Of a stretch of DNA of 57,534 nucleotides, positions 1-57,534 are shown piece after piece. The stretch's first letter is position 1, and the number at the start of each line of letters is the position of its first letter. The notes beneath the pieces were generated by a model. The model searched no databases. It was not told the DNA's origin and was given only the letters and a program-made list of their open reading frames with translations. Position numbers and translations under genes: made by a program. Source of the stretch: Bdellovibrionales bacterium. Its GTDB lineage: Bacteria; Bdellovibrionota; Bdellovibrionia; Bdellovibrionales; UBA1609. Where the stretch lies: NCBI GenBank assembly GCA_022450595.1, contig JAKUPT010000012.1, positions 1-57,534 of the forward strand. Direction: 5' to 3'.

Positions 1-1266
1 GCCATGCCTGTGAAGGTGAACATTCCAAAGGGTGCTTTTGTGGCAGAAAGCTTTATGAAGTTTTACCCTTACAATGTTCAAAGCTCTTATCAAAAAGACA
101 TCAACTTACTTGTAAGTGTAGAACCTTGGACAGGCCAAGACTTTTCAACCGTGTTAGCAAAAACCGGAGCTCTATTTGATAAGTCACAACCTTGGTCATT
201 AAAAAAATGGTCGGGTTCAAGTAAAGAGCCCGTTAAAACTCCCTCACTTGCAGATCGACTTACAGAAATTGTGAATCAAGATAATTGGCAAAGTGGCAGT
301 TATGTGACTTTGATTTTTCAAAACATCCCCCATGACTATACTGAAGGTGAACTTAGGCTTGCGCACTTTCCTGAACAAAAAACTATAAACTCGCCTGAGC
401 TTTTTTACTCTTACACAGAAATGAGTGATAAGTTTAAAGTGGATCTTTTAGAAAAAGGTGCCGAGTGGGTGATAAAAAATTATGATTTTGTTGAAAACAA
501 CGCCTCTTTTATTGGTGTGAATTCAAAATATCTTTTTGAACAAAGCCAAGCTTTAATTACTCCAAAAGAACAAAGCTCAGAGCCCACTCCTACAACTGGC
601 GTTGAAGTGGATGACAGTATTGTTTCTAAGCCTATTTACAATGATGGCACTCAGTATGATTTAAACTTAAGCGCTTTCCAAGACTGGTGGGACAAGGTAG
701 TGAGCACCTTTGGTGATGCTGTGATCATTGAGCAAAACTTACCATCTACTTTAAATTTGATTGAAAGAACAAGTTATAAACTGTTAGTTAAAGCCTACGG
801 TGTGAACTTAACTTACAAATGGTACAAAAACGGAAGCCTTGTTGCTACAACCTCAAGTTCATCACTAACAATACAAGCTCCTGCTGCTGGAATTACAGAT
901 CGCTACTATGTACAAGTCATAGGCTTTAACGACTATGCCACTTCCAGCACTACTTCGGTGAAAGGTTTAAAAGAAACCAACACCACAAGCGCTGGAACGG
1001 CAAAGCTGTCTTGGACCCCACCATTAACTCGTCAAAATGGAGAGTCCTTGAAGATGGCTGAAATTGCAGGATATAAAATTGGTTACTACAAAGAGGGCGA
1101 AAAAAGTGAAGACGCCAAAGTGATCTCCATAAATAATGCCAGCACAACAGAGTATGTCTTTAACAACCTTAGTTCAGGCATAAAATATTACTTTTTTATT
1201 AGAACAATAGACACCAACGGCTTAGAGAGTTCCAACTCTAATCCGGTTTCCAAAACCATCCTCTAA
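1..1266 (+). CDS. Fibronectin type III domain protein, 5'-truncated by window edge
   Basis: The frame is open to the first base of the window, so the ATG at 4 may be internal and the real start probably lies upstream. About 420 residues are visible. The first ~220 residues match no family I recognise. Residues ~245-315 look like an Ig/PKD-like beta domain (pattern LTYKWYKNGSLVATT). Residues ~325-420 form a fibronectin type III domain, with a KLSWTPP opening, a GYKIGYY strand and an ending in the YYFFIRTIDTNGLES style. Such proteins are usually exported surface or periplasmic proteins in this group, but no signal peptide is visible because the N-terminus is missing. A strong terminator follows directly. 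Domain call is moderately sure; function unknown. Confidence 0.7.
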   Translation, partial: AMPVKVNIPKGAFVAESFMKFYPYNVQSSYQKDINLLVSVEPWTGQDFSTVLAKTGALFDKSQPWSLKKWSGSSKEPVKTPSLADRLTEIVNQDNWQSGSYVTLIFQNIPHDYTEGELRLAHFPEQKTINSPELFYSYTEMSDKFKVDLLEKGAEWVIKNYDFVENNASFIGVNSKYLFEQSQALITPKEQSSEPTPTTGVEVDDSIVSKPIYNDGTQYDLNLSAFQDWWDKVVSTFGDAVIIEQNLPSTLNLIERTSYKLLVKAYGVNLTYKWYKNGSLVATTSSSSLTIQAPAAGITDRYYVQVIGFNDYATSSTTSVKGLKETNTTSAGTAKLSWTPPLTRQNGESLKMAEIAGYKIGYYKEGEKSEDAKVISINNASTTEYVFNNLSSGIKYYFFIRTIDTNGLESSNSNPVSKTIL

Positions 1267-1270
1267 CACC

Positions 1271-1310
1271 AACCCGGGCTGCAATGATTGCAGTCCGGGT
1301 TACTTTTTTA
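1271..1310 (+). terminator. Rho-independent terminator after the FN3 gene
   Basis: AACCCGG/CCGGGTT and CTGCAA/TTGCAG form a nearly continuous 13-bp stem (one mismatch) with a 3-nt loop, followed by a T-run at 1304-1309. It starts five bases after the stop codon. Confidence 0.9.
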
Positions 1311-1431
1311 CTCTCTTAACACCCTAAAGCTAACTCAATTAGACACAGCCCTTTGAATGACCTTACCCGCTACTTTCTCCTTGCTAAATTCTATAAAAAC
1401 TACTTAGATCAACAATTAGACAAGGATAAAC

Positions 1432-3828
1432 ATGAAAAAAATCATCGCCCTTATAATTATACTCATCATTTTAATCATTAGTTTTTTACTAGTGATTTTT
1501 AAACCTTTTGAAACTAATTATATGAAAAAAAACGCTGGCGACATTATTCCCGTAAAAGATGAGTTCACCACTAAAATCAAACCCATATTTGATTCAAAGT
1601 GTGTCGCCTGTCACTCTTGTTACAATTCTCCTTGTCAGTTAAATTTGACTTCCTATGAAGGACTTATTCGCGGGGCTCACAAAACAGACATTTATGACTT
1701 TTCAAAACTCAAACCCAGAAAACCCACAAGACTTTACATCGATGCCCACTCTAAAGCGCAGTGGCAAGAGCTTGGATTTTACCCTGTGGTTGAACAAAAA
1801 ACAGAGTCTTCGCTTTTAAGTTATTACATTTCAAAAATTCCTGGTATTGAATCTAAAAAACAAGAAAGCTACAATTCTGAAGAGCAAAGATTCTGCATGA
1901 ATGATATTAATCCTATTCAGGAGCAAGGCTTAAAGCTGACCAATTCGGCAGCAAGAATGCCCTATGGCTTCCCTGCGCTGAATGAAAAAGAGATTTCTAC
2001 AATTAACACTTGGATTAAAAAAGGTGCTCCTGGGCCAAGTCTTCAAAAAATGGAAAGCTCTATTTTAAATCATCCAGAGCTTGCGCCAAAAATTAATAAA
2101 TTAGAAACACTTTTTAATCAAAAAACTCTAAAAGCACAAATTGCTAGCCGCTATTTGTATGAACACTTGTTTTTAGCCCATATATATTTTCAGTCAGCTC
2201 CAAATGTGTTTTTTAGATTGGTGCGCTCAAAAACTCCGACCAATAAGATTGAAGAGATTGGCACTACTTATCCTTTTGACGATCCCCAACAAAAGTTTTA
2301 TTACCGCTTGCGTCCGGTCACCAACACCATAACCCATAAAAGCCATATTCCCTTTATGGTGTCCACTGACAAGCTCAAGCGATGGAAGCAAGAATTCTAC
2401 AACACGCCATGGGACAACGTGCCTGAAACAATGCCAGCCTATGACGCTAAGGGCTCCAACCCTTTTGAAACATTTAAAAGCATACCGACAAAAACTCGTT
2501 ACAGATTTTTTCTTGAAAATACGCACTACCACATTATGACTTTTATCAAAGGCCCTGTGTGCCGAGGGCAAACGGCTTTAAATGTTATTAACGATCACTT
2601 TTGGGTGTTTTTTATTGATCCGGAAAAAGACGCTCTTTCTAACTCACCTGAACTTTACCAGAAAGTGGCCAAAGACATGCAAATGCCCGCAGCCCTTGAT
2701 GGCAACTTTGACCCCTTTATTGATTTTAGAAAAAAGTATTGGAATGCCATTGAGCTAAAATTTAAATCTTTAGAAAAACAAAATGATCCCATCAATAAAG
2801 ACTGGTTTTGGTACGGAGATCAACAAGACACCAATGCTTTACTCACGGTTTACCGACACTTTGACAGTGCTATGGTTTTTAAAGGCCTTAGAGGGAAAAT
2901 GCCAAAGACTATTTGGCTTTTGGACTACCATGTATTTGAGTCCATTTATTATAACCTAACTGCCGGCTATAATGTATTTGGCCCCTTACTGCACCAACTT
3001 CAATCTCGTCTTTATATGGAAATTTCAAGAATTGCCTCTGAAGATCTATTTATAAGTCTTTTGCCTAAAGAAAAAAGAGCCCAAGTTCGTACAGAGTGGA
3101 ACACTCCTGTGCCAGATAAAAACTCGACTCTACTGAAGCGACTGTCGGATCTTGTCAGTGAAAACGTTAAACAAAAGATGCAGTTTGATTACCCCTATCA
3201 AGGGGAAAACCTCTCCACTGCATTTAATTTCAGCCAACAAGACTTCAAAACCCAGTGGTTTAATTCCGTGGTGTTAAAAAATTACTCCATAGAACAAATT
3301 AACTCTGAAAATGATATTTCCCCACAGACAAAAGCTTCAAAAGAAGAGTTTAACTCTTTAGGGGTCAAATCTGGCCTTCATTTAAAACACCACAGGTTGC
3401 TGTCACCTTTGGTGGCACTGCCCTCATCCGTGATACAACACCTTCCAGACACACTTCTGCTTCGAAACACCGACACCCAAGAGGCATACACGTTGATTCA
3501 CAACAAATCCCATTACAATGTGTCGATGTTGTTTTTTGAAAATGACCGAAGACAACCCGACAAAGACGACTTAGATATTTTGCCAGGTGTTGCCACCTCT
3601 TATGCCAACCTTTACTTGGTGCTCAATGATAAATCGATAATGCAGCTGGCTCAAAAACTTAAAAATGCGAAAAACAAACCCGAGGTGAACTCCATTCTCA
3701 AAGAATACGCGCTTTTACGAACAAGTAAAAACTTTTGGAAACACCATCGCTGGTTTTCAGAGCAAAGCTCTAGAGCTGAAACCAATGAGTCGGGCTGGCT
3801 CGACCTCAATCGCTATTTAAATTTTTAA
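1432..3828 (+). CDS. cti: Fatty acid cis/trans isomerase (haem-c type)
   Basis: Periplasmic enzyme that converts cis-unsaturated fatty acids of membrane lipids to trans, a fast response to solvent or heat that stiffens the membrane; known from Pseudomonas and Vibrio. The 798-residue protein has an N-terminal hydrophobic export/anchor segment (residues ~3-24), then a haem-c motif CVACH at residues 57-61 inside CVACHSCYNSPCQLNL, the family signature. Further conserved stretches are RPTRLYIDAH-like (PRKPTRLYIDAH), RMPYGFPAL and the WYGDQQDTNALLTVYRH region. The length fits the family. The start is supported by AAGGA seven bases upstream of the ATG. It is monocistronic, and its stop overlaps the convergent AbiEii stop by 4 bp. 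Confident by motif and full-length similarity; action on self versus prey lipids is unknown. Confidence 0.9.
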   Translation: MKKIIALIIILIILIISFLLVIFKPFETNYMKKNAGDIIPVKDEFTTKIKPIFDSKCVACHSCYNSPCQLNLTSYEGLIRGAHKTDIYDFSKLKPRKPTRLYIDAHSKAQWQELGFYPVVEQKTESSLLSYYISKIPGIESKKQESYNSEEQRFCMNDINPIQEQGLKLTNSAARMPYGFPALNEKEISTINTWIKKGAPGPSLQKMESSILNHPELAPKINKLETLFNQKTLKAQIASRYLYEHLFLAHIYFQSAPNVFFRLVRSKTPTNKIEEIGTTYPFDDPQQKFYYRLRPVTNTITHKSHIPFMVSTDKLKRWKQEFYNTPWDNVPETMPAYDAKGSNPFETFKSIPTKTRYRFFLENTHYHIMTFIKGPVCRGQTALNVINDHFWVFFIDPEKDALSNSPELYQKVAKDMQMPAALDGNFDPFIDFRKKYWNAIELKFKSLEKQNDPINKDWFWYGDQQDTNALLTVYRHFDSAMVFKGLRGKMPKTIWLLDYHVFESIYYNLTAGYNVFGPLLHQLQSRLYMEISRIASEDLFISLLPKEKRAQVRTEWNTPVPDKNSTLLKRLSDLVSENVKQKMQFDYPYQGENLSTAFNFSQQDFKTQWFNSVVLKNYSIEQINSENDISPQTKASKEEFNSLGVKSGLHLKHHRLLSPLVALPSSVIQHLPDTLLLRNTDTQEAYTLIHNKSHYNVSMLFFENDRRQPDKDDLDILPGVATSYANLYLVLNDKSIMQLAQKLKNAKNKPEVNSILKEYALLRTSKNFWKHHRWFSEQSSRAETNESGWLDLNRYLNF

Positions 3829-4691
3829 AATAAGTGTGAACATATATTTAAAAAATACTTTTGATTCCATAAGGTTAAGGACTGTTGCTCTCTAGATTTT
3901 AAAAATGGAGCCACGTCTTTTTTAGCATCATCGAAGTTAACCGTTTTAAATTTTTCAGTTAATAATTTTTTTAACTCTTTTTTAGTAAAATTTTTGTCTG
4001 AAGGCCAATCGCCACTTTGAACTAAGCGACTTTTTAAATGCTCAAGATTGGGTTGAACTTTTTGACCTATATACCAGATTAAATCATAATAATCTCTACC
4101 CTTAACTCTAGTTTTCCATTTACGTGCAAGTATTGCATGCAACTTTCCAGCAAACAAACAGTCCAATGTCATGGTTTTTACTTGAAAGGGAATTGGTCTT
4201 AAAAGGTTTTTCATTTCTGTTTTAAAATTCATAGGAGGATCTGTGTCTACTTCAATTTTTATCTTTAAAATTTCATTTGATAGTGTGTGTTGCACAATTG
4301 AATCTGGAGCTTTTATTTTAATAAATTGAATTTTTGTATCACTTTTTACAAAGGCACTTTCAATTTGAGACTTCATTTTTTTCTTTTTTTTCTCCACATT
4401 AACTTCAAAACCAAATGCTAATAGCTCTTCTTCAATGGCTTTTAAGTGTGGACTCAAATCAAATTTTGAATCTGGCTTGATAAGAGTAAAGTCCATGTCC
4501 TCTGAAAAACGATTCAGTCCATAAAGGATTCTTAACGAGGTTCCTCCATAAAAAGCCGCGTATTCATAAAACTTGGACCGCCACAAACCAAGTAGTGACA
4601 CCTCTTGAATAATTTCTTTTAAAGCATTGCTATAATCAAACTTGGTTTTACAATCGTACTCTGAGAGCATATCAGTTATAGCTTTATCCAT
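3825..4691 (-). CDS. AbiEii/AbiGii-family nucleotidyltransferase toxin
   Basis: Toxin half of a type IV (AbiE) toxin-antitoxin/abortive-infection pair. These proteins are DNA polymerase beta-like nucleotidyltransferases; characterised relatives modify tRNA or bind GTP and arrest growth. Visible family motifs: YGGTSLRILYGLNRFSEDMDF (nucleotide-binding GGTS and the SxDxD metal site), and downstream AGKLHAILARK followed by GRDYYDL, the conserved Lys and Asp motifs III/IV. I start it at the ATG at 4691, which has GAGGAG seven bases upstream, rather than the in-frame TTG at 4706. It then overlaps the end of the AbiEi gene by 8 bp (ATGGATAA), so the two are translationally coupled. 288 residues, normal for the family. 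It converges on cti with overlapping stops. Confidence 0.88.
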   Translation of the reverse strand: MDKAITDMLSEYDCKTKFDYSNALKEIIQEVSLLGLWRSKFYEYAAFYGGTSLRILYGLNRFSEDMDFTLIKPDSKFDLSPHLKAIEEELLAFGFEVNVEKKKKKMKSQIESAFVKSDTKIQFIKIKAPDSIVQHTLSNEILKIKIEVDTDPPMNFKTEMKNLLRPIPFQVKTMTLDCLFAGKLHAILARKWKTRVKGRDYYDLIWYIGQKVQPNLEHLKSRLVQSGDWPSDKNFTKKELKKLLTEKFKTVNFDDAKKDVAPFLKSREQQSLTLWNQKYFLNICSHLF

Positions 4692-5331
4692 TTTGTTGCT
4701 CCTCAATTTTTGATTCCATATAAATTAAAAATTCTAGACACAATGGATGATTATAATGTTGCACTAGGCTTCTTAATGAGCTTAGTTTTATTTGTTTTAT
4801 AAGTTCTGATTCATCTATCCGCAGATCCTCTAAAACATCGATAAATCGCGCCTTTGTTTTTTTACTCAAACTCAATGTCATATAATCTATTAATGCTTTT
4901 TCAGGGCTTGCCATAAAAATATGGTCGCCATCGGCTTGTTTTTCCAATAACACCGCAAGTTTATATCTATCTTTATTTAAATACCTGTAGGTATAAACCC
5001 CTACAGGCGTATTAAATTCTTTATTTTTTTTACTTGTAACGGACTGGATTGTTTCTACTCTTTCAGGAATTAAACCCCAATAAGAAAGTGCTGTTTCAAA
5101 AGATATATAAGATGGACCATAAATAAGGTTAGCTAACAATAGCGGGTTATAGCTTTTGGTTTCATCTGGTTGAATAACATATAAACCTTTTTTTATTCTT
5201 ACTATTTGTTTCGACTTTAAAAGTTCATTAATTTTTTGCAGTGGCGCCTTATAATTCTCTAAAGCCACCAGTAAACTTTGGTAGCTAAACTCCTCACGGC
5301 CAATTGATTTTCTAAGACTGTGTTTATCCAT
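4684..5331 (-). CDS. AbiEi-family antitoxin / transcriptional repressor
   Basis: First gene of the AbiE pair: a 215-residue antitoxin that in known systems has an N-terminal winged-helix domain binding inverted repeats in its own promoter and a C-terminal domain needed to counter the toxin without stable contact. Here residues ~10-55 look like the winged helix (INELLKSKQIVRIKKGLYVI), followed by the AbiEi core (GPSYISFETALSYWGLIPE and a SPEKALIDY motif). It is followed with 8-bp overlap by the AbiEii toxin. Two near-identical palindromes lie immediately upstream of its ATG, which strongly suggests autorepression. The start has a modest GGATGG ribosome site that itself lies at the edge of the first palindrome. 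Confidence 0.87.
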   Translation of the reverse strand: MDKHSLRKSIGREEFSYQSLLVALENYKAPLQKINELLKSKQIVRIKKGLYVIQPDETKSYNPLLLANLIYGPSYISFETALSYWGLIPERVETIQSVTSKKNKEFNTPVGVYTYRYLNKDRYKLAVLLEKQADGDHIFMASPEKALIDYMTLSLSKKTKARFIDVLEDLRIDESELIKQIKLSSLRSLVQHYNHPLCLEFLIYMESKIEEQQNG

Positions 5332-5336
5332 TTTCC

Positions 5337-5371
5337 ATCCAGTATATTAGATTATTTCTAATATACTGGAT
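5337..5371 (-). promoter_or_regulatory. AbiEi operator palindrome 1
   Basis: Perfect 15-bp inverted repeat (ATCCAGTATATTAGA and its complement) with a 5-bp AT spacer, beginning 6 bp upstream of the AbiEi start codon. It nearly duplicates the palindrome centred 52 bp further upstream. Position and pairing fit the two-operator autoregulation known for AbiEi antitoxins; binding is inferred. Confidence 0.75.
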
Positions 5372-5389
5372 GTTTTTATCTTAAACAAG

Positions 5390-5422
5390 TCCAGTACATT
5401 AGAAATAATCTAATGTACTGGA
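5390..5422 (-). promoter_or_regulatory. AbiEi operator palindrome 2
   Basis: Perfect 14-bp inverted repeat (TCCAGTACATTAGA and its complement) with a 5-bp spacer AATAA. The arms differ from palindrome 1 by a single T/C change. Centre-to-centre distance is 52 bp, about five helical turns, so both sites would face the same side of the DNA. Confidence 0.75.
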
Positions 5423-5509
5423 TGTAACTCTAAAATTCCGCACAAAATAGCCTCACCTTATAGCCAACCAGCTTTTACTTGATCTAAGTAGCTTAAGGGC
5501 ATACATTGA

Positions 5510-5618
5510 GCCTGGTCGGGTCCTATACAATGAGGGCTCTTGCGAACTCCGCCAGGTCCGGAAGGAAGCAACGGTAGCTTGAGTGTCATGTGATATAGGG
5601 TGCCCGGCCACTTTTTTT
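5510..5618 (+). ncRNA. ffs: Signal recognition particle RNA, small bacterial type (4.5S)
   Basis: RNA scaffold of the signal recognition particle that binds Ffh and targets membrane proteins. The hallmark apical sequence GCCAGGTCCGGAAGGAAGCA lies at 5551-5570. The distal stem pairs GGTCGGG (5514-5520) with CCCGGCC (5603-5609), continuing through TCCTATA/TATAGGG. A T-run at 5612-5618 follows directly as terminator. Length of about 100 nt fits the Alu-less type. It lies ~90 bp upstream of dnaX in the order SRP RNA-dnaX-ybaB-recR, also seen in Bacillus. Exact 5' end is estimated from the pairing. Confidence 0.93.
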
Positions 5619-5706
5619 GCGCCACACCATACCCCCTCAAAACACAATATGGCTTTATTACCGCAACATGCGATGATATGAAAAGATTTAACTCTCAGGG
5701 AGATGT

Positions 5707-7713
5707 ATGTCCTATCAGGTGATAGCTCGAAAATGGAGACCTAAAGGCTTTGAGGAGCTGGTTGGGCAGGGCCATATTAGCCAAACGCTATTAAATGCCC
5801 TTCAAAACAACCGCCTGCCTCACGCCCTGCTATTCACCGGCCCAAGAGGAACAGGAAAAACCTCCTCGGCTCGAATTTTAGCCAAATCCCTTCGCTGCCC
5901 CAATGCCAAAAACTTTGTGCCCTGCCTTGAGTGCAACGAGTGTTTAGACATTTCCAGTGGCCGCAGTGTGAATGTGATTGAAATTGATGGAGCCTCAAAC
6001 AACGGGGTGGAAGCCATTAGAGAGCTTAGAGACAGCGTGGGCTACATGCCGGCCTCTGGGCACTACAAGGTTTATATTATAGATGAAGTGCATATGCTCT
6101 CCACCAGTGCCTTCAACGCTTTGTTAAAGACCCTTGAGGAGCCTCCAGAGCATGTGGTGTTTATTATGGCCACAACTGAGGTGCATAAAATACCCAACAC
6201 GATTTTGTCTCGTTGCCAGCGCTTTGATTTTAGAAGGATTCCTTTAAAACTGATCACCGAAAGACTGCAAAGTATCTGTAAAGCCGAAGGCCTTAAAGTT
6301 GACGATGAAGCCCTATGGGCTGTGGCCCGTCAAGGTGATGGCTCCATGAGGGACTCCCAAAGCCTTCTGGATCAAGTGATCACTTTTAGTAAAGACCACC
6401 TAACTTTAAAAAAAGTGACTGAAGTTTTAGGACTCACTGAGCGCAGTTTGATTTTAGAGGCCATGCAGTCCATCTGCCATAAAAAGTCAGACCTAGCTTT
6501 AGATGTTGTCGAAAAAGTCTTTAGCTCTGGTACTGACGCCCAACTGTTTGCCAAAGACTTACTGGAAGAAATTCGTCACATGATGTTTGCCAAAATGGCG
6601 CCATCTCCTGAAGAAGCGGCAAAGCTATTAGACTTACCGGATTTTGAAATTGAAGAGCTTCGAGGGCTGGCTCAAAACATGAGTGCTGAAGATATACATA
6701 TGCTTTTTGATATGTGCCTTAAAGGCGTTCAAGATCTCAGCCGCAGTCAAGACAGCCAAATCATTTTAGAAATGATGCTAATCAGACTCTCCCAGGCCCC
6801 AAAAATTGAAGAGCTCAAAACTTTGCTCGGCCAGAGTGAAAAAAAAAAGCCTAAATTAAACACGGATTCACAGAGAAGCTCTACAAACTCACAAACAAGT
6901 TCATCTGCATCTGAGATAAAAACACCCCAAAAACAACAAGTATCAGCACAATCAAAGGCCTCTGAACAGGCAAACTCTTCACAAAGCATTTCTCAGACTC
7001 AAGAAAAGCCTCAACATCAACAAGCCGGTTCTGCTCAAAATGTTTCTCAGGAACCAACAAAACCTCAAGGCCAAGGCTCTTCAAAAGACAGCCCTAGCAC
7101 ACAAGCTGACAACAAAAATCAAATCAATACAGCTAACACTCAACCTGAAGAAAAATCTCAAAATTTTAGCCAAAACCCTCAGAGTTTTTCACAGGAAGAG
7201 CCCCCTCCGCCTCCAACTGAAGAACCAAAACAAAGCCTTAACGTGTTGAAATCTAAGAAAAAACCAAAAACTAAGTTCAAAAAACTAAAAACTCCCCTAG
7301 AAACCAAACAGCCCCTTGAGGAGCACTGGTATGAGGTGGTGTCTGAGGTCAAAAAGTATCAACAAATTTTAGGCGCAGAGCTTGAAAATGTGTTTTTAGA
7401 CTCTTGCAGCCAAACTGAGGTGACCCTTTCCATCCCCGCTAAGGCCAAATTTTTATGGGACCGTTTTAACGACCCTGAGTACCAAAAACGTATAAATAAG
7501 GTGTTTAAAACTTTCTGGGGGATGGAATTTGAAATTAAGGTGGTTCAGGACAAAGACAAAAAAAGTTCTGAACTGACTCCAAAAGCCATGCATCGAAAAA
7601 AAATAGATGCTAAAAATCAAGAGACAAGAAAGCTTGTGGAAGATCACCCGATGGTCAAACAAGCGCATAAATTGTTTAAAACAGAAATTAAATCAATCAA
7701 GGAGCTACCATGA
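5707..7713 (+). CDS. dnaX: DNA polymerase III subunits gamma and tau
   Basis: ATPase core of the clamp loader that opens and loads the beta clamp; tau also joins polymerase cores and helicase. 668 residues. Walker A GPRGTGKTS at 45-53, zinc-binding cysteines C64, C73, C76, C79, Walker B IIDEVH at 124-129, and the SRC sensor near 168-170. Domain III ends near residue 370. A long Q/S/P-rich low-complexity linker follows (~380-520), then a C-terminal tau domain (~535-660). An A10 run at 6839-6848 sits exactly at the domain III/linker junction (see separate entry). The ATG has an AGGGAG ribosome site. The stop overlaps ybaB by 4 bp (ATGA), indicating an operon with ybaB, recR and mglA. Confidence 0.97.
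   Translation: MSYQVIARKWRPKGFEELVGQGHISQTLLNALQNNRLPHALLFTGPRGTGKTSSARILAKSLRCPNAKNFVPCLECNECLDISSGRSVNVIEIDGASNNGVEAIRELRDSVGYMPASGHYKVYIIDEVHMLSTSAFNALLKTLEEPPEHVVFIMATTEVHKIPNTILSRCQRFDFRRIPLKLITERLQSICKAEGLKVDDEALWAVARQGDGSMRDSQSLLDQVITFSKDHLTLKKVTEVLGLTERSLILEAMQSICHKKSDLALDVVEKVFSSGTDAQLFAKDLLEEIRHMMFAKMAPSPEEAAKLLDLPDFEIEELRGLAQNMSAEDIHMLFDMCLKGVQDLSRSQDSQIILEMMLIRLSQAPKIEELKTLLGQSEKKKPKLNTDSQRSSTNSQTSSSASEIKTPQKQQVSAQSKASEQANSSQSISQTQEKPQHQQAGSAQNVSQEPTKPQGQGSSKDSPSTQADNKNQINTANTQPEEKSQNFSQNPQSFSQEEPPPPPTEEPKQSLNVLKSKKKPKTKFKKLKTPLETKQPLEEHWYEVVSEVKKYQQILGAELENVFLDSCSQTEVTLSIPAKAKFLWDRFNDPEYQKRINKVFKTFWGMEFEIKVVQDKDKKSSELTPKAMHRKKIDAKNQETRKLVEDHPMVKQAHKLFKTEIKSIKELP
6839..6854 (+). 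other. Predicted dnaX slippery site producing a gamma-like short form
   Basis: Ten A residues followed by G read in frame as GAA AAA AAA AAG, containing the A AAA AAG heptamer used for -1 frameshifting in E. coli dnaX. A -1 shift (or one extra A in the mRNA) leads to GCC then TAA at 6852-6854. Loss of one A also meets a stop, TAA at 6857-6859. The -1 product would be ~382 residues, ending right after the clamp-loader ATPase/domain III, as in gamma subunits. I see no clear stimulatory stem-loop downstream. Inference from sequence and the E. coli/Thermus precedents. Confidence 0.6.
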
Positions 7714-8039
7714 AAAAAGGAATGGGCGGCGGCGGAATGCAGCAACTACTTAAGCAAGCAAACCAAATGCAAAACAAAATGAAAAAGGTCCAAGAGCAAC
7801 TGGCTGAACAAGAGTACGAGGGTACAGCTGGTGGGGGCGCCGTTACAGTCACTGTGAATGGCAACAACCTACTTGTTAAAGTAAATATTAACGAAGAGGC
7901 CATTGAACCTGAAGACAAAGACATGCTTCAAGACCTGATCATGACAGCCACTAATGATGCTATTAAAACCGCTAAAGAAACTTCTGAAAAAGAAATGTCA
8001 AAAATCACCGGTGGATTTGGCATGCCAGGTATGTTTTAA
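7710..8039 (+). CDS. ybaB: YbaB/EbfC-family nucleoid-associated protein
   Basis: Small DNA-binding protein that forms a tweezer-like dimer and helps organise the nucleoid; commonly encoded between dnaX and recR, as here. 109 residues: Met/Gly-rich N-terminus, an amphipathic helix (QLLKQANQMQNKMKKVQEQL), then the conserved GGGAVTVTVNGN beta strand pair and the DLIMTATNDAIKTA helix, ending GFGMPGMF, all typical of the family. Start overlaps the dnaX stop (ATGA), so it is translationally coupled. Confidence 0.93.
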   Translation: MKKGMGGGGMQQLLKQANQMQNKMKKVQEQLAEQEYEGTAGGGAVTVTVNGNNLLVKVNINEEAIEPEDKDMLQDLIMTATNDAIKTAKETSEKEMSKITGGFGMPGMF

Positions 8040-8057
8040 TCAACTCGGGGTGAATGA

Positions 8058-8678
8058 GTGCTAAAAGATGTTCCATCATTTGACAAATTAGTTCATGAGC
8101 TAGGCAAGCTTCCAGGCATTGGGCATAAAACGGCTCAGCGTCTGGCTTACTATGTTTTAAGATCTCCTAGCGAGTATAGCAGTGAGCTTTCTGAAGCACT
8201 CCACTCTGTTAAGGCCTCAGTCAAAGAGTGCCCCACTTGCTTTTCTTACACCGAAAACGAAGATCAGTGTAAACTTTGTGCGAGTGATAGTCGTGATGAC
8301 TCTGTTTTGTGTGTGGTGGAAGAGCCTGCAGACATCTCAAGAATTGAGTCCTCTGGAGCTTTTAATGGCAGATACCATGTGCTGCACGGAGCTTTATCCC
8401 CGCTTGACGGAATCACTCCCAGTGACATTCGTATTCAGCCTTTAATGGACAAGATCCAAAAAGGTATTAACAGTCAAGGACCAGTCATTGAAGAGGTCAT
8501 ACTTGCACTTGACGCTGATTTAGAAGGTGACACCACCGTACTTTATCTTGCTAAAATACTAAGTGAAAAGGGCATTAAAAGCTCTCGCATCGCCCATGGG
8601 GTTCCCATCGGTGGCGACATAGACTACATTGATAACAGAACACTAGAACGCGCATTAGAAAACCGGGTGCAACTATAA
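8058..8678 (+). CDS. recR: Recombination mediator protein RecR
   Basis: Works with RecO (and RecF) to load RecA onto SSB-coated single-stranded DNA at gaps. 206 residues. Helix-hairpin-helix LPGIGHKTAQRLA at 18-30, a C4 zinc finger C58, C61, C71, C74, then a Toprim domain with EVILALDADLEGD and a C-terminal Walker-B-like region containing GVPIGGDIDY. The start is a GTG 18 bp after the ybaB stop. The stop TAA shares one base with the mglA ATG (TAATG), so mglA is likely translated by coupling. Confidence 0.96.
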   Translation: MLKDVPSFDKLVHELGKLPGIGHKTAQRLAYYVLRSPSEYSSELSEALHSVKASVKECPTCFSYTENEDQCKLCASDSRDDSVLCVVEEPADISRIESSGAFNGRYHVLHGALSPLDGITPSDIRIQPLMDKIQKGINSQGPVIEEVILALDADLEGDTTVLYLAKILSEKGIKSSRIAHGVPIGGDIDYIDNRTLERALENRVQL

Positions 8679-9271
8679 TGTCATTAATTAACTACAACGC
8701 CAAAGAAATCCACTGCAAGATTGTTTACTACGGCCCCTCGCTGGGTGGAAAAACCACCAACATGCAATGGCTGTATCAAAAAGCCAACTCCGACGACAAA
8801 TCGGAGATGTTCCAACTTCCCACCGAAGTGGAACGCACCATGTTTTTTGACTTTCTTCCACTAGAAGTAGGAGACATTCGTGGCTTTAAAACAAGATTCC
8901 ACGTTTACACCGTTCCCGGCCAAGTCGTGTACGACGCCAGCCGAAAACTGATTCTTAAAAACTTAGACGGTGTGATTTTTGTCGCCGACTCTCAACAAGA
9001 GCGCATGGAAGAAAACATTCAATCCATGAAAAACCTTGAGAACAATCTTTCAAAATTGGGCTTCGACATTAAAGAGATCCCCATGGTCATCCAGTACAAC
9101 AAACGCGATTTACCTAACGCACTTCCTTTAGAAGAGATGCGCACAGCTTTAAACCATCACAACAAACCTGAGTTTGAGGGCACAGCCCACCAAGGTGGCG
9201 GCGTGTTCGAAGCTTTTAAAACGGTGTCTAAATCCATTGTTTCCGTCCTCAAAGGCGGAGCACTTTCTTAA
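8678..9271 (+). CDS. mglA: MglA-family small GTPase (cell polarity)
   Basis: Ras-like GTPase that marks the leading pole; in Myxococcus it controls gliding reversals, and in Bdellovibrio it acts with RomR in prey invasion. 197 residues. P-loop GPSLGGKTTN at 19-28 (the MglA-type variant), switch I region with ERTMFFDF around 53-60, switch II TVPGQ at 78-82, and the guanine-specificity motif NKRD at 141-144. It is the last gene of the dnaX-ybaB-recR-mglA run, followed by a long hairpin repeat. No MglB-type GAP gene is seen nearby. Confidence 0.93.
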   Translation: MSLINYNAKEIHCKIVYYGPSLGGKTTNMQWLYQKANSDDKSEMFQLPTEVERTMFFDFLPLEVGDIRGFKTRFHVYTVPGQVVYDASRKLILKNLDGVIFVADSQQERMEENIQSMKNLENNLSKLGFDIKEIPMVIQYNKRDLPNALPLEEMRTALNHHNKPEFEGTAHQGGGVFEAFKTVSKSIVSVLKGGALS

Positions 9272-9293
9272 TTCAACTTTTTGCTAAGTAAAC

Positions 9294-9399
9294 GCTCAAA
9301 GACTTGGCTTTACTGTCAAAAAGCTCAGACAAGCGGTGCTCGGGCTTCGCCCTTGCACTGCGAACTCGTTTTTGACTCTAAAAGCAAAAGGCTTTGAGC
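9294..9399. repeat. Hairpin repeat, left copy flanking the HTH-Fic module
   Basis: Core 9317-9374 (CAAAAAGCTCAGACAAGCGG ... ACTCGTTTTTG) is ~95% identical, in inverted orientation, to 10793-10849 on the other side of the HTH-Fic gene pair. The first 37 bases are identical and the rest differs by two substitutions and one indel. Each core contains GGGCTTCGCCC and ends in CAAAAA/TTTTTG. Outside the core, imperfect arms beginning GCTCAAAG (9294-9301) and ending CTTTGAGC (9392-9399) pair, so the element sits at the tip of a long stem. It could act as the mglA terminator, as a mobile palindromic repeat, or as both. The remaining sequence to 9607 is very AT-rich and holds no gene I can support. Confidence 0.75.
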
Positions 9400-9607
9400 T
9401 TATATCTTACAAATTGAGTGAATTGGCGAATTGAGAAAACTGATGAGAGATTAAGATCCGGAGAAATTAAAAGAATTTTTAGAGATTATAATAAAAAACG
9501 TTGTTTACTATTATTTAAATATTTGATTTTATTTATTAATATTCAATTTTAGACTATTGTCCCTATGGATTAAAATGTACTATAATACCTTATAAATTTA
9601 TTTTATC

Positions 9608-9623
9608 ATGCAGTATAGTGCAT
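9608..9623 (+). promoter_or_regulatory. Operator-like near-palindrome upstream of HTH-Fic
   Basis: ATGCAGTATAGTGCAT, a near-perfect palindrome and one mismatch pair away from the perfect one at 9640-9655. Centres are 32 bp apart, about three helical turns. Likely a binding site for the downstream HTH protein. Confidence 0.6.
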
Positions 9624-9639
9624 TTTATTTTGATTTATT

Positions 9640-9655
9640 ATGCATTATAATGCAT
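9640..9655 (+). promoter_or_regulatory. Perfect palindromic operator overlapping a -10 box
   Basis: ATGCATTATAATGCAT is a perfect 16-bp palindrome containing TATAAT (9646-9651), a consensus -10 element 13 bp before the ATG at 9665. A repressor bound here would block the promoter. The short distance implies a leaderless or nearly leaderless mRNA. Confidence 0.62.
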
Positions 9656-9664
9656 AATGAATAT

Positions 9665-10138
9665 ATGAAAACATCAAAAAGCAAAGCTCTAGCTCAAAAA
9701 AGTATCATTGATCAAAAGCTTAAGGGCTGGATGAAACTAAAAGAAGATATGGCACCCCCATCAGGATGGATTAAAGCCATTCGTGGAGCCCTAGGCTTGT
9801 CCACAGGACAGTTAGCTAAAATAGTAGGAGTTAACCAAACCACAGTTTTAAAGTCTGAGGAAAGAGAAGCCCTTGGCAACATTACTTTATCTAAACTGAA
9901 TGAGTTAGCTCAAGCTATGGATTGTAAGCTGATTTATGCAGTTGTACCTAACAACGATCATAACAGCCTTGATGATATATTAAACTTAAGAGCTGAGATG
10001 TTGGCTGATCAAATGCTTAGCGATGTTGAACACAGCATGAGCTTGGAAAAACAAGACGTTTCATTTAACAAAGATAAGAGAGATAGACTTATTAAAGAGT
10101 TAAAAGAAAACTTAGATAAAAGGCTCTGGGAGGTTTAA
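9665..10138 (+). CDS. HTH antitoxin-like regulator, 'mobile mystery protein A' family
   Basis: 157-residue Xre-type helix-turn-helix protein of the family named mobile mystery protein A, found with a Fic partner on plasmids and mobile regions. Signature MAPPSGWIKAIRGALGLSTG lies just before the HTH (LAKIVGVNQTTVLKSEERE, about residues 48-70), then ITLSKLNELAQAMDCKLIYAVVP, a pattern typical of the family. Probable repressor and antitoxin of the Fic protein 3 bp downstream. I start it at 9665, not at the longer ATG at 9608, because the extra stretch is occupied by two palindromic operators and a TATAAT box. No clear Shine-Dalgarno is visible, fitting a leaderless message. Family call confident; antitoxin role inferred. 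Confidence 0.85.
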   Translation: MKTSKSKALAQKSIIDQKLKGWMKLKEDMAPPSGWIKAIRGALGLSTGQLAKIVGVNQTTVLKSEEREALGNITLSKLNELAQAMDCKLIYAVVPNNDHNSLDDILNLRAEMLADQMLSDVEHSMSLEKQDVSFNKDKRDRLIKELKENLDKRLWEV

Positions 10139-10141
10139 ACC

Positions 10142-10735
10142 ATGAAATTTAACCTTCCAACTGGCGCTACTTCTCTTGATCCTAATGAAATAAAAGATTT
10201 AATTCCTACCTATATAAATAAACAAGATGAGCTTAACCAACTTGAAAGTAGTAATATACTAGAGGCCGTTCAATGGGCTTATTCTAAAAGAAGTATTAAT
10301 CCATTAGACTACTCTTTTATATTAGAACTTCATAAAAGAATGTTTAAAGATGTTTGGAAGTGGGCTGGGAAACCAAGAACCACTGAAAAAAATATTGGAG
10401 TACACTGGCAACAAATAAGTTCTCAAGTTTTTCAATTGATTAAAAATATAGAATATTGGATTGATAATGAAGTTTATAATTTTGATGAAGTCGCTGTTCG
10501 ATTTCACCATGGGTTAGTTAAAATTCATATATTTCCTAATGGAAATGGACGCCACGCCAGACTGATAACAAATTTATTACTAAGATTTAATGATAAAGAT
10601 GAATTTAGTTGGGGGCGAAACAGCTCATCAGATTCAATTGATTTTGATAGTACTATAAGAAAAAAATATATTAGTTCTCTTAAAAACGCCGACAATAACA
10701 ATTTTAAAGATTTGCTGTCATTTGTGCGAAGTTAA
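10142..10735 (+). CDS. Fic/DOC-family protein, 'mobile mystery protein B'
   Basis: 197-residue Fic-domain protein; such enzymes usually transfer AMP or another nucleotide group to a target hydroxyl. Fic core motif HIFPNGNGRHAR at residues 129-140 keeps the catalytic His and the GNGR anion-binding loop, but has Ile where Pro is usual after His. N-terminal SNILEA (S37-x3-E41) resembles the inhibitory (S/T)xxxE(G/N) helix of self-inhibited Fic proteins, with Ala in place of Gly/Asn. N-terminus MKFNLPTGATSLDPNE and the TTEKNIGVHWQQI region match mobile mystery protein B. The ribosome site GGGAGG lies before the ATG, 3 bp after the HTH gene, so the two form one operon. Likely toxin of the pair; target unknown. 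Confidence 0.87.
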   Translation: MKFNLPTGATSLDPNEIKDLIPTYINKQDELNQLESSNILEAVQWAYSKRSINPLDYSFILELHKRMFKDVWKWAGKPRTTEKNIGVHWQQISSQVFQLIKNIEYWIDNEVYNFDEVAVRFHHGLVKIHIFPNGNGRHARLITNLLLRFNDKDEFSWGRNSSSDSIDFDSTIRKKYISSLKNADNNNFKDLLSFVRS

Positions 10736-10769
10736 TTTTTCATGAGCTTATTTTTCTACCTCTGAGAGA

Positions 10770-10872
10770 GATCAATTCTTAGCCCCCACAGCCAAAAACG
10801 AGTTCGGAGCGCAGGGCGAAGCCCGAGCACCGCTTGTCTGAGCTTTTTGGCTGTGGGGGCTATGAATTGATC
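10770..10872. repeat. Hairpin repeat, right copy flanking the HTH-Fic module
   Basis: Inverted copy of the 9317-9374 core at 10793-10849, at the tip of a nearly perfect stem. Arms GATCAATTC plus TAGCCCCCACAGC at 10770-10792 pair with 10850-10872 with one mismatch, and the CAAAAA/TTTTTG core ends add 6 bp, giving 29-bp arms. The stem sequence differs completely from the left copy while the core is shared. It could work as a bidirectional terminator for fic, but the conserved tip with changing stems points to a dispersed palindromic repeat family. Confidence 0.78.
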
Positions 10873-10911
10873 GGTTTAAAGGTAAAAACTACGCGATTTC
10901 CAGTGTTTTAC

Positions 10912-10939
10912 TTGACGCATCAATGGGAATGAGCAAAAT
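10912..10939 (+). promoter_or_regulatory. Candidate nadA promoter
   Basis: TTGACG, 16-bp spacer, CAAAAT; about 95 bp before the nadA start. The leader contains a small hairpin (ATGAG/CTCAT near 10988-11003). Weak prediction from consensus only. Confidence 0.35.
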
Positions 10940-11034
10940 GTGTGTAGACAGGTGGAAGCCCATTTAAGGCTTTAAAAGACCAAACAAATGAGAATAACTC
11001 ATGTTCCCCGCCTGCAATTATTTGGAGTGATTTT

Positions 11035-11991
11035 ATGTCGATTCAAGAAGAGATTTTAAAACTTAAAAAAGAAAAAAATGCCCTGATTTTGGCGCACTAC
11101 TATGAAGAGGGTGAGATTCAAGATATTGCCGACGCGACTGGCGATAGCTTGTTTTTAGCTCAACAAGGGCAAAAAAGTGATGCCGATGTGATCCTGCTTG
11201 CAGGCGTTGTGTTTATGGCTGAGAGTGTGAAAATCCTCTCGCCAGACAAAATTGTTTTAGCGCCAGATTTGAACGCGGGCTGCTCATTGGTCGATCACTC
11301 CCCCTATGATGATTATTTAAAGTGGCGACAAGCCCACCCAGACGGCATTGCCATGACTTACATTAACTGCAGCGCTGAGGTGAAGAGCATTTCAGATGTG
11401 ATCTGTACTTCTAGCAACTCTGAAAAAATTGTAGAGCAAATACCAAAAGATCGTCCTATACTTTTTGGGCCCGATAGAAACCTTGGGCGTTACTTATCTA
11501 AAAAATTAAACCGCGATATGATTTTGTGGCCAGGCATGTGTGAAGTGCATGTGCTGTTTTCTGCACGCAAACTCTTTGAACTCAAAGAAGAGCATCCCGA
11601 TGCGGTAGTGATTGCTCACCCCGAGTGTATTGAAGAAGTGCTTGAGTACGCCGATGTGATTGGCTCCACTTCTAAACTTTTAAATGAAGTTAAAACTAAC
11701 CCTGCTAAAAAGTTTATTGTGGCCACAGAAGACGGTATCCTTCATCAGATGAAGAAAGCTCGCCCCGATGCTGAGTTGATCCAAGCTCCAGCCGAAGGCA
11801 CTTGTGCTTGTAACCAGTGTCCGTATATGAAGCTCAATACTTTAGAGAAAATCAAAAATGCGCTTGAAACTTTAGAGCCACAAATTCATTTAAAGCCTGA
11901 GCTGATTGAAAAAGCTAAAACTCCACTTCATAGAATGATGGACATTACCGAAGGAAGAGGCGTTGACTGGCCAGAGCGTTTCACTATTTAG
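11035..11991 (+). CDS. nadA: Quinolinate synthase A
   Basis: Condenses iminoaspartate with dihydroxyacetone phosphate to quinolinate in NAD biosynthesis, using a [4Fe-4S] cluster. 318 residues. N-terminal ALILAHYYEEGEIQDIAD is the family opening. Candidate cluster ligands are C83 (AGCSL), C169 (GMCEVH) and one of the CACNQC group at 257-262. Also visible are FGPDRNLG and HPEC. The ATG has a TTGGAG ribosome site. Its last 29 bases overlap the phosphopantetheinyl transferase gene. Cluster assembly would depend on the SUF system encoded at 40-45 kb. nadB and nadC are not in the window. Confidence 0.96.
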   Translation: MSIQEEILKLKKEKNALILAHYYEEGEIQDIADATGDSLFLAQQGQKSDADVILLAGVVFMAESVKILSPDKIVLAPDLNAGCSLVDHSPYDDYLKWRQAHPDGIAMTYINCSAEVKSISDVICTSSNSEKIVEQIPKDRPILFGPDRNLGRYLSKKLNRDMILWPGMCEVHVLFSARKLFELKEEHPDAVVIAHPECIEEVLEYADVIGSTSKLLNEVKTNPAKKFIVATEDGILHQMKKARPDAELIQAPAEGTCACNQCPYMKLNTLEKIKNALETLEPQIHLKPELIEKAKTPLHRMMDITEGRGVDWPERFTI

Positions 11992-12499
11992 TCCTAATGT
12001 TTACACTTATCTTTGGGACACTCAGGTTGATCGCTCAACCATTCGCAATCAAATTGTAACAAGCTTTTCAAATCAACTTACAGATGCTGAAAAAAACAAT
12101 ATTCTTGATTTAAACCAACTGCCTAAATCAAAAAATTTGTTTTTTAGCATCTCTCACTCCCCAGTAGGCTCAGGATTTGTGGCTTATAACAAACCTATTG
12201 GCTTTGATATTGAAAAGACTAAAAGAACTCAAAAACAATCTTTAATAAACAGAATCAGTACTGCTAAAGAGCAAAAACTTTTGGGTGATAAGTATTTTTT
12301 AATATGGAATCTTAAAGAGGCCGCATTTAAAAGACTCTCTCAAGAATTTGTAAACCTCAAAACAGTCTCAGAAATTTATATTGAGCAAGTTGACACTAAT
12401 GGCACTCAGGAGCTCAAAGCACATTTAGTTTACAATAATATAAAAGTTCTTGGGCTCTGCAAATGGAGCAATGGGCAGACCTTTTGTGTCGCCCTGTAA
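11963..12499 (+). CDS. 4'-phosphopantetheinyl transferase, Sfp/AcpT-like
   Basis: Transfers the phosphopantetheine arm of CoA to a carrier-protein serine, activating acyl carrier proteins. 178 residues with the family signature: FSISHSP (substrate loop), GFDIEKTKR (metal-binding Asp and Glu) and WNLKEAAFK (the WxxKEA motif). No in-frame ATG or GTG precedes the conserved part. The only usable start is a TTG at 11963 inside the nadA end, preceded by a strong purine-rich GGAAGAGG, so TTG is the likely start, with 29 bp overlap and probable coupling to nadA. Slightly shorter than Sfp (~224 residues). No acyl carrier gene is nearby. Confidence 0.85.
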   Translation: MTGQSVSLFSPNVYTYLWDTQVDRSTIRNQIVTSFSNQLTDAEKNNILDLNQLPKSKNLFFSISHSPVGSGFVAYNKPIGFDIEKTKRTQKQSLINRISTAKEQKLLGDKYFLIWNLKEAAFKRLSQEFVNLKTVSEIYIEQVDTNGTQELKAHLVYNNIKVLGLCKWSNGQTFCVAL

Positions 12500-12592
12500 T
12501 GCTTTAAGAAAAAATTTAAACTTTATGTTTTCCTAATAATCATTAGTTTATTAAAAACTCACTAAAGCACTCAACTAATTAGACCCTATATT

Positions 12593-12624
12593 AAAAAAGC
12601 AACCCATATGCAGGTTGCTTTTTT
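12593..12624. terminator. Bidirectional terminator after the PPTase gene
   Basis: AAAAAAGCAACC pairs perfectly with GGTTGCTTTTTT around an 8-base loop (CATATGCA). A and T runs on both sides let it work on either strand, serving the PPTase gene (+) and the convergent gene ending at 12698 (-). Confidence 0.92.
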
Positions 12625-12697
12625 AAATCTAAGAACAATGAATTAAAGATATTATTTTTTGTTTCTGAGTGAACCAAAAAACAAAGACAAGAGTGTG

Positions 12698-13522
12698 TTA
12701 GTTGCTGTAGCGACTTCCGCCCCAGCTAAGCTTAATGTTAAAAGCTATCCCTCTTTCTTCAAACACAGGGCCTTTGCCAATATCATTTTTAATAACCATA
12801 TAACCAACACCCACAGAGCTTTGTCTTAGGTTTCGACTATCTAGATTTCTAAAATTTAACTTAATCTGATTTCCCATCTCTGTATAAGCACTTCCATCAG
12901 AAATATTCGACTCTTCAGAATAGTAAGCTTCATACTCAATGGCATCATATAGAACTAAACCGGCTCTTCCTGAAAAAGAAAATCTATAATCATCATGTGA
13001 GCGCCTTCTGTGCGTATTTCTGTCATGACTTTTATTTCTTCCATATCCAACAACAAGATCAGCACTGGCTTTTAAAACCACTTCTGTATCTCCGATTCTA
13101 TAGTTTACGATAGGAACAAATCGAACAATATTAAAAGCTGTAGACTTAAACTCTGAGTCTTCTACTATTTTATTTTTGTAATCCACCTCTAGATAATGAA
13201 CATCCAAGTCAACACGCTCAGTTAAGTCTGCATATATTTGTCCCAATGCAATTCGAGCATGGTCTAAATTCACATCTCCATCACGAGAGACAACCTCAAC
13301 TTTAAATGGAAATAATCCCCCTGTAATTTCATCATCTTCAAGAGAATGACCTCCAAGATATGACTCTAAAGCCACCCCGATTAAGTCCTCGCCATCTTCA
13401 GATTGAAAGTGTGTAACTCCAATGCGACCAGAATTTAATGCATCAAAGTCATCACTTGAGTGACTTGCCACAGTAAATGAAGTTATTAAACTGATAATTG
13501 ATATATATTTGAATAAAGACAT
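12698..13522 (-). CDS. Putative outer-membrane beta-barrel protein, unknown function
   Basis: 274-residue protein of no family I can name. N-terminal signal peptide (hydrophobic residues ~4-20, cleavage possible near VASHSSDD). The rest alternates short hydrophobic strands of beta-barrel type (for example LKASADLVVGYGR, RFSFSGRAGLVLY, QSSVGVGYMVI), and the end IAFNIKLSWGGSRYSN resembles a final barrel strand, though it lacks a terminal Phe. Acidic N-terminal part and a His/Arg patch around residue 170 (DRNTHRRRSHDD). Very strong ribosome site GGAGGGG before the ATG suggests good expression; a TATATA-like -10 lies about 30 bp upstream. Single gene. Surface location is inferred. Confidence 0.6.
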   Translation of the reverse strand: MSLFKYISIISLITSFTVASHSSDDFDALNSGRIGVTHFQSEDGEDLIGVALESYLGGHSLEDDEITGGLFPFKVEVVSRDGDVNLDHARIALGQIYADLTERVDLDVHYLEVDYKNKIVEDSEFKSTAFNIVRFVPIVNYRIGDTEVVLKASADLVVGYGRNKSHDRNTHRRRSHDDYRFSFSGRAGLVLYDAIEYEAYYSEESNISDGSAYTEMGNQIKLNFRNLDSRNLRQSSVGVGYMVIKNDIGKGPVFEERGIAFNIKLSWGGSRYSN

Positions 13523-13773
13523 GACCCCTCCAGATCTTTAAATTGAATGTTCGTTATATATAAAATGTGGTCACAGAAAATATGTTTATAGATAAATGTA
13601 AAAAAGAGTTAGGTCGATGTAATAATTCCTGCTCAAAAGTAACAAACTGTTTACTGTCTAAAGCCCTTTAGAAGCCTTTAAAGTGTACTATTATGAGATT
13701 TTTCATACACCCCATTAAACTTTGGTCCAGACCGGCCGAACCGTAATATATGAGTTCAAAGGTAAGGATAAAT

Positions 13774-14187
13774 ATGAAAGTCACTGACAAAAGAAGATCA
13801 AAAAGAAAAAGCTTAGAAAAAATAGAGATTGAGGATTTAACAGCACTGTCTGATTACGGAGTGATTGCTCACAAGGGCTATATTGTTGATGCTTCAGCCA
13901 TGGGTTTTAAAGTGGAGATTCATCGCGATAATATTTTACCTCAAAAGCTTCGAGGGCAACTCAATTTGGATGTATTAAACACCGAACATATTGCACTTTA
14001 CTTACCACAAATGGATTTAGATTTAGATGGACGAATCACAAGGTCTGAACATCAAGGGGCCGGAGTTTTTCATATTGCCGTCGACTTTTCTCACACCGCT
14101 CCTGAATACTGGAGGATGTGCTTAGTAGATCTTCTACCTGAGCATGGTGAAATGTTTGACGATGAAGATGATGATTCTATTTATTAA
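13774..14187 (+). CDS. PilZ domain protein (predicted c-di-GMP receptor)
   Basis: 137-residue protein with both halves of the PilZ ligand signature: RRSKR (RxxxR) near the N-terminus and DASAMGF (D/NxSxxG) about 35 residues later. C-di-GMP binding is therefore likely, controlling motility, adhesion or predation in this type of organism. The acidic C-terminal tail (FDDEDDDSIY) is unusual and could be a contact surface. I prefer the ATG at 13774, preceded by AAGGA at proper spacing, over the ATG at 13750, which has no ribosome site. Stand-alone gene divergent from the putative outer-membrane protein gene. Partner unknown. Confidence 0.82.
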   Translation: MKVTDKRRSKRKSLEKIEIEDLTALSDYGVIAHKGYIVDASAMGFKVEIHRDNILPQKLRGQLNLDVLNTEHIALYLPQMDLDLDGRITRSEHQGAGVFHIAVDFSHTAPEYWRMCLVDLLPEHGEMFDDEDDDSIY

Positions 14188-14594
14188 AAAATATCACTTC
14201 ACAAGTAATCAAATACTCTAAAAAATTAAAAACGGCTTTATATTTTCTTAAATTTCCCTCATTAACAATTGAGTTGAAAGGCACAGAGAAATTTAGTCTT
14301 TTTTATTCTACTCAAGATTTAAGAGATTTAAGAGATTTAAGAGATTTAAAAAATTAATGGCGCATTTACGTTTCGGTCTAACTATTTTATATAAAGTAAG
14401 AAATAATAAATATTTTAAACTTTTTTAATTTATAGTAATACAGTGTAAAACTTAATTTCATATACACTGAATATAAATTTCAAAGTTCTGCTTTTACATG
14501 TTTACACTGTCGTGTGTTTGTAAAAAATATTTCAATAAAATTTACCTAAGTAGTCTATCTAAAATTCAAAATAAAAAAATATTATTTCATTTTT
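14188..14594. other. AT-rich intergenic region without a supported gene
   Basis: About 400 bp of strongly AT-rich DNA. It holds a 9-bp tandem repeat (14315-14350) and an inverted repeat ACAGTGTAAA (14440-14449) / TTTACACTGT (14501-14510). No open frame with coding character was seen on either strand. Confidence 0.6.
14315..14350. repeat. 9-bp tandem repeat, about four copies
   Basis: AGATTTAAG repeated three times exactly, followed by a partial fourth copy that runs into poly-A. Non-coding, 3' of the PilZ gene. A slippage-prone tract whose copy number may vary between strains. Confidence 0.85.
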
Positions 14595-14600
14595 TTTAAG

Positions 14601-14709
14601 CCTGGGGCATAACTGTTTGTGCCAGGGGAATAAGTCATTCGTACAGCTCGAATTAGTTTTAAGTCCAACGCTCAAACTGTTCATTACAATGACTTAGTTC
14701 CTCTTTTTT
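14601..14709 (+). ncRNA. Candidate structured leader or small RNA with intrinsic terminator
   Basis: Two stem-loops: CCTGGGGCA/TGCCAGG (14601-14625) and AATAAGTCATT (~14629-14639) pairing with AATGACTTAGTT (14688-14699), the latter followed by CCTC and eight T residues. It ends 30 bp before the ATG of the gene at 14739. A TATTAT-like -10 lies about 15 bp before the first stem. This could be an independent small RNA or an attenuator controlling the downstream secreted protein. It matches no RNA family I recognise. Confidence 0.4.
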
Positions 14710-14738
14710 TTGGCACTTTTCTTGAAGTTATTCCTTAC

Positions 14739-15701
14739 ATGCGTGTGGACCGTGTTTTAAGCTGTTTTACAGTGACGATTATTGTATTTTTTTTCAAATT
14801 ATCTGCTTTTGGGCAGTCTCAATGTCAGTTTATATTTGATAAAACCGCCTACGAAAAAATTTATCTTCCCAGTGCCGGACAGCTCATCTCTAAAAATAAC
14901 TACAAAGACATCAATAAACTTGCCGACGGTGTTTACAACTTTATTGTGCTTGAAAATGGCTCCCTACAGATTGGTCAAAAATTTCACGGCTCAAGCCTTT
15001 ACCCAACACAAACTTTGGCTAGTCACAAATCTTTATACAACGGTTATGCTGAGGCCAGCAAAGCCCTACATAAAAAGCCCGATGCTGTTGTTGCTGCAGG
15101 CAAACTGATCCTGATCAACAAGCAGGTCTCACAAATTAGTAATTTAAATTTTGACTACAAATCACTCAATCCTAAGAGTTTTATTTCATTAATCACCGAA
15201 TTTAAGAATCAAGGTGTCTCTATAAACTCTCTCACCCGGGTTAAGCTTTACTCCACTACAAGTTTAGAAAGCTCTCGTTTTCAAGAGCAGGTGAAGCTAC
15301 GTGAAATGGAGCGGGCCCATGTAATGAGCCTTAAAAATCAAAACCCTGAGTTAGCTTTACTGTGGATGAATGCTAAGCAGTTTTATCGTCAACTTTATGC
15401 TTTATTTCCGTCGCAAAAAACAGCGGGAACTCTAGACCTAGCAAAACTTCAAGCAGAAATAGGGCCGCTTTTGTCGAACCAACAAAAGCAAAGTCTATTT
15501 TTAGAGATTATGCAATTTTTAAAGTCTGTTGAAAGCGAAGGAATACTTCTTTCGGTTTACAAAAAACATAAAACCGCTCAAGAGTCTAACCCCATTGAAC
15601 AGTTTCGCGATACAACCAATTACTTTTTAAAACTCATTGAAAATTATAAGTACGAAAAGTCCAAACAAGAAAACCAGCTGGAGTTTTGGTTTACAGATTA
15701 A
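14739..15701 (+). CDS. Secreted protein of unknown function
   Basis: 320 residues. N-terminal signal peptide (VTIIVFFFKLSAFGQS, cleavage near AFGQS). Residues ~65-145 form a compact mixed domain (GVYNFIVLENGSLQIG ... AVVAAGKLILINKQVSQISN) that resembles domains in other secreted bacterial proteins, but I cannot name a family. The C-terminal half is mostly helical and charged. A structured leader with a terminator-like hairpin lies directly upstream and no good ribosome site is visible before the ATG, so expression may be conditional. Ends 11 bp inside the convergent gene. Periplasmic or extracellular. Confidence 0.6.
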   Translation: MRVDRVLSCFTVTIIVFFFKLSAFGQSQCQFIFDKTAYEKIYLPSAGQLISKNNYKDINKLADGVYNFIVLENGSLQIGQKFHGSSLYPTQTLASHKSLYNGYAEASKALHKKPDAVVAAGKLILINKQVSQISNLNFDYKSLNPKSFISLITEFKNQGVSINSLTRVKLYSTTSLESSRFQEQVKLREMERAHVMSLKNQNPELALLWMNAKQFYRQLYALFPSQKTAGTLDLAKLQAEIGPLLSNQQKQSLFLEIMQFLKSVESEGILLSVYKKHKTAQESNPIEQFRDTTNYFLKLIENYKYEKSKQENQLEFWFTD

Positions 15702-16338
15702 AAAATTTAGGCAAGCCTTTTTCAGACACAAGGCTTAAACTGTAGTGTGTAGGAAAAAACCAGCTTAGTGCTTCTAAAATGCCATGGTATTCTTCTTCAG
15801 GAGGATTTCCTAAGGACTCTAAAGAAAAACAAAGGTCATAGTGCTCACCATCTTTTGAAACCAACAAGAGCTTAACCTCTTCAAATCCCTGCTCGGCAAA
15901 AAAAGTTTTTAAAAGTTCACGTGCAAAGTCAGGAAAGTACTCTTTAGAGGCATCGCCTGTGTGAAGGGTTTGCCCCTTTTCAAAGTGCAGCTGCCCAGTG
16001 GGAACAACTTCAGAGGGCGTAAAAAACTCACCACTAATAGCGTAGTTATAAAGCATACCGTAGGAGAACACATAATCCGGGTAGCCCTCTTTTTGAGGAT
16101 TCACCACCATGCCTATGCCATTTAACACCAACCAGTCGATCACTTTTACTAAAGGCTCTGCTGTCTCACTGTCAGAGGTCTGAACTAGCAAATAGGGCCA
16201 GCTATCGGGACCTTGTTGAGGCTCTTCATTTAAAATTTCTAATTTTTGTGACTTAAACTGATTTAAAAATTTGGCTTCCCAAATTTCATCTCTGAGCATA
16301 TCTGGTGTTTGTAGTAATTTTTGGAAGTCTTGAGACAT
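15691..16338 (-). CDS. Conserved-type cytoplasmic protein of unknown function
   Basis: 215 residues, acidic, no signal peptide or membrane segment. Two alpha/beta halves are suggested: residues ~45-110 (WPYLLVQTSDSE ... VIDWLVLNGIGMVVNP) and ~130-215 (FARELLKTFFAEQGFEEVKLLLV ... SWFFPTHYSLSLVSE). No catalytic motif stands out. It begins 20 bp after the 3' end of the tRNA-Val gene on the same strand, so it may be co-transcribed with the tRNA. Convergent overlap of 11 bp with the secreted protein gene at its 3' end. Confidence 0.6.
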   Translation of the reverse strand: MSQDFQKLLQTPDMLRDEIWEAKFLNQFKSQKLEILNEEPQQGPDSWPYLLVQTSDSETAEPLVKVIDWLVLNGIGMVVNPQKEGYPDYVFSYGMLYNYAISGEFFTPSEVVPTGQLHFEKGQTLHTGDASKEYFPDFARELLKTFFAEQGFEEVKLLLVSKDGEHYDLCFSLESLGNPPEEEYHGILEALSWFFPTHYSLSLVSEKGLPKFFNL

Positions 16339-16357
16339 ATTTACGGCCTAAAAAAGA

Positions 16358-16433
16358 TGGTAGGAGGTACCGGATTCGAACCGATGACATCCACCTTGTA
16401 AGGGTGGCGCTCTACCAACTGAGCTAACCTCCT
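16358..16433 (-). tRNA. tRNA-Val (anticodon UAC)
   Basis: Cloverleaf on the minus strand: acceptor AGGAGGT/ACCTCCT, D-arm with TTAGCTCAGTTGGTAGAGC, anticodon stem CCACC/GGTGG with loop CTTACAA giving anticodon TAC, T-arm GGTTCGAATCC, discriminator A and an encoded CCA. 76 nt. Confidence 0.97.
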
Positions 16434-16508
16434 ATTAGGAAATGAGAACCTATTCAAAAAGCTCTCATATGTCCAGAAAAACTATCACTTTTAGCAATAA
16501 TTTTATAG

Positions 16509-16961
16509 CTATTTGACGCGGTGGAGAGTGTAATCAAGTGATGAGTTAAACTTATCAAAGTACTCAATGCGCGCGTTCATAAGCTTTCTAGAGCCTGACT
16601 TATCACAATAACTTGTGATCGTTAAATGCATTGGGCTTGAATCTGGTGATTCAAGACGGGCAAATAAAGACATTTCATCATTAAGCAATACACCTAAACC
16701 CTCTGCAATCACTTTACTAGTGCGGTCTACAATAGATATATCTAACCAGAAGCCCTTAGTTGTATCATTGATAATAATGAATTTTTCATCGGCATCTTCT
16801 AAGTCATAGCCCCATACACCCAATAAAGCATCTTGCTGAAGTAAGCACTGTGACCATGGAAAAGGTGCTGGATCGTCATCGCCCAATATAATATGTGTTT
16901 GAGCCATTATTTGTACTGAAAACAATAAACTTAGTAGTGTTAGTCCCGCTTTAATCAACAT
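16509..16961 (-). CDS. Small secreted protein of unknown function
   Basis: 150 residues. Signal peptide MLIKAGLTLLSLLFSVQIMAQ with cleavage after MAQ or similar; the mature part is ~128 residues with two cysteines that could form a disulfide (WSQC and SYCDK). No known domain recognised; the strand pattern suggests a small beta protein. I take the ATG at 16961, with a GGGGGAG ribosome site, rather than the TTG at 16967. It starts 24 bp after the TPR/winged-helix regulator gene on the same strand, so the two are probably one operon and the protein may be functionally linked to that regulator. Confidence 0.62.
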   Translation of the reverse strand: MLIKAGLTLLSLLFSVQIMAQTHIILGDDDPAPFPWSQCLLQQDALLGVWGYDLEDADEKFIIINDTTKGFWLDISIVDRTSKVIAEGLGVLLNDEMSLFARLESPDSSPMHLTITSYCDKSGSRKLMNARIEYFDKFNSSLDYTLHRVK

Positions 16962-16985
16962 TATCAACTCCCCCGTTTCAACCCA

Positions 16986-18092
16986 TTACTGATTAAACAT
17001 TACCTTAGTGTTTTTATTCAAGTAATAACCGTTTTTAGATCTAAAAATATACTTGGGCTTATCAAAATCTGGTTCGATAAGCTTACGCAGTCTCTTAATT
17101 GTTACATAAACCTTATTATCATGCACACTTGGATCATACTCTTGCTTCCATACATGCTTAACCAGTAGCTCTTTTGAGTAGACCTCTCCTGGATGCTGCA
17201 TAAATAGCCTTAAAAGATCGAGCAAAATAAATTGGCTTTTAAAGTCAACTTTGCCCTTTTTCTTTTCAACCACAGCATTAGATTGAGCATCGAACACAAG
17301 GTCGTACTCACTGTGGTCCATTTGACCGATTTCATCTAATCTTTGATTGATTTTTTTACTTAAAAACTTTTGATTTTCAGGATCAACTGAACGTTTTGCT
17401 AAATTTAAATACATATAGCCCATGTTAGTTTCACCACTATCGGCATATGCAGCGCCCATGGCATAAAGTAGGCTCACATACATAAATAGGTTTTTATGCT
17501 GCTTAAGGGAGTCATAGGCTTGCCAGAAGATCTCAAGGGCTTGGTCGTACTTACCAAGTCTTCTTAAAATATGACCGTTTAAAAGCTTTGCAGACAGCTC
17601 AAGCTCTGGCATGGGCATGACTTGAAAAAATACCTGTAAATTATAAATTTCTTTTAAAGCATCTTCATAGCGCTCTTGCAGCCAATACACATTGGCTAAT
17701 CCACTTATTGCGTAACAGATGTCCTCTTTGTTGTCTTTGTCTAAACCAAGCTTTAAGGACTTTTCAAAGTAATCTTGAGCCACTTGATGTTGCTTTTTAT
17801 AAGCGGCACACACACCTAACACATAATAAGTCTTTGGGCTCATTTCAAAGCCCTCTTGGATCACTAAATCTTGAATACGATCTTTAGTGACAGTGATTTT
17901 ATCAAAGTTTTCAGTCTCTGCATAAATACGCAAAAGTAAGTTTTGAGCCTTAATAAAGTTATCTAACTGTTTTTTTTCTATAAAGTCCTCAGAGGCTTGC
18001 TCTAAGTAATTAACGGCTTCTAAAAAGTCACCACGATCAATAAATAATTTGGCCACATCAAATGTAGATGCATTTACTTCGTTCTGATTCAC
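16986..18092 (-). CDS. TPR protein with C-terminal OmpR-type winged-helix DNA-binding domain
   Basis: 368 residues. Residues ~1-250 are tetratricopeptide-like helical pairs (for example YYVLGVCAAYKKQHQVAQDYFEKSL and SLLYAMGAAYADSGETNMGY). Residues ~265-365 form a winged helix of the trans_reg_C/OmpR kind: FILLDLLRLFMQHPGEVYSK, ELLVKHVWKQ, NKVYVTIKRLRKLIE (recognition helix) and IFRSKNGYYL (wing). Likely a transcription factor whose TPR part senses a protein or peptide partner. This domain order is the reverse of SARP/AfsR-type regulators, where the DNA-binding domain comes first. The start is a GTG with a weak ribosome site. No receiver domain or phospho-Asp site is seen. Confidence 0.8.
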   Translation of the reverse strand: MNQNEVNASTFDVAKLFIDRGDFLEAVNYLEQASEDFIEKKQLDNFIKAQNLLLRIYAETENFDKITVTKDRIQDLVIQEGFEMSPKTYYVLGVCAAYKKQHQVAQDYFEKSLKLGLDKDNKEDICYAISGLANVYWLQERYEDALKEIYNLQVFFQVMPMPELELSAKLLNGHILRRLGKYDQALEIFWQAYDSLKQHKNLFMYVSLLYAMGAAYADSGETNMGYMYLNLAKRSVDPENQKFLSKKINQRLDEIGQMDHSEYDLVFDAQSNAVVEKKKGKVDFKSQFILLDLLRLFMQHPGEVYSKELLVKHVWKQEYDPSVHDNKVYVTIKRLRKLIEPDFDKPKYIFRSKNGYYLNKNTKVMFNQ

Positions 18093-18244
18093 TGCTTAGT
18101 GTCCCCACACAATCAAAGAAAAATTTAGAATCTTAAATGATTCGCTTATCGAGAAGACAATTCTTACATTTTCTGTAAGGATTTGGTCAATAAAATGTTT
18201 AAATAACATCTCGCAAAAGATTTCAAAGCCACCTCAGTTGATAT

Positions 18245-18276
18245 AAAAAAAGGCACAGGTGAAAGCCTGTGCCTTT
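18245..18276 (-). terminator. Terminator of lon
   Basis: AGGCACAGG/CCTGTGCCT, a perfect 9-bp stem with a 6-base loop, followed on the minus strand by a T-run of at least seven. It begins 24 bp after the lon stop. Confidence 0.92.
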
Positions 18277-18299
18277 GAATTTTATTGATTAATTTGGAA

Positions 18300-20783
18300 T
18301 TAGTGCTGCAAAGAGTGCCCTGTGTATTGAGCTCGTATTCCAGCTTCTTTCACACTTCTGAACTTAAAAAGCTCTTTTGCGTTTTTAATGTCCATAGCAT
18401 TGACTAAAACTTGATCAACATGGTCCACAAGAACCACTTTTACATCCTTGAGAACCTGAGCTGGGATGTCTTTTAAATCCTTCTCATTTTCCTTTGGAAC
18501 AATACAAGTTTTAATCCCACCACGGTGAGCAGCTAGAATCTTCTGCTTTAAGCCTCCAATGGCCAGCACGCGGCCTCTCAATGTCACCTCTCCTGTCATG
18601 GCCACATCTTTTTTTACAGGTATTCTTGTGATTGCTGACACAATACTTGTTGTCATAGCAATACCCGCACTTGGGCCGTCTTTAGGAATAGCACCTTCTG
18701 GCACGTGAATATGAATATCAATATTTTGATAATACTCTTTGTCGATACCAAATAAAGGCCCACGACTTCTGACATAACTCATAGCTGCCGTACAAGACTC
18801 CTTCATCACATCGCCAAGCTGACCGGTAATAATAAACTTACCACGCCCAGGCACAGAACTTACTTCAACCACAAGCAGGTCACCGCCCACTTCTGTCCAA
18901 GCCAGTCCGTTGGTCATACCAATTTCATTTTTACCTTCAATTTTTCCGTATTTGTATTTGTTATCTGCACCAAGCATTTCATCCACAAGCTTTGGAGTGA
19001 TTTTATAAGCCTTAGCCTTAGCTTTGGACTTAGTTTTGCTCTTAGCTTTAGTGTCTTTGGTTTTTGATTTAGCTTCACTCGCCTTCAAATCATCTTTTAC
19101 AATTTGACGAGCTGTTTTTCTGCATAGAGTGGCAATTTTTCTCTCTAAGTTACGAACACCCGCCTCACGAGTGTAGGACTTAATCACTTCTCTTATGGCA
19201 GCGTCAGTAAAGCTAACCTTTCTTTCTGTAAGACCGTGCATTTTAATCTGTTTTGGAACTAAGTATTTCTTAGCAATAAAAAACTTTTCTTCTTCAATGT
19301 ATCCCTCAAGCGAAATCACTTCCATACGATCCAATAATGGTCTTGGAATGGGGTGAAGTGAGTTAGCCGTCGTTACAAACATGGCGTTAGAAAGATCATA
19401 CTCAAGTTCAAGATAGTGATCCGAAAAGTTTTTGTTTTGCTCAGGATCTAAAACCTCTAGCAATGCTGCCGAGGGGTCGCCTCTAAAGTCATTGCTCATT
19501 TTGTCGATCTCATCTAACAGAACTACAGGGTTTCCATGCTCTACTTTTCTTAACGACTGAATAATCTTTCCAGGCATAGCTCCAACATAAGTTTTTCTGT
19601 GACCACGAATTTCAGCTTCGTCTCTAACCCCACCAAGAGAGATTCTTGTGAAGTCTTTATGAAGAGCTTTCGCAATACTTCTTGCCAGTGAAGTTTTACC
19701 CACACCTGGAGGACCCACTAAACATAAAATTGGCCCCTTGATATCCTCAGAAAGTGATTGAACCGCTAAATGCTCAATGATTCTTTCTTTTACTTTTTCA
19801 AGGCCGTAGTGGTCATCATCAAGAATTTGTTCGGCATCAACAATGTCATGTTTGTCTTTTGAATATTCCGTCCAAGGCAGCGACAAGATCCAGTCAATGT
19901 AGTTTCTCACCACAGCTGATTCGGCACTCATTGGAGACATCATGCGAAGCTTTTTAATCTCTTTAAAAACCTTCTCTTTTGCCTCTTTTGGCATTTTCTT
20001 TTTCTTGGCCTCTTCTTCAAGCTCGTTGACTTCTTGTTGATAGTCATCTTTTTCACCAAGCTCTTTTTGAATGGCCTGCATTTGTTCGTTTAAGTAGTAC
20101 TCTTTTTGTGAGCGCTCCATCTGCTTTTTCACACGACCGCGGATCTTTTTCTCAACTTCTAAGATTTCAATCTCGCCTGTCATTAAGTTTAAAAGCTCTT
20201 CTAAGCGCTTACTTGGATCATTGATCTCAAGGATGCGTTGTTTGTCTTCGAGTTTAAGATTGAGTTGAGCCACAATAATATCAGCAAGCTCTCCGGCCTC
20301 TTCAATGCTAGACACTCTCATTAAAATTTCAGGCGGAATGCGTTTGTTAAGTTTTACGTAAGTTTCAAAAGTGGTTTTTACAGATCTCATAAGAGCCTGA
20401 GTTTCCACTTCACTCACTACAACTTCTTCTAGCTCTTCTGCCTCAACTCTAAAAAAGTTATCCGTTTGAAGATAGTCTTTGATTTTTACACGAGCCTTAC
20501 CTTCAACCAAAACCTTTACAGTGCCATCTGGTAATCTTAACAACTGAATGATTGTACCAATGGTTCCAATGTCATAAACATCAGAAGGTTCAGGGTTGTT
20601 GGTTTTAGCATCTCTTTGAGCGGCTAAAATAATATCTGTTTGCTTAGACATGGCCTCTTCAAGAGCATTGATGCTCTTTTCACGTCCAACAAACAAAGGC
20701 ATCATCATATGTGGAAATATGATTAGATCCCGGAGAGGCAAAAGAGGTAACTGTATGGTGGCCTTTTTTTCCTCTTTACTCAT
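18300..20783 (-). CDS. lon: ATP-dependent Lon protease
   Basis: Cytoplasmic AAA+ serine protease that degrades damaged and regulatory proteins. 827 residues: N-terminal substrate-binding LON domain ([20 protein letters not shown]), coiled region, AAA+ module with Walker [10 protein letters not shown] and Walker [10 protein letters not shown], and C-terminal protease domain with catalytic S705 ([11 protein letters not shown]) and K748 (GGLKQK). An extra Lys/Ala/Ser-rich low-complexity stretch lies at ~566-592, between ATPase and protease parts. Preceded by a very strong AGGAGGAG ribosome site. Lies 58 bp downstream of clpX on the same strand, followed by a clear terminator. tig, often part of this cluster, lies ~8 kb away on the other strand. 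Confidence 0.97.
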
Positions 20784-20841
20784 AATTCTCCTCCTATAAG
20801 AAAGTATGAGTTAGCATTGAGGTGAGGCCAGTTATAAGATG

Positions 20842-22125
20842 TTATGCGCTTTCGGCAGAACTACTTTCTTTGGTTTGGCCATCGTTCAACACTAACTTGG
20901 GTTGTGCGCCATCGATGATGACCCTCTCATTTATTATAACCTCTTTTACATTTTCCTTGGAAGGAATTTCGTACATGATGTCCAGCATCGCTTTTTCTAT
21001 AACACCGCGGAGCCCACGAGCGCCGGTGTTGCGGCGGATTGCCTCTTTTGCGATGGATTTTAATGCATCGTCTGTAAATGAAAGTTTTACATTCTCGTAA
21101 CTAAACAGCCTTTGGTACTGTTTTACTAAAGAGTTTCTTGGTTTGGTTAAAATATCCACCAAGGCCTCTTCAGTCAGTTGCTCAAGTGCTGATATAACTG
21201 GCAATCGACCAATAAATTCAGGAATCAGACCATAACGAGCTAAATCGTCTGGCTCAATTTTCTTTAAAAGTTCCGCTTCAGCTTCAGCTCTTTCATCTTT
21301 AGTGCGGATATCAGCGCCGATACCAAGTGACTTATTTGATATTCTTGACTCGACCACTTTATCTAACCCTACAAAAGCTCCACCACAAATAAATAAAATA
21401 TTTGTTGTATCAACTTGAATAAACTCTTGTTGAGGATGCTTTCTTCCGCCTTTAGGTGGCAAGTTTGCAACAGTTCCTTCTAAAATTTTAAGCAAGGCCT
21501 GCTGAACACCTTCACCACTTACATCTCGAGTGATGGATGGGTTTTCTGACTTACGAGTGATCTTATCAATCTCATCGACATAAATGACACCCTTTTGACA
21601 TCTTTCTACATCGTAATCAGAGGCTTGAAGTAAATTTAAAATCACATTTTCCACATCTTCACCCACATAACCGGCTTCAGTAAGTGCTGTGGCATCAGCC
21701 ATGGCAAATGGAACATTTAAAATCTTTGCAATAGTTTGAGCCAAATAGGTTTTACCAGATCCCGTTGGGCCAATTAAAAGTATGTTACTTTTTGCAATTT
21801 CAACGTCGTCTTTTTTACCTTTAGTTGAGTTCACACGCTTGTAGTGGTTGTGCACAGCCACAGACAGAGCTTTTTTAGCTTGCTCTTGGCCAATCACAAA
21901 TTCATCAAGGTGATCTTTAATCTCTTTTGGCTTTGGAACCTTAAGGGTGGCCTTTTGGCTTTGATCCCTTTCGCGCTCTTCAGCAATAATGTCATTACAA
22001 AGGTCAATACACTCATCACAAATGTAAACACCAGGACCAGCAATCAGTTTTTTAACTTCCTTTTGGCTTTTACCACAAAAACTACAGCTTAAAGCTCCAG
22101 AAAGATCTTTTGTATTTTTACTCAT
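20842..22125 (-). CDS. clpX: ClpXP protease ATP-binding subunit ClpX
   Basis: Hexameric AAA+ unfoldase that feeds substrates into ClpP. 427 residues. N-terminal C4 zinc domain (CSFCGKSQ ... CDECIDLC), Walker [12 protein letters not shown], Walker [10 protein letters not shown], and the [13 protein letters not shown] stretch ahead of the sensor-2 region. The ClpP-docking IGF-type loop appears as SLGIGAD-region sequence ([12 protein letters not shown]), so the exact IGF tripeptide is not obvious. Starts directly after the clpP stop codon with an AAGGAAT ribosome site inside the clpP end; same operon, with lon following. Confidence 0.97.
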
Positions 22126-22737
22126 TTAAGATTCCTTTTTTTTCGCTTTTCTAGATTCCACAACTAGATCTACTAGGCCAAAGTCTTTTGACTCATCTGA
22201 TGTCATAAACTTATCGCGCTCCATGGAGTCGTACAAGGTGTTGTAGTCTTGACCTGTGTGATGTTCATAAATACCAATTAATTTCTTTTTAGTTTTCACA
22301 AGTTCTGAAGCATGGATTTCAATATCTGTGGCCTGACCACTCAAACCACCACCCATTATTAGTGGTTGGTGAATCATAATTTTCGAGTGAGGAAGGGCGT
22401 ATCTTTTACCCTTGGCCCCAGCAGTTAATAATAGCGATCCCATGCTGGCCGCCAACCCAATACAGGTTGTGCTTACATCGCATTTTACAAATTGCATAAT
22501 ATCATAGATGGCAAGCCCAGCTGTTACACTTCCTCCTGGAGAGTTAATGTACAGGTTAATATCTTTATCTGGGTTTTCCATCTCTAAAAAAAGCATTTGA
22601 GCAATAATGGCATTGGCCACTTCATCTGTTACTGGAGTTCCTAACATAATGATTCTGTCTTTTAAAAGTCGAGAATAAATATCATAACTACGTTCACCGC
22701 GAGGGGTTTGTTCAATCACTATAGGAACTAATGCCAC
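22126..22737 (-). CDS. clpP: ATP-dependent Clp protease proteolytic subunit
   Basis: Tetradecameric serine protease chamber. With the start chosen here the protein has 203 residues beginning [20 protein letters not shown], the usual ClpP N-terminus. Catalytic triad S98 (AASMGS), H123 (MIHQPL) and D175 (ERDKFM). The open frame extends 14 codons further upstream to an ATG at 22779, but a GTG at 22737 with AAGGAG six bases before it is clearly the better start. First gene of clpP-clpX-lon. Compared with E. coli ClpP, a three-residue longer loop is present after HQPL (IMGGGLSGQ). Confidence 0.96.
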
Positions 22738-23123
22738 AGAAGACTCCTTATCTAAGATGTTACACATGTGTTTATACATTCTATTTTTTTATATTCAAAG
22801 AGTGAATTTTTTTCGTTCACAAAAGCTGAATATTGATCAATTTAGTGCTTTCATCGCAATTCAAAAGTTGTGTACGTATTCTTCTTTGACAAGGTCTTCA
22901 TCGGTGAATAATTGACGACACTTGAAAACAAAAAAATTTAATTCGCTTATTTATTTCAATATGATAGGTTTTATGACCTAGATAAACGTCGATGTTCAGA
23001 TCTAAAACGCTTTAAGTGCTCATACTTGAGACTTTAAACAAGACTTAGATCATACAAAAGCCGTTTGAAGGAATTTTACATGAAATACAGACAAATCGCG
23101 TTAAATTAACTGAAGGGGGATTA
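22738..23123. other. Divergent promoter region clpP / pepA
   Basis: About 385 bp between the divergently read clpP and pepA genes, AT-rich, no coding frame seen. A plus-strand promoter candidate is TTGACA (22886-22891), 15-bp spacer, AATAAT (22907-22912), which would give a ~200-nt leader for pepA. No CIRCE-type or clear sigma-32-type heat-shock element was found for clpP. Confidence 0.4.
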
Positions 23124-24632
23124 ATGAAAATTCAATTGCACAAAAAATCGGCCAAACCAGCCAAAACGGCCATTTATTTTACTAGAACTACGGGAAAAAA
23201 AGACAAGCCTAGCCTTAAGGTCTCATGTGAGAACAAAGACATTAAAAAGCTTATTGAAGACAGCTTCAAAGCTGGAGAGTACAAATCTGCAGCCGACGAA
23301 GTCACTGTTTTTAGAAAACAAACTCTTGATGCCAATGAAAATATTGTATTTGTAGGCCTAGGTGACGAAAAAAAGATCAACACTCAAAGCTTCAGACAAG
23401 CAGCAGGCACTGCTTATAAGTTTTTAAAGTCACAGCGTTTATTTCAAGCCAGTGTTAAAACAGAGTCTTATGATTTTTTTAAAGATGCTGGCAAAGCCAC
23501 TTATGCTTTTGCAGAGGGCTTACATCTTGCCGATTATGAACTCAACACCTACAAATCAAACAATAAAAAAGAAAAGTCTGAAGAATTTTCTTTTAGTGTT
23601 GAGCCTTCAAAGTCCGCCAAAGAGGCCGCCATTAAAAAGTCTCTAGAGCAGGCTGAGATCACGGCTGAGTGTATTAACTTTTCTCGTATGCTTGGAGACA
23701 CTCCTGGAAATTTCATGACTCCATCTATATTGGCAAAAGAGACACAAAAAGCCGCGCAAAAAGTAACAAACTTAAAAGTCACTGTTTGGGACAAAGCCCG
23801 CATTAAAAAGGAAAAAATGGGTGGTCTACTTGGCGTATCCCTTGGAAGTGGTCAAGATCCAAGATTTATCATTATGGAATACAATGGCGCTCCGAAATCC
23901 AAAAAGCCTGTGTGCTTTGTGGGTAAAGGTCTTACTTTTGATGCTGGTGGCATTAGTATCAAGCCTGCGGCCAACATGGATGAAATGCGCTACGACATGT
24001 GTGGAGGCGCCAACGTAATAGGCTCCGTACTTGCCATGGCAAAACTTAAACTTAAAGTAAATGTGATAGCTCTAGTTCCTGCTTCAGAAAATATGCTTGG
24101 CGAGAACGCCAATAAACCAGGTGACATTTTAGTGGCTAGAAACGGTAAAAGCATCGAAGTGCTTAACACAGACGCCGAGGGCCGCCTGATCCTTGCCGAT
24201 GCTCTATGCTATGCCAGCGAGCAAAAACCTGCAGCTATTTTTGATGCTGCCACTCTAACAGGTGCCATGGTTATTGCTTTGGGTAATGTGCACACAGGTT
24301 TCTTTACAAGAGATGAAAAACTTCGCAGCAAAATTAGCAAATCGGCTGAAGAGGCCGATGAGCTGTTGTGGCCAATGCCCATTACTGACTTCCATAGTGC
24401 TGACATGAAGGGTGCTTTTGCCGACCTTTCAAATATTGCCTCAAACCGAGGCGCTGGCAGCTCTACGGCCGCCGCATTTTTAGAAAACTTTGTGGAAGAC
24501 GGAATTCCATGGGCACACTTTGATATAGCTGGCACTGCCTGGAACCAAGGCCAAAGATACAGCTACCTTCCCGCCAAAGGCGCTACAGGCTCTGTTATTA
24601 GAACCTTTATTGAACTGGCTAAAAATTATTAA
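23124..24632 (+). CDS. pepA: Leucyl aminopeptidase, M17 family
   Basis: Two-metal aminopeptidase releasing N-terminal residues from peptides; cytoplasmic peptide turnover. 502 residues. Divergent N-terminal domain (1-~170), then the M17 catalytic domain with GKGLTFDAGGISIKP (metal-binding Lys and Asp), MRYDMCGGANVIG, and the signature NTDAEGRLIL containing metal-binding Asp/Glu and catalytic Arg. Preceded by AGGGGG and followed by a strong terminator; single gene. Placed opposite the Clp/Lon cluster, it would digest peptides those proteases produce. Confidence 0.95.
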   Translation: MKIQLHKKSAKPAKTAIYFTRTTGKKDKPSLKVSCENKDIKKLIEDSFKAGEYKSAADEVTVFRKQTLDANENIVFVGLGDEKKINTQSFRQAAGTAYKFLKSQRLFQASVKTESYDFFKDAGKATYAFAEGLHLADYELNTYKSNNKKEKSEEFSFSVEPSKSAKEAAIKKSLEQAEITAECINFSRMLGDTPGNFMTPSILAKETQKAAQKVTNLKVTVWDKARIKKEKMGGLLGVSLGSGQDPRFIIMEYNGAPKSKKPVCFVGKGLTFDAGGISIKPAANMDEMRYDMCGGANVIGSVLAMAKLKLKVNVIALVPASENMLGENANKPGDILVARNGKSIEVLNTDAEGRLILADALCYASEQKPAAIFDAATLTGAMVIALGNVHTGFFTRDEKLRSKISKSAEEADELLWPMPITDFHSADMKGAFADLSNIASNRGAGSSTAAAFLENFVEDGIPWAHFDIAGTAWNQGQRYSYLPAKGATGSVIRTFIELAKNY

Positions 24633-24640
24633 TTAAAAAG

Positions 24641-24669
24641 AAAAAGGCCTCCATTTGGAGGCCTTTTTT
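24641..24669 (+). terminator. Terminator of pepA
   Basis: AAAAAGGCCTCC pairs with GGAGGCCTTTTT around a 4-base loop, with a T6 tail, 8 bp after the stop. Confidence 0.93.
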
Positions 24670-24751
24670 ATTTGCTCTTGAACAGTCGTTTGCTTGGTAA
24701 CTTGGATCAATTTTAACTTCTTGAGGAACAGCTACAAATCGGAGAATATTT

Positions 24752-25207
24752 ATGAAAAAAATTCTTTATGTTGTTATCGCATTACCTATTATTGCCTTGA
24801 TCTATTTTTTTGGATTAGGTTTTTACAGCCAAAGCCTTAACCAAAACCATGGCATTGTGAATGATCAATTAAAACCCTGCCCCGACAAACCAAACTGTGT
24901 CAGCTCTCAAGAAGATCGAGACTCGCACTACGTGCCTCCTATTGAAGTGGAAAGTGTTCGAAACAGCCTGCAAAAGCTTGTGGATTATTTTAGTAAAAAC
25001 CCTGAGTACCAATTGCAGCAGGTTTCCAACAATTACCTACATGTGGTTCATAAATCTAAAATTTTTAAATATCGTGATGATATCGAGTTTTATGGTGATC
25101 CTGAAAAAAGATTGTTGCACGTTAGGTCGGCCTCACGTGTAGGGTATTCAGATATTGGTACTAACAAAAAAAGAGTTGAGAAGCTTAGATCTTTAATTAC
25201 CAATTGA
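24752..25207 (+). CDS. DUF1499 family membrane-anchored protein
   Basis: 151 residues: an N-terminal membrane anchor or signal (residues ~4-27) followed by a DUF1499 domain. Recognised by CPDKPNCVSSQ after the anchor and the ending DDIEFYGDPEKRLLHVRSAS with VGYSD and NKKRVEKLR. The family is widespread and periplasmic or membrane-facing; its role is not established. The two Cys in CPDKPNC could form a disulfide. Ribosome site GGAGA before the ATG. Ends with an 11-bp overlap into the convergent lipoprotein gene. Confidence 0.85.
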   Translation: MKKILYVVIALPIIALIYFFGLGFYSQSLNQNHGIVNDQLKPCPDKPNCVSSQEDRDSHYVPPIEVESVRNSLQKLVDYFSKNPEYQLQQVSNNYLHVVHKSKIFKYRDDIEFYGDPEKRLLHVRSASRVGYSDIGTNKKRVEKLRSLITN

Positions 25208-25844
25208 TCACAAGCGGATGACCATTGAACTCTATAATCTCAGAGTTTTGAATGTAAACTCCCTCTCTCAAGGTATGAGAGTTATAAATACGAACAGAAT
25301 CAAGGCTCCAGCTTGTTGGCCAAACCATGCTCACGTTTGTAAACAAGATGTCGGCATTGTATTGAGTGTAATAATCAAAACGCTGGTCTTCGGCTTTAAA
25401 GCTTAAAATGGTTTCGTAAGGAATAAAAATTGGGCTTAAATAAGTGCTATTACCATCAACCATACATTTACTCACAATGGTCATCTTTGGGCGAGTGCCA
25501 CTCACAGCCATTCCCTCTGCTAAAAACACCAACTCTATTTCATCATATTCATTACAAATAAAGGCTTGGGTGCCTTCACTGGGCTCATACACAAAGTTCC
25601 CCAACTGAAAAGAAATCTCTCCATTTAGATCTTGAAGTCTATGAGCTTTAATCAGTTGTTTTTTTTGAGCCATTTCAAGGCTGTAGCCTTGAAGCCGAGT
25701 TAAATCCATCGCTTGATCAAAAGCTGCTGGTAGACGTGGATCTGCCACAGATTTAAAAAACACTCTACCATCCCAAGATTGGCTTAAGGTAAGATGGCCA
25801 AAGCCACAGCCTATAAGAAAAATAAATAAATAAACTAGCTTCAT
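25197..25844 (-). CDS. Putative lipoprotein of unknown function
   Basis: 215 residues. N-terminus MKLVYLFIFLIGCGFGHL has a lipobox-like LIGC at 10-13, so it is probably lipidated at C13; cleavage near TLSQS is the alternative. The mature part is beta-rich with one further Cys pair (FICNEY, VSKCMVD). No family recognised. It lies 66 bp downstream of gshA on the same strand and may be the last gene of that transcript. No clear ribosome site before the ATG. Confidence 0.6.
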   Translation of the reverse strand: MKLVYLFIFLIGCGFGHLTLSQSWDGRVFFKSVADPRLPAAFDQAMDLTRLQGYSLEMAQKKQLIKAHRLQDLNGEISFQLGNFVYEPSEGTQAFICNEYDEIELVFLAEGMAVSGTRPKMTIVSKCMVDGNSTYLSPIFIPYETILSFKAEDQRFDYYTQYNADILFTNVSMVWPTSWSLDSVRIYNSHTLREGVYIQNSEIIEFNGHPLVINW

Positions 25845-25910
25845 AGTTTTATTATATATGATTTTGATTTTGTGTCCGTAAAAAATAATATTTTGGACCT
25901 TTTACAAGGT

Positions 25911-27170
25911 TTAACAGGGACCATTTTCTCCTGGTCTATAGCCCTTAAACTCGACCTTAGCCGCCTGAGCTTCTTTTGCAATGGCCAAAAATCCAAGTTT
26001 TGCCACCCAGCCGTAAACATTTTCCATAGGAAGGCCCTCAACATTAATTTCAAGATCCGCCACACAAAGTCTTTTGAACACAGCCCCTGGGCTGTTTAAA
26101 TTTTCTTGAGGACCCTTTTTGTGATGAGTTCTCAGAAAACCACCGGCTAGCTCACAACCAAGCATATAAATGGCAGGTTCCGCCGTGGTGTCTTCGGCTT
26201 TTAAAATTGAAGGTATGCCCTCTTGAAGAATCACTTCACTCACACCTCGTCCGCCCTTGGCCGCTTTCATCTTTGTACGCGCTCTGTTGTTCCAATCCAA
26301 AACATCTTGCCCAGATTTCGCTGTTAGAACCCCCATTCCATAGGTCCCTGCATTGTTTTTGATAAAAGCAAATGGCTCGGCCTTTATGTCATGCTTTTCA
26401 TACTCTGATTTTAAGTGATTAATAAACTTATCTGTGTGCTCAGCTAATGTTTGTAACGAGTCTTTACTGGTCACATCAAAGCTTTGGTGCACTTCAGTGG
26501 GAATGTTAAAGTGAAAAGGATTGATATCAATCAACTCACAAAATTGCTTTGAAACATGATTGTACTGTTCAAAAAAACTTTCTTTACGACGAACATGCCA
26601 GCCTAACTTATGAGGAGGCGTCATTGGTGTCTCAAGTCCTTCAACCCATGACTGATAACTGTTGCTAAAGTCATTATTACTAATAATCAGATCTGGCGTA
26701 AAACCATCCACCTCTATAGTTTGAGAGGTTTTAGTGGCGGGATAAACCTTCAATTTATGGCCATTAACACTTTCAACATCCATGGGAGTTTTTAAGCTTT
26801 CATCCGGTATGGCTGTTATCACCTTTCTACCCGTTGCTTGTATCATTTCATAGATGGTGTAAACATTCTCCCAGTAATAGGGGTTGTTGGTATGTTCTTC
26901 AGTGATCAACAAGATGTTTTGGTTTTTTTCGTAATGACTGCTCAAAAAAGCACCCAAAAGCTCTACAGAATGCTCTTTATCCGTTTGGCATATGTTATTA
27001 AAACCCGCCGGAAAAATATTGGCATCCACAGGGACTACTTTAAATCCTGAGTCTCTTAAATCAAAACTTGAGTACAGAGGAAAGTTCAACCCTTGTTTTT
27101 GTTCCTGAAACCAAGATTTAATGTTGTCAAAATTATGAAGAATTTTTTTATGTATTTGCTCTTGAATCAT
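25911..27170 (-). CDS. gshA: Glutamate-cysteine ligase, T. ferrooxidans-type GshA
   Basis: First step of glutathione synthesis, joining glutamate and cysteine with ATP. 419 residues, matching the distinct GshA family first described from acidithiobacilli rather than the E. coli or plant type. Recognised by SSFDLRDSGFKVVPVDANIF followed by PAGFNNIC near the N-terminus, ATP-grasp-like middle (AFIKNNAGTYGMGV, and GGRGVSEVILQEG) and the end KLGFLAIAKEAQAAKV. The start ATG overlaps the stop of the CysZ-like gene (ATGA), so translation is coupled. No gshB is present in the window, so glutathione synthesis would need it elsewhere. Confidence 0.9.
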   Translation of the reverse strand: MIQEQIHKKILHNFDNIKSWFQEQKQGLNFPLYSSFDLRDSGFKVVPVDANIFPAGFNNICQTDKEHSVELLGAFLSSHYEKNQNILLITEEHTNNPYYWENVYTIYEMIQATGRKVITAIPDESLKTPMDVESVNGHKLKVYPATKTSQTIEVDGFTPDLIISNNDFSNSYQSWVEGLETPMTPPHKLGWHVRRKESFFEQYNHVSKQFCELIDINPFHFNIPTEVHQSFDVTSKDSLQTLAEHTDKFINHLKSEYEKHDIKAEPFAFIKNNAGTYGMGVLTAKSGQDVLDWNNRARTKMKAAKGGRGVSEVILQEGIPSILKAEDTTAEPAIYMLGCELAGGFLRTHHKKGPQENLNSPGAVFKRLCVADLEINVEGLPMENVYGWVAKLGFLAIAKEAQAAKVEFKGYRPGENGPC

Positions 27171-27940
27171 TCAGAAGACCCCTTTAATAGCATTTTTTCA
27201 GCATGAATACGACTAGCACCAACCACACCAAGAGGAGCGAGCACAAAAAATAAACCAGGAATTAACGTTGTTGCAAATAAGGCTAAGCTCACGCCACTTA
27301 TCATTGGCACTTCTTTTCGGCCAAACCCCAAACGCTGAGTCAGGTTGTAACCAGCAGCTTCTAAACTGTAGTCAAACAGATCCAGCGACATCATATACAA
27401 GGTGATATAAATCGATAAAATATTAAGACCTGGTATAAAGGCAATTATAAAAGCAAAAAGGCCAACAATTAAAAACACCACGGCCTTTAACAAGGCGACA
27501 ATAAACATTTTAATTGTGAAAGAAAGCCAACGCCCGATTTTAAAGGGCTCCTCTGGTAATGCCCCTGTGAGTTGCAAAGTTTTTTCCGCAAGCAAAGAGT
27601 TAAAGGGTGATGCTATGATTAAACTTAAAATATAAGCGGCATAAATAGCTGCAATTATGCTAACAATTCCAAAAAGAATTAAGAAAATAAAATAAGAGAT
27701 ATCAAACAACCAATCTAAAGCCGCAGCTTGAAAAAGACTTGTTATGGCACCCTCAATCCAGCCAACAAAATAGGTTGTAACGGCCGGTAAAAAGTTGAAG
27801 GTGAAATAGAGTAGTAAAAAAAATAAAAATAAATCTATTATAAATGGAATGATCATCCACTTTTTAAGCTCTGGATATTTCTTAACAGTTCTTAGGCCTA
27901 TAAAATAAACTTGTAAACCAGAAAACAAATTGTATCCCAC
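27167..27940 (-). CDS. EI24/CysZ-like integral membrane protein
   Basis: 257 residues with about five to six hydrophobic segments (roughly 28-50, 80-112, 140-175 and 215-240). The pattern matches the EI24/CysZ family, whose Pseudomonas and E. coli members import sulfate. Family-like parts are the GLRTVKKYPELKKWMIIPF opening and the SPFNSLLAEK loop. Start is GTG with AAGGAT upstream. It sits between a TPR lipoprotein gene and gshA, overlapping gshA by 4 bp. Sulfur supply for glutathione is an attractive reading of this pairing but unproven. Confidence 0.78.
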   Translation of the reverse strand: MGYNLFSGLQVYFIGLRTVKKYPELKKWMIIPFIIDLFLFFLLLYFTFNFLPAVTTYFVGWIEGAITSLFQAAALDWLFDISYFIFLILFGIVSIIAAIYAAYILSLIIASPFNSLLAEKTLQLTGALPEEPFKIGRWLSFTIKMFIVALLKAVVFLIVGLFAFIIAFIPGLNILSIYITLYMMSLDLFDYSLEAAGYNLTQRLGFGRKEVPMISGVSLALFATTLIPGLFFVLAPLGVVGASRIHAEKMLLKGSSE

Positions 27941-27945
27941 AATAG

Positions 27946-28974
27946 TTAATCCTTACTTGGTGATTTTTTAATTGATAATCTTTTTTGAGCCTCTTCAGTT
28001 AGCTCTAAGCCGGCGCCCATTGAAGCTAAAAGTCTTTTAAATTTTTCTTCTTTTTCTTCAACGGTGTTAAATAAAGAGGTGATCACAGATTCTTCATTTG
28101 GGTCAGACAAACGGTTTAACTTTAACATGTTTATTGCCACAATGACTTTTTCAATAGAACGGACAAGTTTTTTATTATCATTATTTTTTTGTTTACTAAT
28201 CGCCGTCCACACATTGTCGTAGCCATATAAAATCTCGTCTATAGCCATTGGGGACCATTTGGTTTCAGTAAATTCGGCGGCTCTTAATAAATACGGCTGA
28301 AAGGTTTTTAAACTTTCGATGTATTTGTTTAAACCAATATTTTCAATTTCAAGCTGGCTATAGCTACCCATTAAATAAAAAGTTTTAGCAAGCAGTTGCT
28401 TCTTTTTATTTGGAGTTCTGACTTGGTTGTTAACAATTTTTAAACCCTGCCGTGCCTTTTCAAAGTATTTTTTGGCCAACTTATGCTGGCCTCTTCGGGC
28501 ATAGGCCCCAGCAAGCCTGGCAGGGATCTCTGCGTCAGCGACTTCAATGGGCAATACCTTCTTTCTTTTGTAGGCATCTTGTAACGTGGCGATAACTTTT
28601 TCGTCTTGTCCAAGACATTCGTACACATAGCTAAGTCTTAATAAAGCCTCGGCCTGTGTTCTTGGAGCATTGCCCTGAGAGGTTCTTACGAGTTTTTGAT
28701 AAATAATTCCTGCTTTATTACAATCATTGATCGATTCATAGCTAGAAGCCAAATTGTACATCACAAGCTGTTCATACTTAGAAGAAGGATATTTATTCAG
28801 AATAATATTAAAATTACGAATAGCACTTTTAAAATTCTCTCTTTGCATAAAACTCATCGCATCTTCATAGAGTTTTTTTGTCTCTTCTGTCGTACTTGGT
28901 TTTTCATTTTTTTTATCACTATGGCTACAAGAAATAACAGTTAAAAACAGTGCACCTAACAAAAGCATACGCAT
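27946..28974 (-). CDS. TPR-repeat lipoprotein
   Basis: 342 residues. Signal peptide with lipobox VISC (lipidated Cys ~16), then TPR-type helical repeats: EDAMSFMQRENFKSAIRNFN, YNLASSYESINDCNKAG, and ARLAGAYARRGQHKLAKKYF. The first repeats resemble BamD/YbgF-type outer-membrane TPR lipoproteins, but length and C-terminus differ, so I do not call it BamD. A very good AAAGGAGA ribosome site lies at the end of the upstream ArsA-like gene, 3 bp before the ATG region; it belongs to the same operon as the two ATPases and the membrane protein below. Confidence 0.78.
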   Translation of the reverse strand: MRMLLLGALFLTVISCSHSDKKNEKPSTTEETKKLYEDAMSFMQRENFKSAIRNFNIILNKYPSSKYEQLVMYNLASSYESINDCNKAGIIYQKLVRTSQGNAPRTQAEALLRLSYVYECLGQDEKVIATLQDAYKRKKVLPIEVADAEIPARLAGAYARRGQHKLAKKYFEKARQGLKIVNNQVRTPNKKKQLLAKTFYLMGSYSQLEIENIGLNKYIESLKTFQPYLLRAAEFTETKWSPMAIDEILYGYDNVWTAISKQKNNDNKKLVRSIEKVIVAINMLKLNRLSDPNEESVITSLFNTVEEKEEKFKRLLASMGAGLELTEEAQKRLSIKKSPSKD

Positions 28975-28977
28975 GGT

Positions 28978-30057
28978 TTAATCTCCTTTGTGATTTACGA
29001 ATTGGTCGCCAATCACTTTTCCAAATAATTGTAGCTCATTAAGTCCAGAAATGTCAGTGCTCATCTCTGGGATTTTTGCAATGTAGAGCTGAGATTGGTA
29101 CTTTTGCTTAAATTTATCCAACTTTTCGCTTCTGGTTTTATAATAACTATAAATTTTGTCTTCATAAAAGCTTAAGGTTTCATTCTGCTCTTCAGAGGGG
29201 TTGAATTCTAAAAACCAAGCAGGAAAGGCTCTATTAACAATAATGGACTGAAGGTTGTAACCATCGCTAACAAGAGTTTCAAAAAATTCTTCTGCCTCTT
29301 GTACCTTGGCCTCATCAAAACTTGTAATAAGAATAAAGCCTGTGGTTTTGTCTTTTAACATTTTGTCTGCAGCCGCTGTTTTTGTTCTAATCTCATTTTG
29401 TATACTGCCAAGGCTGGTGAAAAAATCAGCCAGCTCTTGCATAAAAGCAGCACCAGTGATTTTTTGAAAAACGGAGAGCACCATTTTTGTGCTTTTATTC
29501 ACAATTTTTTGTAAAAAGCTTTGATCTTTTTCATCTTCAGTAAACCACTTAACTATGGCTCCCTGAAATAAGGTGTGGATTTTTTTAGGAGCATTTAAAA
29601 ACTCTATAGCGTGCTGAGCGGGAGGCGTGTCTAAAATAACAATGTCATAATTTTGGGATTGCACTTCATCATAAAGCTTTACTACAGATGTAAATTCTTG
29701 AGAGCCACTCAATGTGGTCGATAGCTGTTGGTACAACTTATTTTTTGTAATGGTTTGTACAATTTTAGAGTCATTGCTGGCTTTATTTAAAAAATCTAAA
29801 AATACTTTTTGCTCATTAATACAGCCAGCATAAAGTTCGCCTGAAACATCTAAGCCTTCAACTTTGGTGATTTCATCGTGATTGGCTATTCCTAGGGAGG
29901 TTGCAAGTCTTCGAGCCGGATCAATGGTTAACACCAGCACCTTTTTGCCCTGTTGAGCGGCAATCACGCCAAGAGTGGCAGAAACCGTGGTTTTCCCCAC
30001 ACCACCGCTGCCTGTGCATATTAATACTTTATGCTTAAGTAGGTTTTCAATATTCAT
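28978..30057 (-). CDS. ArsA/Get3-family ATPase (subunit 2 of an adjacent pair)
   Basis: 359 residues. P-loop GSGGVGKTTVSA at ~16-27, ArsA-type switch TIDPARRLATSLGI around 45-58, and VILDTPPAQHAIEFL switch II. The family moves tail-anchored proteins (Get3) or anions such as arsenite (ArsA). No arsenic genes are nearby, so arsenite export is unlikely. It begins with the TAATG overlap of the upstream ArsA-like gene, so the two are coupled, and probably form a heterodimer as known for the mycobacterial Rv3679-Rv3680 pair. The cysteine pair needed for Get3 zinc dimerisation is not obvious. Confidence 0.83.
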   Translation of the reverse strand: MNIENLLKHKVLICTGSGGVGKTTVSATLGVIAAQQGKKVLVLTIDPARRLATSLGIANHDEITKVEGLDVSGELYAGCINEQKVFLDFLNKASNDSKIVQTITKNKLYQQLSTTLSGSQEFTSVVKLYDEVQSQNYDIVILDTPPAQHAIEFLNAPKKIHTLFQGAIVKWFTEDEKDQSFLQKIVNKSTKMVLSVFQKITGAAFMQELADFFTSLGSIQNEIRTKTAAADKMLKDKTTGFILITSFDEAKVQEAEEFFETLVSDGYNLQSIIVNRAFPAWFLEFNPSEEQNETLSFYEDKIYSYYKTRSEKLDKFKQKYQSQLYIAKIPEMSTDISGLNELQLFGKVIGDQFVNHKGD

Positions 30058-30914
30058 TACACATACTCCGAAAGTGACTTAAGCAAAATTGCGGGATCAG
30101 TTTCGTAAATATAAGGCACCAAAGTGGTCTGTTTTTTTTGCTTTAAAACTTGAATAGATTTTTGTTGTTCTTCAGAGCTTAACTTATAGTTTTCAATAAA
30201 CTGATTTTTATCTGGAACTTTATTCAAGGCCTCCACAAAGTCCGTTGGCAAAACCTTGTTACAAATGATGTCGGCCTCGACCTGAAACTCTTGCTGAAGT
30301 GTTTGGTCCATTTCTAAGGCTTCAGTGACAGGAAGGTCTTCGGGTAAAGTGACAATTTTGTACTCGCAGTGATTGGGATCACTTAACACTTTCTGAATGC
30401 TCAAGCATTGCTCTCCCATAGGACCAAACTTAATGGCCTCATACATGCCCTTTGGGGCACGCATTAGAGCTAAAAAATGACCAGTAGCATAGCCATCAAT
30501 CACCACTCGATCGTACTCCATTGGGTAGCCAATATTTCTGACTCCACTTGTAAACTTTCCCATTAAGGCCAATTCTTTTAACGCTGGGGCTGCTTTTATG
30601 AGAGCACGCATCACCTTGTTGTCAAAAAACAAGTCCGTCACCTTTTCAATTTTCACGTAATGCAAAATATATTCTCTGAGACAGCTCTCGCCGGAATAAA
30701 TGGTTGTACTTAAATTATTGAATTCATTAGTTATTTTATTATTTTTAGAGCCAAGCATGCGATCAAAAAAGCTGGTTTCACCAATTTCAATCAACAAAAC
30801 TTTCTCGCCCGCCTTAGCTTTTTTAAGAGCATAGGCGTAAGAAATCATGGATTTTCCCACACCGCCCTTGCCGGTAATAAAGCTGATTTGCTGTGCTGAT
30901 GCTTTTTTTGTCAT
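30057..30914 (-). CDS. ArsA/Get3-family ATPase (subunit 1 of an adjacent pair)
   Basis: 285 residues from the ATG at 30914, which has GAGGG five bases upstream; the longer frame from a TTG four codons earlier lacks support. P-loop GKGGVGKSMISYAYA and a conserved VIDGYATGHFLALMRAP in place of the usual switch II DTPPxxH, so nucleotide hydrolysis may differ from its partner. Overlaps the next ATPase gene by 1 bp. Divergent from tig with a 94-bp gap. Cytoplasmic, possibly membrane-associated through substrates. Confidence 0.8.
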   Translation of the reverse strand: MTKKASAQQISFITGKGGVGKSMISYAYALKKAKAGEKVLLIEIGETSFFDRMLGSKNNKITNEFNNLSTTIYSGESCLREYILHYVKIEKVTDLFFDNKVMRALIKAAPALKELALMGKFTSGVRNIGYPMEYDRVVIDGYATGHFLALMRAPKGMYEAIKFGPMGEQCLSIQKVLSDPNHCEYKIVTLPEDLPVTEALEMDQTLQQEFQVEADIICNKVLPTDFVEALNKVPDKNQFIENYKLSSEEQQKSIQVLKQKKQTTLVPYIYETDPAILLKSLSEYV

Positions 30915-31008
30915 GAAAACCCTCAAATCTGCAAATAACCGGTTGCGTTAGAAACCGTGAACTGTTATCTCCAAGTGCATATCAATTAGACCCCATGAAG
31001 GAGTAAAT

Positions 31009-32313
31009 ATGTCGACTTTAGATAAGTTAGATGGTTTATCACGCAAACTCAATATAGAAGTTCCAAAAGACGATGTGTCTAAGGCATTTAACAACGCCTA
31101 TGAAGATATCAAAAAAAATGTGAACGTTCCAGGCTTTCGCAAAGGCAAAGCCCCGCTTCAAAAAATCAAAAGCATGTATCAAGACAAGGTCAAAGAAGAT
31201 GTTTTAAATAAGCTGATTTCTAAAGCCTATGTTGATGCTTTAGACGAGCACAAAGTAGATCCAATTAGCTACCCAAAAATTAAAGTGGATCAGTTTGAAG
31301 AAAATGTGGACTTTAAATTTTCAGCGGAGTTCGAAGTAAGACCCGAGGTTGAACTTACAACTTATGAAGGCCTAGAAGTGGAAAAAGAAAAGTTTGATGT
31401 TGAAGACAGTCAGGTTCAAGACATCCTTGAAAACATGCAGTCTCAAAAAGCAGAACATAAGTCTATTTCTGATGACCGCCCTATTCAAGAAGGTGACTTT
31501 GTAAAGTTAGACTTTAAAGGCTTTATGAACGGGGAACCTCTTGAGCGCGGTGAAGCTGAAGATCATGTTTTAGAAATTGGCAGTCAAAGCTTTATTCCTG
31601 GTTTTGAAGAAGGTCTTGTTGGCCTTAAAAAGGGTGATGAAAAAACTGTCGACATTAAATTTCCAGATGACTACCACGTAGAAGACATCAAAGGAAAGCC
31701 GGTGTCTTTTGAAGTTAAGATCAAAGACATTATGGAAAAGTCACTTCCAGAAATTAATGATGAGTTTGCAACTTCTTTATCTGAAGAGTTCAAATCACTT
31801 GATGATTTAAAAGCAAAAATCCGTGAAGACATTCAAAAATCAGAAGGCAACCGTATTGAAGAAGAATTCAAAAAACGCTTGTTAAAAGCTCTTGTGGCCG
31901 CCAACCCGGTTGAAGTGCCAGACACTCTTCACCAAGAGCAAAAGCAAAAGCTTGAAGAAGATGTTAAAAACCGCCTTAAACAACAAGGCTTAGATGATAA
32001 AGCCATTGCCGAGTACAAAGAAAAGTGGGCTTCCGAAATGGACGAAGAGTCTAAGTTTTTAATTCAGTCGAGCTTTTTAATAGATGCTCTAGCTTCTAAG
32101 TATGACCTGAAAGCTTCTAAAGAAGACCTAGAAGCCAAGATGAAAACCTACGCGCTTCAATCAGGTATTGATTTAGAAAAACTTATGGAGTTCTACAATA
32201 CTCCAGACAGACGCTCTCAGCTTTCTTACCAAATCACTGAAGACAAAGTGATTCAAATGCTTGCTGATAAAGCCAAAGTCAAAGAAGTGCCAAAAGACAA
32301 ACTAAGCAATTAA
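31009..32313 (+). CDS. tig: Trigger factor (ribosome-associated chaperone, PPIase)
   Basis: Binds nascent chains at the ribosome exit tunnel and accelerates proline isomerisation. 434 residues: N-terminal ribosome-binding domain with the tail motif FRKGKAP (NVPGFRKGKAPLQ) at ~39-51, central FKBP-type domain (GDFVKLDFKGFMNGEPLERG ... FIPGFEEGLVGLKKGDEK), and helical C-terminal chaperone arms. Ribosome site GAAGGAGTAA. Monocistronic with its own terminator. Here it is separated from clpPX-lon and stands opposite the ArsA-like ATPases. Confidence 0.96.
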   Translation: MSTLDKLDGLSRKLNIEVPKDDVSKAFNNAYEDIKKNVNVPGFRKGKAPLQKIKSMYQDKVKEDVLNKLISKAYVDALDEHKVDPISYPKIKVDQFEENVDFKFSAEFEVRPEVELTTYEGLEVEKEKFDVEDSQVQDILENMQSQKAEHKSISDDRPIQEGDFVKLDFKGFMNGEPLERGEAEDHVLEIGSQSFIPGFEEGLVGLKKGDEKTVDIKFPDDYHVEDIKGKPVSFEVKIKDIMEKSLPEINDEFATSLSEEFKSLDDLKAKIREDIQKSEGNRIEEEFKKRLLKALVAANPVEVPDTLHQEQKQKLEEDVKNRLKQQGLDDKAIAEYKEKWASEMDEESKFLIQSSFLIDALASKYDLKASKEDLEAKMKTYALQSGIDLEKLMEFYNTPDRRSQLSYQITEDKVIQMLADKAKVKEVPKDKLSN

Positions 32314-32340
32314 TTTTCTTTTTAAATTTTATCAGCTATC

Positions 32341-32370
32341 AAACCCACATCCTTCGATGTGGGTTTTTTA
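32341..32370 (+). terminator. Terminator of tig
   Basis: AAACCCACATC/GATGTGGGTTT, an 11-bp perfect stem with CTTC loop and T6 tail, 27 bp after the stop. Confidence 0.93.
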
Positions 32371-32392
32371 TTCTAAATTTCTGAAACTCAGT

Positions 32393-32416
32393 CCAAAAGG
32401 CAGTCCGTACCTTTTG
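32393..32416. repeat. Short hairpin repeat, copy A
   Basis: CAAAAGG/CCTTTTG 7-bp stem between convergent tig and ctpA. Read on the minus strand it contains CAAAAGGTACGGACT, a 15-mer found again at 39553-39567 inside the large hairpin between two other convergent genes. A dispersed repeat sited at gene ends. Confidence 0.7.
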
Positions 32417-32439
32417 TCCCTTTGCGTCTTTCCCTTAAC

Positions 32440-33765
32440 TTACATAGACTTCATCACTTTGTAGGCACGCAAGTAATTGTAGGCTTGTTGAACTTGGTAA
32501 TCGTCATTGAGTAGTTTTTCTCGAGCGCTAAGGTTTGTGTTTTTATCTTTTTCTGGGTTTTCCCACCAAAAATCAAAGTTATTATCTTTTTTCTGTTTTT
32601 GCTTCTTTTCTTTGTCGCCAAGCAGATGGTTTTTCATATCCTTTTCTCTACGAACTCGGCTTTTCATTTTTCTGGCTCTTTTTAAAGCTTTAGAATCAAT
32701 GGACTCTACCACCACGTCTGGAGTGATGCCTTCGGCCTGAATAGATTTGCCACTTGGTGTGAAGTATCTTGCTACTGTTAGTTTTAAGGCTGAGCCATCT
32801 CCTAGCTTTACAACAGACTGCACAGAGCCCTTTCCAAAGCTTCTTAAGCCCATAACAAGGGCGCGTTTATTATCTTGCAAAGCTCCGGCTACAATTTCAC
32901 TGGCCGAGGCAGAGTACTCATCAATAAGTACCACTACGGCAAAGTCTCTTTTTTTCTCTTCTTTTTTGGCATATATAATTTCTTTTTCTTTTTCATTACG
33001 CCCAACGGTACTAACAATCACTCCTTCTTCTAAAAACAAGTCACTGATTTTTACGGCTTGATCTAATAGCCCCCCTGGATTTCGTCTTAAATCTATAATA
33101 AGGCCTTTGGTGTCTTTTCGTTTGTCTAAAATTTTAGTGAGCTCTTTATGGGTGTCTTCGATAAAACTTGTGATTCTGACATAAGCATAACCATCTTCTA
33201 AGTCGGTGTACTTTACAGATTTTATTTTTACAGAATCACGTTTAATAACAAAATCTTTAGGCTCATCAAAGGAGTCTCTAAAAATCGTTAAGGTAATTTT
33301 TGTTCCCTTTGAGCCCTTCATACGTTGGGCGGCTTCGGCAAGACTTAAGCCCTTTGTCGACTCCCCGTTAATCTTTACAATCTTGTCGCCAGCTTTAATT
33401 CCAGCCTTCCAAGCAGGAGTGTCTTCAATGGGAGAAATCACTGTCAGCACTGATTTTTGAACAGTGATCTCAACACCTAAACCACTAAACTCCCCATTGG
33501 TTTCTGATTGAAACTCTTTATATAACTCTTTCGGCAAATAATTGGTATGAGGATCCAGTTCTGACAACATGCCTTTAATCGCACCATCTATAAGTTTTTT
33601 TGTCTCGACAGATTCTACATAATATTGCTGTACAATATTTAAAACTTTGGCAAATAGCTGCAAATCTTCATAGCGCTCTTTAGCAAAAGTCTTAACTGAC
33701 TCAGCCTGAAGTAAAACTATAAATAATGAAATCGTTGCTGTTAAAATGAGGACTTTCTTTTTCAT
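32440..33765 (-). CDS. ctpA: C-terminal processing peptidase, S41 family
   Basis: Exported serine protease that trims C-termini of envelope proteins and, in several bacteria, degrades cell-wall hydrolases or their adaptors. 441 residues. N-terminal signal/anchor (3-20), PDZ domain (~95-165, PAWKAGIKAGDKIVKING), S41 core with DLRRNPGGLLDQAV, catalytic Ser in SASASE (285-289) and Lys K312 in SFGKGSVQ. The C-terminal tail (~350-400) is unusually Lys/Arg-rich with a poly-charged stretch. It lies 12 bp downstream of envC, in the ftsE-ftsX-envC-ctpA run, which suggests a role in controlling cell-wall splitting. Confidence 0.94.
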   Translation of the reverse strand: MKKKVLILTATISLFIVLLQAESVKTFAKERYEDLQLFAKVLNIVQQYYVESVETKKLIDGAIKGMLSELDPHTNYLPKELYKEFQSETNGEFSGLGVEITVQKSVLTVISPIEDTPAWKAGIKAGDKIVKINGESTKGLSLAEAAQRMKGSKGTKITLTIFRDSFDEPKDFVIKRDSVKIKSVKYTDLEDGYAYVRITSFIEDTHKELTKILDKRKDTKGLIIDLRRNPGGLLDQAVKISDLFLEEGVIVSTVGRNEKEKEIIYAKKEEKKRDFAVVVLIDEYSASASEIVAGALQDNKRALVMGLRSFGKGSVQSVVKLGDGSALKLTVARYFTPSGKSIQAEGITPDVVVESIDSKALKRARKMKSRVRREKDMKNHLLGDKEKKQKQKKDNNFDFWWENPEKDKNTNLSAREKLLNDDYQVQQAYNYLRAYKVMKSM

Positions 33766-33777
33766 ATAAACCTTCTA

Positions 33778-34887
33778 CTAGTAGTTTGCTAACTGTTCTT
33801 TTTTAAACCATGGTTGTGGATCAATGGACTCACTAAAATGTCTTAGTTCAAAATACAAGCCGTGCTCTCCTAATATCGGATCCTTGTCCACATAGGCAAA
33901 CTCTTGTTGTAAATTGAGCCTGTCTCCTTTTTTTACCTGAATGTCTTTTAAATGTGCATAAAGACTAAAATAATTATCTCCGTGATTAATGATTACAACT
34001 CCACCAGTTCCTTGCCAATCTCCTACATACTCCACCGTTCCAGGGTATACGGATCGCACAAGACTCTCTTTGTTTGCTGAATAAAAAATGCCTTTATGGT
34101 TTAATCTAAACAAATACTCAGGCTCGGTGTAAAGACCGTATTTAATAGCCACACTGCCATTCACCGGAGGATGCATTTTTCCTTTATATTCATAAAAGCT
34201 CGTTTGCATTAGCTCTGAAATCTCTACGGTGAGGTCGTCTAATGTGTAATTGCCAACAGAGCTTCTTAATTTTTTAATTTCTTTAAGCTTTGATTTGTGC
34301 TTTTTTCTTAAGGCCGATAAAAGTTTAACTTTGTTTTGTTGATGTTTTTCAAGTCTCTTTTCTATACCTTTAAGATTTTTTTTAGTTTTTGTAAGTTTTA
34401 AAAGCTGTTTTTTGAGGCTTTTTTCTTTGAGCTCTAAATATTTAATATTTTTTTTGTATTGCCCTATCAAATCATAATCTCTTTGCACAACGAGCTTTAA
34501 AAATTTTAAATTTTTATCAAAGTTCACCATACCCTGATCGGCTAAAAGTAAACGAAGCACCCCTAAGTCGTTCATTTTATAAATGGCACTCATTCTTTGC
34601 CCAAGTTGTTTTCTTTGAACTTTAATTTTTTCTTTAAGCTCTGCAATACCTTGCGCCGTAGCTCTGGCTTGATTTTCAAAATCAAAAACTTTTTGATTCA
34701 AGTCTGAAAAGTTTTTGTTAATTTTTTTTATTTTTTCATTAGTTTGATGAATATTAAATAAGGCCTGCCTTTGAGCCTTATCCGTTTCTACCAATACTTT
34801 TTTATTCAAATCAATTTTTTCAGCCAACTCAACTATTGAGGCTGAAACTGATATTGAAAAAAGAGTGATTAGCAGAACCCACTTCAT
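33778..34887 (-). CDS. envC: Murein hydrolase activator EnvC (degenerate LytM)
   Basis: Periplasmic activator of division amidases, itself controlled by FtsEX. 369 residues: signal peptide (1-~17), long coiled coil (~20-225), C-terminal LytM/M23 domain (~245-365). The zinc site is destroyed: HKGIFYSA has Phe where the ligand Asp of HxGxD is expected, and the HxH near the end is replaced by LYFELRH, the same pattern seen in E. coli EnvC. So it is an activator, not an enzyme. Its ATG overlaps the ftsX stop (TAATG), so it is coupled to ftsX. Confidence 0.92.
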   Translation of the reverse strand: MKWVLLITLFSISVSASIVELAEKIDLNKKVLVETDKAQRQALFNIHQTNEKIKKINKNFSDLNQKVFDFENQARATAQGIAELKEKIKVQRKQLGQRMSAIYKMNDLGVLRLLLADQGMVNFDKNLKFLKLVVQRDYDLIGQYKKNIKYLELKEKSLKKQLLKLTKTKKNLKGIEKRLEKHQQNKVKLLSALRKKHKSKLKEIKKLRSSVGNYTLDDLTVEISELMQTSFYEYKGKMHPPVNGSVAIKYGLYTEPEYLFRLNHKGIFYSANKESLVRSVYPGTVEYVGDWQGTGGVVIINHGDNYFSLYAHLKDIQVKKGDRLNLQQEFAYVDKDPILGEHGLYFELRHFSESIDPQPWFKKEQLANY

Positions 34888-35816
34888 TAAGACCTGCCTT
34901 CTTTTCTTGCTGTCCAGCCGGTATTAATATTTCTGACACTAACATAAGAAGCTATAGCTCCTAAGCCTGCAGCAATAAGTAAAAACAAACAAATGTTGCC
35001 AAAGCCTATAAACTGAAAGCCTGATCCAAAGCCCACAAAGCCCAATTCTTTTTGAATAAGTCCACTTTGCCATTGAATCACAAAATAGCTAATGATCATT
35101 CCTAAACCACCAGCAAGTACTGCCATAACCGCTCCCTCAAAGATATAAGGACGCCTCAAACTCCAAGAGGTGGCACCTACTAATTCCATCACTTCAATTT
35201 CTCTTTGCCTTTGCGAAACAGCATGGCGCATAGAGTTTCCAATGACTAAAATACTTCCTACAATCAACACAATAATTAATCCCACAGCTGAAGCACTAAA
35301 GCCTTGCACAATGGAAGCGTAGTTTTCCACCCAGCTCTGCCCATAAGAAACATCAGACACACCCTTAAAACCTAACAAGGACTTAGCACTACTTACTAAA
35401 AGCTCGATCTGATCATCCACGCTTAGACCGGACTTTACAGTGACTTCAAAACTTGAAGGCAATGGGTTTCCAAACTCCTCGTCTTCCATAAGGTCAGGAG
35501 CATAGCCCTGCATCTGTTGTTTAAAGTTTTCAGCAGCTTGATTTTTTGAAACAAACTGATGACCGGAAAACTTTGAAGTGTCTGTGATAAAACCTTCAAT
35601 TTTAGTTTTGTCTGTTTCTGTAATTTCATCATTTAAATAAACACTTAGCTGAACCTTGTCGCCCCATTGAGTTAAAATACGGTCGATGTTTTCATAAACC
35701 ACAAAAAAGCCCATCAACACGCTAAAAACGCCTGAAAGAACAAATAATGTGGTCATTTGAACGCCAAGGTGATGCTTCCAACTTCTAATAAGATGTGTAA
35801 ATAATTTGTTTAGCAC
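34887..35816 (-). CDS. ftsX: Cell division protein FtsX
   Basis: Membrane half of the FtsEX complex that transmits ATP-driven motion to EnvC in the periplasm. 309 residues from the GTG at 35816, which has AGGAGA six bases upstream; the longer frame from a TTG at 35852 would run deep into ftsE. First membrane segment near 15-40, a ~140-residue periplasmic domain (VYENIDRILTQWGDKVQLSV ... ), then three segments, with the conserved MRHAVSQRQREIEVMELVGA motif between the second and third. Overlaps ftsE by 7 bp (GTGCTAA). Confidence 0.94.
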   Translation of the reverse strand: MLNKLFTHLIRSWKHHLGVQMTTLFVLSGVFSVLMGFFVVYENIDRILTQWGDKVQLSVYLNDEITETDKTKIEGFITDTSKFSGHQFVSKNQAAENFKQQMQGYAPDLMEDEEFGNPLPSSFEVTVKSGLSVDDQIELLVSSAKSLLGFKGVSDVSYGQSWVENYASIVQGFSASAVGLIIVLIVGSILVIGNSMRHAVSQRQREIEVMELVGATSWSLRRPYIFEGAVMAVLAGGLGMIISYFVIQWQSGLIQKELGFVGFGSGFQFIGFGNICLFLLIAAGLGAIASYVSVRNINTGWTARKEGRS

Positions 35817-36475
35817 TGGGTGTCTCCTGTCATATTGCCTGCTTCTAAACAAATATGTCTTTTTGCTCTTCTTTTCACTAAATCTAAATCATGTGTGGCC
35901 ACAAAAACTGTGGTGCCTTGAGCGTTGACTTTGTCTAGCACGTCTATGATGTCCTCACTCAAATCAGGATCTAAATTTCCCGTGGGCTCGTCAGCAATAA
36001 GAATTCCTGGATGATGTACAAGAGCTCTTGCAATAGAAACCCGCTGCTGCTCCCCACCGGAGAGTTGTTGTGGGTACTTAGTTTTTTTATGGCTTAACCC
36101 CACCTCAGTGAGAATTTCATCTACACGTTTATTAATATAACTTTGGCGTTCATTTCGCACTTCTAAAGGAAGGGCCACATTTTCAAACACAGTGCGATCA
36201 GAAAGCAGTTTGAAGTCTTGGTAAATCACACCAATTTTTCTTCTAAAAAATGGAACTTCAGAGGGTTTAATTTTATTTAAATCGTAACCCGCCACGCGAA
36301 TGTCTCCAGAGGTGGCGTGATCATAACAAGATAAAATTTTAAAAAGTGTGGTTTTACCAGCACCACTGGGGCCAGTGAGAAACACAAATTCGCCTTTGTT
36401 AATACTTAGATCAATGTTTTTTAAAGCAACAACATCTTCTTGATAGGTCTTATAAACATGAGAAAAATCAATCAT
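35810..36475 (-). CDS. ftsE: Cell division ATP-binding protein FtsE
   Basis: Cytoplasmic ABC ATPase partner of FtsX at the division site. 221 residues from the ATG at 36475 with AGGAAG upstream. Walker A GPSGAGKTTLFK (~36-47), Q-loop VIYQDFKLL typical of FtsE, signature LSGGEQQRV, Walker B ILIADEPTGNLDP and the switch His in VATHD. First gene of ftsE-ftsX-envC-ctpA. Confidence 0.95.
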   Translation of the reverse strand: MIDFSHVYKTYQEDVVALKNIDLSINKGEFVFLTGPSGAGKTTLFKILSCYDHATSGDIRVAGYDLNKIKPSEVPFFRRKIGVIYQDFKLLSDRTVFENVALPLEVRNERQSYINKRVDEILTEVGLSHKKTKYPQQLSGGEQQRVSIARALVHHPGILIADEPTGNLDPDLSEDIIDVLDKVNAQGTTVFVATHDLDLVKRRAKRHICLEAGNMTGDTQC

Positions 36476-36538
36476 GCACAAACTTCCTGTTATAGTTTTT
36501 TGCGTCCTGCAAATGACTTATATATATGTTAGCTGGAA

Positions 36539-36793
36539 TTAAATCAGTTGACCAGAAACCAGTAGGTCCAGAATTTGTTGATGCTGTACTTTCATCGCGA
36601 GGCGAACGGACTGCTTTGTGGACAGCACCCCCTGCGGCAAGATGTCTTGATAACCAATTTTTAAGCTTTTAACGACGGCACCGTTTTTAAATACACGGCT
36701 GACAAGATACGGATTTTCGTATCCCCAGTCTTCGGTCTGAACATGATATTGTGCGCCCTCAATTTGAACGTCTGAATTAAAGCCTTTTTCCAC
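36539..36793 (-). CDS. Small conserved-type protein of unknown function upstream of ftsE
   Basis: 84 residues from a GTG at 36793 preceded by GAGAGG; this gives MEKGFNSDVQIEGAQYHVQT, which matches the style of small conserved proteins I have seen in related delta-like bacteria (pattern FNxDVxxxGxxYHVQTEDxGxxNP). The longer frame to a GTG at 36811 has no ribosome site. Compact beta protein, no Cys, no export signal. It ends 63 bp before ftsE on the same strand and may be co-transcribed with the division operon. Confidence 0.65.
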   Translation of the reverse strand: MEKGFNSDVQIEGAQYHVQTEDWGYENPYLVSRVFKNGAVVKSLKIGYQDILPQGVLSTKQSVRLAMKVQHQQILDLLVSGQLI

Positions 36794-37051
36794 GTGATGC
36801 CTCTCATACACTTCATGGCTGAATTTTCAAAAGAGTTCAAGTAAAAAATAGCTCAACGCTCTTAAGCATCTTAAAAAATCACAATAAATTTAGGTAGTTA
36901 GTCTTTAGGTTTTTTACCTCCTTTTGCACTTAAAATTTAGTTTCTTGCTTCTAATTGAATCGTCTCAATTTGAGAAAAATCTCGAAATTAGAATCTTTAA
37001 AATAGTTCATTTTTTTCTCAATACAAAAGTAAGAGGGCCGATAAGTCTAGT

Positions 37052-39052
37052 ATGGGCTTAAGTAGTAGTAGTTTAAAATCCTTAATTGTATTGTCATCAG
37101 TGCTTGTTCTTGCCGGCTGCGGAACGCCCGATTTAAATAAGGTCGACCCAGAAATTATTTCTGTCTATTCAAAGTGCAATCGCACGAGTTTGCTTTCAAG
37201 CTCTGAACCAGCAGAAAAGACCTACTGCCAACCCAGAACCATTTCTGGAAGCTCAGTAACACTCACAGGTTCTGCCAATTACAAAGTGATGACTTACAAT
37301 CCTAGCAACTTTAATGGATTGTCAGGCATTAGTTCTAACAAGCCCATTCGTCATGCTGAGGTGGAAGTGCTTGATAGCAATGGCAATGTGGTACAGTGTG
37401 GTCACACCGATGCCTCTGGGCAGTTTAGCTTAACTGTTCCAACCTCCTCAAACACCTTCACAGTTAAAGTGAACTCTAGAGGAAACAATAGTTTTGTTCA
37501 TGCTTCTGTCAAAATGTGCCCGGAACAAAACAACCTATACTCCATTTCTGCAAATACTACTTTAAGTTCAGACACCAGCGTGTCTTTGCCGGTCGCTAAT
37601 GTGAATGATCAAGACGTCACAGGCGGTGCTTTTAATATTTTAGACCAAATTGTAAGTGCCAATGCCTATTTAAAAGCGCAGGTGGGCTCGGGATGCCCAT
37701 CGCCTTACAACGACTGCACATCGTTTACTGTTGCCCCTAAAGTAGATATCTACTGGGAAAAGGGGTTTAACCCCAATGCTTATTTTGGCGATTTTGATGT
37801 GGGATCAAGTTTTTATTTAAAAGGAGAAGATCGGCTTTTTATACTTGGTGGAGTCAACGGTGATGTGGACAATCAAGACACTGACCATTTTGACAATTCC
37901 GTGATTTTACACGAATTCGCACACTTTCTGGAAGATAACTATTCAAAATCGGACTCTCCAGGTGGAAGACATAGTGCTGACGCAGTCATTGATCCAAGAC
38001 TTGCTTGGAGTGAAGGCTTTGCCAATTTTTTTCAAGCAGTTGTTACGGGTGACCCTTACTACACCGACACGTTTGGAAACTTTAACGGCACCCCAATCAC
38101 TAATGGCTTTTCTATAGATTTAGAAGACCAAAGCAACAGCTATTTGGATAAACCCCTTAACGCTAAAGAGGGTAACTTTAGAGAGTTTTCTGTTTCAAGA
38201 TACTTAATGGATATTGTAGATACTAATGATGATATCGCTGGTGAAATAGAATGTACACCAGGTTGTAGCTTTGTAGACTCAGGACAAGACAACGTTTCCA
38301 ATGGGTTTAATAAAATTTGGGGTGTTCTTACTTCTATGAGCAAGGGCTTTAGGCACCCAAGCGTGGCCTTTAGATCAATGGGGCTTTTTCATTATTTCTC
38401 TAGTGAATTTGGTGCTTCTGAAGCTGCAGCTTGGGATGAAGTGGGAGTTATGGCAAAACAGGCCAGGTTTCCGGCTGGGTCAATCACTAACAATCGACTT
38501 GAGTATGCCCTTCCGGTCAATACTGGAAGCACCTGTAGTTTGAATGAGGTTTCATCTGGAACATCAAGTGGTCCCTATTCTATCACTCCATCTAATAAAT
38601 CACGTTTAGATACTGATCAATCAAACAGCATTAATAACGATGGCAGTCTTAAAAAGTCGCACCTGCTTTTAAACAATCAATTTTTTCATGTATATCACTC
38701 GGGCGGCGCTTTTAACTTACAACTTAAACATCAACCAGAAAATGCTGACAGTGGAACGGTCGCAAATCTTCAACTTTTAGTTTATAAAGAAAACCATGTT
38801 TACTTTTTAGAGAGTGGCACGAATTCAAGTTTATTAAACAACCTCTCGCAAAGTGAAGGCATTGTATCCACACCGACTTATAACCCAAATGCTCCTGGCC
38901 AAGCCTATACAATAAACTTTAATAGAAGCTCTTTAAGTTCCGGACATTATTTGGTGGCTGTAAGGGCCTATGCCTCTGGGCAGTACATTGGAAGCAAAAC
39001 AAACTTTGAACTAAAGCTGGGCGGAAATGACTTGTGTCCTGCCAGCTATTGA
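37052..39052 (+). CDS. Lipoprotein zinc metallopeptidase with HEFAH site
   Basis: 666 residues, predicted outer-membrane or surface lipoprotein: signal peptide with lipobox LAGC (SVLVLAGCGTPDL). Residues ~105-145 resemble a carboxypeptidase-regulatory/transthyretin-like domain (HAEVEVLDSNGNVVQCGHTD, then ASGQFSLTVP). The catalytic part has HEFAH at 287-291 and a downstream Glu in AWSEGFANF (E321), the HExxH...E arrangement of gluzincins. The C-terminal ~150 residues are beta-rich, like a pre-peptidase or binding domain. Cys-rich for this window (several pairs suggest disulfides). Followed 31 bp later by a second lipoprotein gene. Substrate unknown; prey-protein or self-envelope digestion are both possible. 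Confidence 0.8.
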   Translation: MGLSSSSLKSLIVLSSVLVLAGCGTPDLNKVDPEIISVYSKCNRTSLLSSSEPAEKTYCQPRTISGSSVTLTGSANYKVMTYNPSNFNGLSGISSNKPIRHAEVEVLDSNGNVVQCGHTDASGQFSLTVPTSSNTFTVKVNSRGNNSFVHASVKMCPEQNNLYSISANTTLSSDTSVSLPVANVNDQDVTGGAFNILDQIVSANAYLKAQVGSGCPSPYNDCTSFTVAPKVDIYWEKGFNPNAYFGDFDVGSSFYLKGEDRLFILGGVNGDVDNQDTDHFDNSVILHEFAHFLEDNYSKSDSPGGRHSADAVIDPRLAWSEGFANFFQAVVTGDPYYTDTFGNFNGTPITNGFSIDLEDQSNSYLDKPLNAKEGNFREFSVSRYLMDIVDTNDDIAGEIECTPGCSFVDSGQDNVSNGFNKIWGVLTSMSKGFRHPSVAFRSMGLFHYFSSEFGASEAAAWDEVGVMAKQARFPAGSITNNRLEYALPVNTGSTCSLNEVSSGTSSGPYSITPSNKSRLDTDQSNSINNDGSLKKSHLLLNNQFFHVYHSGGAFNLQLKHQPENADSGTVANLQLLVYKENHVYFLESGTNSSLLNNLSQSEGIVSTPTYNPNAPGQAYTINFNRSSLSSGHYLVAVRAYASGQYIGSKTNFELKLGGNDLCPASY

Positions 39053-39083
39053 ACAGATAATTAAATAAAAAGGTCATTTATTT

Positions 39084-39536
39084 ATGAAACAACTTTTAGC
39101 GCTTACAATATTGATTTTTTTTGCTGGCTGTTTACAAACCCAAAAACAAAACAGTGAAGGCTTTTATGACACCGGCCCCAAGCGCACACAAAAATTAACC
39201 ATGGCTGGTTACACTTTAAATTGGGCACAAAAGTATGACGAACAAATTGAAGTCACCGAGCCTTTTGAATTAAGAGCCATATTCGCGACACAAAAAAACC
39301 TAAAAAACGTCAACGTCTCTTGGGTGATTCCAGAGGGCTTTGAAGTTTTAAAAGGCCCCACACAAGAAACCTTCACACAGCTTAACTCCGGTGAAAGTGT
39401 AAACCTAAGCGTGACCTTACAAGCTAAAGAAGATGTAAACCAAAAAATCATACTAGTCATTGGCTCCAAGGACCCACAAAACCCATTTGCTCTTTCAAAG
39501 CAAATCAACACGCATATTCCCGAACTCAACCAATAA
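39084..39536 (+). CDS. Small lipoprotein of unknown function
   Basis: 150 residues with lipobox FAGC (ILIFFAGCLQTQ), so lipidated at about Cys16. The mature part is an Ig-like/CARDB-like beta sandwich by pattern (VSWVIPEGFEVLKGPTQET ... NLSVTLQAKED ... ILVIGSKDP). It follows the metallopeptidase lipoprotein by 31 bp with an AAGG ribosome site, so it is probably in the same transcript and may be its partner. Ends just before a very long hairpin. Confidence 0.65.
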   Translation: MKQLLALTILIFFAGCLQTQKQNSEGFYDTGPKRTQKLTMAGYTLNWAQKYDEQIEVTEPFELRAIFATQKNLKNVNVSWVIPEGFEVLKGPTQETFTQLNSGESVNLSVTLQAKEDVNQKIILVIGSKDPQNPFALSKQINTHIPELNQ

Positions 39537-39547
39537 CCACACTGTGT

Positions 39548-39640
39548 CGCCCCAAAAGGTACGGACTTACTTTTGAGACGCCACGCTCCCTAAAGGGCTG
39601 CGTAGCGTCTCAAAAGTAAGTCCGTACCTTAGACGGGGCG
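39548..39640. repeat. Long perfect hairpin between convergent genes (repeat copy B)
   Basis: Perfect 26-bp arms at 39556-39581 and 39605-39630 (AAGGTACGGACTTACTTTTG plus AGACGC), extended outward by CGCCCC/GGGGCG with a small internal loop and inward by ACGC/GCGT and CCCT/AGGG. It shares CAAAAGGTACGGACT with the repeat at 32393-32416. Sits between the lipoprotein gene and nfu and may terminate both; the nfu stop codon overlaps the right arm. Confidence 0.85.
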
Positions 39641-40225
39641 GACTTTGATTTCGGGGTTTTGCATTTCTTGTTGGAGGATGCCTTGGATGGCGTCGAGGGT
39701 GCCCATCATAGCACTTGGGCAGCCGCCGCAGGCGCCTTGGTAGAGGATTTTTAAGGTGTTGTCTTCATAGCTAATCACATCTAGGTCGCCGCCGTCAGCT
39801 CTTAGGCCGGGACGAATGGTGCGATCTAGGATCTCTTCAATCTTTTGCATTTCAGGTGATAAGTTGGATATGTCTTTTGAAAGACTTTGTTTTTCTTTTT
39901 CGTCTTCAGTGATAAAAGTTGGATCGTGCACAGGCATTCGAGTTTTAACCACCGACTCCACTTGCTCCTCCATAGTTTCCTCTGTCAGTTCGCCTGCATG
40001 AGAAATAGTTAAGGTGTTTTGAAACAAGTGAAGTTGTTTAACACCTGCAATATCAAACAATGACTGACAAAGAGGCATCGACTGACATTCGTAGCGACTA
40101 CTAAAGGTGGCCTTGCCTTCAGTTTTAAAGGGAAGATTGCAAATAAACTTCAAGGCATAGGGGTTGGGGGTTGGTTGCATTCTTACAAGAATATCTTCTG
40201 GTGCAAGCGAGGGTCTTTCTCTCAT
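39629..40225 (-). CDS. nfu: Nfu-type Fe-S cluster carrier protein
   Basis: Carries assembled Fe-S clusters from the SUF scaffold to target enzymes. 198 residues with an N-terminal Nfu_N domain (MQPTPNPYALKFICN) and a C-terminal NifU-like domain with the cluster-binding CGGC (YQGACGGCPSAMMGTLD). Last gene of the SUF operon; its start overlaps the sufS stop by 4 bp (ATGA). Likely donor to NadA, also encoded in the window. A long hairpin follows. Confidence 0.93.
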   Translation of the reverse strand: MRERPSLAPEDILVRMQPTPNPYALKFICNLPFKTEGKATFSSRYECQSMPLCQSLFDIAGVKQLHLFQNTLTISHAGELTEETMEEQVESVVKTRMPVHDPTFITEDEKEKQSLSKDISNLSPEMQKIEEILDRTIRPGLRADGGDLDVISYEDNTLKILYQGACGGCPSAMMGTLDAIQGILQQEMQNPEIKVRPV

Positions 40226-41427
40226 GTTAACATCTCCATAGACTTTTTTAAGGCTTTTAAAAATCTTTCCACATCATCTTCATTATTATAAACACTCAAA
40301 GAGGCTCTAATACTTGAGGTCACACCAAAGGCCTTCATCAAGGGCTGACAACAGTGATGCCCCACTCTTACGGCAACACCTTGTTGGTTCAGCAAGTGTC
40401 CAACGTCTGAGGCATGACAGCCATCAATGTTAAAAGACACAATACCTACTTTATTTTCTGACTCACCCATAAACTGTAAACCGTCAATGGTTTTAAGTTC
40501 CGTGGTGATCATGTTAAGCAGGTTTTTATCATGCTCTTTGATTTGAGAAAACCCCATCTGTTCAATGAAATCAATCGCTGCAGGCAATGCAATCACTCCG
40601 GCTATGTGAGGAGTTCCCGCTTCAAATCTTTGCGGGGCTTCTAAAAACTCACTGTGATCAATCTCCACGTTAGAGATCATGCTGCCTCCACCTTTAAATG
40701 GAGGCATTTCATTTAGTAACTGTTTTTTTCCGTAAAGCACACCAAGACCAAACGGGCCAAACATCTTGTGTGTGGAAAAAGCAAAAAAGTCCACATCTAG
40801 AGCTTGTACGTCAGTGGGAAAATGCATAATTGACTGTGCAGCATCTACCATGACCTTAGCCCCTACTGAGTGGGCTTTTTTAATCACAGTTTCAATCGGA
40901 TTAATGGTTCCTAACACATTAGAGCAATAACTTAGAGACACGATTTTTGTCTTTGAAGTGATCAATTCATCTAATCTTGAAAGATCCAACTCACCTTTTG
41001 GCGTCACCGGAATGGCTTTGATTTTTAACTTTCTTTTTTTTGCCTGTATGTGCCACGGCACCAAGTTTGAGTGATGCTCCATCTGTGTTAAAAGAATTTC
41101 TTCACCTTCACTCATGGAAGAGCAAAAGCTCTCAGCCACAAGATTTATGGCATCGGTGGTGCCAGAGGTCCAAACAATTTCATCTTCATGAGAAGCATTT
41201 AAAAAGTTTTTGACTCTTTGGCGAGAGTTTTCAAACTCTGAGGTGGCACGATCACTTAAAAAGTGAGCGCCTCTGTGAACATTGGCCGAAAGGTTTTCAT
41301 AAGCCCAACTTAAGCGATTGGTTAACACCGTGGGCTTTAAGCTTGTTGCAGCAGAGTCCAAGTAAACCAAGGGCTTTTTGTTAATTGTTTGTTCTAAGAC
41401 CGGAAACTGGTTTCGAACATCGATCAT
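40222..41427 (-). CDS. sufS: Cysteine desulfurase SufS
   Basis: PLP enzyme that takes sulfur from cysteine for Fe-S assembly. 401 residues, class V aminotransferase fold, group II desulfurase. N-terminal VYLDSAATSLKP, PLP Lys in FSTHKMFGPFG, catalytic Cys in RVGHHCCQPLM (two adjacent Cys, where one Cys and Ala are usual). Overlaps sufD by 4 bp. No sufE or sufU partner gene is present in this operon. Confidence 0.95.
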   Translation of the reverse strand: MIDVRNQFPVLEQTINKKPLVYLDSAATSLKPTVLTNRLSWAYENLSANVHRGAHFLSDRATSEFENSRQRVKNFLNASHEDEIVWTSGTTDAINLVAESFCSSMSEGEEILLTQMEHHSNLVPWHIQAKKRKLKIKAIPVTPKGELDLSRLDELITSKTKIVSLSYCSNVLGTINPIETVIKKAHSVGAKVMVDAAQSIMHFPTDVQALDVDFFAFSTHKMFGPFGLGVLYGKKQLLNEMPPFKGGGSMISNVEIDHSEFLEAPQRFEAGTPHIAGVIALPAAIDFIEQMGFSQIKEHDKNLLNMITTELKTIDGLQFMGESENKVGIVSFNIDGCHASDVGHLLNQQGVAVRVGHHCCQPLMKAFGVTSSIRASLSVYNNEDDVERFLKALKKSMEMLT

Positions 41428-42716
41428 TTTGTACCTCTAAAATAGTTATCCAAAGCTTTATCCACAACTAATTTTAATGATGAACTTTTTAATTTAAAAA
41501 CCACGTCTTCTAAATAACCACGAGCCAGCATAGCTTGCGCTTTTTCTTTATCAATGGCTCTAGATAAAAAGTAAAAGAGCTCCTGCTCGTCCATTTCTCC
41601 AATAGCGGCCCCATGATTGGCCTTCACATCGTCGGCATAAACTTCAAGCTCAGGCTTAGTATCAATTTGAGCTTTTGAGCTGAGTAAAATGTTTTTATTT
41701 ATTTGTGAGGAGTCTACTTTTTGCGCGTACTGATCTATAATGATTTTACCATTATAGACCACGTGTGAACTTCCATCTAAAATCCCCTTAAAGGTCTGCT
41801 GACTTGTGGTATGGGGTTTATGATGTCGAATCGTAGTGTGGTTATCCACATGCGAGCTGCCATCGGTCAGATAAATCCCGTTTAATGAACAAGCTGCTCC
41901 CTCTCCATTTACAAAAGCATCAAACTGATTTCTAGTCAGCTTTCCATTGCGAGTGTAGTAAAAGGCCTCAAAATTTGAGTGAGCATTAAGCTCTGCCATA
42001 CAGTAATGGGTCAAATAAAAACCACGATCAAATTCTTGCAGCTGTAAATAACTGACATTGGCGTTTTCTTCGATCCAAAAATTTATACTCTGATTGGCGT
42101 AAAAAGACTCATCTGTAGCCGCCTGGTAAGACTCATACACTTCAACTTTAGAACCGGCCCCAACATGAAAATAAATAAAGGGATAAAAAACCTGATTTTG
42201 TGTTGAGGTTTGGTAATTGTAGGTGATCTTAACTGGCTTTTTTAAAACCTGATTTGGTTTTAGCTTTATGCATATAGCTTGAGGGGTGAGACTAAAATTT
42301 AAGTGATACAAAGAGTCTTTGTTTTTTTCTTTTAAACTTTCAATATTTTTTAAGTGTTGACCTTGCTCTTCCTGCGATAAATTTGTTGGCACCGCCGACT
42401 CAATCACTGAAACCTCAAGTTCATTAAGGCTTAGATCAGAGTTTTTTTCATCCAACAGGCCATCCACAAAAACCAAGTTATATACGTCAGAGTCCAACTC
42501 TGTCTGAATAGAGTTTGGCTTTAAACTCATTTGCCATGTGTTGTCTTTTAAAAAGTTTGCCGGTGTATACTTCCACTCCTCCACTTTACGAGTGGGAAAT
42601 CCCTTGGCTTGAAAAAAAGACCAACTGCTTTGCCTTAGGCTTGAAAACTCTGGGTGAGTTGTACTCACCTGGTTTAATAATGATTTAAATTCAGATTCTT
42701 GCATATAAACACCCAT
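41424..42716 (-). CDS. sufD: Fe-S assembly protein SufD
   Basis: Scaffold partner of SufB and SufC. 430 residues, beta-helix SufBD core with DGSSHVDNHTTIRHHKPHT and TSQQTFKGILDGSSHVVYNG, ending in the family tail MDEQELFYFLSRAIDKEKAQ. The sufC stop and this ATG overlap by 1 bp (TAATG); an ATG four codons in (MQESEF) is an alternative start. Confidence 0.94.
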   Translation of the reverse strand: MGVYMQESEFKSLLNQVSTTHPEFSSLRQSSWSFFQAKGFPTRKVEEWKYTPANFLKDNTWQMSLKPNSIQTELDSDVYNLVFVDGLLDEKNSDLSLNELEVSVIESAVPTNLSQEEQGQHLKNIESLKEKNKDSLYHLNFSLTPQAICIKLKPNQVLKKPVKITYNYQTSTQNQVFYPFIYFHVGAGSKVEVYESYQAATDESFYANQSINFWIEENANVSYLQLQEFDRGFYLTHYCMAELNAHSNFEAFYYTRNGKLTRNQFDAFVNGEGAACSLNGIYLTDGSSHVDNHTTIRHHKPHTTSQQTFKGILDGSSHVVYNGKIIIDQYAQKVDSSQINKNILLSSKAQIDTKPELEVYADDVKANHGAAIGEMDEQELFYFLSRAIDKEKAQAMLARGYLEDVVFKLKSSSLKLVVDKALDNYFRGTK

Positions 42717-43480
42717 TAGGACTTCTCGCTTTTTGTTAACCAGTCATAACCTTTTTCTTCAAGTTTAAGAGCTAAAGACTTATCGCCGGTTTCAACAATT
42801 TTTCCACCAGCCAGCACATGAATATAGTCCGGCACAATGTGCTCAAGCAGTCTTTGATAATGTGTAACTAAAACAATAGCGTTGTTTTTGTTTCTTAAAG
42901 AGTTCACCCCTTGCGAGACAATTCTTAAAGCGTCAATATCAAGGCCTGAGTCTGTTTCATCTAAAAACGACAACCTTGGAGATAGCACGGCCATTTGTAG
43001 TATTTCGTTGCGTTTTTTCTCCCCACCAGAGAAGCCTTCGTTCACTGGGCGCTTTAAAAAGCTTGGGTCCATATCAACCACTTTGGCTTTTTCTAAAACA
43101 AACTTATAAAACTCCTCTTCGTTCATCTCCTGCACACCTTGGTGTTTACAAATGGAGTTAAAAGAAGTTCTTAAAAAGTTTAAATTGCTCACACCAGGCA
43201 CTTCAATGGGGTATTGAAAGGCTAAAAAGATGCCCTCTTTTGCTCTTACATCTGGCTCCATCTCAACAATGCTTTGATACTCAAAATTCATTTCATATTG
43301 AATATCACCTTGAGAGACTTCATAAGCCGGGTGACCTGCAATCACTTTAGAAAGAGTGCTTTTGCCACTGCCATTAGGTCCCATAATGGCGTGCACCTCT
43401 CCTGGCTTAATTTCTAAGTTAATGCCTTTTAAAATTTCTTCGTCTTCAACTTTTACATGTAGGTCTGTGATCTTTAACAC
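42716..43480 (-). CDS. sufC: Fe-S assembly ATPase SufC
   Basis: ABC-type ATPase of the SufBC2D complex that drives scaffold opening. 254 residues: Walker [13 protein letters not shown], signature [11 protein letters not shown], Walker [13 protein letters not shown], switch His in VTHYQRLL. Start is GTG preceded by AAGGAG. Lies 16 bp after sufB. Confidence 0.95.
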
Positions 43481-43496
43481 GGTGATTGCTCCTTAA

Positions 43497-44945
43497 TTAT
43501 CCAATGCTATTTTCAAGTTTCATTTCAATAAGTTTTACGGCCTCAACACTAAACTCTAGAGGTAGTTGCTTAAACACGTCTTTACAAAAACCATTCACTA
43601 AAATCGAAATGGCTTCTTCTTGAGAAAGACCTCGTGATTGCAAATAAAAAAGTTGGTCTTCACTGATTCTAGAAGTGCTGGCTTCATGCTCAACTTGTGC
43701 GGTTTTGTTTTTTACCTCAATGTAAGGAAATGTGTTGGCTTGGCACTCTTCGCCCACAAGCATGGAGTCACACTGAGTGTAGTTACGAGCCCCTTGGGCG
43801 GAAGGCATTATTTTTACCAAACCTCTGTAGCTGTTGTTTGATTTTTCTGTGGAAATACCTTTTGAGATGATAGTGCTTTTGGTGTTTTTTCCGATATGAA
43901 TCATCTTTGTGCCAGTATCTGCTTGCATTAAATCATGAGTTAATGCCACGGAGTAAAAAGCGCCTTGAGAGTTTTCCCCCTGCAAAATGCAACTTGGATA
44001 CTTCCAAGTGATCGCGCTTCCAGCTTCAACTTGTGTCCATGAGATCTTTGAGTTTTTCCCCGCACACTTTCCACGCTTGGTCACAAAATTGTAAATCCCA
44101 CCGCGACCTTGTTTGTCACCGGCGTACCAGTTTTGAACGGTGGAGTAGTTGATTTCGGCATTTTCTAAAGACACAAGCTCAACCACGGCCGCATGCAATT
44201 GATTGTTGTCACGCTGTGGAGCCGTGCAACCTTCAAGGTAGTTTACAAAGCTGCCCTCATCGGCCACAACCAATGTTCTTTCAAATTGCCCAGTGTCTTT
44301 TTGGTTGATTCTAAAGTAAGTGGAAAGATCTAAGGGGCATTTGACACCTTTTGGAATATAACAAAACGAGCCGTCAGTGAAAACGGCTGCATTCAAAGCC
44401 GCATAAAAGTTATCTTTGTAAGGCACAACGCTGCCAAAGTATTTTCGCACAAGTTCTGGGTGTTCTTGAATGGCTTCAGAAATGGAACAAAAGATCACAC
44501 CCTGTTCTTCTAAAATTTCTTGATGAGTGGTTCCCACCGACACACTGTCAAACACCGCATCAACGGCCACACCAGAAATACGTTTTTGCTCAGCTAGCGG
44601 TATGCCTAGTTTTTCAAAAGTTTTAAGAAGTTCTGGATCTAAATCATCTAAACTTTTTGGCCCCTCTTGCTGCTGCTCCTCTTTAGATTTTGGAGCGGAG
44701 TAGTAGCGAACATTTTGAAAGTCGACCTTTGGGTAATGAACATTGGCCCAAGTCGGCTCATCTAGAGTTTGCCAATATTCATAGGCTTTAAGGCGGTACT
44801 CTAACATCCACTCAGGCTCTTTTTTCTTGGACGAGATCAAGCGGATCACATCTTCGTTTAAACCCTTTTCAATAGTGTCTGCATCTATTTGAGTTTCAAA
44901 TCCATATTTGTATTCTTTTTGAGCATAGGGGATTTTTGCACTCAT
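43497..44945 (-). CDS. sufB: Fe-S assembly scaffold SufB
   Basis: Main scaffold of the SUF system. 482 residues, the usual length, with family parts [55 protein letters not shown] and the end [20 protein letters not shown]. Its ATG overlaps the stop of the Rrf2 regulator gene by 4 bp, so the sensor and scaffold are made together. Confidence 0.96.
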
Positions 44946-45409
44946 AGCGCCTCTCCTTGTTCGCTGAGGGAACCGGTCAATTCCACATGAGCATGTGTGT
45001 GTTTTTGTGGTTTTAAAATTTCAATTAACGGCAGTGAATCGTAAAAATTTATCAGCTTTTGATTCAGTTCATGAATAGGAGAAATAATATTGCAACTGTG
45101 TGTGAGTTCACAGGCGCTGTCGGAGTGAATGCATTTGGCGAGTTCAAGACTCCCCAAAAGCCCCCGATAGAGTTCTAATAAGCTCACTTTACTCAGGTCT
45201 TTAATAATCATGTATCCACCGTGAGCACCTTGAACGGATTTTAATAAACCCATTGAGGTCATTTGCTGCATAGTTTTTGCTGTTGCGTCAAAAGGACAGC
45301 CCGTACTCTCACAGATCTCTTTGACCTGAGTAAGTTGGCCCTGACCTTTAGAGCTCATAAATTTGAGCGACATCAAAGCATATTCCAGCTTTCGGTTGAT
45401 TTTTGTCAT
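44942..45409 (-). CDS. Rrf2-family Fe-S-sensing regulator of the SUF operon
   Basis: 155-residue Rrf2/IscR-like transcription factor, first gene of rrf2-sufB-sufC-sufD-sufS-nfu. N-terminal winged helix ([14 protein letters not shown]), with a recognition region around [18 protein letters not shown], and a cluster-binding trio [14 protein letters not shown] (C-x6-C-x5-C). Likely holds a [2Fe-2S] or related cluster and represses suf when clusters are plentiful. Good AGGAG ribosome site. A possible binding palindrome lies 84 bp upstream. Confidence 0.9.
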
Positions 45410-45492
45410 TTAAAACCACTCCTAATTAAGTCCGTAGTTGAGAATTAAATGAAAACAAAGTGAAATTCAATTAGAAATACGCTTTTTTTTAA

Positions 45493-45516
45493 CTTATTTA
45501 ACTAATGTCAAATAAG
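45493..45516. promoter_or_regulatory. Candidate operator/promoter of the SUF operon
   Basis: CTTATTT (45493-45499) and AAATAAG (45510-45516) form an inverted repeat. On the minus strand the interval includes TTGACA, a consensus -35 box. A repressor here would block transcription of rrf2-suf and could also affect the divergent gene at 45552. Consistent with Rrf2 autoregulation but not proven. Confidence 0.45.
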
Positions 45517-45551
45517 GGGGTTTTGTATTTACAAACTGTAGAGATTTCACT

Positions 45552-46415
45552 ATGTTAATCTTTATGAAAAATCCATGGGTTCGCTTAGCCTATATCACTG
45601 TTTGCAGTGTATTAGTGCTCACAATTATCGTATTTGTTTTAAAAATCTACTCTGAGTCTATGCAGCATGGGGCTTACAACCACCCACTGGTGCAACAGCC
45701 CTATCACCTTGTGATCAGTGCCACAACTCCCGACCTTGGTCCTATAGGCCAGTTGGAGTTTTATCAAAAGGCTCACAGCAAATGGCCCGGGGCTTTCTTA
45801 GAAGTGCCCATCCAAATCAGCCGTGATGGTACGGCTGTGGTTTATCCTTTTGATGACATTAAAGAGTCTGGCTGGGGTGACGGCGATGTTTTTGAGCACA
45901 CATTTGGAAAACTTCAAAAACTTTCAAACGGCAAAATCCTAACTCTAAACGAACTGCTCGGAGCCATGCCCGATAGCTTTTTGTTTTTAAAAGTCATGGA
46001 CCAAGATCCAGCCATGTTTCAGCCCGCGGTTGAGGTTTTAAAAAACAACGAAAAGCAAGACAATGTGATTGTTTACTCTCAGATGATGGACAGCTTTAAT
46101 TATGTTTTTAAAGATCATCCCCACTGGGTTTTCGCTGGCGGCACCCTTCATTTGCAACAGCTCCATATATTAGATGCGATCTTTCTTCCTGGCCTTGCTA
46201 AAATTAAGCCGGACTTTTTTGTGGTTAACACTAAAAACATCAAAGACCAACTTCTTACAAAGTCCGCCATGAATGAGTTGAACCGAAGGTTTAAACGAAT
46301 TCTTTTTGATGGCAGCATTGAGGAATACAAAGCTCTGCCTGACTGGGTTAAATCTGAAATTAAAGGCTTTGTGACAGCACAGCCTGATTACTTTCTAGAA
46401 GTATTACAGAACTAA
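45552..46415 (+). CDS. Membrane-anchored GDPD-fold protein lacking catalytic residues
   Basis: 287 residues. N-terminal membrane anchor (~12-33), then a domain that follows the glycerophosphodiester phosphodiesterase layout: an opening strand LVISATTPDLGPIGQLEFYQ where active enzymes have HRG...ENT, FLEVPIQISRDGTAVVYPFDD for the ELDVQxTKDGxxVVxHD motif, LTLNELLGAMPD for PTLEEVL, and a late FVTAQPDYF strand. The catalytic His-Arg, the metal Asp of ExD and the His of HD are all replaced, so phosphodiesterase activity is unlikely. Divergent from the SUF operon. An ATG at 45564 is an alternative start. Confidence 0.65.
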   Translation: MLIFMKNPWVRLAYITVCSVLVLTIIVFVLKIYSESMQHGAYNHPLVQQPYHLVISATTPDLGPIGQLEFYQKAHSKWPGAFLEVPIQISRDGTAVVYPFDDIKESGWGDGDVFEHTFGKLQKLSNGKILTLNELLGAMPDSFLFLKVMDQDPAMFQPAVEVLKNNEKQDNVIVYSQMMDSFNYVFKDHPHWVFAGGTLHLQQLHILDAIFLPGLAKIKPDFFVVNTKNIKDQLLTKSAMNELNRRFKRILFDGSIEEYKALPDWVKSEIKGFVTAQPDYFLEVLQN

Positions 46416-46691
46416 ATTATAGATTGTTGGACGGATTCTCTATTTTTTATTAAGTATTCTTCAGACTAAAGCTAACTTAAAAAATACGTTTGATTCTATC
46501 AGGTGACCATTAACATAACTGACAAAAGCACACTCAAATCAAAACCTCATATAAAATCGTCGAATTTAGCCTCTAATTTATTAAGACCGGCATAAGATCA
46601 AAGTCTTGAAAATAAAAAGTCCATAAACTCGACAATATCTTTCATTAAAGCTACAATCTCTAGGTTAACAACTTAAAAGAGAGATGCATCT

Positions 46692-47441
46692 ATGATTTTA
46701 TTTCTTCTTTCCAACCTAGCTTTTGCTCAAAACCAAAACCCTGTACAACCAAAAGTGGAAATGGGCGTATGGCATGCCATCACCTCAGCCAGCCCGGTGG
46801 TACAACTCACACTGATTCTTTTGATTGTTATGTCCGTGGTTACATGGGCCATTATTTTAAATAAAAAAAATCAGTTCAAAGGTTTCTTTACACAAAATGA
46901 AGACTTTTTGGATCAGTTTTGGAAAGCTGGTTCTTTGGATGAGATTTATGATTCCCTTGATAAGGTTCCAGAAAGTGCCATGGGCAATATTTTTAAATCT
47001 GGTTATCTAGAGCTTACAAAAATTGCTGACTCAAAGCTTGCTGTTAAAAAAGAAAACGACACGGTTTTTGTGGGGGGCTTAGACAACTTAGAGCGCTCTT
47101 TAAAAAAAGCCACTGAAGTGGAAATCGCAAAACTTGAATCGCGACTCAGTTTTTTAGCCTCTACAGGAAGTTCAGCTCCATTTATTGGTTTGTTTGGAAC
47201 GGTTTGGGGGATTATGAATGCCTTTCAAAAAATTGCATTGGCAGGCTCAGCCTCTCTAGCTGTTGTGGCCCCCGGTATTGCTGAAGCTCTTGTGGCCACA
47301 GCCATTGGTTTACTGGCTGCCATTCCTGCAGCTATTGGTTACAACTATTACATGGATATGATTCGAAGACTTGAAGTGGAAATGCATAACTTCAATTTAG
47401 ATTTTTTAAATATCGCCAAGCGAAACTTTTTTAAAGGATAA
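46692..47441 (+). CDS. tolQ: Tol-Pal system proton channel subunit TolQ
   Basis: With TolR forms the proton-driven inner-membrane motor that constricts the outer membrane during division. 249 residues, three transmembrane segments (~30-55, ~155-180, ~190-215), with the conserved SSAPFIGLFGTVWGIMNAF and GIAEALVATAIGLLAAIPA. Unusually the N-terminus MILFLLSNLAFAQNQN looks like a short extra signal peptide ahead of the first usual segment. Ribosome site AAGAGAGA. First gene of tolQ-tolR-tolA-tolB; 2 bp gap to tolR. The 276 bp upstream hold no gene I can see. Confidence 0.93.
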   Translation: MILFLLSNLAFAQNQNPVQPKVEMGVWHAITSASPVVQLTLILLIVMSVVTWAIILNKKNQFKGFFTQNEDFLDQFWKAGSLDEIYDSLDKVPESAMGNIFKSGYLELTKIADSKLAVKKENDTVFVGGLDNLERSLKKATEVEIAKLESRLSFLASTGSSAPFIGLFGTVWGIMNAFQKIALAGSASLAVVAPGIAEALVATAIGLLAAIPAAIGYNYYMDMIRRLEVEMHNFNLDFLNIAKRNFFKG

Positions 47442-47443
47442 CT

Positions 47444-47860
47444 ATGGGAATGGGAAGTTCTGGCGGCAATGGCCGCAGACGAGGCATGATGAGTGAAATC
47501 AACGTCACTCCCCTTGTTGATGTCATGTTAGTGCTTTTAATTATTTTTATGGTCACAGCCCCCTTAATGCAACAAGGCTTAGAGGTGGACCTACCTGAAA
47601 CAGCCGCATCCGGGGTGGAGGCTCAAGAAGAGCCCTTTGTGCTGACCATAAATGCAAAGGGCAACATCGACATTGGTGGCGTTAAAGTTCCAGTGGATAA
47701 TTTAAGAAAAAAGGTGGCAGCCATTTTATCCACCCGAAAAAACAAACAAGTTTATATTAAAGCCGACAAACGAACATATTACGAAACGGTTGCGCAAGTT
47801 ATGGGTGAGCTTCGCGCTGCAGGAATTTACAACATCAGCTTGATTACGCTGCCAAAATAA
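47444..47860 (+). CDS. tolR: Tol-Pal system motor subunit TolR
   Basis: 138 residues, one transmembrane helix (~22-42) with the motif EINVTPLVDVMLVLLIIFMV, whose Asp carries protons, followed by a periplasmic ExbD/TolR domain. Starts 2 bp after tolQ with AAGGATAA upstream; 4 bp before tolA. Confidence 0.94.
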   Translation: MGMGSSGGNGRRRGMMSEINVTPLVDVMLVLLIIFMVTAPLMQQGLEVDLPETAASGVEAQEEPFVLTINAKGNIDIGGVKVPVDNLRKKVAAILSTRKNKQVYIKADKRTYYETVAQVMGELRAAGIYNISLITLPK

Positions 47861-47864
47861 AATT

Positions 47865-48632
47865 ATGAGTTTTTTAAAAGCCAAATTAAAACATGACCAC
47901 TTTAAACTCTTTTTAGTAGTGAGCTTTTCCACTCACTTACTAGTTGTGGCATTGTTTCAAATAGGCTCTTTGTTCACATCTAACGAAGCTATTGAAATTA
48001 AAAGTGCGATGAAGGTCGATATGGTGGCCCTTCCAGACAAACATCAGCAAAAGCCTAAAAAAGCGCCGGCAAAAAAGAAAGTTAAAAAACCAAAGCCTGC
48101 ACCACCACCGCCTAAGCCGAAACCAAAGCCTGAGCCCAAAGCCAAGCCAAAACCTGAGCCAAAGATTGATAAAAAAGCTCAGCAAGATGCCTTTAGTAAG
48201 CTCAATCAGGCCGATGCTTTTTCAAAGCTCGACGACATAAAAGAACCAGAGCCCGAAGAAAACAAAGAGTCCGACAACGATGCCAGCGATGACAAATACA
48301 AAGGCAATCAAATTTTAGATGGCAACAGTTTAAGTGGTTTAAACAAAATGGAAATGAATGCCTACTACAACACTCTTATTACTCAAGTTCAAAATGAGTT
48401 TTTAGCACCAGCTTTTTTAAGTCAAAAGGACTTACGCTGCAGCGTGATTGTGCAACTCGATGAGAGGGGATATGTCCTACGTCGAGATATAGAGTCTAGT
48501 TCTGGCAATGAGTTGTTTGATGAAGCGGCTCTATCAGCTATAGATCGCTCTTCTCCATTTCCCACACCTCCAGAGCGTTTGCAAAATACCATAGCAAGAA
48601 ATAAGATAATTTTTAGATTTCCAAGACAATAA
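47865..48632 (+). CDS. tolA: TolA/TonB-like energy-transducing protein with short Pro/Lys linker
   Basis: 255 residues: inner-membrane helix (~16-38), Pro/Lys-rich linker (~64-105, PAPPPPKPKPKPEPK-type repeats), acidic stretch (~125-145), and C-terminal TonB/TolA domain (~165-255: CSVIVQLDERGYVLRRDIES, FDEAALSAIDRSSPFPTPPE). Position between tolR and tolB supports TolA. The long alanine-rich helix of E. coli TolA is replaced by the TonB-like proline linker, so it resembles TonB in build. Confidence 0.85.
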   Translation: MSFLKAKLKHDHFKLFLVVSFSTHLLVVALFQIGSLFTSNEAIEIKSAMKVDMVALPDKHQQKPKKAPAKKKVKKPKPAPPPPKPKPKPEPKAKPKPEPKIDKKAQQDAFSKLNQADAFSKLDDIKEPEPEENKESDNDASDDKYKGNQILDGNSLSGLNKMEMNAYYNTLITQVQNEFLAPAFLSQKDLRCSVIVQLDERGYVLRRDIESSSGNELFDEAALSAIDRSSPFPTPPERLQNTIARNKIIFRFPRQ

Positions 48633-48646
48633 CTTAGGAGTTTGTC

Positions 48647-50056
48647 ATGAAAAAACTGTCCCTTATAATTTTCACGCTATTTTTTAGCTTGTTAGCAACA
48701 GCTCAAAAAGACTCCAATAAAGTCTACCTTGATGTGGGAGATGCAAAGGTCAAAAAAAGCTTACTGGCTATGCCGGCATTTTTGTACTTTGGTTCGGGCA
48801 AAACAAACTCCACTCATATTCGCTATGGGACTGAAATTTTTGAAACCATTAAACAAAACATGGAAGTTTCCAGTTATTTTACCTTTGTAAAACCCGATGC
48901 TTTTTTAGAAGACACTTCAAAGGCCAAGTTAAAGCCTAAAACTTTAGAAGAAGGTGGGTTTGATTTTAAAAGTTGGTCCGCCATTGGCACAGACTTTTTG
49001 ATCAAGGCCGGCTACAGTGTTTCAGGCTCAACGGTAAAACTTGAAATCTACGCCTATTCTGTAAAACAAATGAAACTAATTTTTGGTCGCACTTATAGTG
49101 CTAAGGCCAGTGACTTAAGGCAGATTGCTCACACTTTTAGTGATGACTTTATAGAGGCACTTACTGGCAAAAAAGGCATGTATCGCTCAAAAATAGCGGT
49201 CACCGTAAGCACTAAAGCGGGTCAAAAAGAAATCTTTGTTATGGACTGGGACGGTAAAAACAGAAAACAGATCAGTAAGTTTAAAAACATCTCTATTTCA
49301 CCAGCCTGGTCTCCAGATGCTAAAAAAGTGGCCTACACAAGTTTTGCTTATCACCCAAAAGCAAAAGTTAGAAATGCGGATCTTTTTGAATACGATTTAG
49401 AAACAGGCAAGACTTTTATGATCTCTAGCAAAAAAGGTATTAACTCTGGAGCTGCCTACCACCCAAATGGAGAAGAACTTTATTTTTCTATCTCAGAGAA
49501 TGGCGCTCCTGATATTTATATTTATGATCGTAAAACTGAAAAAAGAAGAAAATTTACCGATGGCCCACTTGGAGCCATGAATGTGGAGCCCGCTGTTTCA
49601 CCCGACGGAAAACTTGTGGCTTACTCTTCAGACCGCTCCGGTAAACAACCCATGGTGTACCTTAAAAAAGCTGGTTCTTCTCCAAAAGCAAAACCCAAAA
49701 GACTTACTTTTGCAGGACGCTACAACTCGACCCCAGCATGGTCACCAGATGGAAAGTTGATCGCATTTAGTGGTCATAAAGACGGACATTTTGACATTTA
49801 CTTATTAAATGTTGAAACCAAAAGAATCTTTAAAAAGTTAACCTCAGCTAAAAAAAGAGTGGGCAACACAAACAAGTGGGCCAACAATGAGTCGCCCACC
49901 TTTTCACCAGATGGCCGTTTTGTCATGTTCACTTCTGATCGCTATGGACCACATCAGCTTTTTATTGTAGATGTGCATGGTAAAAACATTGAAAGAAGAA
50001 TCACCAACGACAACAAAAACTATGAAAAACCAAAGTGGTCGAAACTTTTAGATTAA
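48647..50056 (+). CDS. tolB: Tol-Pal system periplasmic protein TolB
   Basis: 469 residues: signal peptide (1-~19, LLATAQKDS), N-terminal alpha/beta domain (~25-180), then a WD40-like beta propeller with repeated ISPAWSPDAKKVAYTS-type units (about five, each carrying a WSPDG/SPDG motif). Couples Pal to the TolQRA motor. Ribosome site AGGAG, 14 bp after tolA. No pal gene follows; the next gene is glnE, starting after 1 bp. Confidence 0.94.
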   Translation: MKKLSLIIFTLFFSLLATAQKDSNKVYLDVGDAKVKKSLLAMPAFLYFGSGKTNSTHIRYGTEIFETIKQNMEVSSYFTFVKPDAFLEDTSKAKLKPKTLEEGGFDFKSWSAIGTDFLIKAGYSVSGSTVKLEIYAYSVKQMKLIFGRTYSAKASDLRQIAHTFSDDFIEALTGKKGMYRSKIAVTVSTKAGQKEIFVMDWDGKNRKQISKFKNISISPAWSPDAKKVAYTSFAYHPKAKVRNADLFEYDLETGKTFMISSKKGINSGAAYHPNGEELYFSISENGAPDIYIYDRKTEKRRKFTDGPLGAMNVEPAVSPDGKLVAYSSDRSGKQPMVYLKKAGSSPKAKPKRLTFAGRYNSTPAWSPDGKLIAFSGHKDGHFDIYLLNVETKRIFKKLTSAKKRVGNTNKWANNESPTFSPDGRFVMFTSDRYGPHQLFIVDVHGKNIERRITNDNKNYEKPKWSKLLD

Positions 50057-50057
50057 T

Positions 50058-52520
50058 ATGGCTTTAAAAAGCATTGAATCCTATTCAGAAAATCAGATTG
50101 AACAGCTTAAATCGGTGAGCCCAGCAGCTCACCGTTTTTTTTCGTTAATAGATAAAATTAGCGACAGTAATGATTTTTCAAAGCTTCGAAAACTAAGACA
50201 TCAATACTGGCTTGAGTGTGCCCTGGCCACATTCCATAATTCCGCCAGCACAGAAGAAATTTGTGATTATTGGAGTCAGTGCGCCGATTCACTCATCCAA
50301 CTTAGTTTTGAAATGGTTGAACTAGATAAAGAGCCTGTGGGTATTTTTGCCTTAGGAAAACTAGGCTCTGTAGAACTCAATCTCAGCTCAGATGTGGATT
50401 TGGTCATTATCAGCCAAAACCCTCCCCACAAAGAACTTTTAGATAAAATAAAACTTTTTACCAAACTTTTAAATGAAAACACTGAAGAGGGATTTGTTCT
50501 TCGAGTGGATTATAACCTTCGCCCCGGTGGACGCTTTGGGCCTCTTATTTCAAGCGTGAATCAATTTGCTGACTACTACTGGAGCCAAGGAGAGACTTGG
50601 GAAAAGCTAGCCTTTGTAAGACTGAGAGGCCTCTGCGGCACCAAAGAGGTTTTAGATCAAATACTTGAGATCGGTCACAAGTTTAGCTTTAGAAAGTTTT
50701 TAGATTACACACTTTTTGAAGATTTAAAGCACTTAAGATCCCGAATTCAAACCGAGTACAAGCCCCAAAAAAAACAAATTGATTTAAAAATGGGAATTGG
50801 TGGCATTCGCGATATTGAACTTTTTCTGCATGCACTGGTTGTGATTCACGCTGGCAAAGTTAAAAACCTTCATGCCCAAGAAACATCAAAAATAGTAGAG
50901 CACTTAAAAACTCATAATATTTTAGAAGCCAACAAACTAAATTTTCTTATAAATACTTATTGGAAACTCAGAGATCTTGAAAACAAAGTTCAACTTTTAA
51001 ATGATCAACAAACACACAAGTGGAGCGAAGAGCTGAGTTACCCTGTGCTTTCTGAACAAGACTATCAAGGCCTTTTAGAGGACTTTGAACAAGTAGATAA
51101 AGTTGTTACAGATCTGTTAGGTAAAGCCGAACTTGATCAAGAGCTTTTACCACAATCTGAGAGTGAACAAAAAAAATGGTTGGCAGAACTTGGCTTTAAC
51201 AACACAAGCATTGAAAAAGTTTGGCCCCAGCTGATGCAGTACACGGCTCTTTCCAAACGGCAGCAAAAAGATGAGTCGATTAGAAGAAACTTTTTATATC
51301 TTTTTATCAAAGAATTAGTAAACAAAAATCAAGATATGGACCTGGGACTGCATCTGCTATTTGACTTTGTTCGGTCCACCAGAGCTAAAGCCAGTTTTTT
51401 TAGTTTGTTGGTGAGAGAAAAACCTCTTATATCAAATTTGGCTCGCCTGTTTTCAACCAGTCCTTATCTTGGAGGACTCATTGCCTCTAGGCCGGAGCTG
51501 TTAGACGCCTATTTATTTCGTGTGCAAGAGGCCTACTCCACCGACACCGCACAAATGCTTGATGAAATGGCGGAGAGGCGATTGATCACAGAGCTTATAG
51601 CAAGTTCTGAGTTTTTAGGACAACTCAACGTTGTTGAACTCACTAAAAGTTTATCTAACTGTGCTGACAATATTTGCTCTTACCTTTTGGAACATCTAAA
51701 AAAACAACACGCCCCGGAATCCACCATTGATATTTTAACTCTTGGCAAATGGGGCGGCAAAGAGTTGGGGCTTCGATCAGACTTAGACTTTGTTTTTGTG
51801 GTCGATCACTCACCCGATGAGGACGACTACAAGGTGGCAAAAAGGTTTATTTCTAGGCTGAATGACCAACACCGAGGTGGAAAAATATATTCTGTAGATT
51901 TACGCCTTAGGCCTTCTGGCAATGCCGGCCCTATGATTTTAAACAAAAATCAACTTGATAATTTTTTAAAAAACGAAGCTCCTATTTGGCTTAAGCAGTC
52001 TTATTTAAGAGCCAGATTTTTATCTGAAAAGCCCTGTGAGGAGATCTATCAGTCCTGCGTGGAACAGCCTTTAACTTTAGAAGACAAAAAAGAATTATTA
52101 AAAATTCGGAACAAGCTAAGAGTTTCCCTCACTAAAAACAAGATTGATATTAAACACTCTCAAGGTGGACTTATTGATATTGAGTTTTATATACAGATCA
52201 GTTTTTTAAAACTACAAGTGTCGCCAAAATCTTCCAACACGCTCTTACAAATGCAACAATTAAAAGAGATCGACCCTAACTGGACCAAGGTGTACCAACA
52301 ACTTTCTAAAAACTATCTCAAGATGAGACAGTGGGAGCAACTCTATCAGTTAGTCAGTCTTAAGTCGGGCAGTGTTTTAGAGTTAAACTCAGAGAGCTTT
52401 AAGCGAATGGTAAGGCTTCTTAAAACTGATCCCAAAAGCTTAGAACAAGAAGTCTTGAACTGTCTCAAAATGACTTATGAAAGTCTGGCTAAAGTTGACC
52501 CCTTGGGTGACTCAGCTTAA
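50058..52520 (+). CDS. glnE: Glutamine synthetase adenylyltransferase/deadenylase GlnE
   Basis: Bifunctional regulator that adenylylates or deadenylylates glutamine synthetase in response to nitrogen status. 820 residues, shorter than the ~950 of E. coli, mainly at the N-terminus. Two nucleotidyltransferase domains: N-terminal deadenylase with GKLGSVELNLSSDVDLVII (~95-113) and C-terminal adenylylase with GKWGGKELGLRSDLDFVFV (~560-580), both keeping the DxD metal residues; each is followed by a YxLRPxG-like motif (DYNLRPGGRFGP, DLRLRPSGNAGP). It starts directly after tolB, an unusual neighbour. glnA and glnB are not in the window. Confidence 0.94.
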   Translation: MALKSIESYSENQIEQLKSVSPAAHRFFSLIDKISDSNDFSKLRKLRHQYWLECALATFHNSASTEEICDYWSQCADSLIQLSFEMVELDKEPVGIFALGKLGSVELNLSSDVDLVIISQNPPHKELLDKIKLFTKLLNENTEEGFVLRVDYNLRPGGRFGPLISSVNQFADYYWSQGETWEKLAFVRLRGLCGTKEVLDQILEIGHKFSFRKFLDYTLFEDLKHLRSRIQTEYKPQKKQIDLKMGIGGIRDIELFLHALVVIHAGKVKNLHAQETSKIVEHLKTHNILEANKLNFLINTYWKLRDLENKVQLLNDQQTHKWSEELSYPVLSEQDYQGLLEDFEQVDKVVTDLLGKAELDQELLPQSESEQKKWLAELGFNNTSIEKVWPQLMQYTALSKRQQKDESIRRNFLYLFIKELVNKNQDMDLGLHLLFDFVRSTRAKASFFSLLVREKPLISNLARLFSTSPYLGGLIASRPELLDAYLFRVQEAYSTDTAQMLDEMAERRLITELIASSEFLGQLNVVELTKSLSNCADNICSYLLEHLKKQHAPESTIDILTLGKWGGKELGLRSDLDFVFVVDHSPDEDDYKVAKRFISRLNDQHRGGKIYSVDLRLRPSGNAGPMILNKNQLDNFLKNEAPIWLKQSYLRARFLSEKPCEEIYQSCVEQPLTLEDKKELLKIRNKLRVSLTKNKIDIKHSQGGLIDIEFYIQISFLKLQVSPKSSNTLLQMQQLKEIDPNWTKVYQQLSKNYLKMRQWEQLYQLVSLKSGSVLELNSESFKRMVRLLKTDPKSLEQEVLNCLKMTYESLAKVDPLGDSA

Positions 52521-52543
52521 CCTATTATATATAGGGGACTATC

Positions 52544-53314
52544 ATGAAACTTATCCTTCTTTCATTATTAATGATATTTTGCTTACCTGCATTTTCTCAA
52601 AATTCAGATATAGTAAAAAAAATTGAACGCGCAAGCCAGCCGGAAGAAAAACCGGACATGCGTATGATTGATCCAAAGCTGATGAAGATCAAAAAGCCTG
52701 CCGACCCAAGACCTTTAAGAATGTACGCTGTTTTTAAAATTCAAATGCCAAGCGAGAATAACAACAACTCGGCACAAGCCAAATCTGAAGAAGACAATTC
52801 AACAGCAACGCCAACTGATAAAAATGAAAACCTAGAGACGGTTAAAATAAAACTTTTCCACAACCTTGTCCCCAACACTGTGGCCAATTTTGTCGGGCTT
52901 GCAGAGGGGAAAAAGTCCTTCACCTTAAGAGATGGCAAAAGACACAAAAGGCCTTTTTATGATGGCCTAGAGTTCACCAAGGTTATTAGGGGCTTTATTG
53001 TACAAAGTGGCTGCCCATACAACGACAGCACCGGTGGCCCTGGTTACGAGATCGAAAACGAAGTGAATAGTAATTACACTTTTAATCGCCCGGGTCTTGT
53101 ATCTACGGTTTTCAGAAACGGCAGTCAGTTTTTTATAACTCTTGGAAAGCACGAACACCTTAACAACAGTGACCCAAAACATATTATTTTTGGTGAAGTC
53201 ATCGAAGGCATGGACACCATCTATGAAATAGGTAAAATTCCTGTCAACCGCACCGATAAGCCGCTTAAAAAAGTCATTTTAAAATCTGTAAAAATTGAGC
53301 GAGAGTACAAATAA
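52544..53314 (+). CDS. Exported cyclophilin-type peptidyl-prolyl isomerase
   Basis: 256 residues: signal peptide (1-~18, CLPAFSQNS), a ~75-residue low-complexity/Asn-Ser-rich linker (~65-95) and a cyclophilin domain (~100-255) with VPNTVANFVGLAEGK, FYDGLEFTKVIRGFIVQSGC, STGGPGYEIENE, SQFFITLGKHEHL and HIIFGEVIEGMD. The FxxxxxxFxxQ-type core (GFIVQSG) and the SQFFIT strand are present; the catalytic Arg of FHRV is changed (FTKV), so activity may be reduced. Ribosome site AGGGGA. Follows glnE by 23 bp; strong terminator after. Folding helper for periplasmic proteins. Confidence 0.88.
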   Translation: MKLILLSLLMIFCLPAFSQNSDIVKKIERASQPEEKPDMRMIDPKLMKIKKPADPRPLRMYAVFKIQMPSENNNNSAQAKSEEDNSTATPTDKNENLETVKIKLFHNLVPNTVANFVGLAEGKKSFTLRDGKRHKRPFYDGLEFTKVIRGFIVQSGCPYNDSTGGPGYEIENEVNSNYTFNRPGLVSTVFRNGSQFFITLGKHEHLNNSDPKHIIFGEVIEGMDTIYEIGKIPVNRTDKPLKKVILKSVKIEREYK

Positions 53315-53347
53315 AAAAAGCCATACTGAATACAGCATGGCTTTTTT
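53313..53347. terminator. Bidirectional terminator between PPIase gene and the gene at 53371
   Basis: AAAAAAGCCAT/ATGGCTTTTTT perfect stem with a partly paired CTG/CAG tip; A and T runs allow use from both sides. Confidence 0.93.
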
Positions 53348-53370
53348 AAAGAGTATTTTGAAATTATAAA

Positions 53371-54099
53371 TTAAGCCGCGTTTAAGCAGTTTTTAAGAGC
53401 TTTAGTATATAAGTTTTCACCCATCTTCTCCCTAATACTACCTTTTACTGCCATTCCATTTACACCAAGACTAACTATTTCTCTAGCCATTGTGATGTAG
53501 CTGTCAGGAATTTTGCCATCTTTAAACATAGTATTAGCTTGTGCCACCATTGAAATAACTAAACCAAGATCTTCCTTAACCTCTTTAGAAAGTTGTTCTT
53601 TATATGATTTGTTTGATGCTAAAAAAACCATGTCTGCTAATTGATAAATGGCATCAGCTTCTTCTTTTCTAAGTTCTCCAGATGATTCCTTTTGCTCAAC
53701 CATTTTAAGAGATACTACGATATTTTCAATAAGTGTCTTTTCATTAAGTAGAGTGGCATCAAGTCCCTGCCTAGATGCTTTTAAGTGCAACGCCCCTGTT
53801 GTAGTTACTAACCCATGTGCAATTAAACCAATTTCTGCGTCTCTTAGACTTTCAAATTTATAACTCGTTTTTAATGAACTAATTTGATTAATTGCAACTT
53901 CTACAGCTTGTTGTTTTTCAGCAGTAAGAGTTCCATGACCGGAAGCCCTGTTTTTACCCACTTTTTCTTTAGCTTCTTTAACCTGTTTTACTTCATGGTT
54001 GGCTCTATTTTTTCCAGGCTTCTTTCCACCGCCTTTGACATTGGCCATTACTGGTAGTGCCATCATGGTCGCAAGTGTGGCTGTTAGTAATAATTTCAT
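53371..54099 (-). CDS. Secreted helical protein of unknown function
   Basis: 242 residues. Signal peptide MKLLLTATLATMMALPVMAN with cleavage after MAN or VMA. Basic N-terminal mature part with a repeated GKNRA motif (KPGKNRANHEV and VGKNRASGHG), then an entirely helical domain (~60-242) with no motif I know; one Cys near the C-terminus (LKNCLNAA). Very strong AGGAGG ribosome site suggests abundance. Single gene with shared bidirectional terminator. Neighbour of the large membrane protein gene, but separated by 130 bp and probably its own transcript. Confidence 0.62.
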   Translation of the reverse strand: MKLLLTATLATMMALPVMANVKGGGKKPGKNRANHEVKQVKEAKEKVGKNRASGHGTLTAEKQQAVEVAINQISSLKTSYKFESLRDAEIGLIAHGLVTTTGALHLKASRQGLDATLLNEKTLIENIVVSLKMVEQKESSGELRKEEADAIYQLADMVFLASNKSYKEQLSKEVKEDLGLVISMVAQANTMFKDGKIPDSYITMAREIVSLGVNGMAVKGSIREKMGENLYTKALKNCLNAA

Positions 54100-54231
54100 T
54101 ATATCCTCCTGCTTTCTGTAACTTTTATAAAAGTAACGTTTTAATTAAAAATAAATCCCCGTAACTTATTGATTTTACACATGTGTAAATCTGTCTAATA
54201 TATGTAGTTTACAAGCAATATAAATGCCAGA

Positions 54232-57200
54232 TTATTCTGCGTTGTAAAAACTCTTTGGATTTCCCAGTTCCTCCATCATGTCTAGTCGAACCACTAAATC
54301 TTTCATGCTCGAGAGCATTAAAAGGGCTGATGTCATGTTTTTTACTGTTTGGTCTACAGCCGCTTTTTGTAACTCATTAAGCTCAGATTTTTCCACTTTT
54401 TGTCCCATCATCTGTTGATACATCTGCATTTGTTGGTACATTTGTGAGTCTTTTTCAGAGTATCGAGTGTGCCCCATAGATGGCATATTCGGATCTATCT
54501 GAAAACGACTTTTGTACTCTGATAAGCCCAAATGATCAATCAACAGGGTTGTGGCTTGTAAAATATTATTAAATGCCTGTTTGAGGTTATTGATGTCATT
54601 AGTAGAATTTTCCCTATTGTCTTGAATCATAGCAGAACTCTCATCTGCAACTTTTCGCTCCTCAAAAACATAGATATCAATGGCGTCATTAAAGTTTTGC
54701 CTCAACTTCTCATAGGTATTCATCCACTCTGAGTTGTCTTGATTACCAGAGACAGGCATCAAGACCTCATCAAAATAGTATTGAAGTTCAAGAGCCACGG
54801 AATCAAAGCCTCCGTAATTATGGTGCCTATTCCAATCATCTTGTGAAAAAGCCTTTGCACTTAAATTACTAGAAGACCATCTATTTTTAGATTTAGGATC
54901 CCATAATTCAGAGGACTTTTTGGCCCCAAATAATGCCGGTTTAACTACCTGCCTAACTAAAGCTTTGTATTTAATATGTGCTTCTGCCATAAGCTGTAAA
55001 AACTTACGTTCAACATTTTGATCCCACCATGGATCTAGCCTGTTAGTATTACCGAAGATTAGATCTGGTTTAATATTGTAAGCTAAAACCTCTAAAAGAG
55101 AACTAGCATTATAAACCTGTCCGTCATCATACTGGTAACTAAAGGACCAATTATAAATATTTGAATTCTTATCTTCCCCATTAAATTTTTTTGAAATCTT
55201 GTATTTGTTTGCCTCTTTGAGTTGATTACAAACATACCCCATGTCTTTATTTACTAAACGAGGAGGCTTAAAGTCTAGACTAACACCACGAATGTTTCTT
55301 AAAAAATCTTTACGCTCAAGCTCCGGAGCCTCTGCGCGAACACAACGATAAAGTTTTTCATTGTCTTCTTGGTACTTGTCCTCTGAACTTTGAAACACAG
55401 ATTTAAAACTTTGCCACATGCTATTGTCAACCACGTGGTCTTTATAACACTTTTGAACCCTATCAATCTGATAAGAATCTAAGTCATAGTAATTTCTTAA
55501 AAAGAAGCCAAAGTCTTCAGGAATATCACTCTCTTCTGCAGAAGGACCACACACACTTTGTGCTAAAATGTATTCAGCCATATTATCTGTATGAATCAGA
55601 CCTACTTTTTCTTCACTAAACTCATTGTTAGCTCTAACTTTACCATTTTGGTCTGTAACTACACGAGATAAATTTTCGATGTAACGCTCACCAAAGTGTC
55701 CTGGTGAACCTAAAGAAAAGTGAAGCATGGTAAAGTCACAGTATGAAAACTCTTGGCCTTGGTTTTGGTTATTAATACAGGCCATAGCGTCTGGAGCTTT
55801 TTCGTTCACAATTTGGTTTAGGTCCCCAATGGTTTTATTAAGGTACTTAAAGTAATCATGATAGGCTTTCTTTTCTGATAAGCCTTTGGCTTTATAGTTT
55901 TGTTTGATTTGTTCAATGTCACGGTTTAGGCCTAAGATGATCTTTTCCGCATCTTGCTTTAATTCTTCATCTTCAACTTTGCTTGATCTAAAGCTTTGCT
56001 TAAAGTTATAAGCCTGCTCTTTGATCAAAGCCACACGCTTAAAGGCTTGCTGGCCACGAGTGAGCTTTGCCATATCTTGTCTTGGGTAAAGAGCTTCTAA
56101 ATCCGACATCACAGTGTCTTCAGACCTTTGAGATTCACTTCTTGGCGCCACGTTTGAAAAGAATGACAAGTCTTTGTCTGCTTGAGTTTGAAAGGTTTGA
56201 AGAGCATCACGTGTAGTCTGGGAAGTTTCACTCCAGCCTTTGTTAGCATCAAACTCTGCTATTTTGCTAACTAAATCATCGTAAATGAAATAAGCCGCAT
56301 CGTATTTTTGCTGTAACTTTGAAACATGTGTCACCCAGTTACTAAAAGCCATATTGGCATCCATTAAGACATAGTTTCTCCAGTCTTCATGCATACGACC
56401 AAAATGATATATGTTGTCCTCAAGGGTCTGCTTAGCCTCGTCTTTTGAGCCATTTCTAGCTTGTGCAAGCCCGGCTTTGCTGATTGGCCCACCATTATAA
56501 CCCAATAAGTGCTCGATGTTCTCTTTTAAATCTATGGCCGCGGCATCAACATGTCGAGAGTGCTTCCACACTTCAAAAGGAATCGCATAGTAACGAGTTC
56601 TAGCCATCGCCATTAAGAACATCGTAAAGTTTGGAATCTGCATTAGGACTAAACCAGCTAGTGGACTGGACTGCCCTGCCTTGATGTATGCACCCTTGAA
56701 TGTGCGAAAGCCGTTAATTAAGTATCCGCCACCCACTTTTGCCTTTTGTAAGCTGTAACCTGCAAACTTTGTAGATTGCTTGGTGGCTTTTCCTAAGATA
56801 GAGTCTGACAGTTTTTTACTAATTGTTAAATTACGAACGCTGTTCAAGGCTTGAGCCTTACTTGTTGCCATGTTGGCTTTTAAGTTATTCGCACTTGTTT
56901 TAACTTTGTTTGCAGCATTGTTTAAGGTTTGCTGTGCACGATTGAGTTCTCGCATTTCTGCATTAGTTATACCCATTCTTTCAGCAGCTTTTATACTCAA
57001 AGTACGAGACTTTCTAAATAAGTCAGCACCCTGAGCATATGCTTTTCCTGTAATTAAGCCCTGGGCTGTGTGAGACAAAAATACAGCCGGAAGTAGTGAG
57101 AAAAATGTGTCATACATCCATCGCTCAAAAACTTTACCAGTCACCGTTTCTTCCATCACACGGTCACACTCGTGAAGTTTCTGATCGATCTCTTCTTGTG

Positions 57201-57534
57201 AAAGGTTCACCAGTCCATAACTAAGTTCTATAATTCTTGGAAGTGTACAGTTGTATATTCCAAAGCCCACTTCAGTGATAATACTTGCGCCCACAGAGGC
57301 AACTGCCATAGAAGCAAATGGATTTCTACCAGCCCAAACAGCTCCTCTTTGGAACTTGTTTAATGTTTTTGGATCGCCCGGGCCATTCATATTGGGTGAG
57401 TAAAATTGTGCAAACTCGTTCATCATACGGTTAACCGCGATGAAACCACCAAAGTGCACCCAACCGTTAGGGTCTTTAAGCCTAAGAAGTTCGTTTTCAT
57501 AAAACATAGGGTCAATCAGTGATTCCCCTAAAAG
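54232..57534 (-). CDS. Very large membrane-associated protein of unknown function, 5'-truncated by window edge
   Basis: The frame is open through the right edge of the window, so the ATG at 57507 is probably internal; 1,091 residues follow it. Hydrophobic segments near 48-68 (ASMAVASVGASIITEVGFGI), ~110-135 and ~275-300, all in the first third; the rest is long, hydrophilic, helical and charged (for example residues ~420-560 with coiled-coil character), ending with a Met/Gln-rich stretch (MYQQMQMYQQMMGQ). Several Cys. No catalytic motif or named family recognised. A large envelope protein with a cytoplasmic or periplasmic helical body is the cautious reading. Confidence 0.55.
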   Translation of the reverse strand, partial: LLGESLIDPMFYENELLRLKDPNGWVHFGGFIAVNRMMNEFAQFYSPNMNGPGDPKTLNKFQRGAVWAGRNPFASMAVASVGASIITEVGFGIYNCTLPRIIELSYGLVNLSQEEIDQKLHECDRVMEETVTGKVFERWMYDTFFSLLPAVFLSHTAQGLITGKAYAQGADLFRKSRTLSIKAAERMGITNAEMRELNRAQQTLNNAANKVKTSANNLKANMATSKAQALNSVRNLTISKKLSDSILGKATKQSTKFAGYSLQKAKVGGGYLINGFRTFKGAYIKAGQSSPLAGLVLMQIPNFTMFLMAMARTRYYAIPFEVWKHSRHVDAAAIDLKENIEHLLGYNGGPISKAGLAQARNGSKDEAKQTLEDNIYHFGRMHEDWRNYVLMDANMAFSNWVTHVSKLQQKYDAAYFIYDDLVSKIAEFDANKGWSETSQTTRDALQTFQTQADKDLSFFSNVAPRSESQRSEDTVMSDLEALYPRQDMAKLTRGQQAFKRVALIKEQAYNFKQSFRSSKVEDEELKQDAEKIILGLNRDIEQIKQNYKAKGLSEKKAYHDYFKYLNKTIGDLNQIVNEKAPDAMACINNQNQGQEFSYCDFTMLHFSLGSPGHFGERYIENLSRVVTDQNGKVRANNEFSEEKVGLIHTDNMAEYILAQSVCGPSAEESDIPEDFGFFLRNYYDLDSYQIDRVQKCYKDHVVDNSMWQSFKSVFQSSEDKYQEDNEKLYRCVRAEAPELERKDFLRNIRGVSLDFKPPRLVNKDMGYVCNQLKEANKYKISKKFNGEDKNSNIYNWSFSYQYDDGQVYNASSLLEVLAYNIKPDLIFGNTNRLDPWWDQNVERKFLQLMAEAHIKYKALVRQVVKPALFGAKKSSELWDPKSKNRWSSSNLSAKAFSQDDWNRHHNYGGFDSVALELQYYFDEVLMPVSGNQDNSEWMNTYEKLRQNFNDAIDIYVFEERKVADESSAMIQDNRENSTNDINNLKQAFNNILQATTLLIDHLGLSEYKSRFQIDPNMPSMGHTRYSEKDSQMYQQMQMYQQMMGQKVEKSELNELQKAAVDQTVKNMTSALLMLSSMKDLVVRLDMMEELGNPKSFYNAE

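Follow-up and report, generated by a model that had tools for sequence, protein, structure and literature searches.

The window analysed here, a 57,534-nucleotide stretch of a contig from a Bdellovibrionales bacterium, carries an AbiE-type toxin–antitoxin locus on its reverse strand (Table 1). It contains a gene for a COG5340-type AbiEi antitoxin with a winged helix-turn-helix (wHTH) and an adjacent gene for an AbiEii/DUF1814 nucleotidyltransferase-like toxin, the two components that characterize type IV AbiE systems. The two reading frames overlap, with an in-frame ATG of abiEii at 4691 that overlaps the end of abiEi, and the antitoxin gene comes first, a layout that corresponds, by gene order alone, to a bicistronic operon. 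The small SRP RNA and dnaX genes on the other side of the intergenic region are core genes, and ~90 bp separate the SRP RNA from the predicted distal operator, described below, on its upstream side.

The AbiEi protein matched no Pfam family at E <= 0.01, and a sequence profile built from it recovered no PDB chain at E <= 1. Its AlphaFold2 model (mean pLDDT 95.9) is most similar, among solved structures, to Streptococcus agalactiae AbiEi (6Y8Q; Z 12.9, 188 aligned residues, rmsd 5.3) and also matches Mycobacterium tuberculosis Rv2827c (1ZEL; Z 10.2, 197 aligned residues, rmsd 3.9). The order of its secondary-structure elements agrees with the published description of AbiEi, in which the third helix of the wHTH domain is described as the recognition helix (PMC3985639). 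In the model, this helix (H3) spans residues 30-39.

Table 1. Genes and predicted regulatory features at the abiE locus and in its surroundings (window coordinates).
Feature	Coordinates	Strand	Remarks
abiEi, antitoxin/repressor	4684..5331	-	215 aa; winged HTH and C-terminal antitoxin domain; PADLOC AbiEi E 3.5e-55
abiEii, nucleotidyltransferase-like toxin	3825..4706	-	Pfam PF08843 AbiEii E 8.1e-32; PADLOC AbiEii E 1.4e-108
Codons of the predicted recognition helix H3 (residues 30-39)	5215..5244	-	Covariation with operator offsets -8, -6 and -5
Candidate abiE promoter	5360..5388	-	TTGTTT (5388-5383), 17 bp, TATATT (5365-5360); read by eye
Proximal palindromic operator (predicted)	5336..5372	.	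33-bp core 5338-5370, centre 5354
Distal palindromic operator (predicted)	5390..5422	.	33-bp core 5390-5422, centre 5406
Small SRP RNA	5514..5612	+	Divergent neighbour, outside the system; Rfam RF00169, 67.8 bits
dnaX	5707-7713		Divergent from the abiE operon
Fatty acid cis/trans isomerase gene	1432-3828		Convergent to abiEi-abiEii; Pfam CTI E 4.5e-185

The region upstream of abiEi contains two perfect palindromes with spacers of 5 bp, one with 16-bp arms (palindrome 1, 5336-5351 and 5357-5372) and one with 14-bp arms (palindrome 2, 5390-5403 and 5409-5422). Their centres are 52 bp apart, and the start of abiEi lies 23 bp downstream of the proximal and 75 bp downstream of the distal one, placing inverted repeats at positions -23 and -75, in the promoter region as in the autoregulated operators of S. 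agalactiae AbiEi and Rv2827c, although the candidate promoter is itself a weak match. Compared directly, the two 33-bp cores are identical at 26 of 33 positions; after reverse-complementing one of them, 31 of 33 positions agree and the mismatches are confined to offsets -9 and +9. Palindrome 2 is an inverted copy of palindrome 1 with one substitution per arm. The first-pass annotation of this DNA, which had pointed out two near-identical perfect palindromes upstream of the AbiE pair, is thus confirmed in its essentials, including the 5-bp spacers and the distance between the centres. Its single-base difference between the arms holds as one substitution in each arm, and of the arm lengths that it gave, 15 and 14 bp, the second is correct and the first is 16 bp on remeasuring. 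The opposite strand sense of the spacers (TTATT and AATAA) is real but probably trivial, because in an alignment of 76 operators the central positions (offsets -2 to +1) are A or T in at least 93% of cases.

Palindrome 1 has the longest arms of all perfect palindromes with loops of 0-10 nucleotides in the window, and palindrome 2 ties for the next-longest with a palindrome at 12591-12626 (14-bp arms, loop of 8). By chance, 57.5 kb would be expected to contain ~0.005 palindromes with arms of at least 14 bp and 0.0003 with arms of at least 16 bp. A search for the two-site pattern, allowing up to three mismatches, returned 2 occurrences in the window and none in 100 shuffled versions. At the same tolerance, no further copy of the full site was detected elsewhere in the genome (3.06 Mb, 156 contigs, 97% complete), and exact half-sites are confined to this locus. 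Occurrence at many unrelated genes, which the first-pass annotation had named as evidence against its proposal, was therefore not observed. Two inverted copies side by side do look like a repeat unit, and the palindromes might accordingly be taken for a repeat, the relic of a mobile element or a chance arrangement. Given the lack of any other genomic copy, the low chance expectation and the presence of the same geometry upstream of homologues in many phyla (see below), this explanation is vanishingly improbable.

The -10 element of the candidate promoter falls within the proximal operator, in its upstream arm, and the -35 element lies between the two operators. Its position (TTGTTT-17-TATATT) is tentative because it matches 8 of 12 consensus bases and thus falls below the threshold of our promoter scan, which at 9 of 12 consensus bases returned no promoter on the reverse strand.

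To place these elements in context, we examined the upstream regions of AbiEi homologues for dyads of 33 bp in which no fewer than 11 of 14 pairs match. The homologues came from the genomes of the phylum, in which 67 of 368 genomes had an AbiEi homologue at E <= 1e-10, from GTDB species genomes, where a profile scan contributed 80 loci out of 568 relatives among the matches listed, and from viral contigs (8 loci); first-pass scans of genome-contig and viral-contig collections with the single protein had returned no relatives, and 25 plasmid records were left out of the analysis. Among the 77 loci of the first batch, two had no start (L053, L055) and two had too short an upstream region (L022, L079), and one of the 88 loci of the second batch had no start (L127). 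The training set comprised 144 of 162 loci (at least 100 bp of upstream sequence, <90% identity). For the hold-out set, 98 of 132 listed places were used, 58 of them given as loci and a further 40 chosen by hand; one (L204) was lost, and 85 of the 97 loci were non-redundant and <90% identical to the training set. The hold-out loci stem from two phyla that the training set also covers, and five predictions were fixed in writing before they were retrieved.

A dyad was present upstream of 86 of the 144 training homologues, compared with 50 of 2880 dinucleotide shuffles (1.7%) and none of 144 coding stretches. The hold-out set gave a similar picture, with dyads at 53 of 85 loci versus 43 of 1700 shuffles (2.5%) and 1 of 85 coding stretches. 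These counts refer to locus sets that include weak AbiEi paralogues, and they contain a few unrelated-looking cases, such as a terminator-like (L168) and a G+C-rich dyad (L206). The best dyad is most frequently centred at -22 to -24 from the start codon. Its geometry is common to homologues from many phyla, and on this shared framework the half-sites vary by group, with CCAGTATGTTAC, CATAGTATGTCGA, CCAATATATAGA, ATAACTATGA and CAGAATTCCCAT among the variants. No dyad reached the threshold at 58 of 144 training and 32 of 85 hold-out loci (~40%), and only one of the eight viral-contig homologues (L166) has a family-like dyad. The presence of an adjacent abiEii gene does not separate the two groups (130 of 135 loci with and 79 of 87 without a dyad). 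Since the S. agalactiae study (PMC3985639) notes, with reference to a supplementary figure, that other abiE loci are preceded by similar repeats, part of this conservation may already have been published.

The bases of the operators covary with residues of the predicted recognition helix. When the mutual information of each protein column with each half-site offset was computed for 60 homologues with <55% identity (training and hold-out pooled), 5 of 2814 residue-base pairs exceeded the 95% family-wise level of a null distribution obtained from 300 permutations of operators among proteins, with the representatives treated as independent: residue 35 with offset -6, 31 with -8, 32 with -5, 32 with -6 and 36 with -5. 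All five lie within H3. In the training set alone (84 of the 87 loci with a dyad), the top three pairs were 35 with -6, 32 with -5 and 31 with -8; S154 with -4 ranked fourth, some other C-terminal pairs also ranked high, and 17 of the top 40 pairs fell into residues 1-56, which hold 54 of the 202 columns. Shared ancestry is only partly controlled in this analysis, and C-terminal columns of the same ancestry fail the null. One candidate of this kind, a code in the C-terminal domain (residues 102-104) for the outer CCAG/CATAG block, looked suggestive and was discarded when it did not pass the family-wise null. A comparison of sister pairs gave a mixed result, backing residues 31 and 32 (31 with -8 ranked 14th and 32 with -5 ranked 11th of 2565 pairs) but not residue 35 (35 with -6 ranked just 368th, with some pairs from the C-terminal domain above it).

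Several of these associations reappeared, in both operator arms, in the hold-out set. Asn or His at position 35 went along with T at -6 in 5 of 6 loci, as opposed to 1 of 47 others, and in the form originally predicted, T or G at -6, in 5 of 6 versus 2 of 47. Asp32 was associated with C/G at -5 (25 of 32 versus 6 of 21) and Val32 with A at -5 (4 of 6 versus 1 of 47). By contrast, Ser or Thr at position 35 did not discriminate for C (25 of 28 versus 18 of 25, p = 0.16). Arg31, which in the training set is accompanied by G at -8 in both arms at 44 of 53 loci, showed this base at 32 of 45 hold-out loci (versus 1 of 8 without Arg31). As a universal rule, the link between Arg31 and G at -8 had to be abandoned, since it fails in the hold-out subfamily with an xKNG wing (1 of 12); outside this subfamily, in a split made post hoc, it holds for 31 of 33 loci versus 0 of 4. 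The window AbiEi has Leu31, Gln32 and Asn35, and its operator has A, T and A at offsets -8, -6 and -5, respectively. One exception in the hold-out set, L229, has two dyads of different type, at -107 and -44 upstream of its abiEi gene. The one at -107 resembles the operators of the xKNG-wing subfamily, and the one at -44 fits the recognition helix of its own AbiEi, a post hoc observation that was left uncounted.

These data also bear on two other ways of reading the palindromes. They could act at the RNA level, as terminator hairpins or leader structures; both were indeed flagged as terminator-like (2 found versus 0.4 expected). However, their stems contain just 5 G-C pairs out of 14-16, specific bases are conserved beyond what pairing demands (T at offset -7 in 95% of the 76 aligned operators), and operator bases vary in step with the DNA-reading helix of the AbiEi encoded next to them, so that a role as hairpins appears very improbable. 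The same low probability attaches to the idea that a different regulator binds the palindromes, with abiEi merely being one of the genes it controls. Sequence as such cannot name the binder, and we found no direct point in favour of this idea, whereas the restriction of the full site to this one locus in the genome and the correspondence between operator type and AbiEi's own recognition helix speak against it. Chance, a repeat element, a hairpin or terminator and a foreign regulator were thus all rejected, on grounds of uniqueness, base conservation, covariation with H3 and chance expectation. With strong support from dyad conservation, genomic uniqueness and H3 covariation for the earlier suggestion of two AbiEi operators, we consider it very probable that the palindromes are an operator pair through which AbiEi represses its own operon, with H3 reading the arms and the second operator contributing to control.

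Second operators were sought by using each locus's own operator as a template (p <= 0.01 against 200 shuffles), a threshold at which ~1-2 false second copies are expected among 140 loci. They were detected at 36 of 87 training and 19 of 53 hold-out loci, 55 of 140 in total. The centre-to-centre distance was 51-53 bp at 28 of these 55 loci (16 training, 12 hold-out) and in 11 of 26 representatives with <55% identity. Since this spacing recurs with quite different operator sequences, the 52-bp pair is a recurrent module, and the spacing of about five helical turns highlighted by the first-pass annotation is not peculiar to the window. In the gaps of 31 two-operator loci with spacings of 51-54 bp, there was no clear -10 element (TANNNT in 19 of 31 versus 66% in shuffles); TGNTANNNT occurred in 5 of these 31 gaps, compared with 3.4% in shuffles, and TTGAC was present upstream at 15 of 57 one-operator loci, compared with 2.5% in shuffles.

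Communication between the two sites has less support. Over all 55 distances, the helical phase at 10.5 bp gave an R of 0.52 (training 0.61, hold-out 0.38). For the 22 distances outside 50-57 bp, however, R falls to 0.15, and helical phasing beyond the 52-bp mode is unsupported. The five turns on one DNA face proposed for the window, with cooperativity or looping, describe this mode and are not an established rule. Predicted empty gaps at 46-50, 57-59 and 66-71 bp were likewise contradicted by spacings of 46, 46, 47 and 48 bp, and a 79-bp spacing fell outside the predicted classes. AbiEi may bind both palindromes independently, with 52 bp simply being the distance at which operators fit around RNA polymerase, without contact or looping. 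This reading is a serious one, to which we would give somewhat less than an even chance. It agrees with the occurrence of other spacings (44-48, 54-56, 60-65 and 72-79 bp) without a common phase, with the 57 loci whose proximal dyad lacks a second copy at p <= 0.05 and with the negative cooperativity reported for the two repeat pairs of Rv2827c (PMC7319586), but the recurrence of 51-53 bp, close to five helical turns, among distant representatives with unrelated operator sequences speaks against it. Cooperativity or looping between the two sites is plausible.

AbiEi autoregulation itself is already known, in Streptococcus and Mycobacterium, with both S. agalactiae AbiEi and Rv2827c reported to be autorepressors (PMC3985639, PMC7319586). 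The window locus resembles that of S. agalactiae in that an AbiEi with a wHTH and an antitoxin domain is encoded upstream of AbiEii in a bicistronic arrangement, with inverted repeats in the promoter. The S. agalactiae promoter, however, contains a single wide pair of perfect 11-bp arms with N27 between them (23-bp arms with a 3-bp gap; PMC3985639), a geometry that is not found in the window, where the arms are 5 bp apart and two dyads are present; measured from the centre, the arms span offsets 3-18 here and 14-24 in S. agalactiae. The S. agalactiae protein is a monomer in solution (PMC3985639) and binds with positive cooperativity (PMC7319586). Given that H3 covaries with bases 5-8 bp from the dyad centre, the half-sites lie much closer together than in S. 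agalactiae, which in turn suggests that AbiEi subunits sit next to each other on each dyad.

The closest analogue of the two operators is found in M. tuberculosis, where two sets of inverted repeats precede the antitoxin gene Rv2827c: its promoter has four 23-bp repeats, with gaps of 13 bp within and 4 bp between pairs (PMC7319586), from which we calculate a pair-to-pair distance of 63 bp, as compared with near-identical sites at 52 bp in the window. Another relative, Rv1044, failed to bind the DNA upstream of its own gene (PMC7319586), a point against the autoregulatory reading of the window. By description, leaving sequence and geometry aside, the arrangement is also like that of the Streptococcus suis element ICESsuHN105, whose abiE promoter contains two palindromes, IR1 and IR2, each bound by AbiEi alone and both needed for repression (PMC11062541). 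The S. suis protein additionally binds oriT, whereas the genome studied here has no further full site within three mismatches. The main texts of reports on the AbiE system of Serratia (PMC7725324) and on AbiEi of Mesorhizobium (PMC8436566) do not contain the term 'inverted repeat' or, in the latter case, 'palindrom'. Codes for the LacI (PMC2978694), GntR (PMC4494728) and IclR (PMC8222616) families have been derived from the way in which recognition residues covary with bases of the operator, and the present associations resemble them; the literature searched yielded no such code for AbiEi. The compact dyad, the recurrent 52-bp pair and a recognition code, as inferred here by comparative means, would be the new elements.

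Combining these observations, each 33-bp dyad would be occupied by AbiEi subunits, probably with one on either arm, so that a dyad takes up two and a promoter as many as four. Residues 31, 32, 35 and 36 of H3 may read the inner part of the arm, at offsets -8, -6 and -5, with the outer CCAG block possibly contacted by a different surface of the protein. Occupancy of the operators would mask the promoter and the start region and thereby repress abiEi-abiEii, keeping antitoxin and toxin at low and balanced levels. The second operator, 52 bp upstream, could strengthen or sharpen repression, conceivably through direct contact between the two AbiEi-operator complexes. The anatomy of the sites, their conservation and uniqueness in the genome, the covariation of H3 with operator bases and the recurrence of the 52-bp pair are computed results, whereas AbiEi binding and its stoichiometry, repression in this organism, the promoter position and any cooperativity are points that we infer.

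Few AbiE promoters are characterized in the literature consulted, and they differ in layout and cooperativity (PMC3985639, PMC7319586, PMC11062541). If our reading is correct, a single compact operator architecture of 33 bp is common to the AbiEi proteins of this large branch in many phyla, and residues 31, 32 and 35/36 of H3 read offsets -8, -5 and -6, respectively, by a code that can evolve. Such an evolvable code would let operator and antitoxin diverge together, so that several AbiE systems could reside in one genome without cross-repression. The ~52-bp pair would then be a recurrent module for cooperative repression by four subunits, in contrast to S. agalactiae with its one wide pair. 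Taken as a whole, this combination of a shared architecture, an evolvable H3 code, insulation and a cooperative 52-bp module falls only just short of an even chance. Consistent with insulation, the operators differ within each of the six inspected genomes in which two AbiE loci both have a plausible dyad (G858, G857, G809, G344, G327 and G108). A further genome, G368 (that of locus L086), encodes six AbiEi homologues at E <= 1e-10 and represents a natural test case for operator insulation. A family-wide operator and a residue-to-base code make self-recognition and the lack of cross-talk testable, and in genome annotation the dyad can serve as a signature of AbiE promoters. As far as the window is concerned, the picture is the one a specialist would expect, an autoregulated toxin–antitoxin operon of ordinary function that has unusually clean operators.

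Another palindrome in the window, a perfect one of 22 bp without a spacer (ATTATGCATTATAATGCATAAT, 9637-9658), overlaps the start region of a gene for a Cro/C1-type HTH protein (ORF 9608-10138), for which an in-frame ATG at 9665 is the likelier start. This gene is followed by a Fic/DOC gene (10142-10735), and the two form a second toxin–antitoxin-like pair, possibly autoregulated, 4 kb away from the abiE operon.

Follow-up and report, generated by a model that had tools for sequence, protein, structure and literature searches.

The clamp-loader gene dnaX considered here belongs to a Bdellovibrionales bacterium, an uncultured relative of Bdellovibrio, known from a draft assembly of 3.06 Mb in 156 contigs that is 97% complete (GCA_022450595.1). 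The stretch of DNA analysed, hereafter the window, comprises positions 1-57,534 of the forward strand of contig JAKUPT010000012.1. On its plus strand, dnaX occupies positions 5707-7713, stop codon included, as one open reading frame for the tau subunit of DNA polymerase III (668 amino acids, 75.3 kDa); the N-terminal part matches TIGR02397 (dnaX_nterm) with 463.9 bits, and the product aligns with the gamma/tau chains of E. coli at E=6e-78. Directly upstream lies a small SRP RNA gene of the 4.5S type (5514-5612; Rfam RF00169, 67.8 bits). Genes named ybaB and recR by appearance are found downstream, and recR is followed by a gene for a small Ras/Arf-like GTPase (8678-9271; PF00025), MglA-like by appearance.

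Within dnaX, positions 6839-6848 of the plus strand form a run of ten A's (A10) that is followed by G at 6849, in the context ...CAG AGT GAA AAA AAA AAG CCT AAA TTA AAC..., where the GAA codon occupies 6838-6840. The end of the run contributes to the heptamer A_AAA_AAG (6843-6849), which lies in the tau frame. The first-pass annotation had placed such a run, with its in-frame heptamer, at the end of domain III, and this description proved exact to the base: clamp-loader domain III (PF12169) spans residues 233-367 (6403-6807, plus strand), and the run corresponds to residues 378-381, about 11 residues beyond the end of that domain. An alignment in which query residue 361 pairs with E. coli residue 356 puts the run near E. 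coli residue 373; the E. coli shift itself occurs later in the linker, and E. coli gamma has about 430 residues. Both other reading frames close soon after the run, and edited translations reproduced the two stop codons that the annotation had named. An additional A, like a -1 shift of the ribosome, leads to TAA at 6852-6854 and in either case to the same product of 382 residues (42.8 kDa), with the C-terminus ...SEKKKA, while loss of one A leads to TAA at 6857-6859 and a product of 383 residues ending in ...SEKKSLN. The C-termini would therefore discriminate between mechanisms, ...KKSLN being unique to the loss of an A and ...KKKA common to the gain of an A and the -1 shift. The ATPase-only product of about 380 residues that had been anticipated is matched by these predicted lengths and, since the run lies so close behind domain III, the predicted short form would consist almost exactly of domains I-III. 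It would lack domain V with the polymerase-binding tail, which AlphaFold2 and Foldseek place at 7297-7710 on the plus strand. Both out-of-frame stops are equally near at 10 of the 288 codon positions (3.5%) in the C-terminal part of dnaX.

This arrangement shares features with both classical dnaX systems. Thermus makes gamma by slippage on a run of nine A's, behind which the two remaining frames both run into stops (PMC1088944; PMC5009743), and the window gene likewise carries a long A run, here of ten, in a single tau reading frame with the other two frames closed within a few codons. The site of Thermus thermophilus lies seven-eighths of the way through the gene, whereas the window run sits at 57% of the length of dnaX, just past domain III; slippage has been measured in T. 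thermophilus, whereas for the window gene it is predicted. The shift site of E. coli dnaX is the identical heptamer A_AAA_AAG (PMC5009743), and the window gene resembles it in the frame of the heptamer, in the early -1 stop and in a predicted short form with domains I-III. The likeness to E. coli and to Thermus at one and the same site, as first proposed, was thus upheld. E. coli dnaX adds two stimulators, a Shine-Dalgarno-like element and a hairpin, neither of which was found in the window gene: the best fold after the heptamer starts 14 nt downstream (z=-1.5) and no stem begins 2-11 nt downstream, no 4-mer of AGGAGGT occurs in the 22 nt upstream of the heptamer, and the run has no Rfam match. 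Folding, stem search and Rfam therefore agree with the earlier remark that a stimulatory hairpin is missing. The only lysine tRNA among the 30 examined of 33 tRNA matches in this 97%-complete draft is tRNA-Lys(UUU), which is also the only one in E. coli, whereas Thermus has two (PMC5009743). Other ways of obtaining two DnaX forms have been described. For two-ORF dnaX genes with an A10 run, transcriptional realignment has been proposed (Antonov et al. 2013, PMC3711429), but there slippage is needed for the long tau, which in the window is the direct product; Caulobacter produces a gamma form from tau by means of a protease (PMC5009743), as opposed to the slippage proposed here.

The whole 3.06-Mb assembly holds 96 runs of nine or more A's (A≥9) on either strand and four of ten or more (A≥10); the dnaX run is the only one of these four within a gene, the other three being intergenic. 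The 57.5-kb window has no other A≥9 run; dinucleotide shuffles of it yield about 20 matches. When 102 other genes of the same genome (99 kb, from fetched stretches) were compared with synonymous-codon shuffles, no depletion was seen up to eight A's (A≥8: 22 observed, 23.7 expected), whereas A≥9 runs numbered 1 against 9.2 expected and A≥10 runs 0 against 3.45. In the control genes of this genome avoidance thus sets in abruptly at nine A's, as would be expected of an organism prone to slippage of the Thermus type. Nine is the length at which selection against slippage has been reported for many bacteria (PMC1088944), and from the sharpness of the threshold we infer that runs of nine or more A's would slip in this organism as well. 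The run forms easily in the linker of dnaX, and the unusual part is that it has not been removed: synonymous shuffles of the window dnaX alone contain an A≥10 run in 40% of cases, a consequence of the many AAA codons for lysine in the linker. Scaling 3.45 runs per 99 kb to an estimated 2.7 Mb or so of coding sequence gives about 94 A≥10 runs expected without avoidance; the share of dnaX in these is 0.43, and the chance that the sole survivor should lie in dnaX is about 0.5%.

For comparison across the order, 90 Bdellovibrionales dnaX genes were read; the window genome is the sole member of its genus among the genomes compared, its relatives are available at the level of family and order, and the ATPase part of its dnaX shares 60-68% identity with the closest of their genes. 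At this distance the exact window site is mostly not conserved, being absent from most of the nearest available relatives. A≥9 runs nonetheless recur in dnaX past domain III, at the same or, more usually, at other positions, and many of them have no terminal AAG; none was found in the dnaX genes of Bdellovibrio (main f8 clade). On a DnaX tree with a poorly resolved base, from which the order of gains and losses is not readable, the presence of a run past domain III changes at least 14 times, so the run has been gained or lost many times. A≥10 runs on the sense strand occur in 15 of the 90 genes, against 11.5 by synonymous shuffles of whole genes, kinship being ignored. An earlier, density-based expectation of 0.6 for these 15 genes ignored their lysine content, overstated the excess and was replaced by the shuffles. 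With kinship again ignored, the part of the gene after domain III holds 32 A≥9 runs against 22.4 expected, a number reached in none of 300 shuffles, and the part before the end of domain III holds 2 against 1.9. Control loci around infB, ftsY and rnr were drawn from 30 related genomes picked partly for their dnaX runs, so that the unbiased dnaX count is that of all 90; in these controls, without regard to kinship, A≥9 runs number 20 against 97.8 expected and A≥10 runs 5 against 49.8. The lysine-rich IF-2 loci of the 30 genomes have 3 A≥9 runs against 58.8 expected, whereas the FtsY loci are undepleted (7 against 7.1), and long-A avoidance is therefore uneven among loci. Across Bdellovibrionales, dnaX is exempt from the depletion of A≥9 runs, and its excess of them is confined to the part past domain III. 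At six of the RNase R loci (L313, L314, L329, L330, L331, L334) the matches cross in-frame stop codons, which may reflect overrun of the match into flanking DNA or disrupted genes.

Past domain III, two places are over-represented. An early hot spot at aligned query positions 371-405 has A≥9 runs in 8 genomes, that of the window included, against 3.3 expected, and a late one at positions 610-626 has them in 9 genomes against 3.6, both counts lying above all 300 shuffles with kinship ignored; one genome (G007) has runs at both. The late-site runs of nine family members (L002, L008, L010, L019, L006, L125, L132, L140, L147) are A9 or A10, read as GAA AAA AAA A.., and align with positions 617-621. 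At the same site the window dnaX has seven A's (7558-7564), and here too both shifted frames close behind them (TGA 7569 and TGA 7574). In an AlphaFold2 model of domain V of the window dnaX (pLDDT 82.6), for which the best Foldseek matches are structures of the E. coli tau C-terminal domain (5fkv, 5fku and 2aya), the late site falls in the loop that leads from the final strand (79-84) to the two closing helices (95-135). Slippage at either the early or the late site would remove the polymerase-binding tail. The nearness of stops was also considered as an argument for programming and rejected outside the late hot spot: for the runs elsewhere, stops lie near 7 of 23 A≥9 runs and near 29 of 172 A6 or A7 runs, which is no significant difference (P=0.15). 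At the late hot spot, a conserved (L/M)(T/S)P motif in part dictates how near the stops are. In unrelated bacteria, the corresponding domain-V loop carries A10 in Megasphaera dnaX (L050, L051, L052, L055) and A9 in three further genes (L060, L061, L062), and in L050 and L052 the shifted frames, read by eye, stop soon past the run. This may point to convergence with the known late site of Thermus.

Taken together, the A10 run probably serves as a slip site at which a gamma-like clamp-loader subunit is made from the tau gene by slippage of RNA polymerase, possibly aided by -1 frameshifting. The polymerase would slip on the run and release mRNAs with one A extra or one A missing, and normal translation of these would meet a stop within a few codons, leaving a protein of 382-383 residues that keeps the ATPase and collar domains I-III, loses the linker and the polymerase-binding domain V and would presumably act in clamp loading. 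The original interpretation of A10 as a gamma-producing site is thereby partly supported, with the genome-wide and order-wide statistics adding to it. RNA polymerase is favoured as the agent because of the length of the run, the threshold at nine, the stops in both frames, the lack of ribosomal stimulators and the many runs of relatives that do not end in AAG. A -1 ribosomal shift may contribute to the 382-residue product, given the in-frame A_AAA_AAG and tRNA-Lys(UUU) as the only lysine tRNA found. That such a shift, E. coli-like, is the main route and the longer A run incidental is improbable: the -1 stop one codon after the heptamer and the single tRNA speak for it, but hairpin, Shine-Dalgarno match and Rfam match are all wanting, and many relatives have runs without a terminal AAG.

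A serious though rather unlikely rival is that the run slips without being programmed, truncated DnaX being harmless so that selection against A≥9 runs is relaxed past domain III. Tolerance of this kind agrees with an A≥10 count near the synonymous expectation for whole genes, with the poor conservation of the exact site and with run positions scattered over the linker; relaxed selection alone, however, predicts neither the excess of A≥9 runs past domain III nor the two over-represented places, kinship being ignored in both comparisons. That the run arose by chance in the lysine-rich linker, or is an error of the assembly, and has no effect either way, is very improbable. Linker composition alone often yields such runs and the assembly is fragmented into 156 contigs, but unless a miscount were a multiple of three, the conserved domain V would be thrown out of frame, and the abrupt onset of avoidance at nine A's implies that such runs have an effect. 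Tentatively, and with rather more doubt than attaches to polymerase slippage at the window site itself, selection in Bdellovibrionales may maintain the production of a tail-less DnaX without fixing the site of its production, the run being repeatedly lost and regained either after domain III or in the domain-V loop. If so, it is the loss of polymerase tethering that would matter, not the length of gamma.

Slippage in dnaX is already known from Thermus, and its ribosomal counterpart from E. coli, and the window seems to add a further case, with an order-wide pattern of shifting slip sites. It is debated whether bacteria other than E. coli and Thermus need gamma, and most other bacteria have been reviewed as lacking frameshift signatures in dnaX (PMC3290774). 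An order-wide escape of dnaX from run avoidance, at two places that both remove the tail, would speak for a wider usefulness of clamp-loader subunits without it, and the dnaX variants of Bdellovibrionales offer many natural constructs for testing such a subunit.

Two further arrangements in the window concern toxin-like genes. At 3825-5331 on the minus strand, an AbiEii-type nucleotidyltransferase toxin gene (PF08843) is preceded by a small gene that has no Pfam match and stands in the antitoxin position, the two being likely a type IV toxin-antitoxin pair. At 9608-10735 on the plus strand, a gene for an HTH regulator is followed by a Fic/DOC gene (PF02661) in a toxin-antitoxin-like arrangement.
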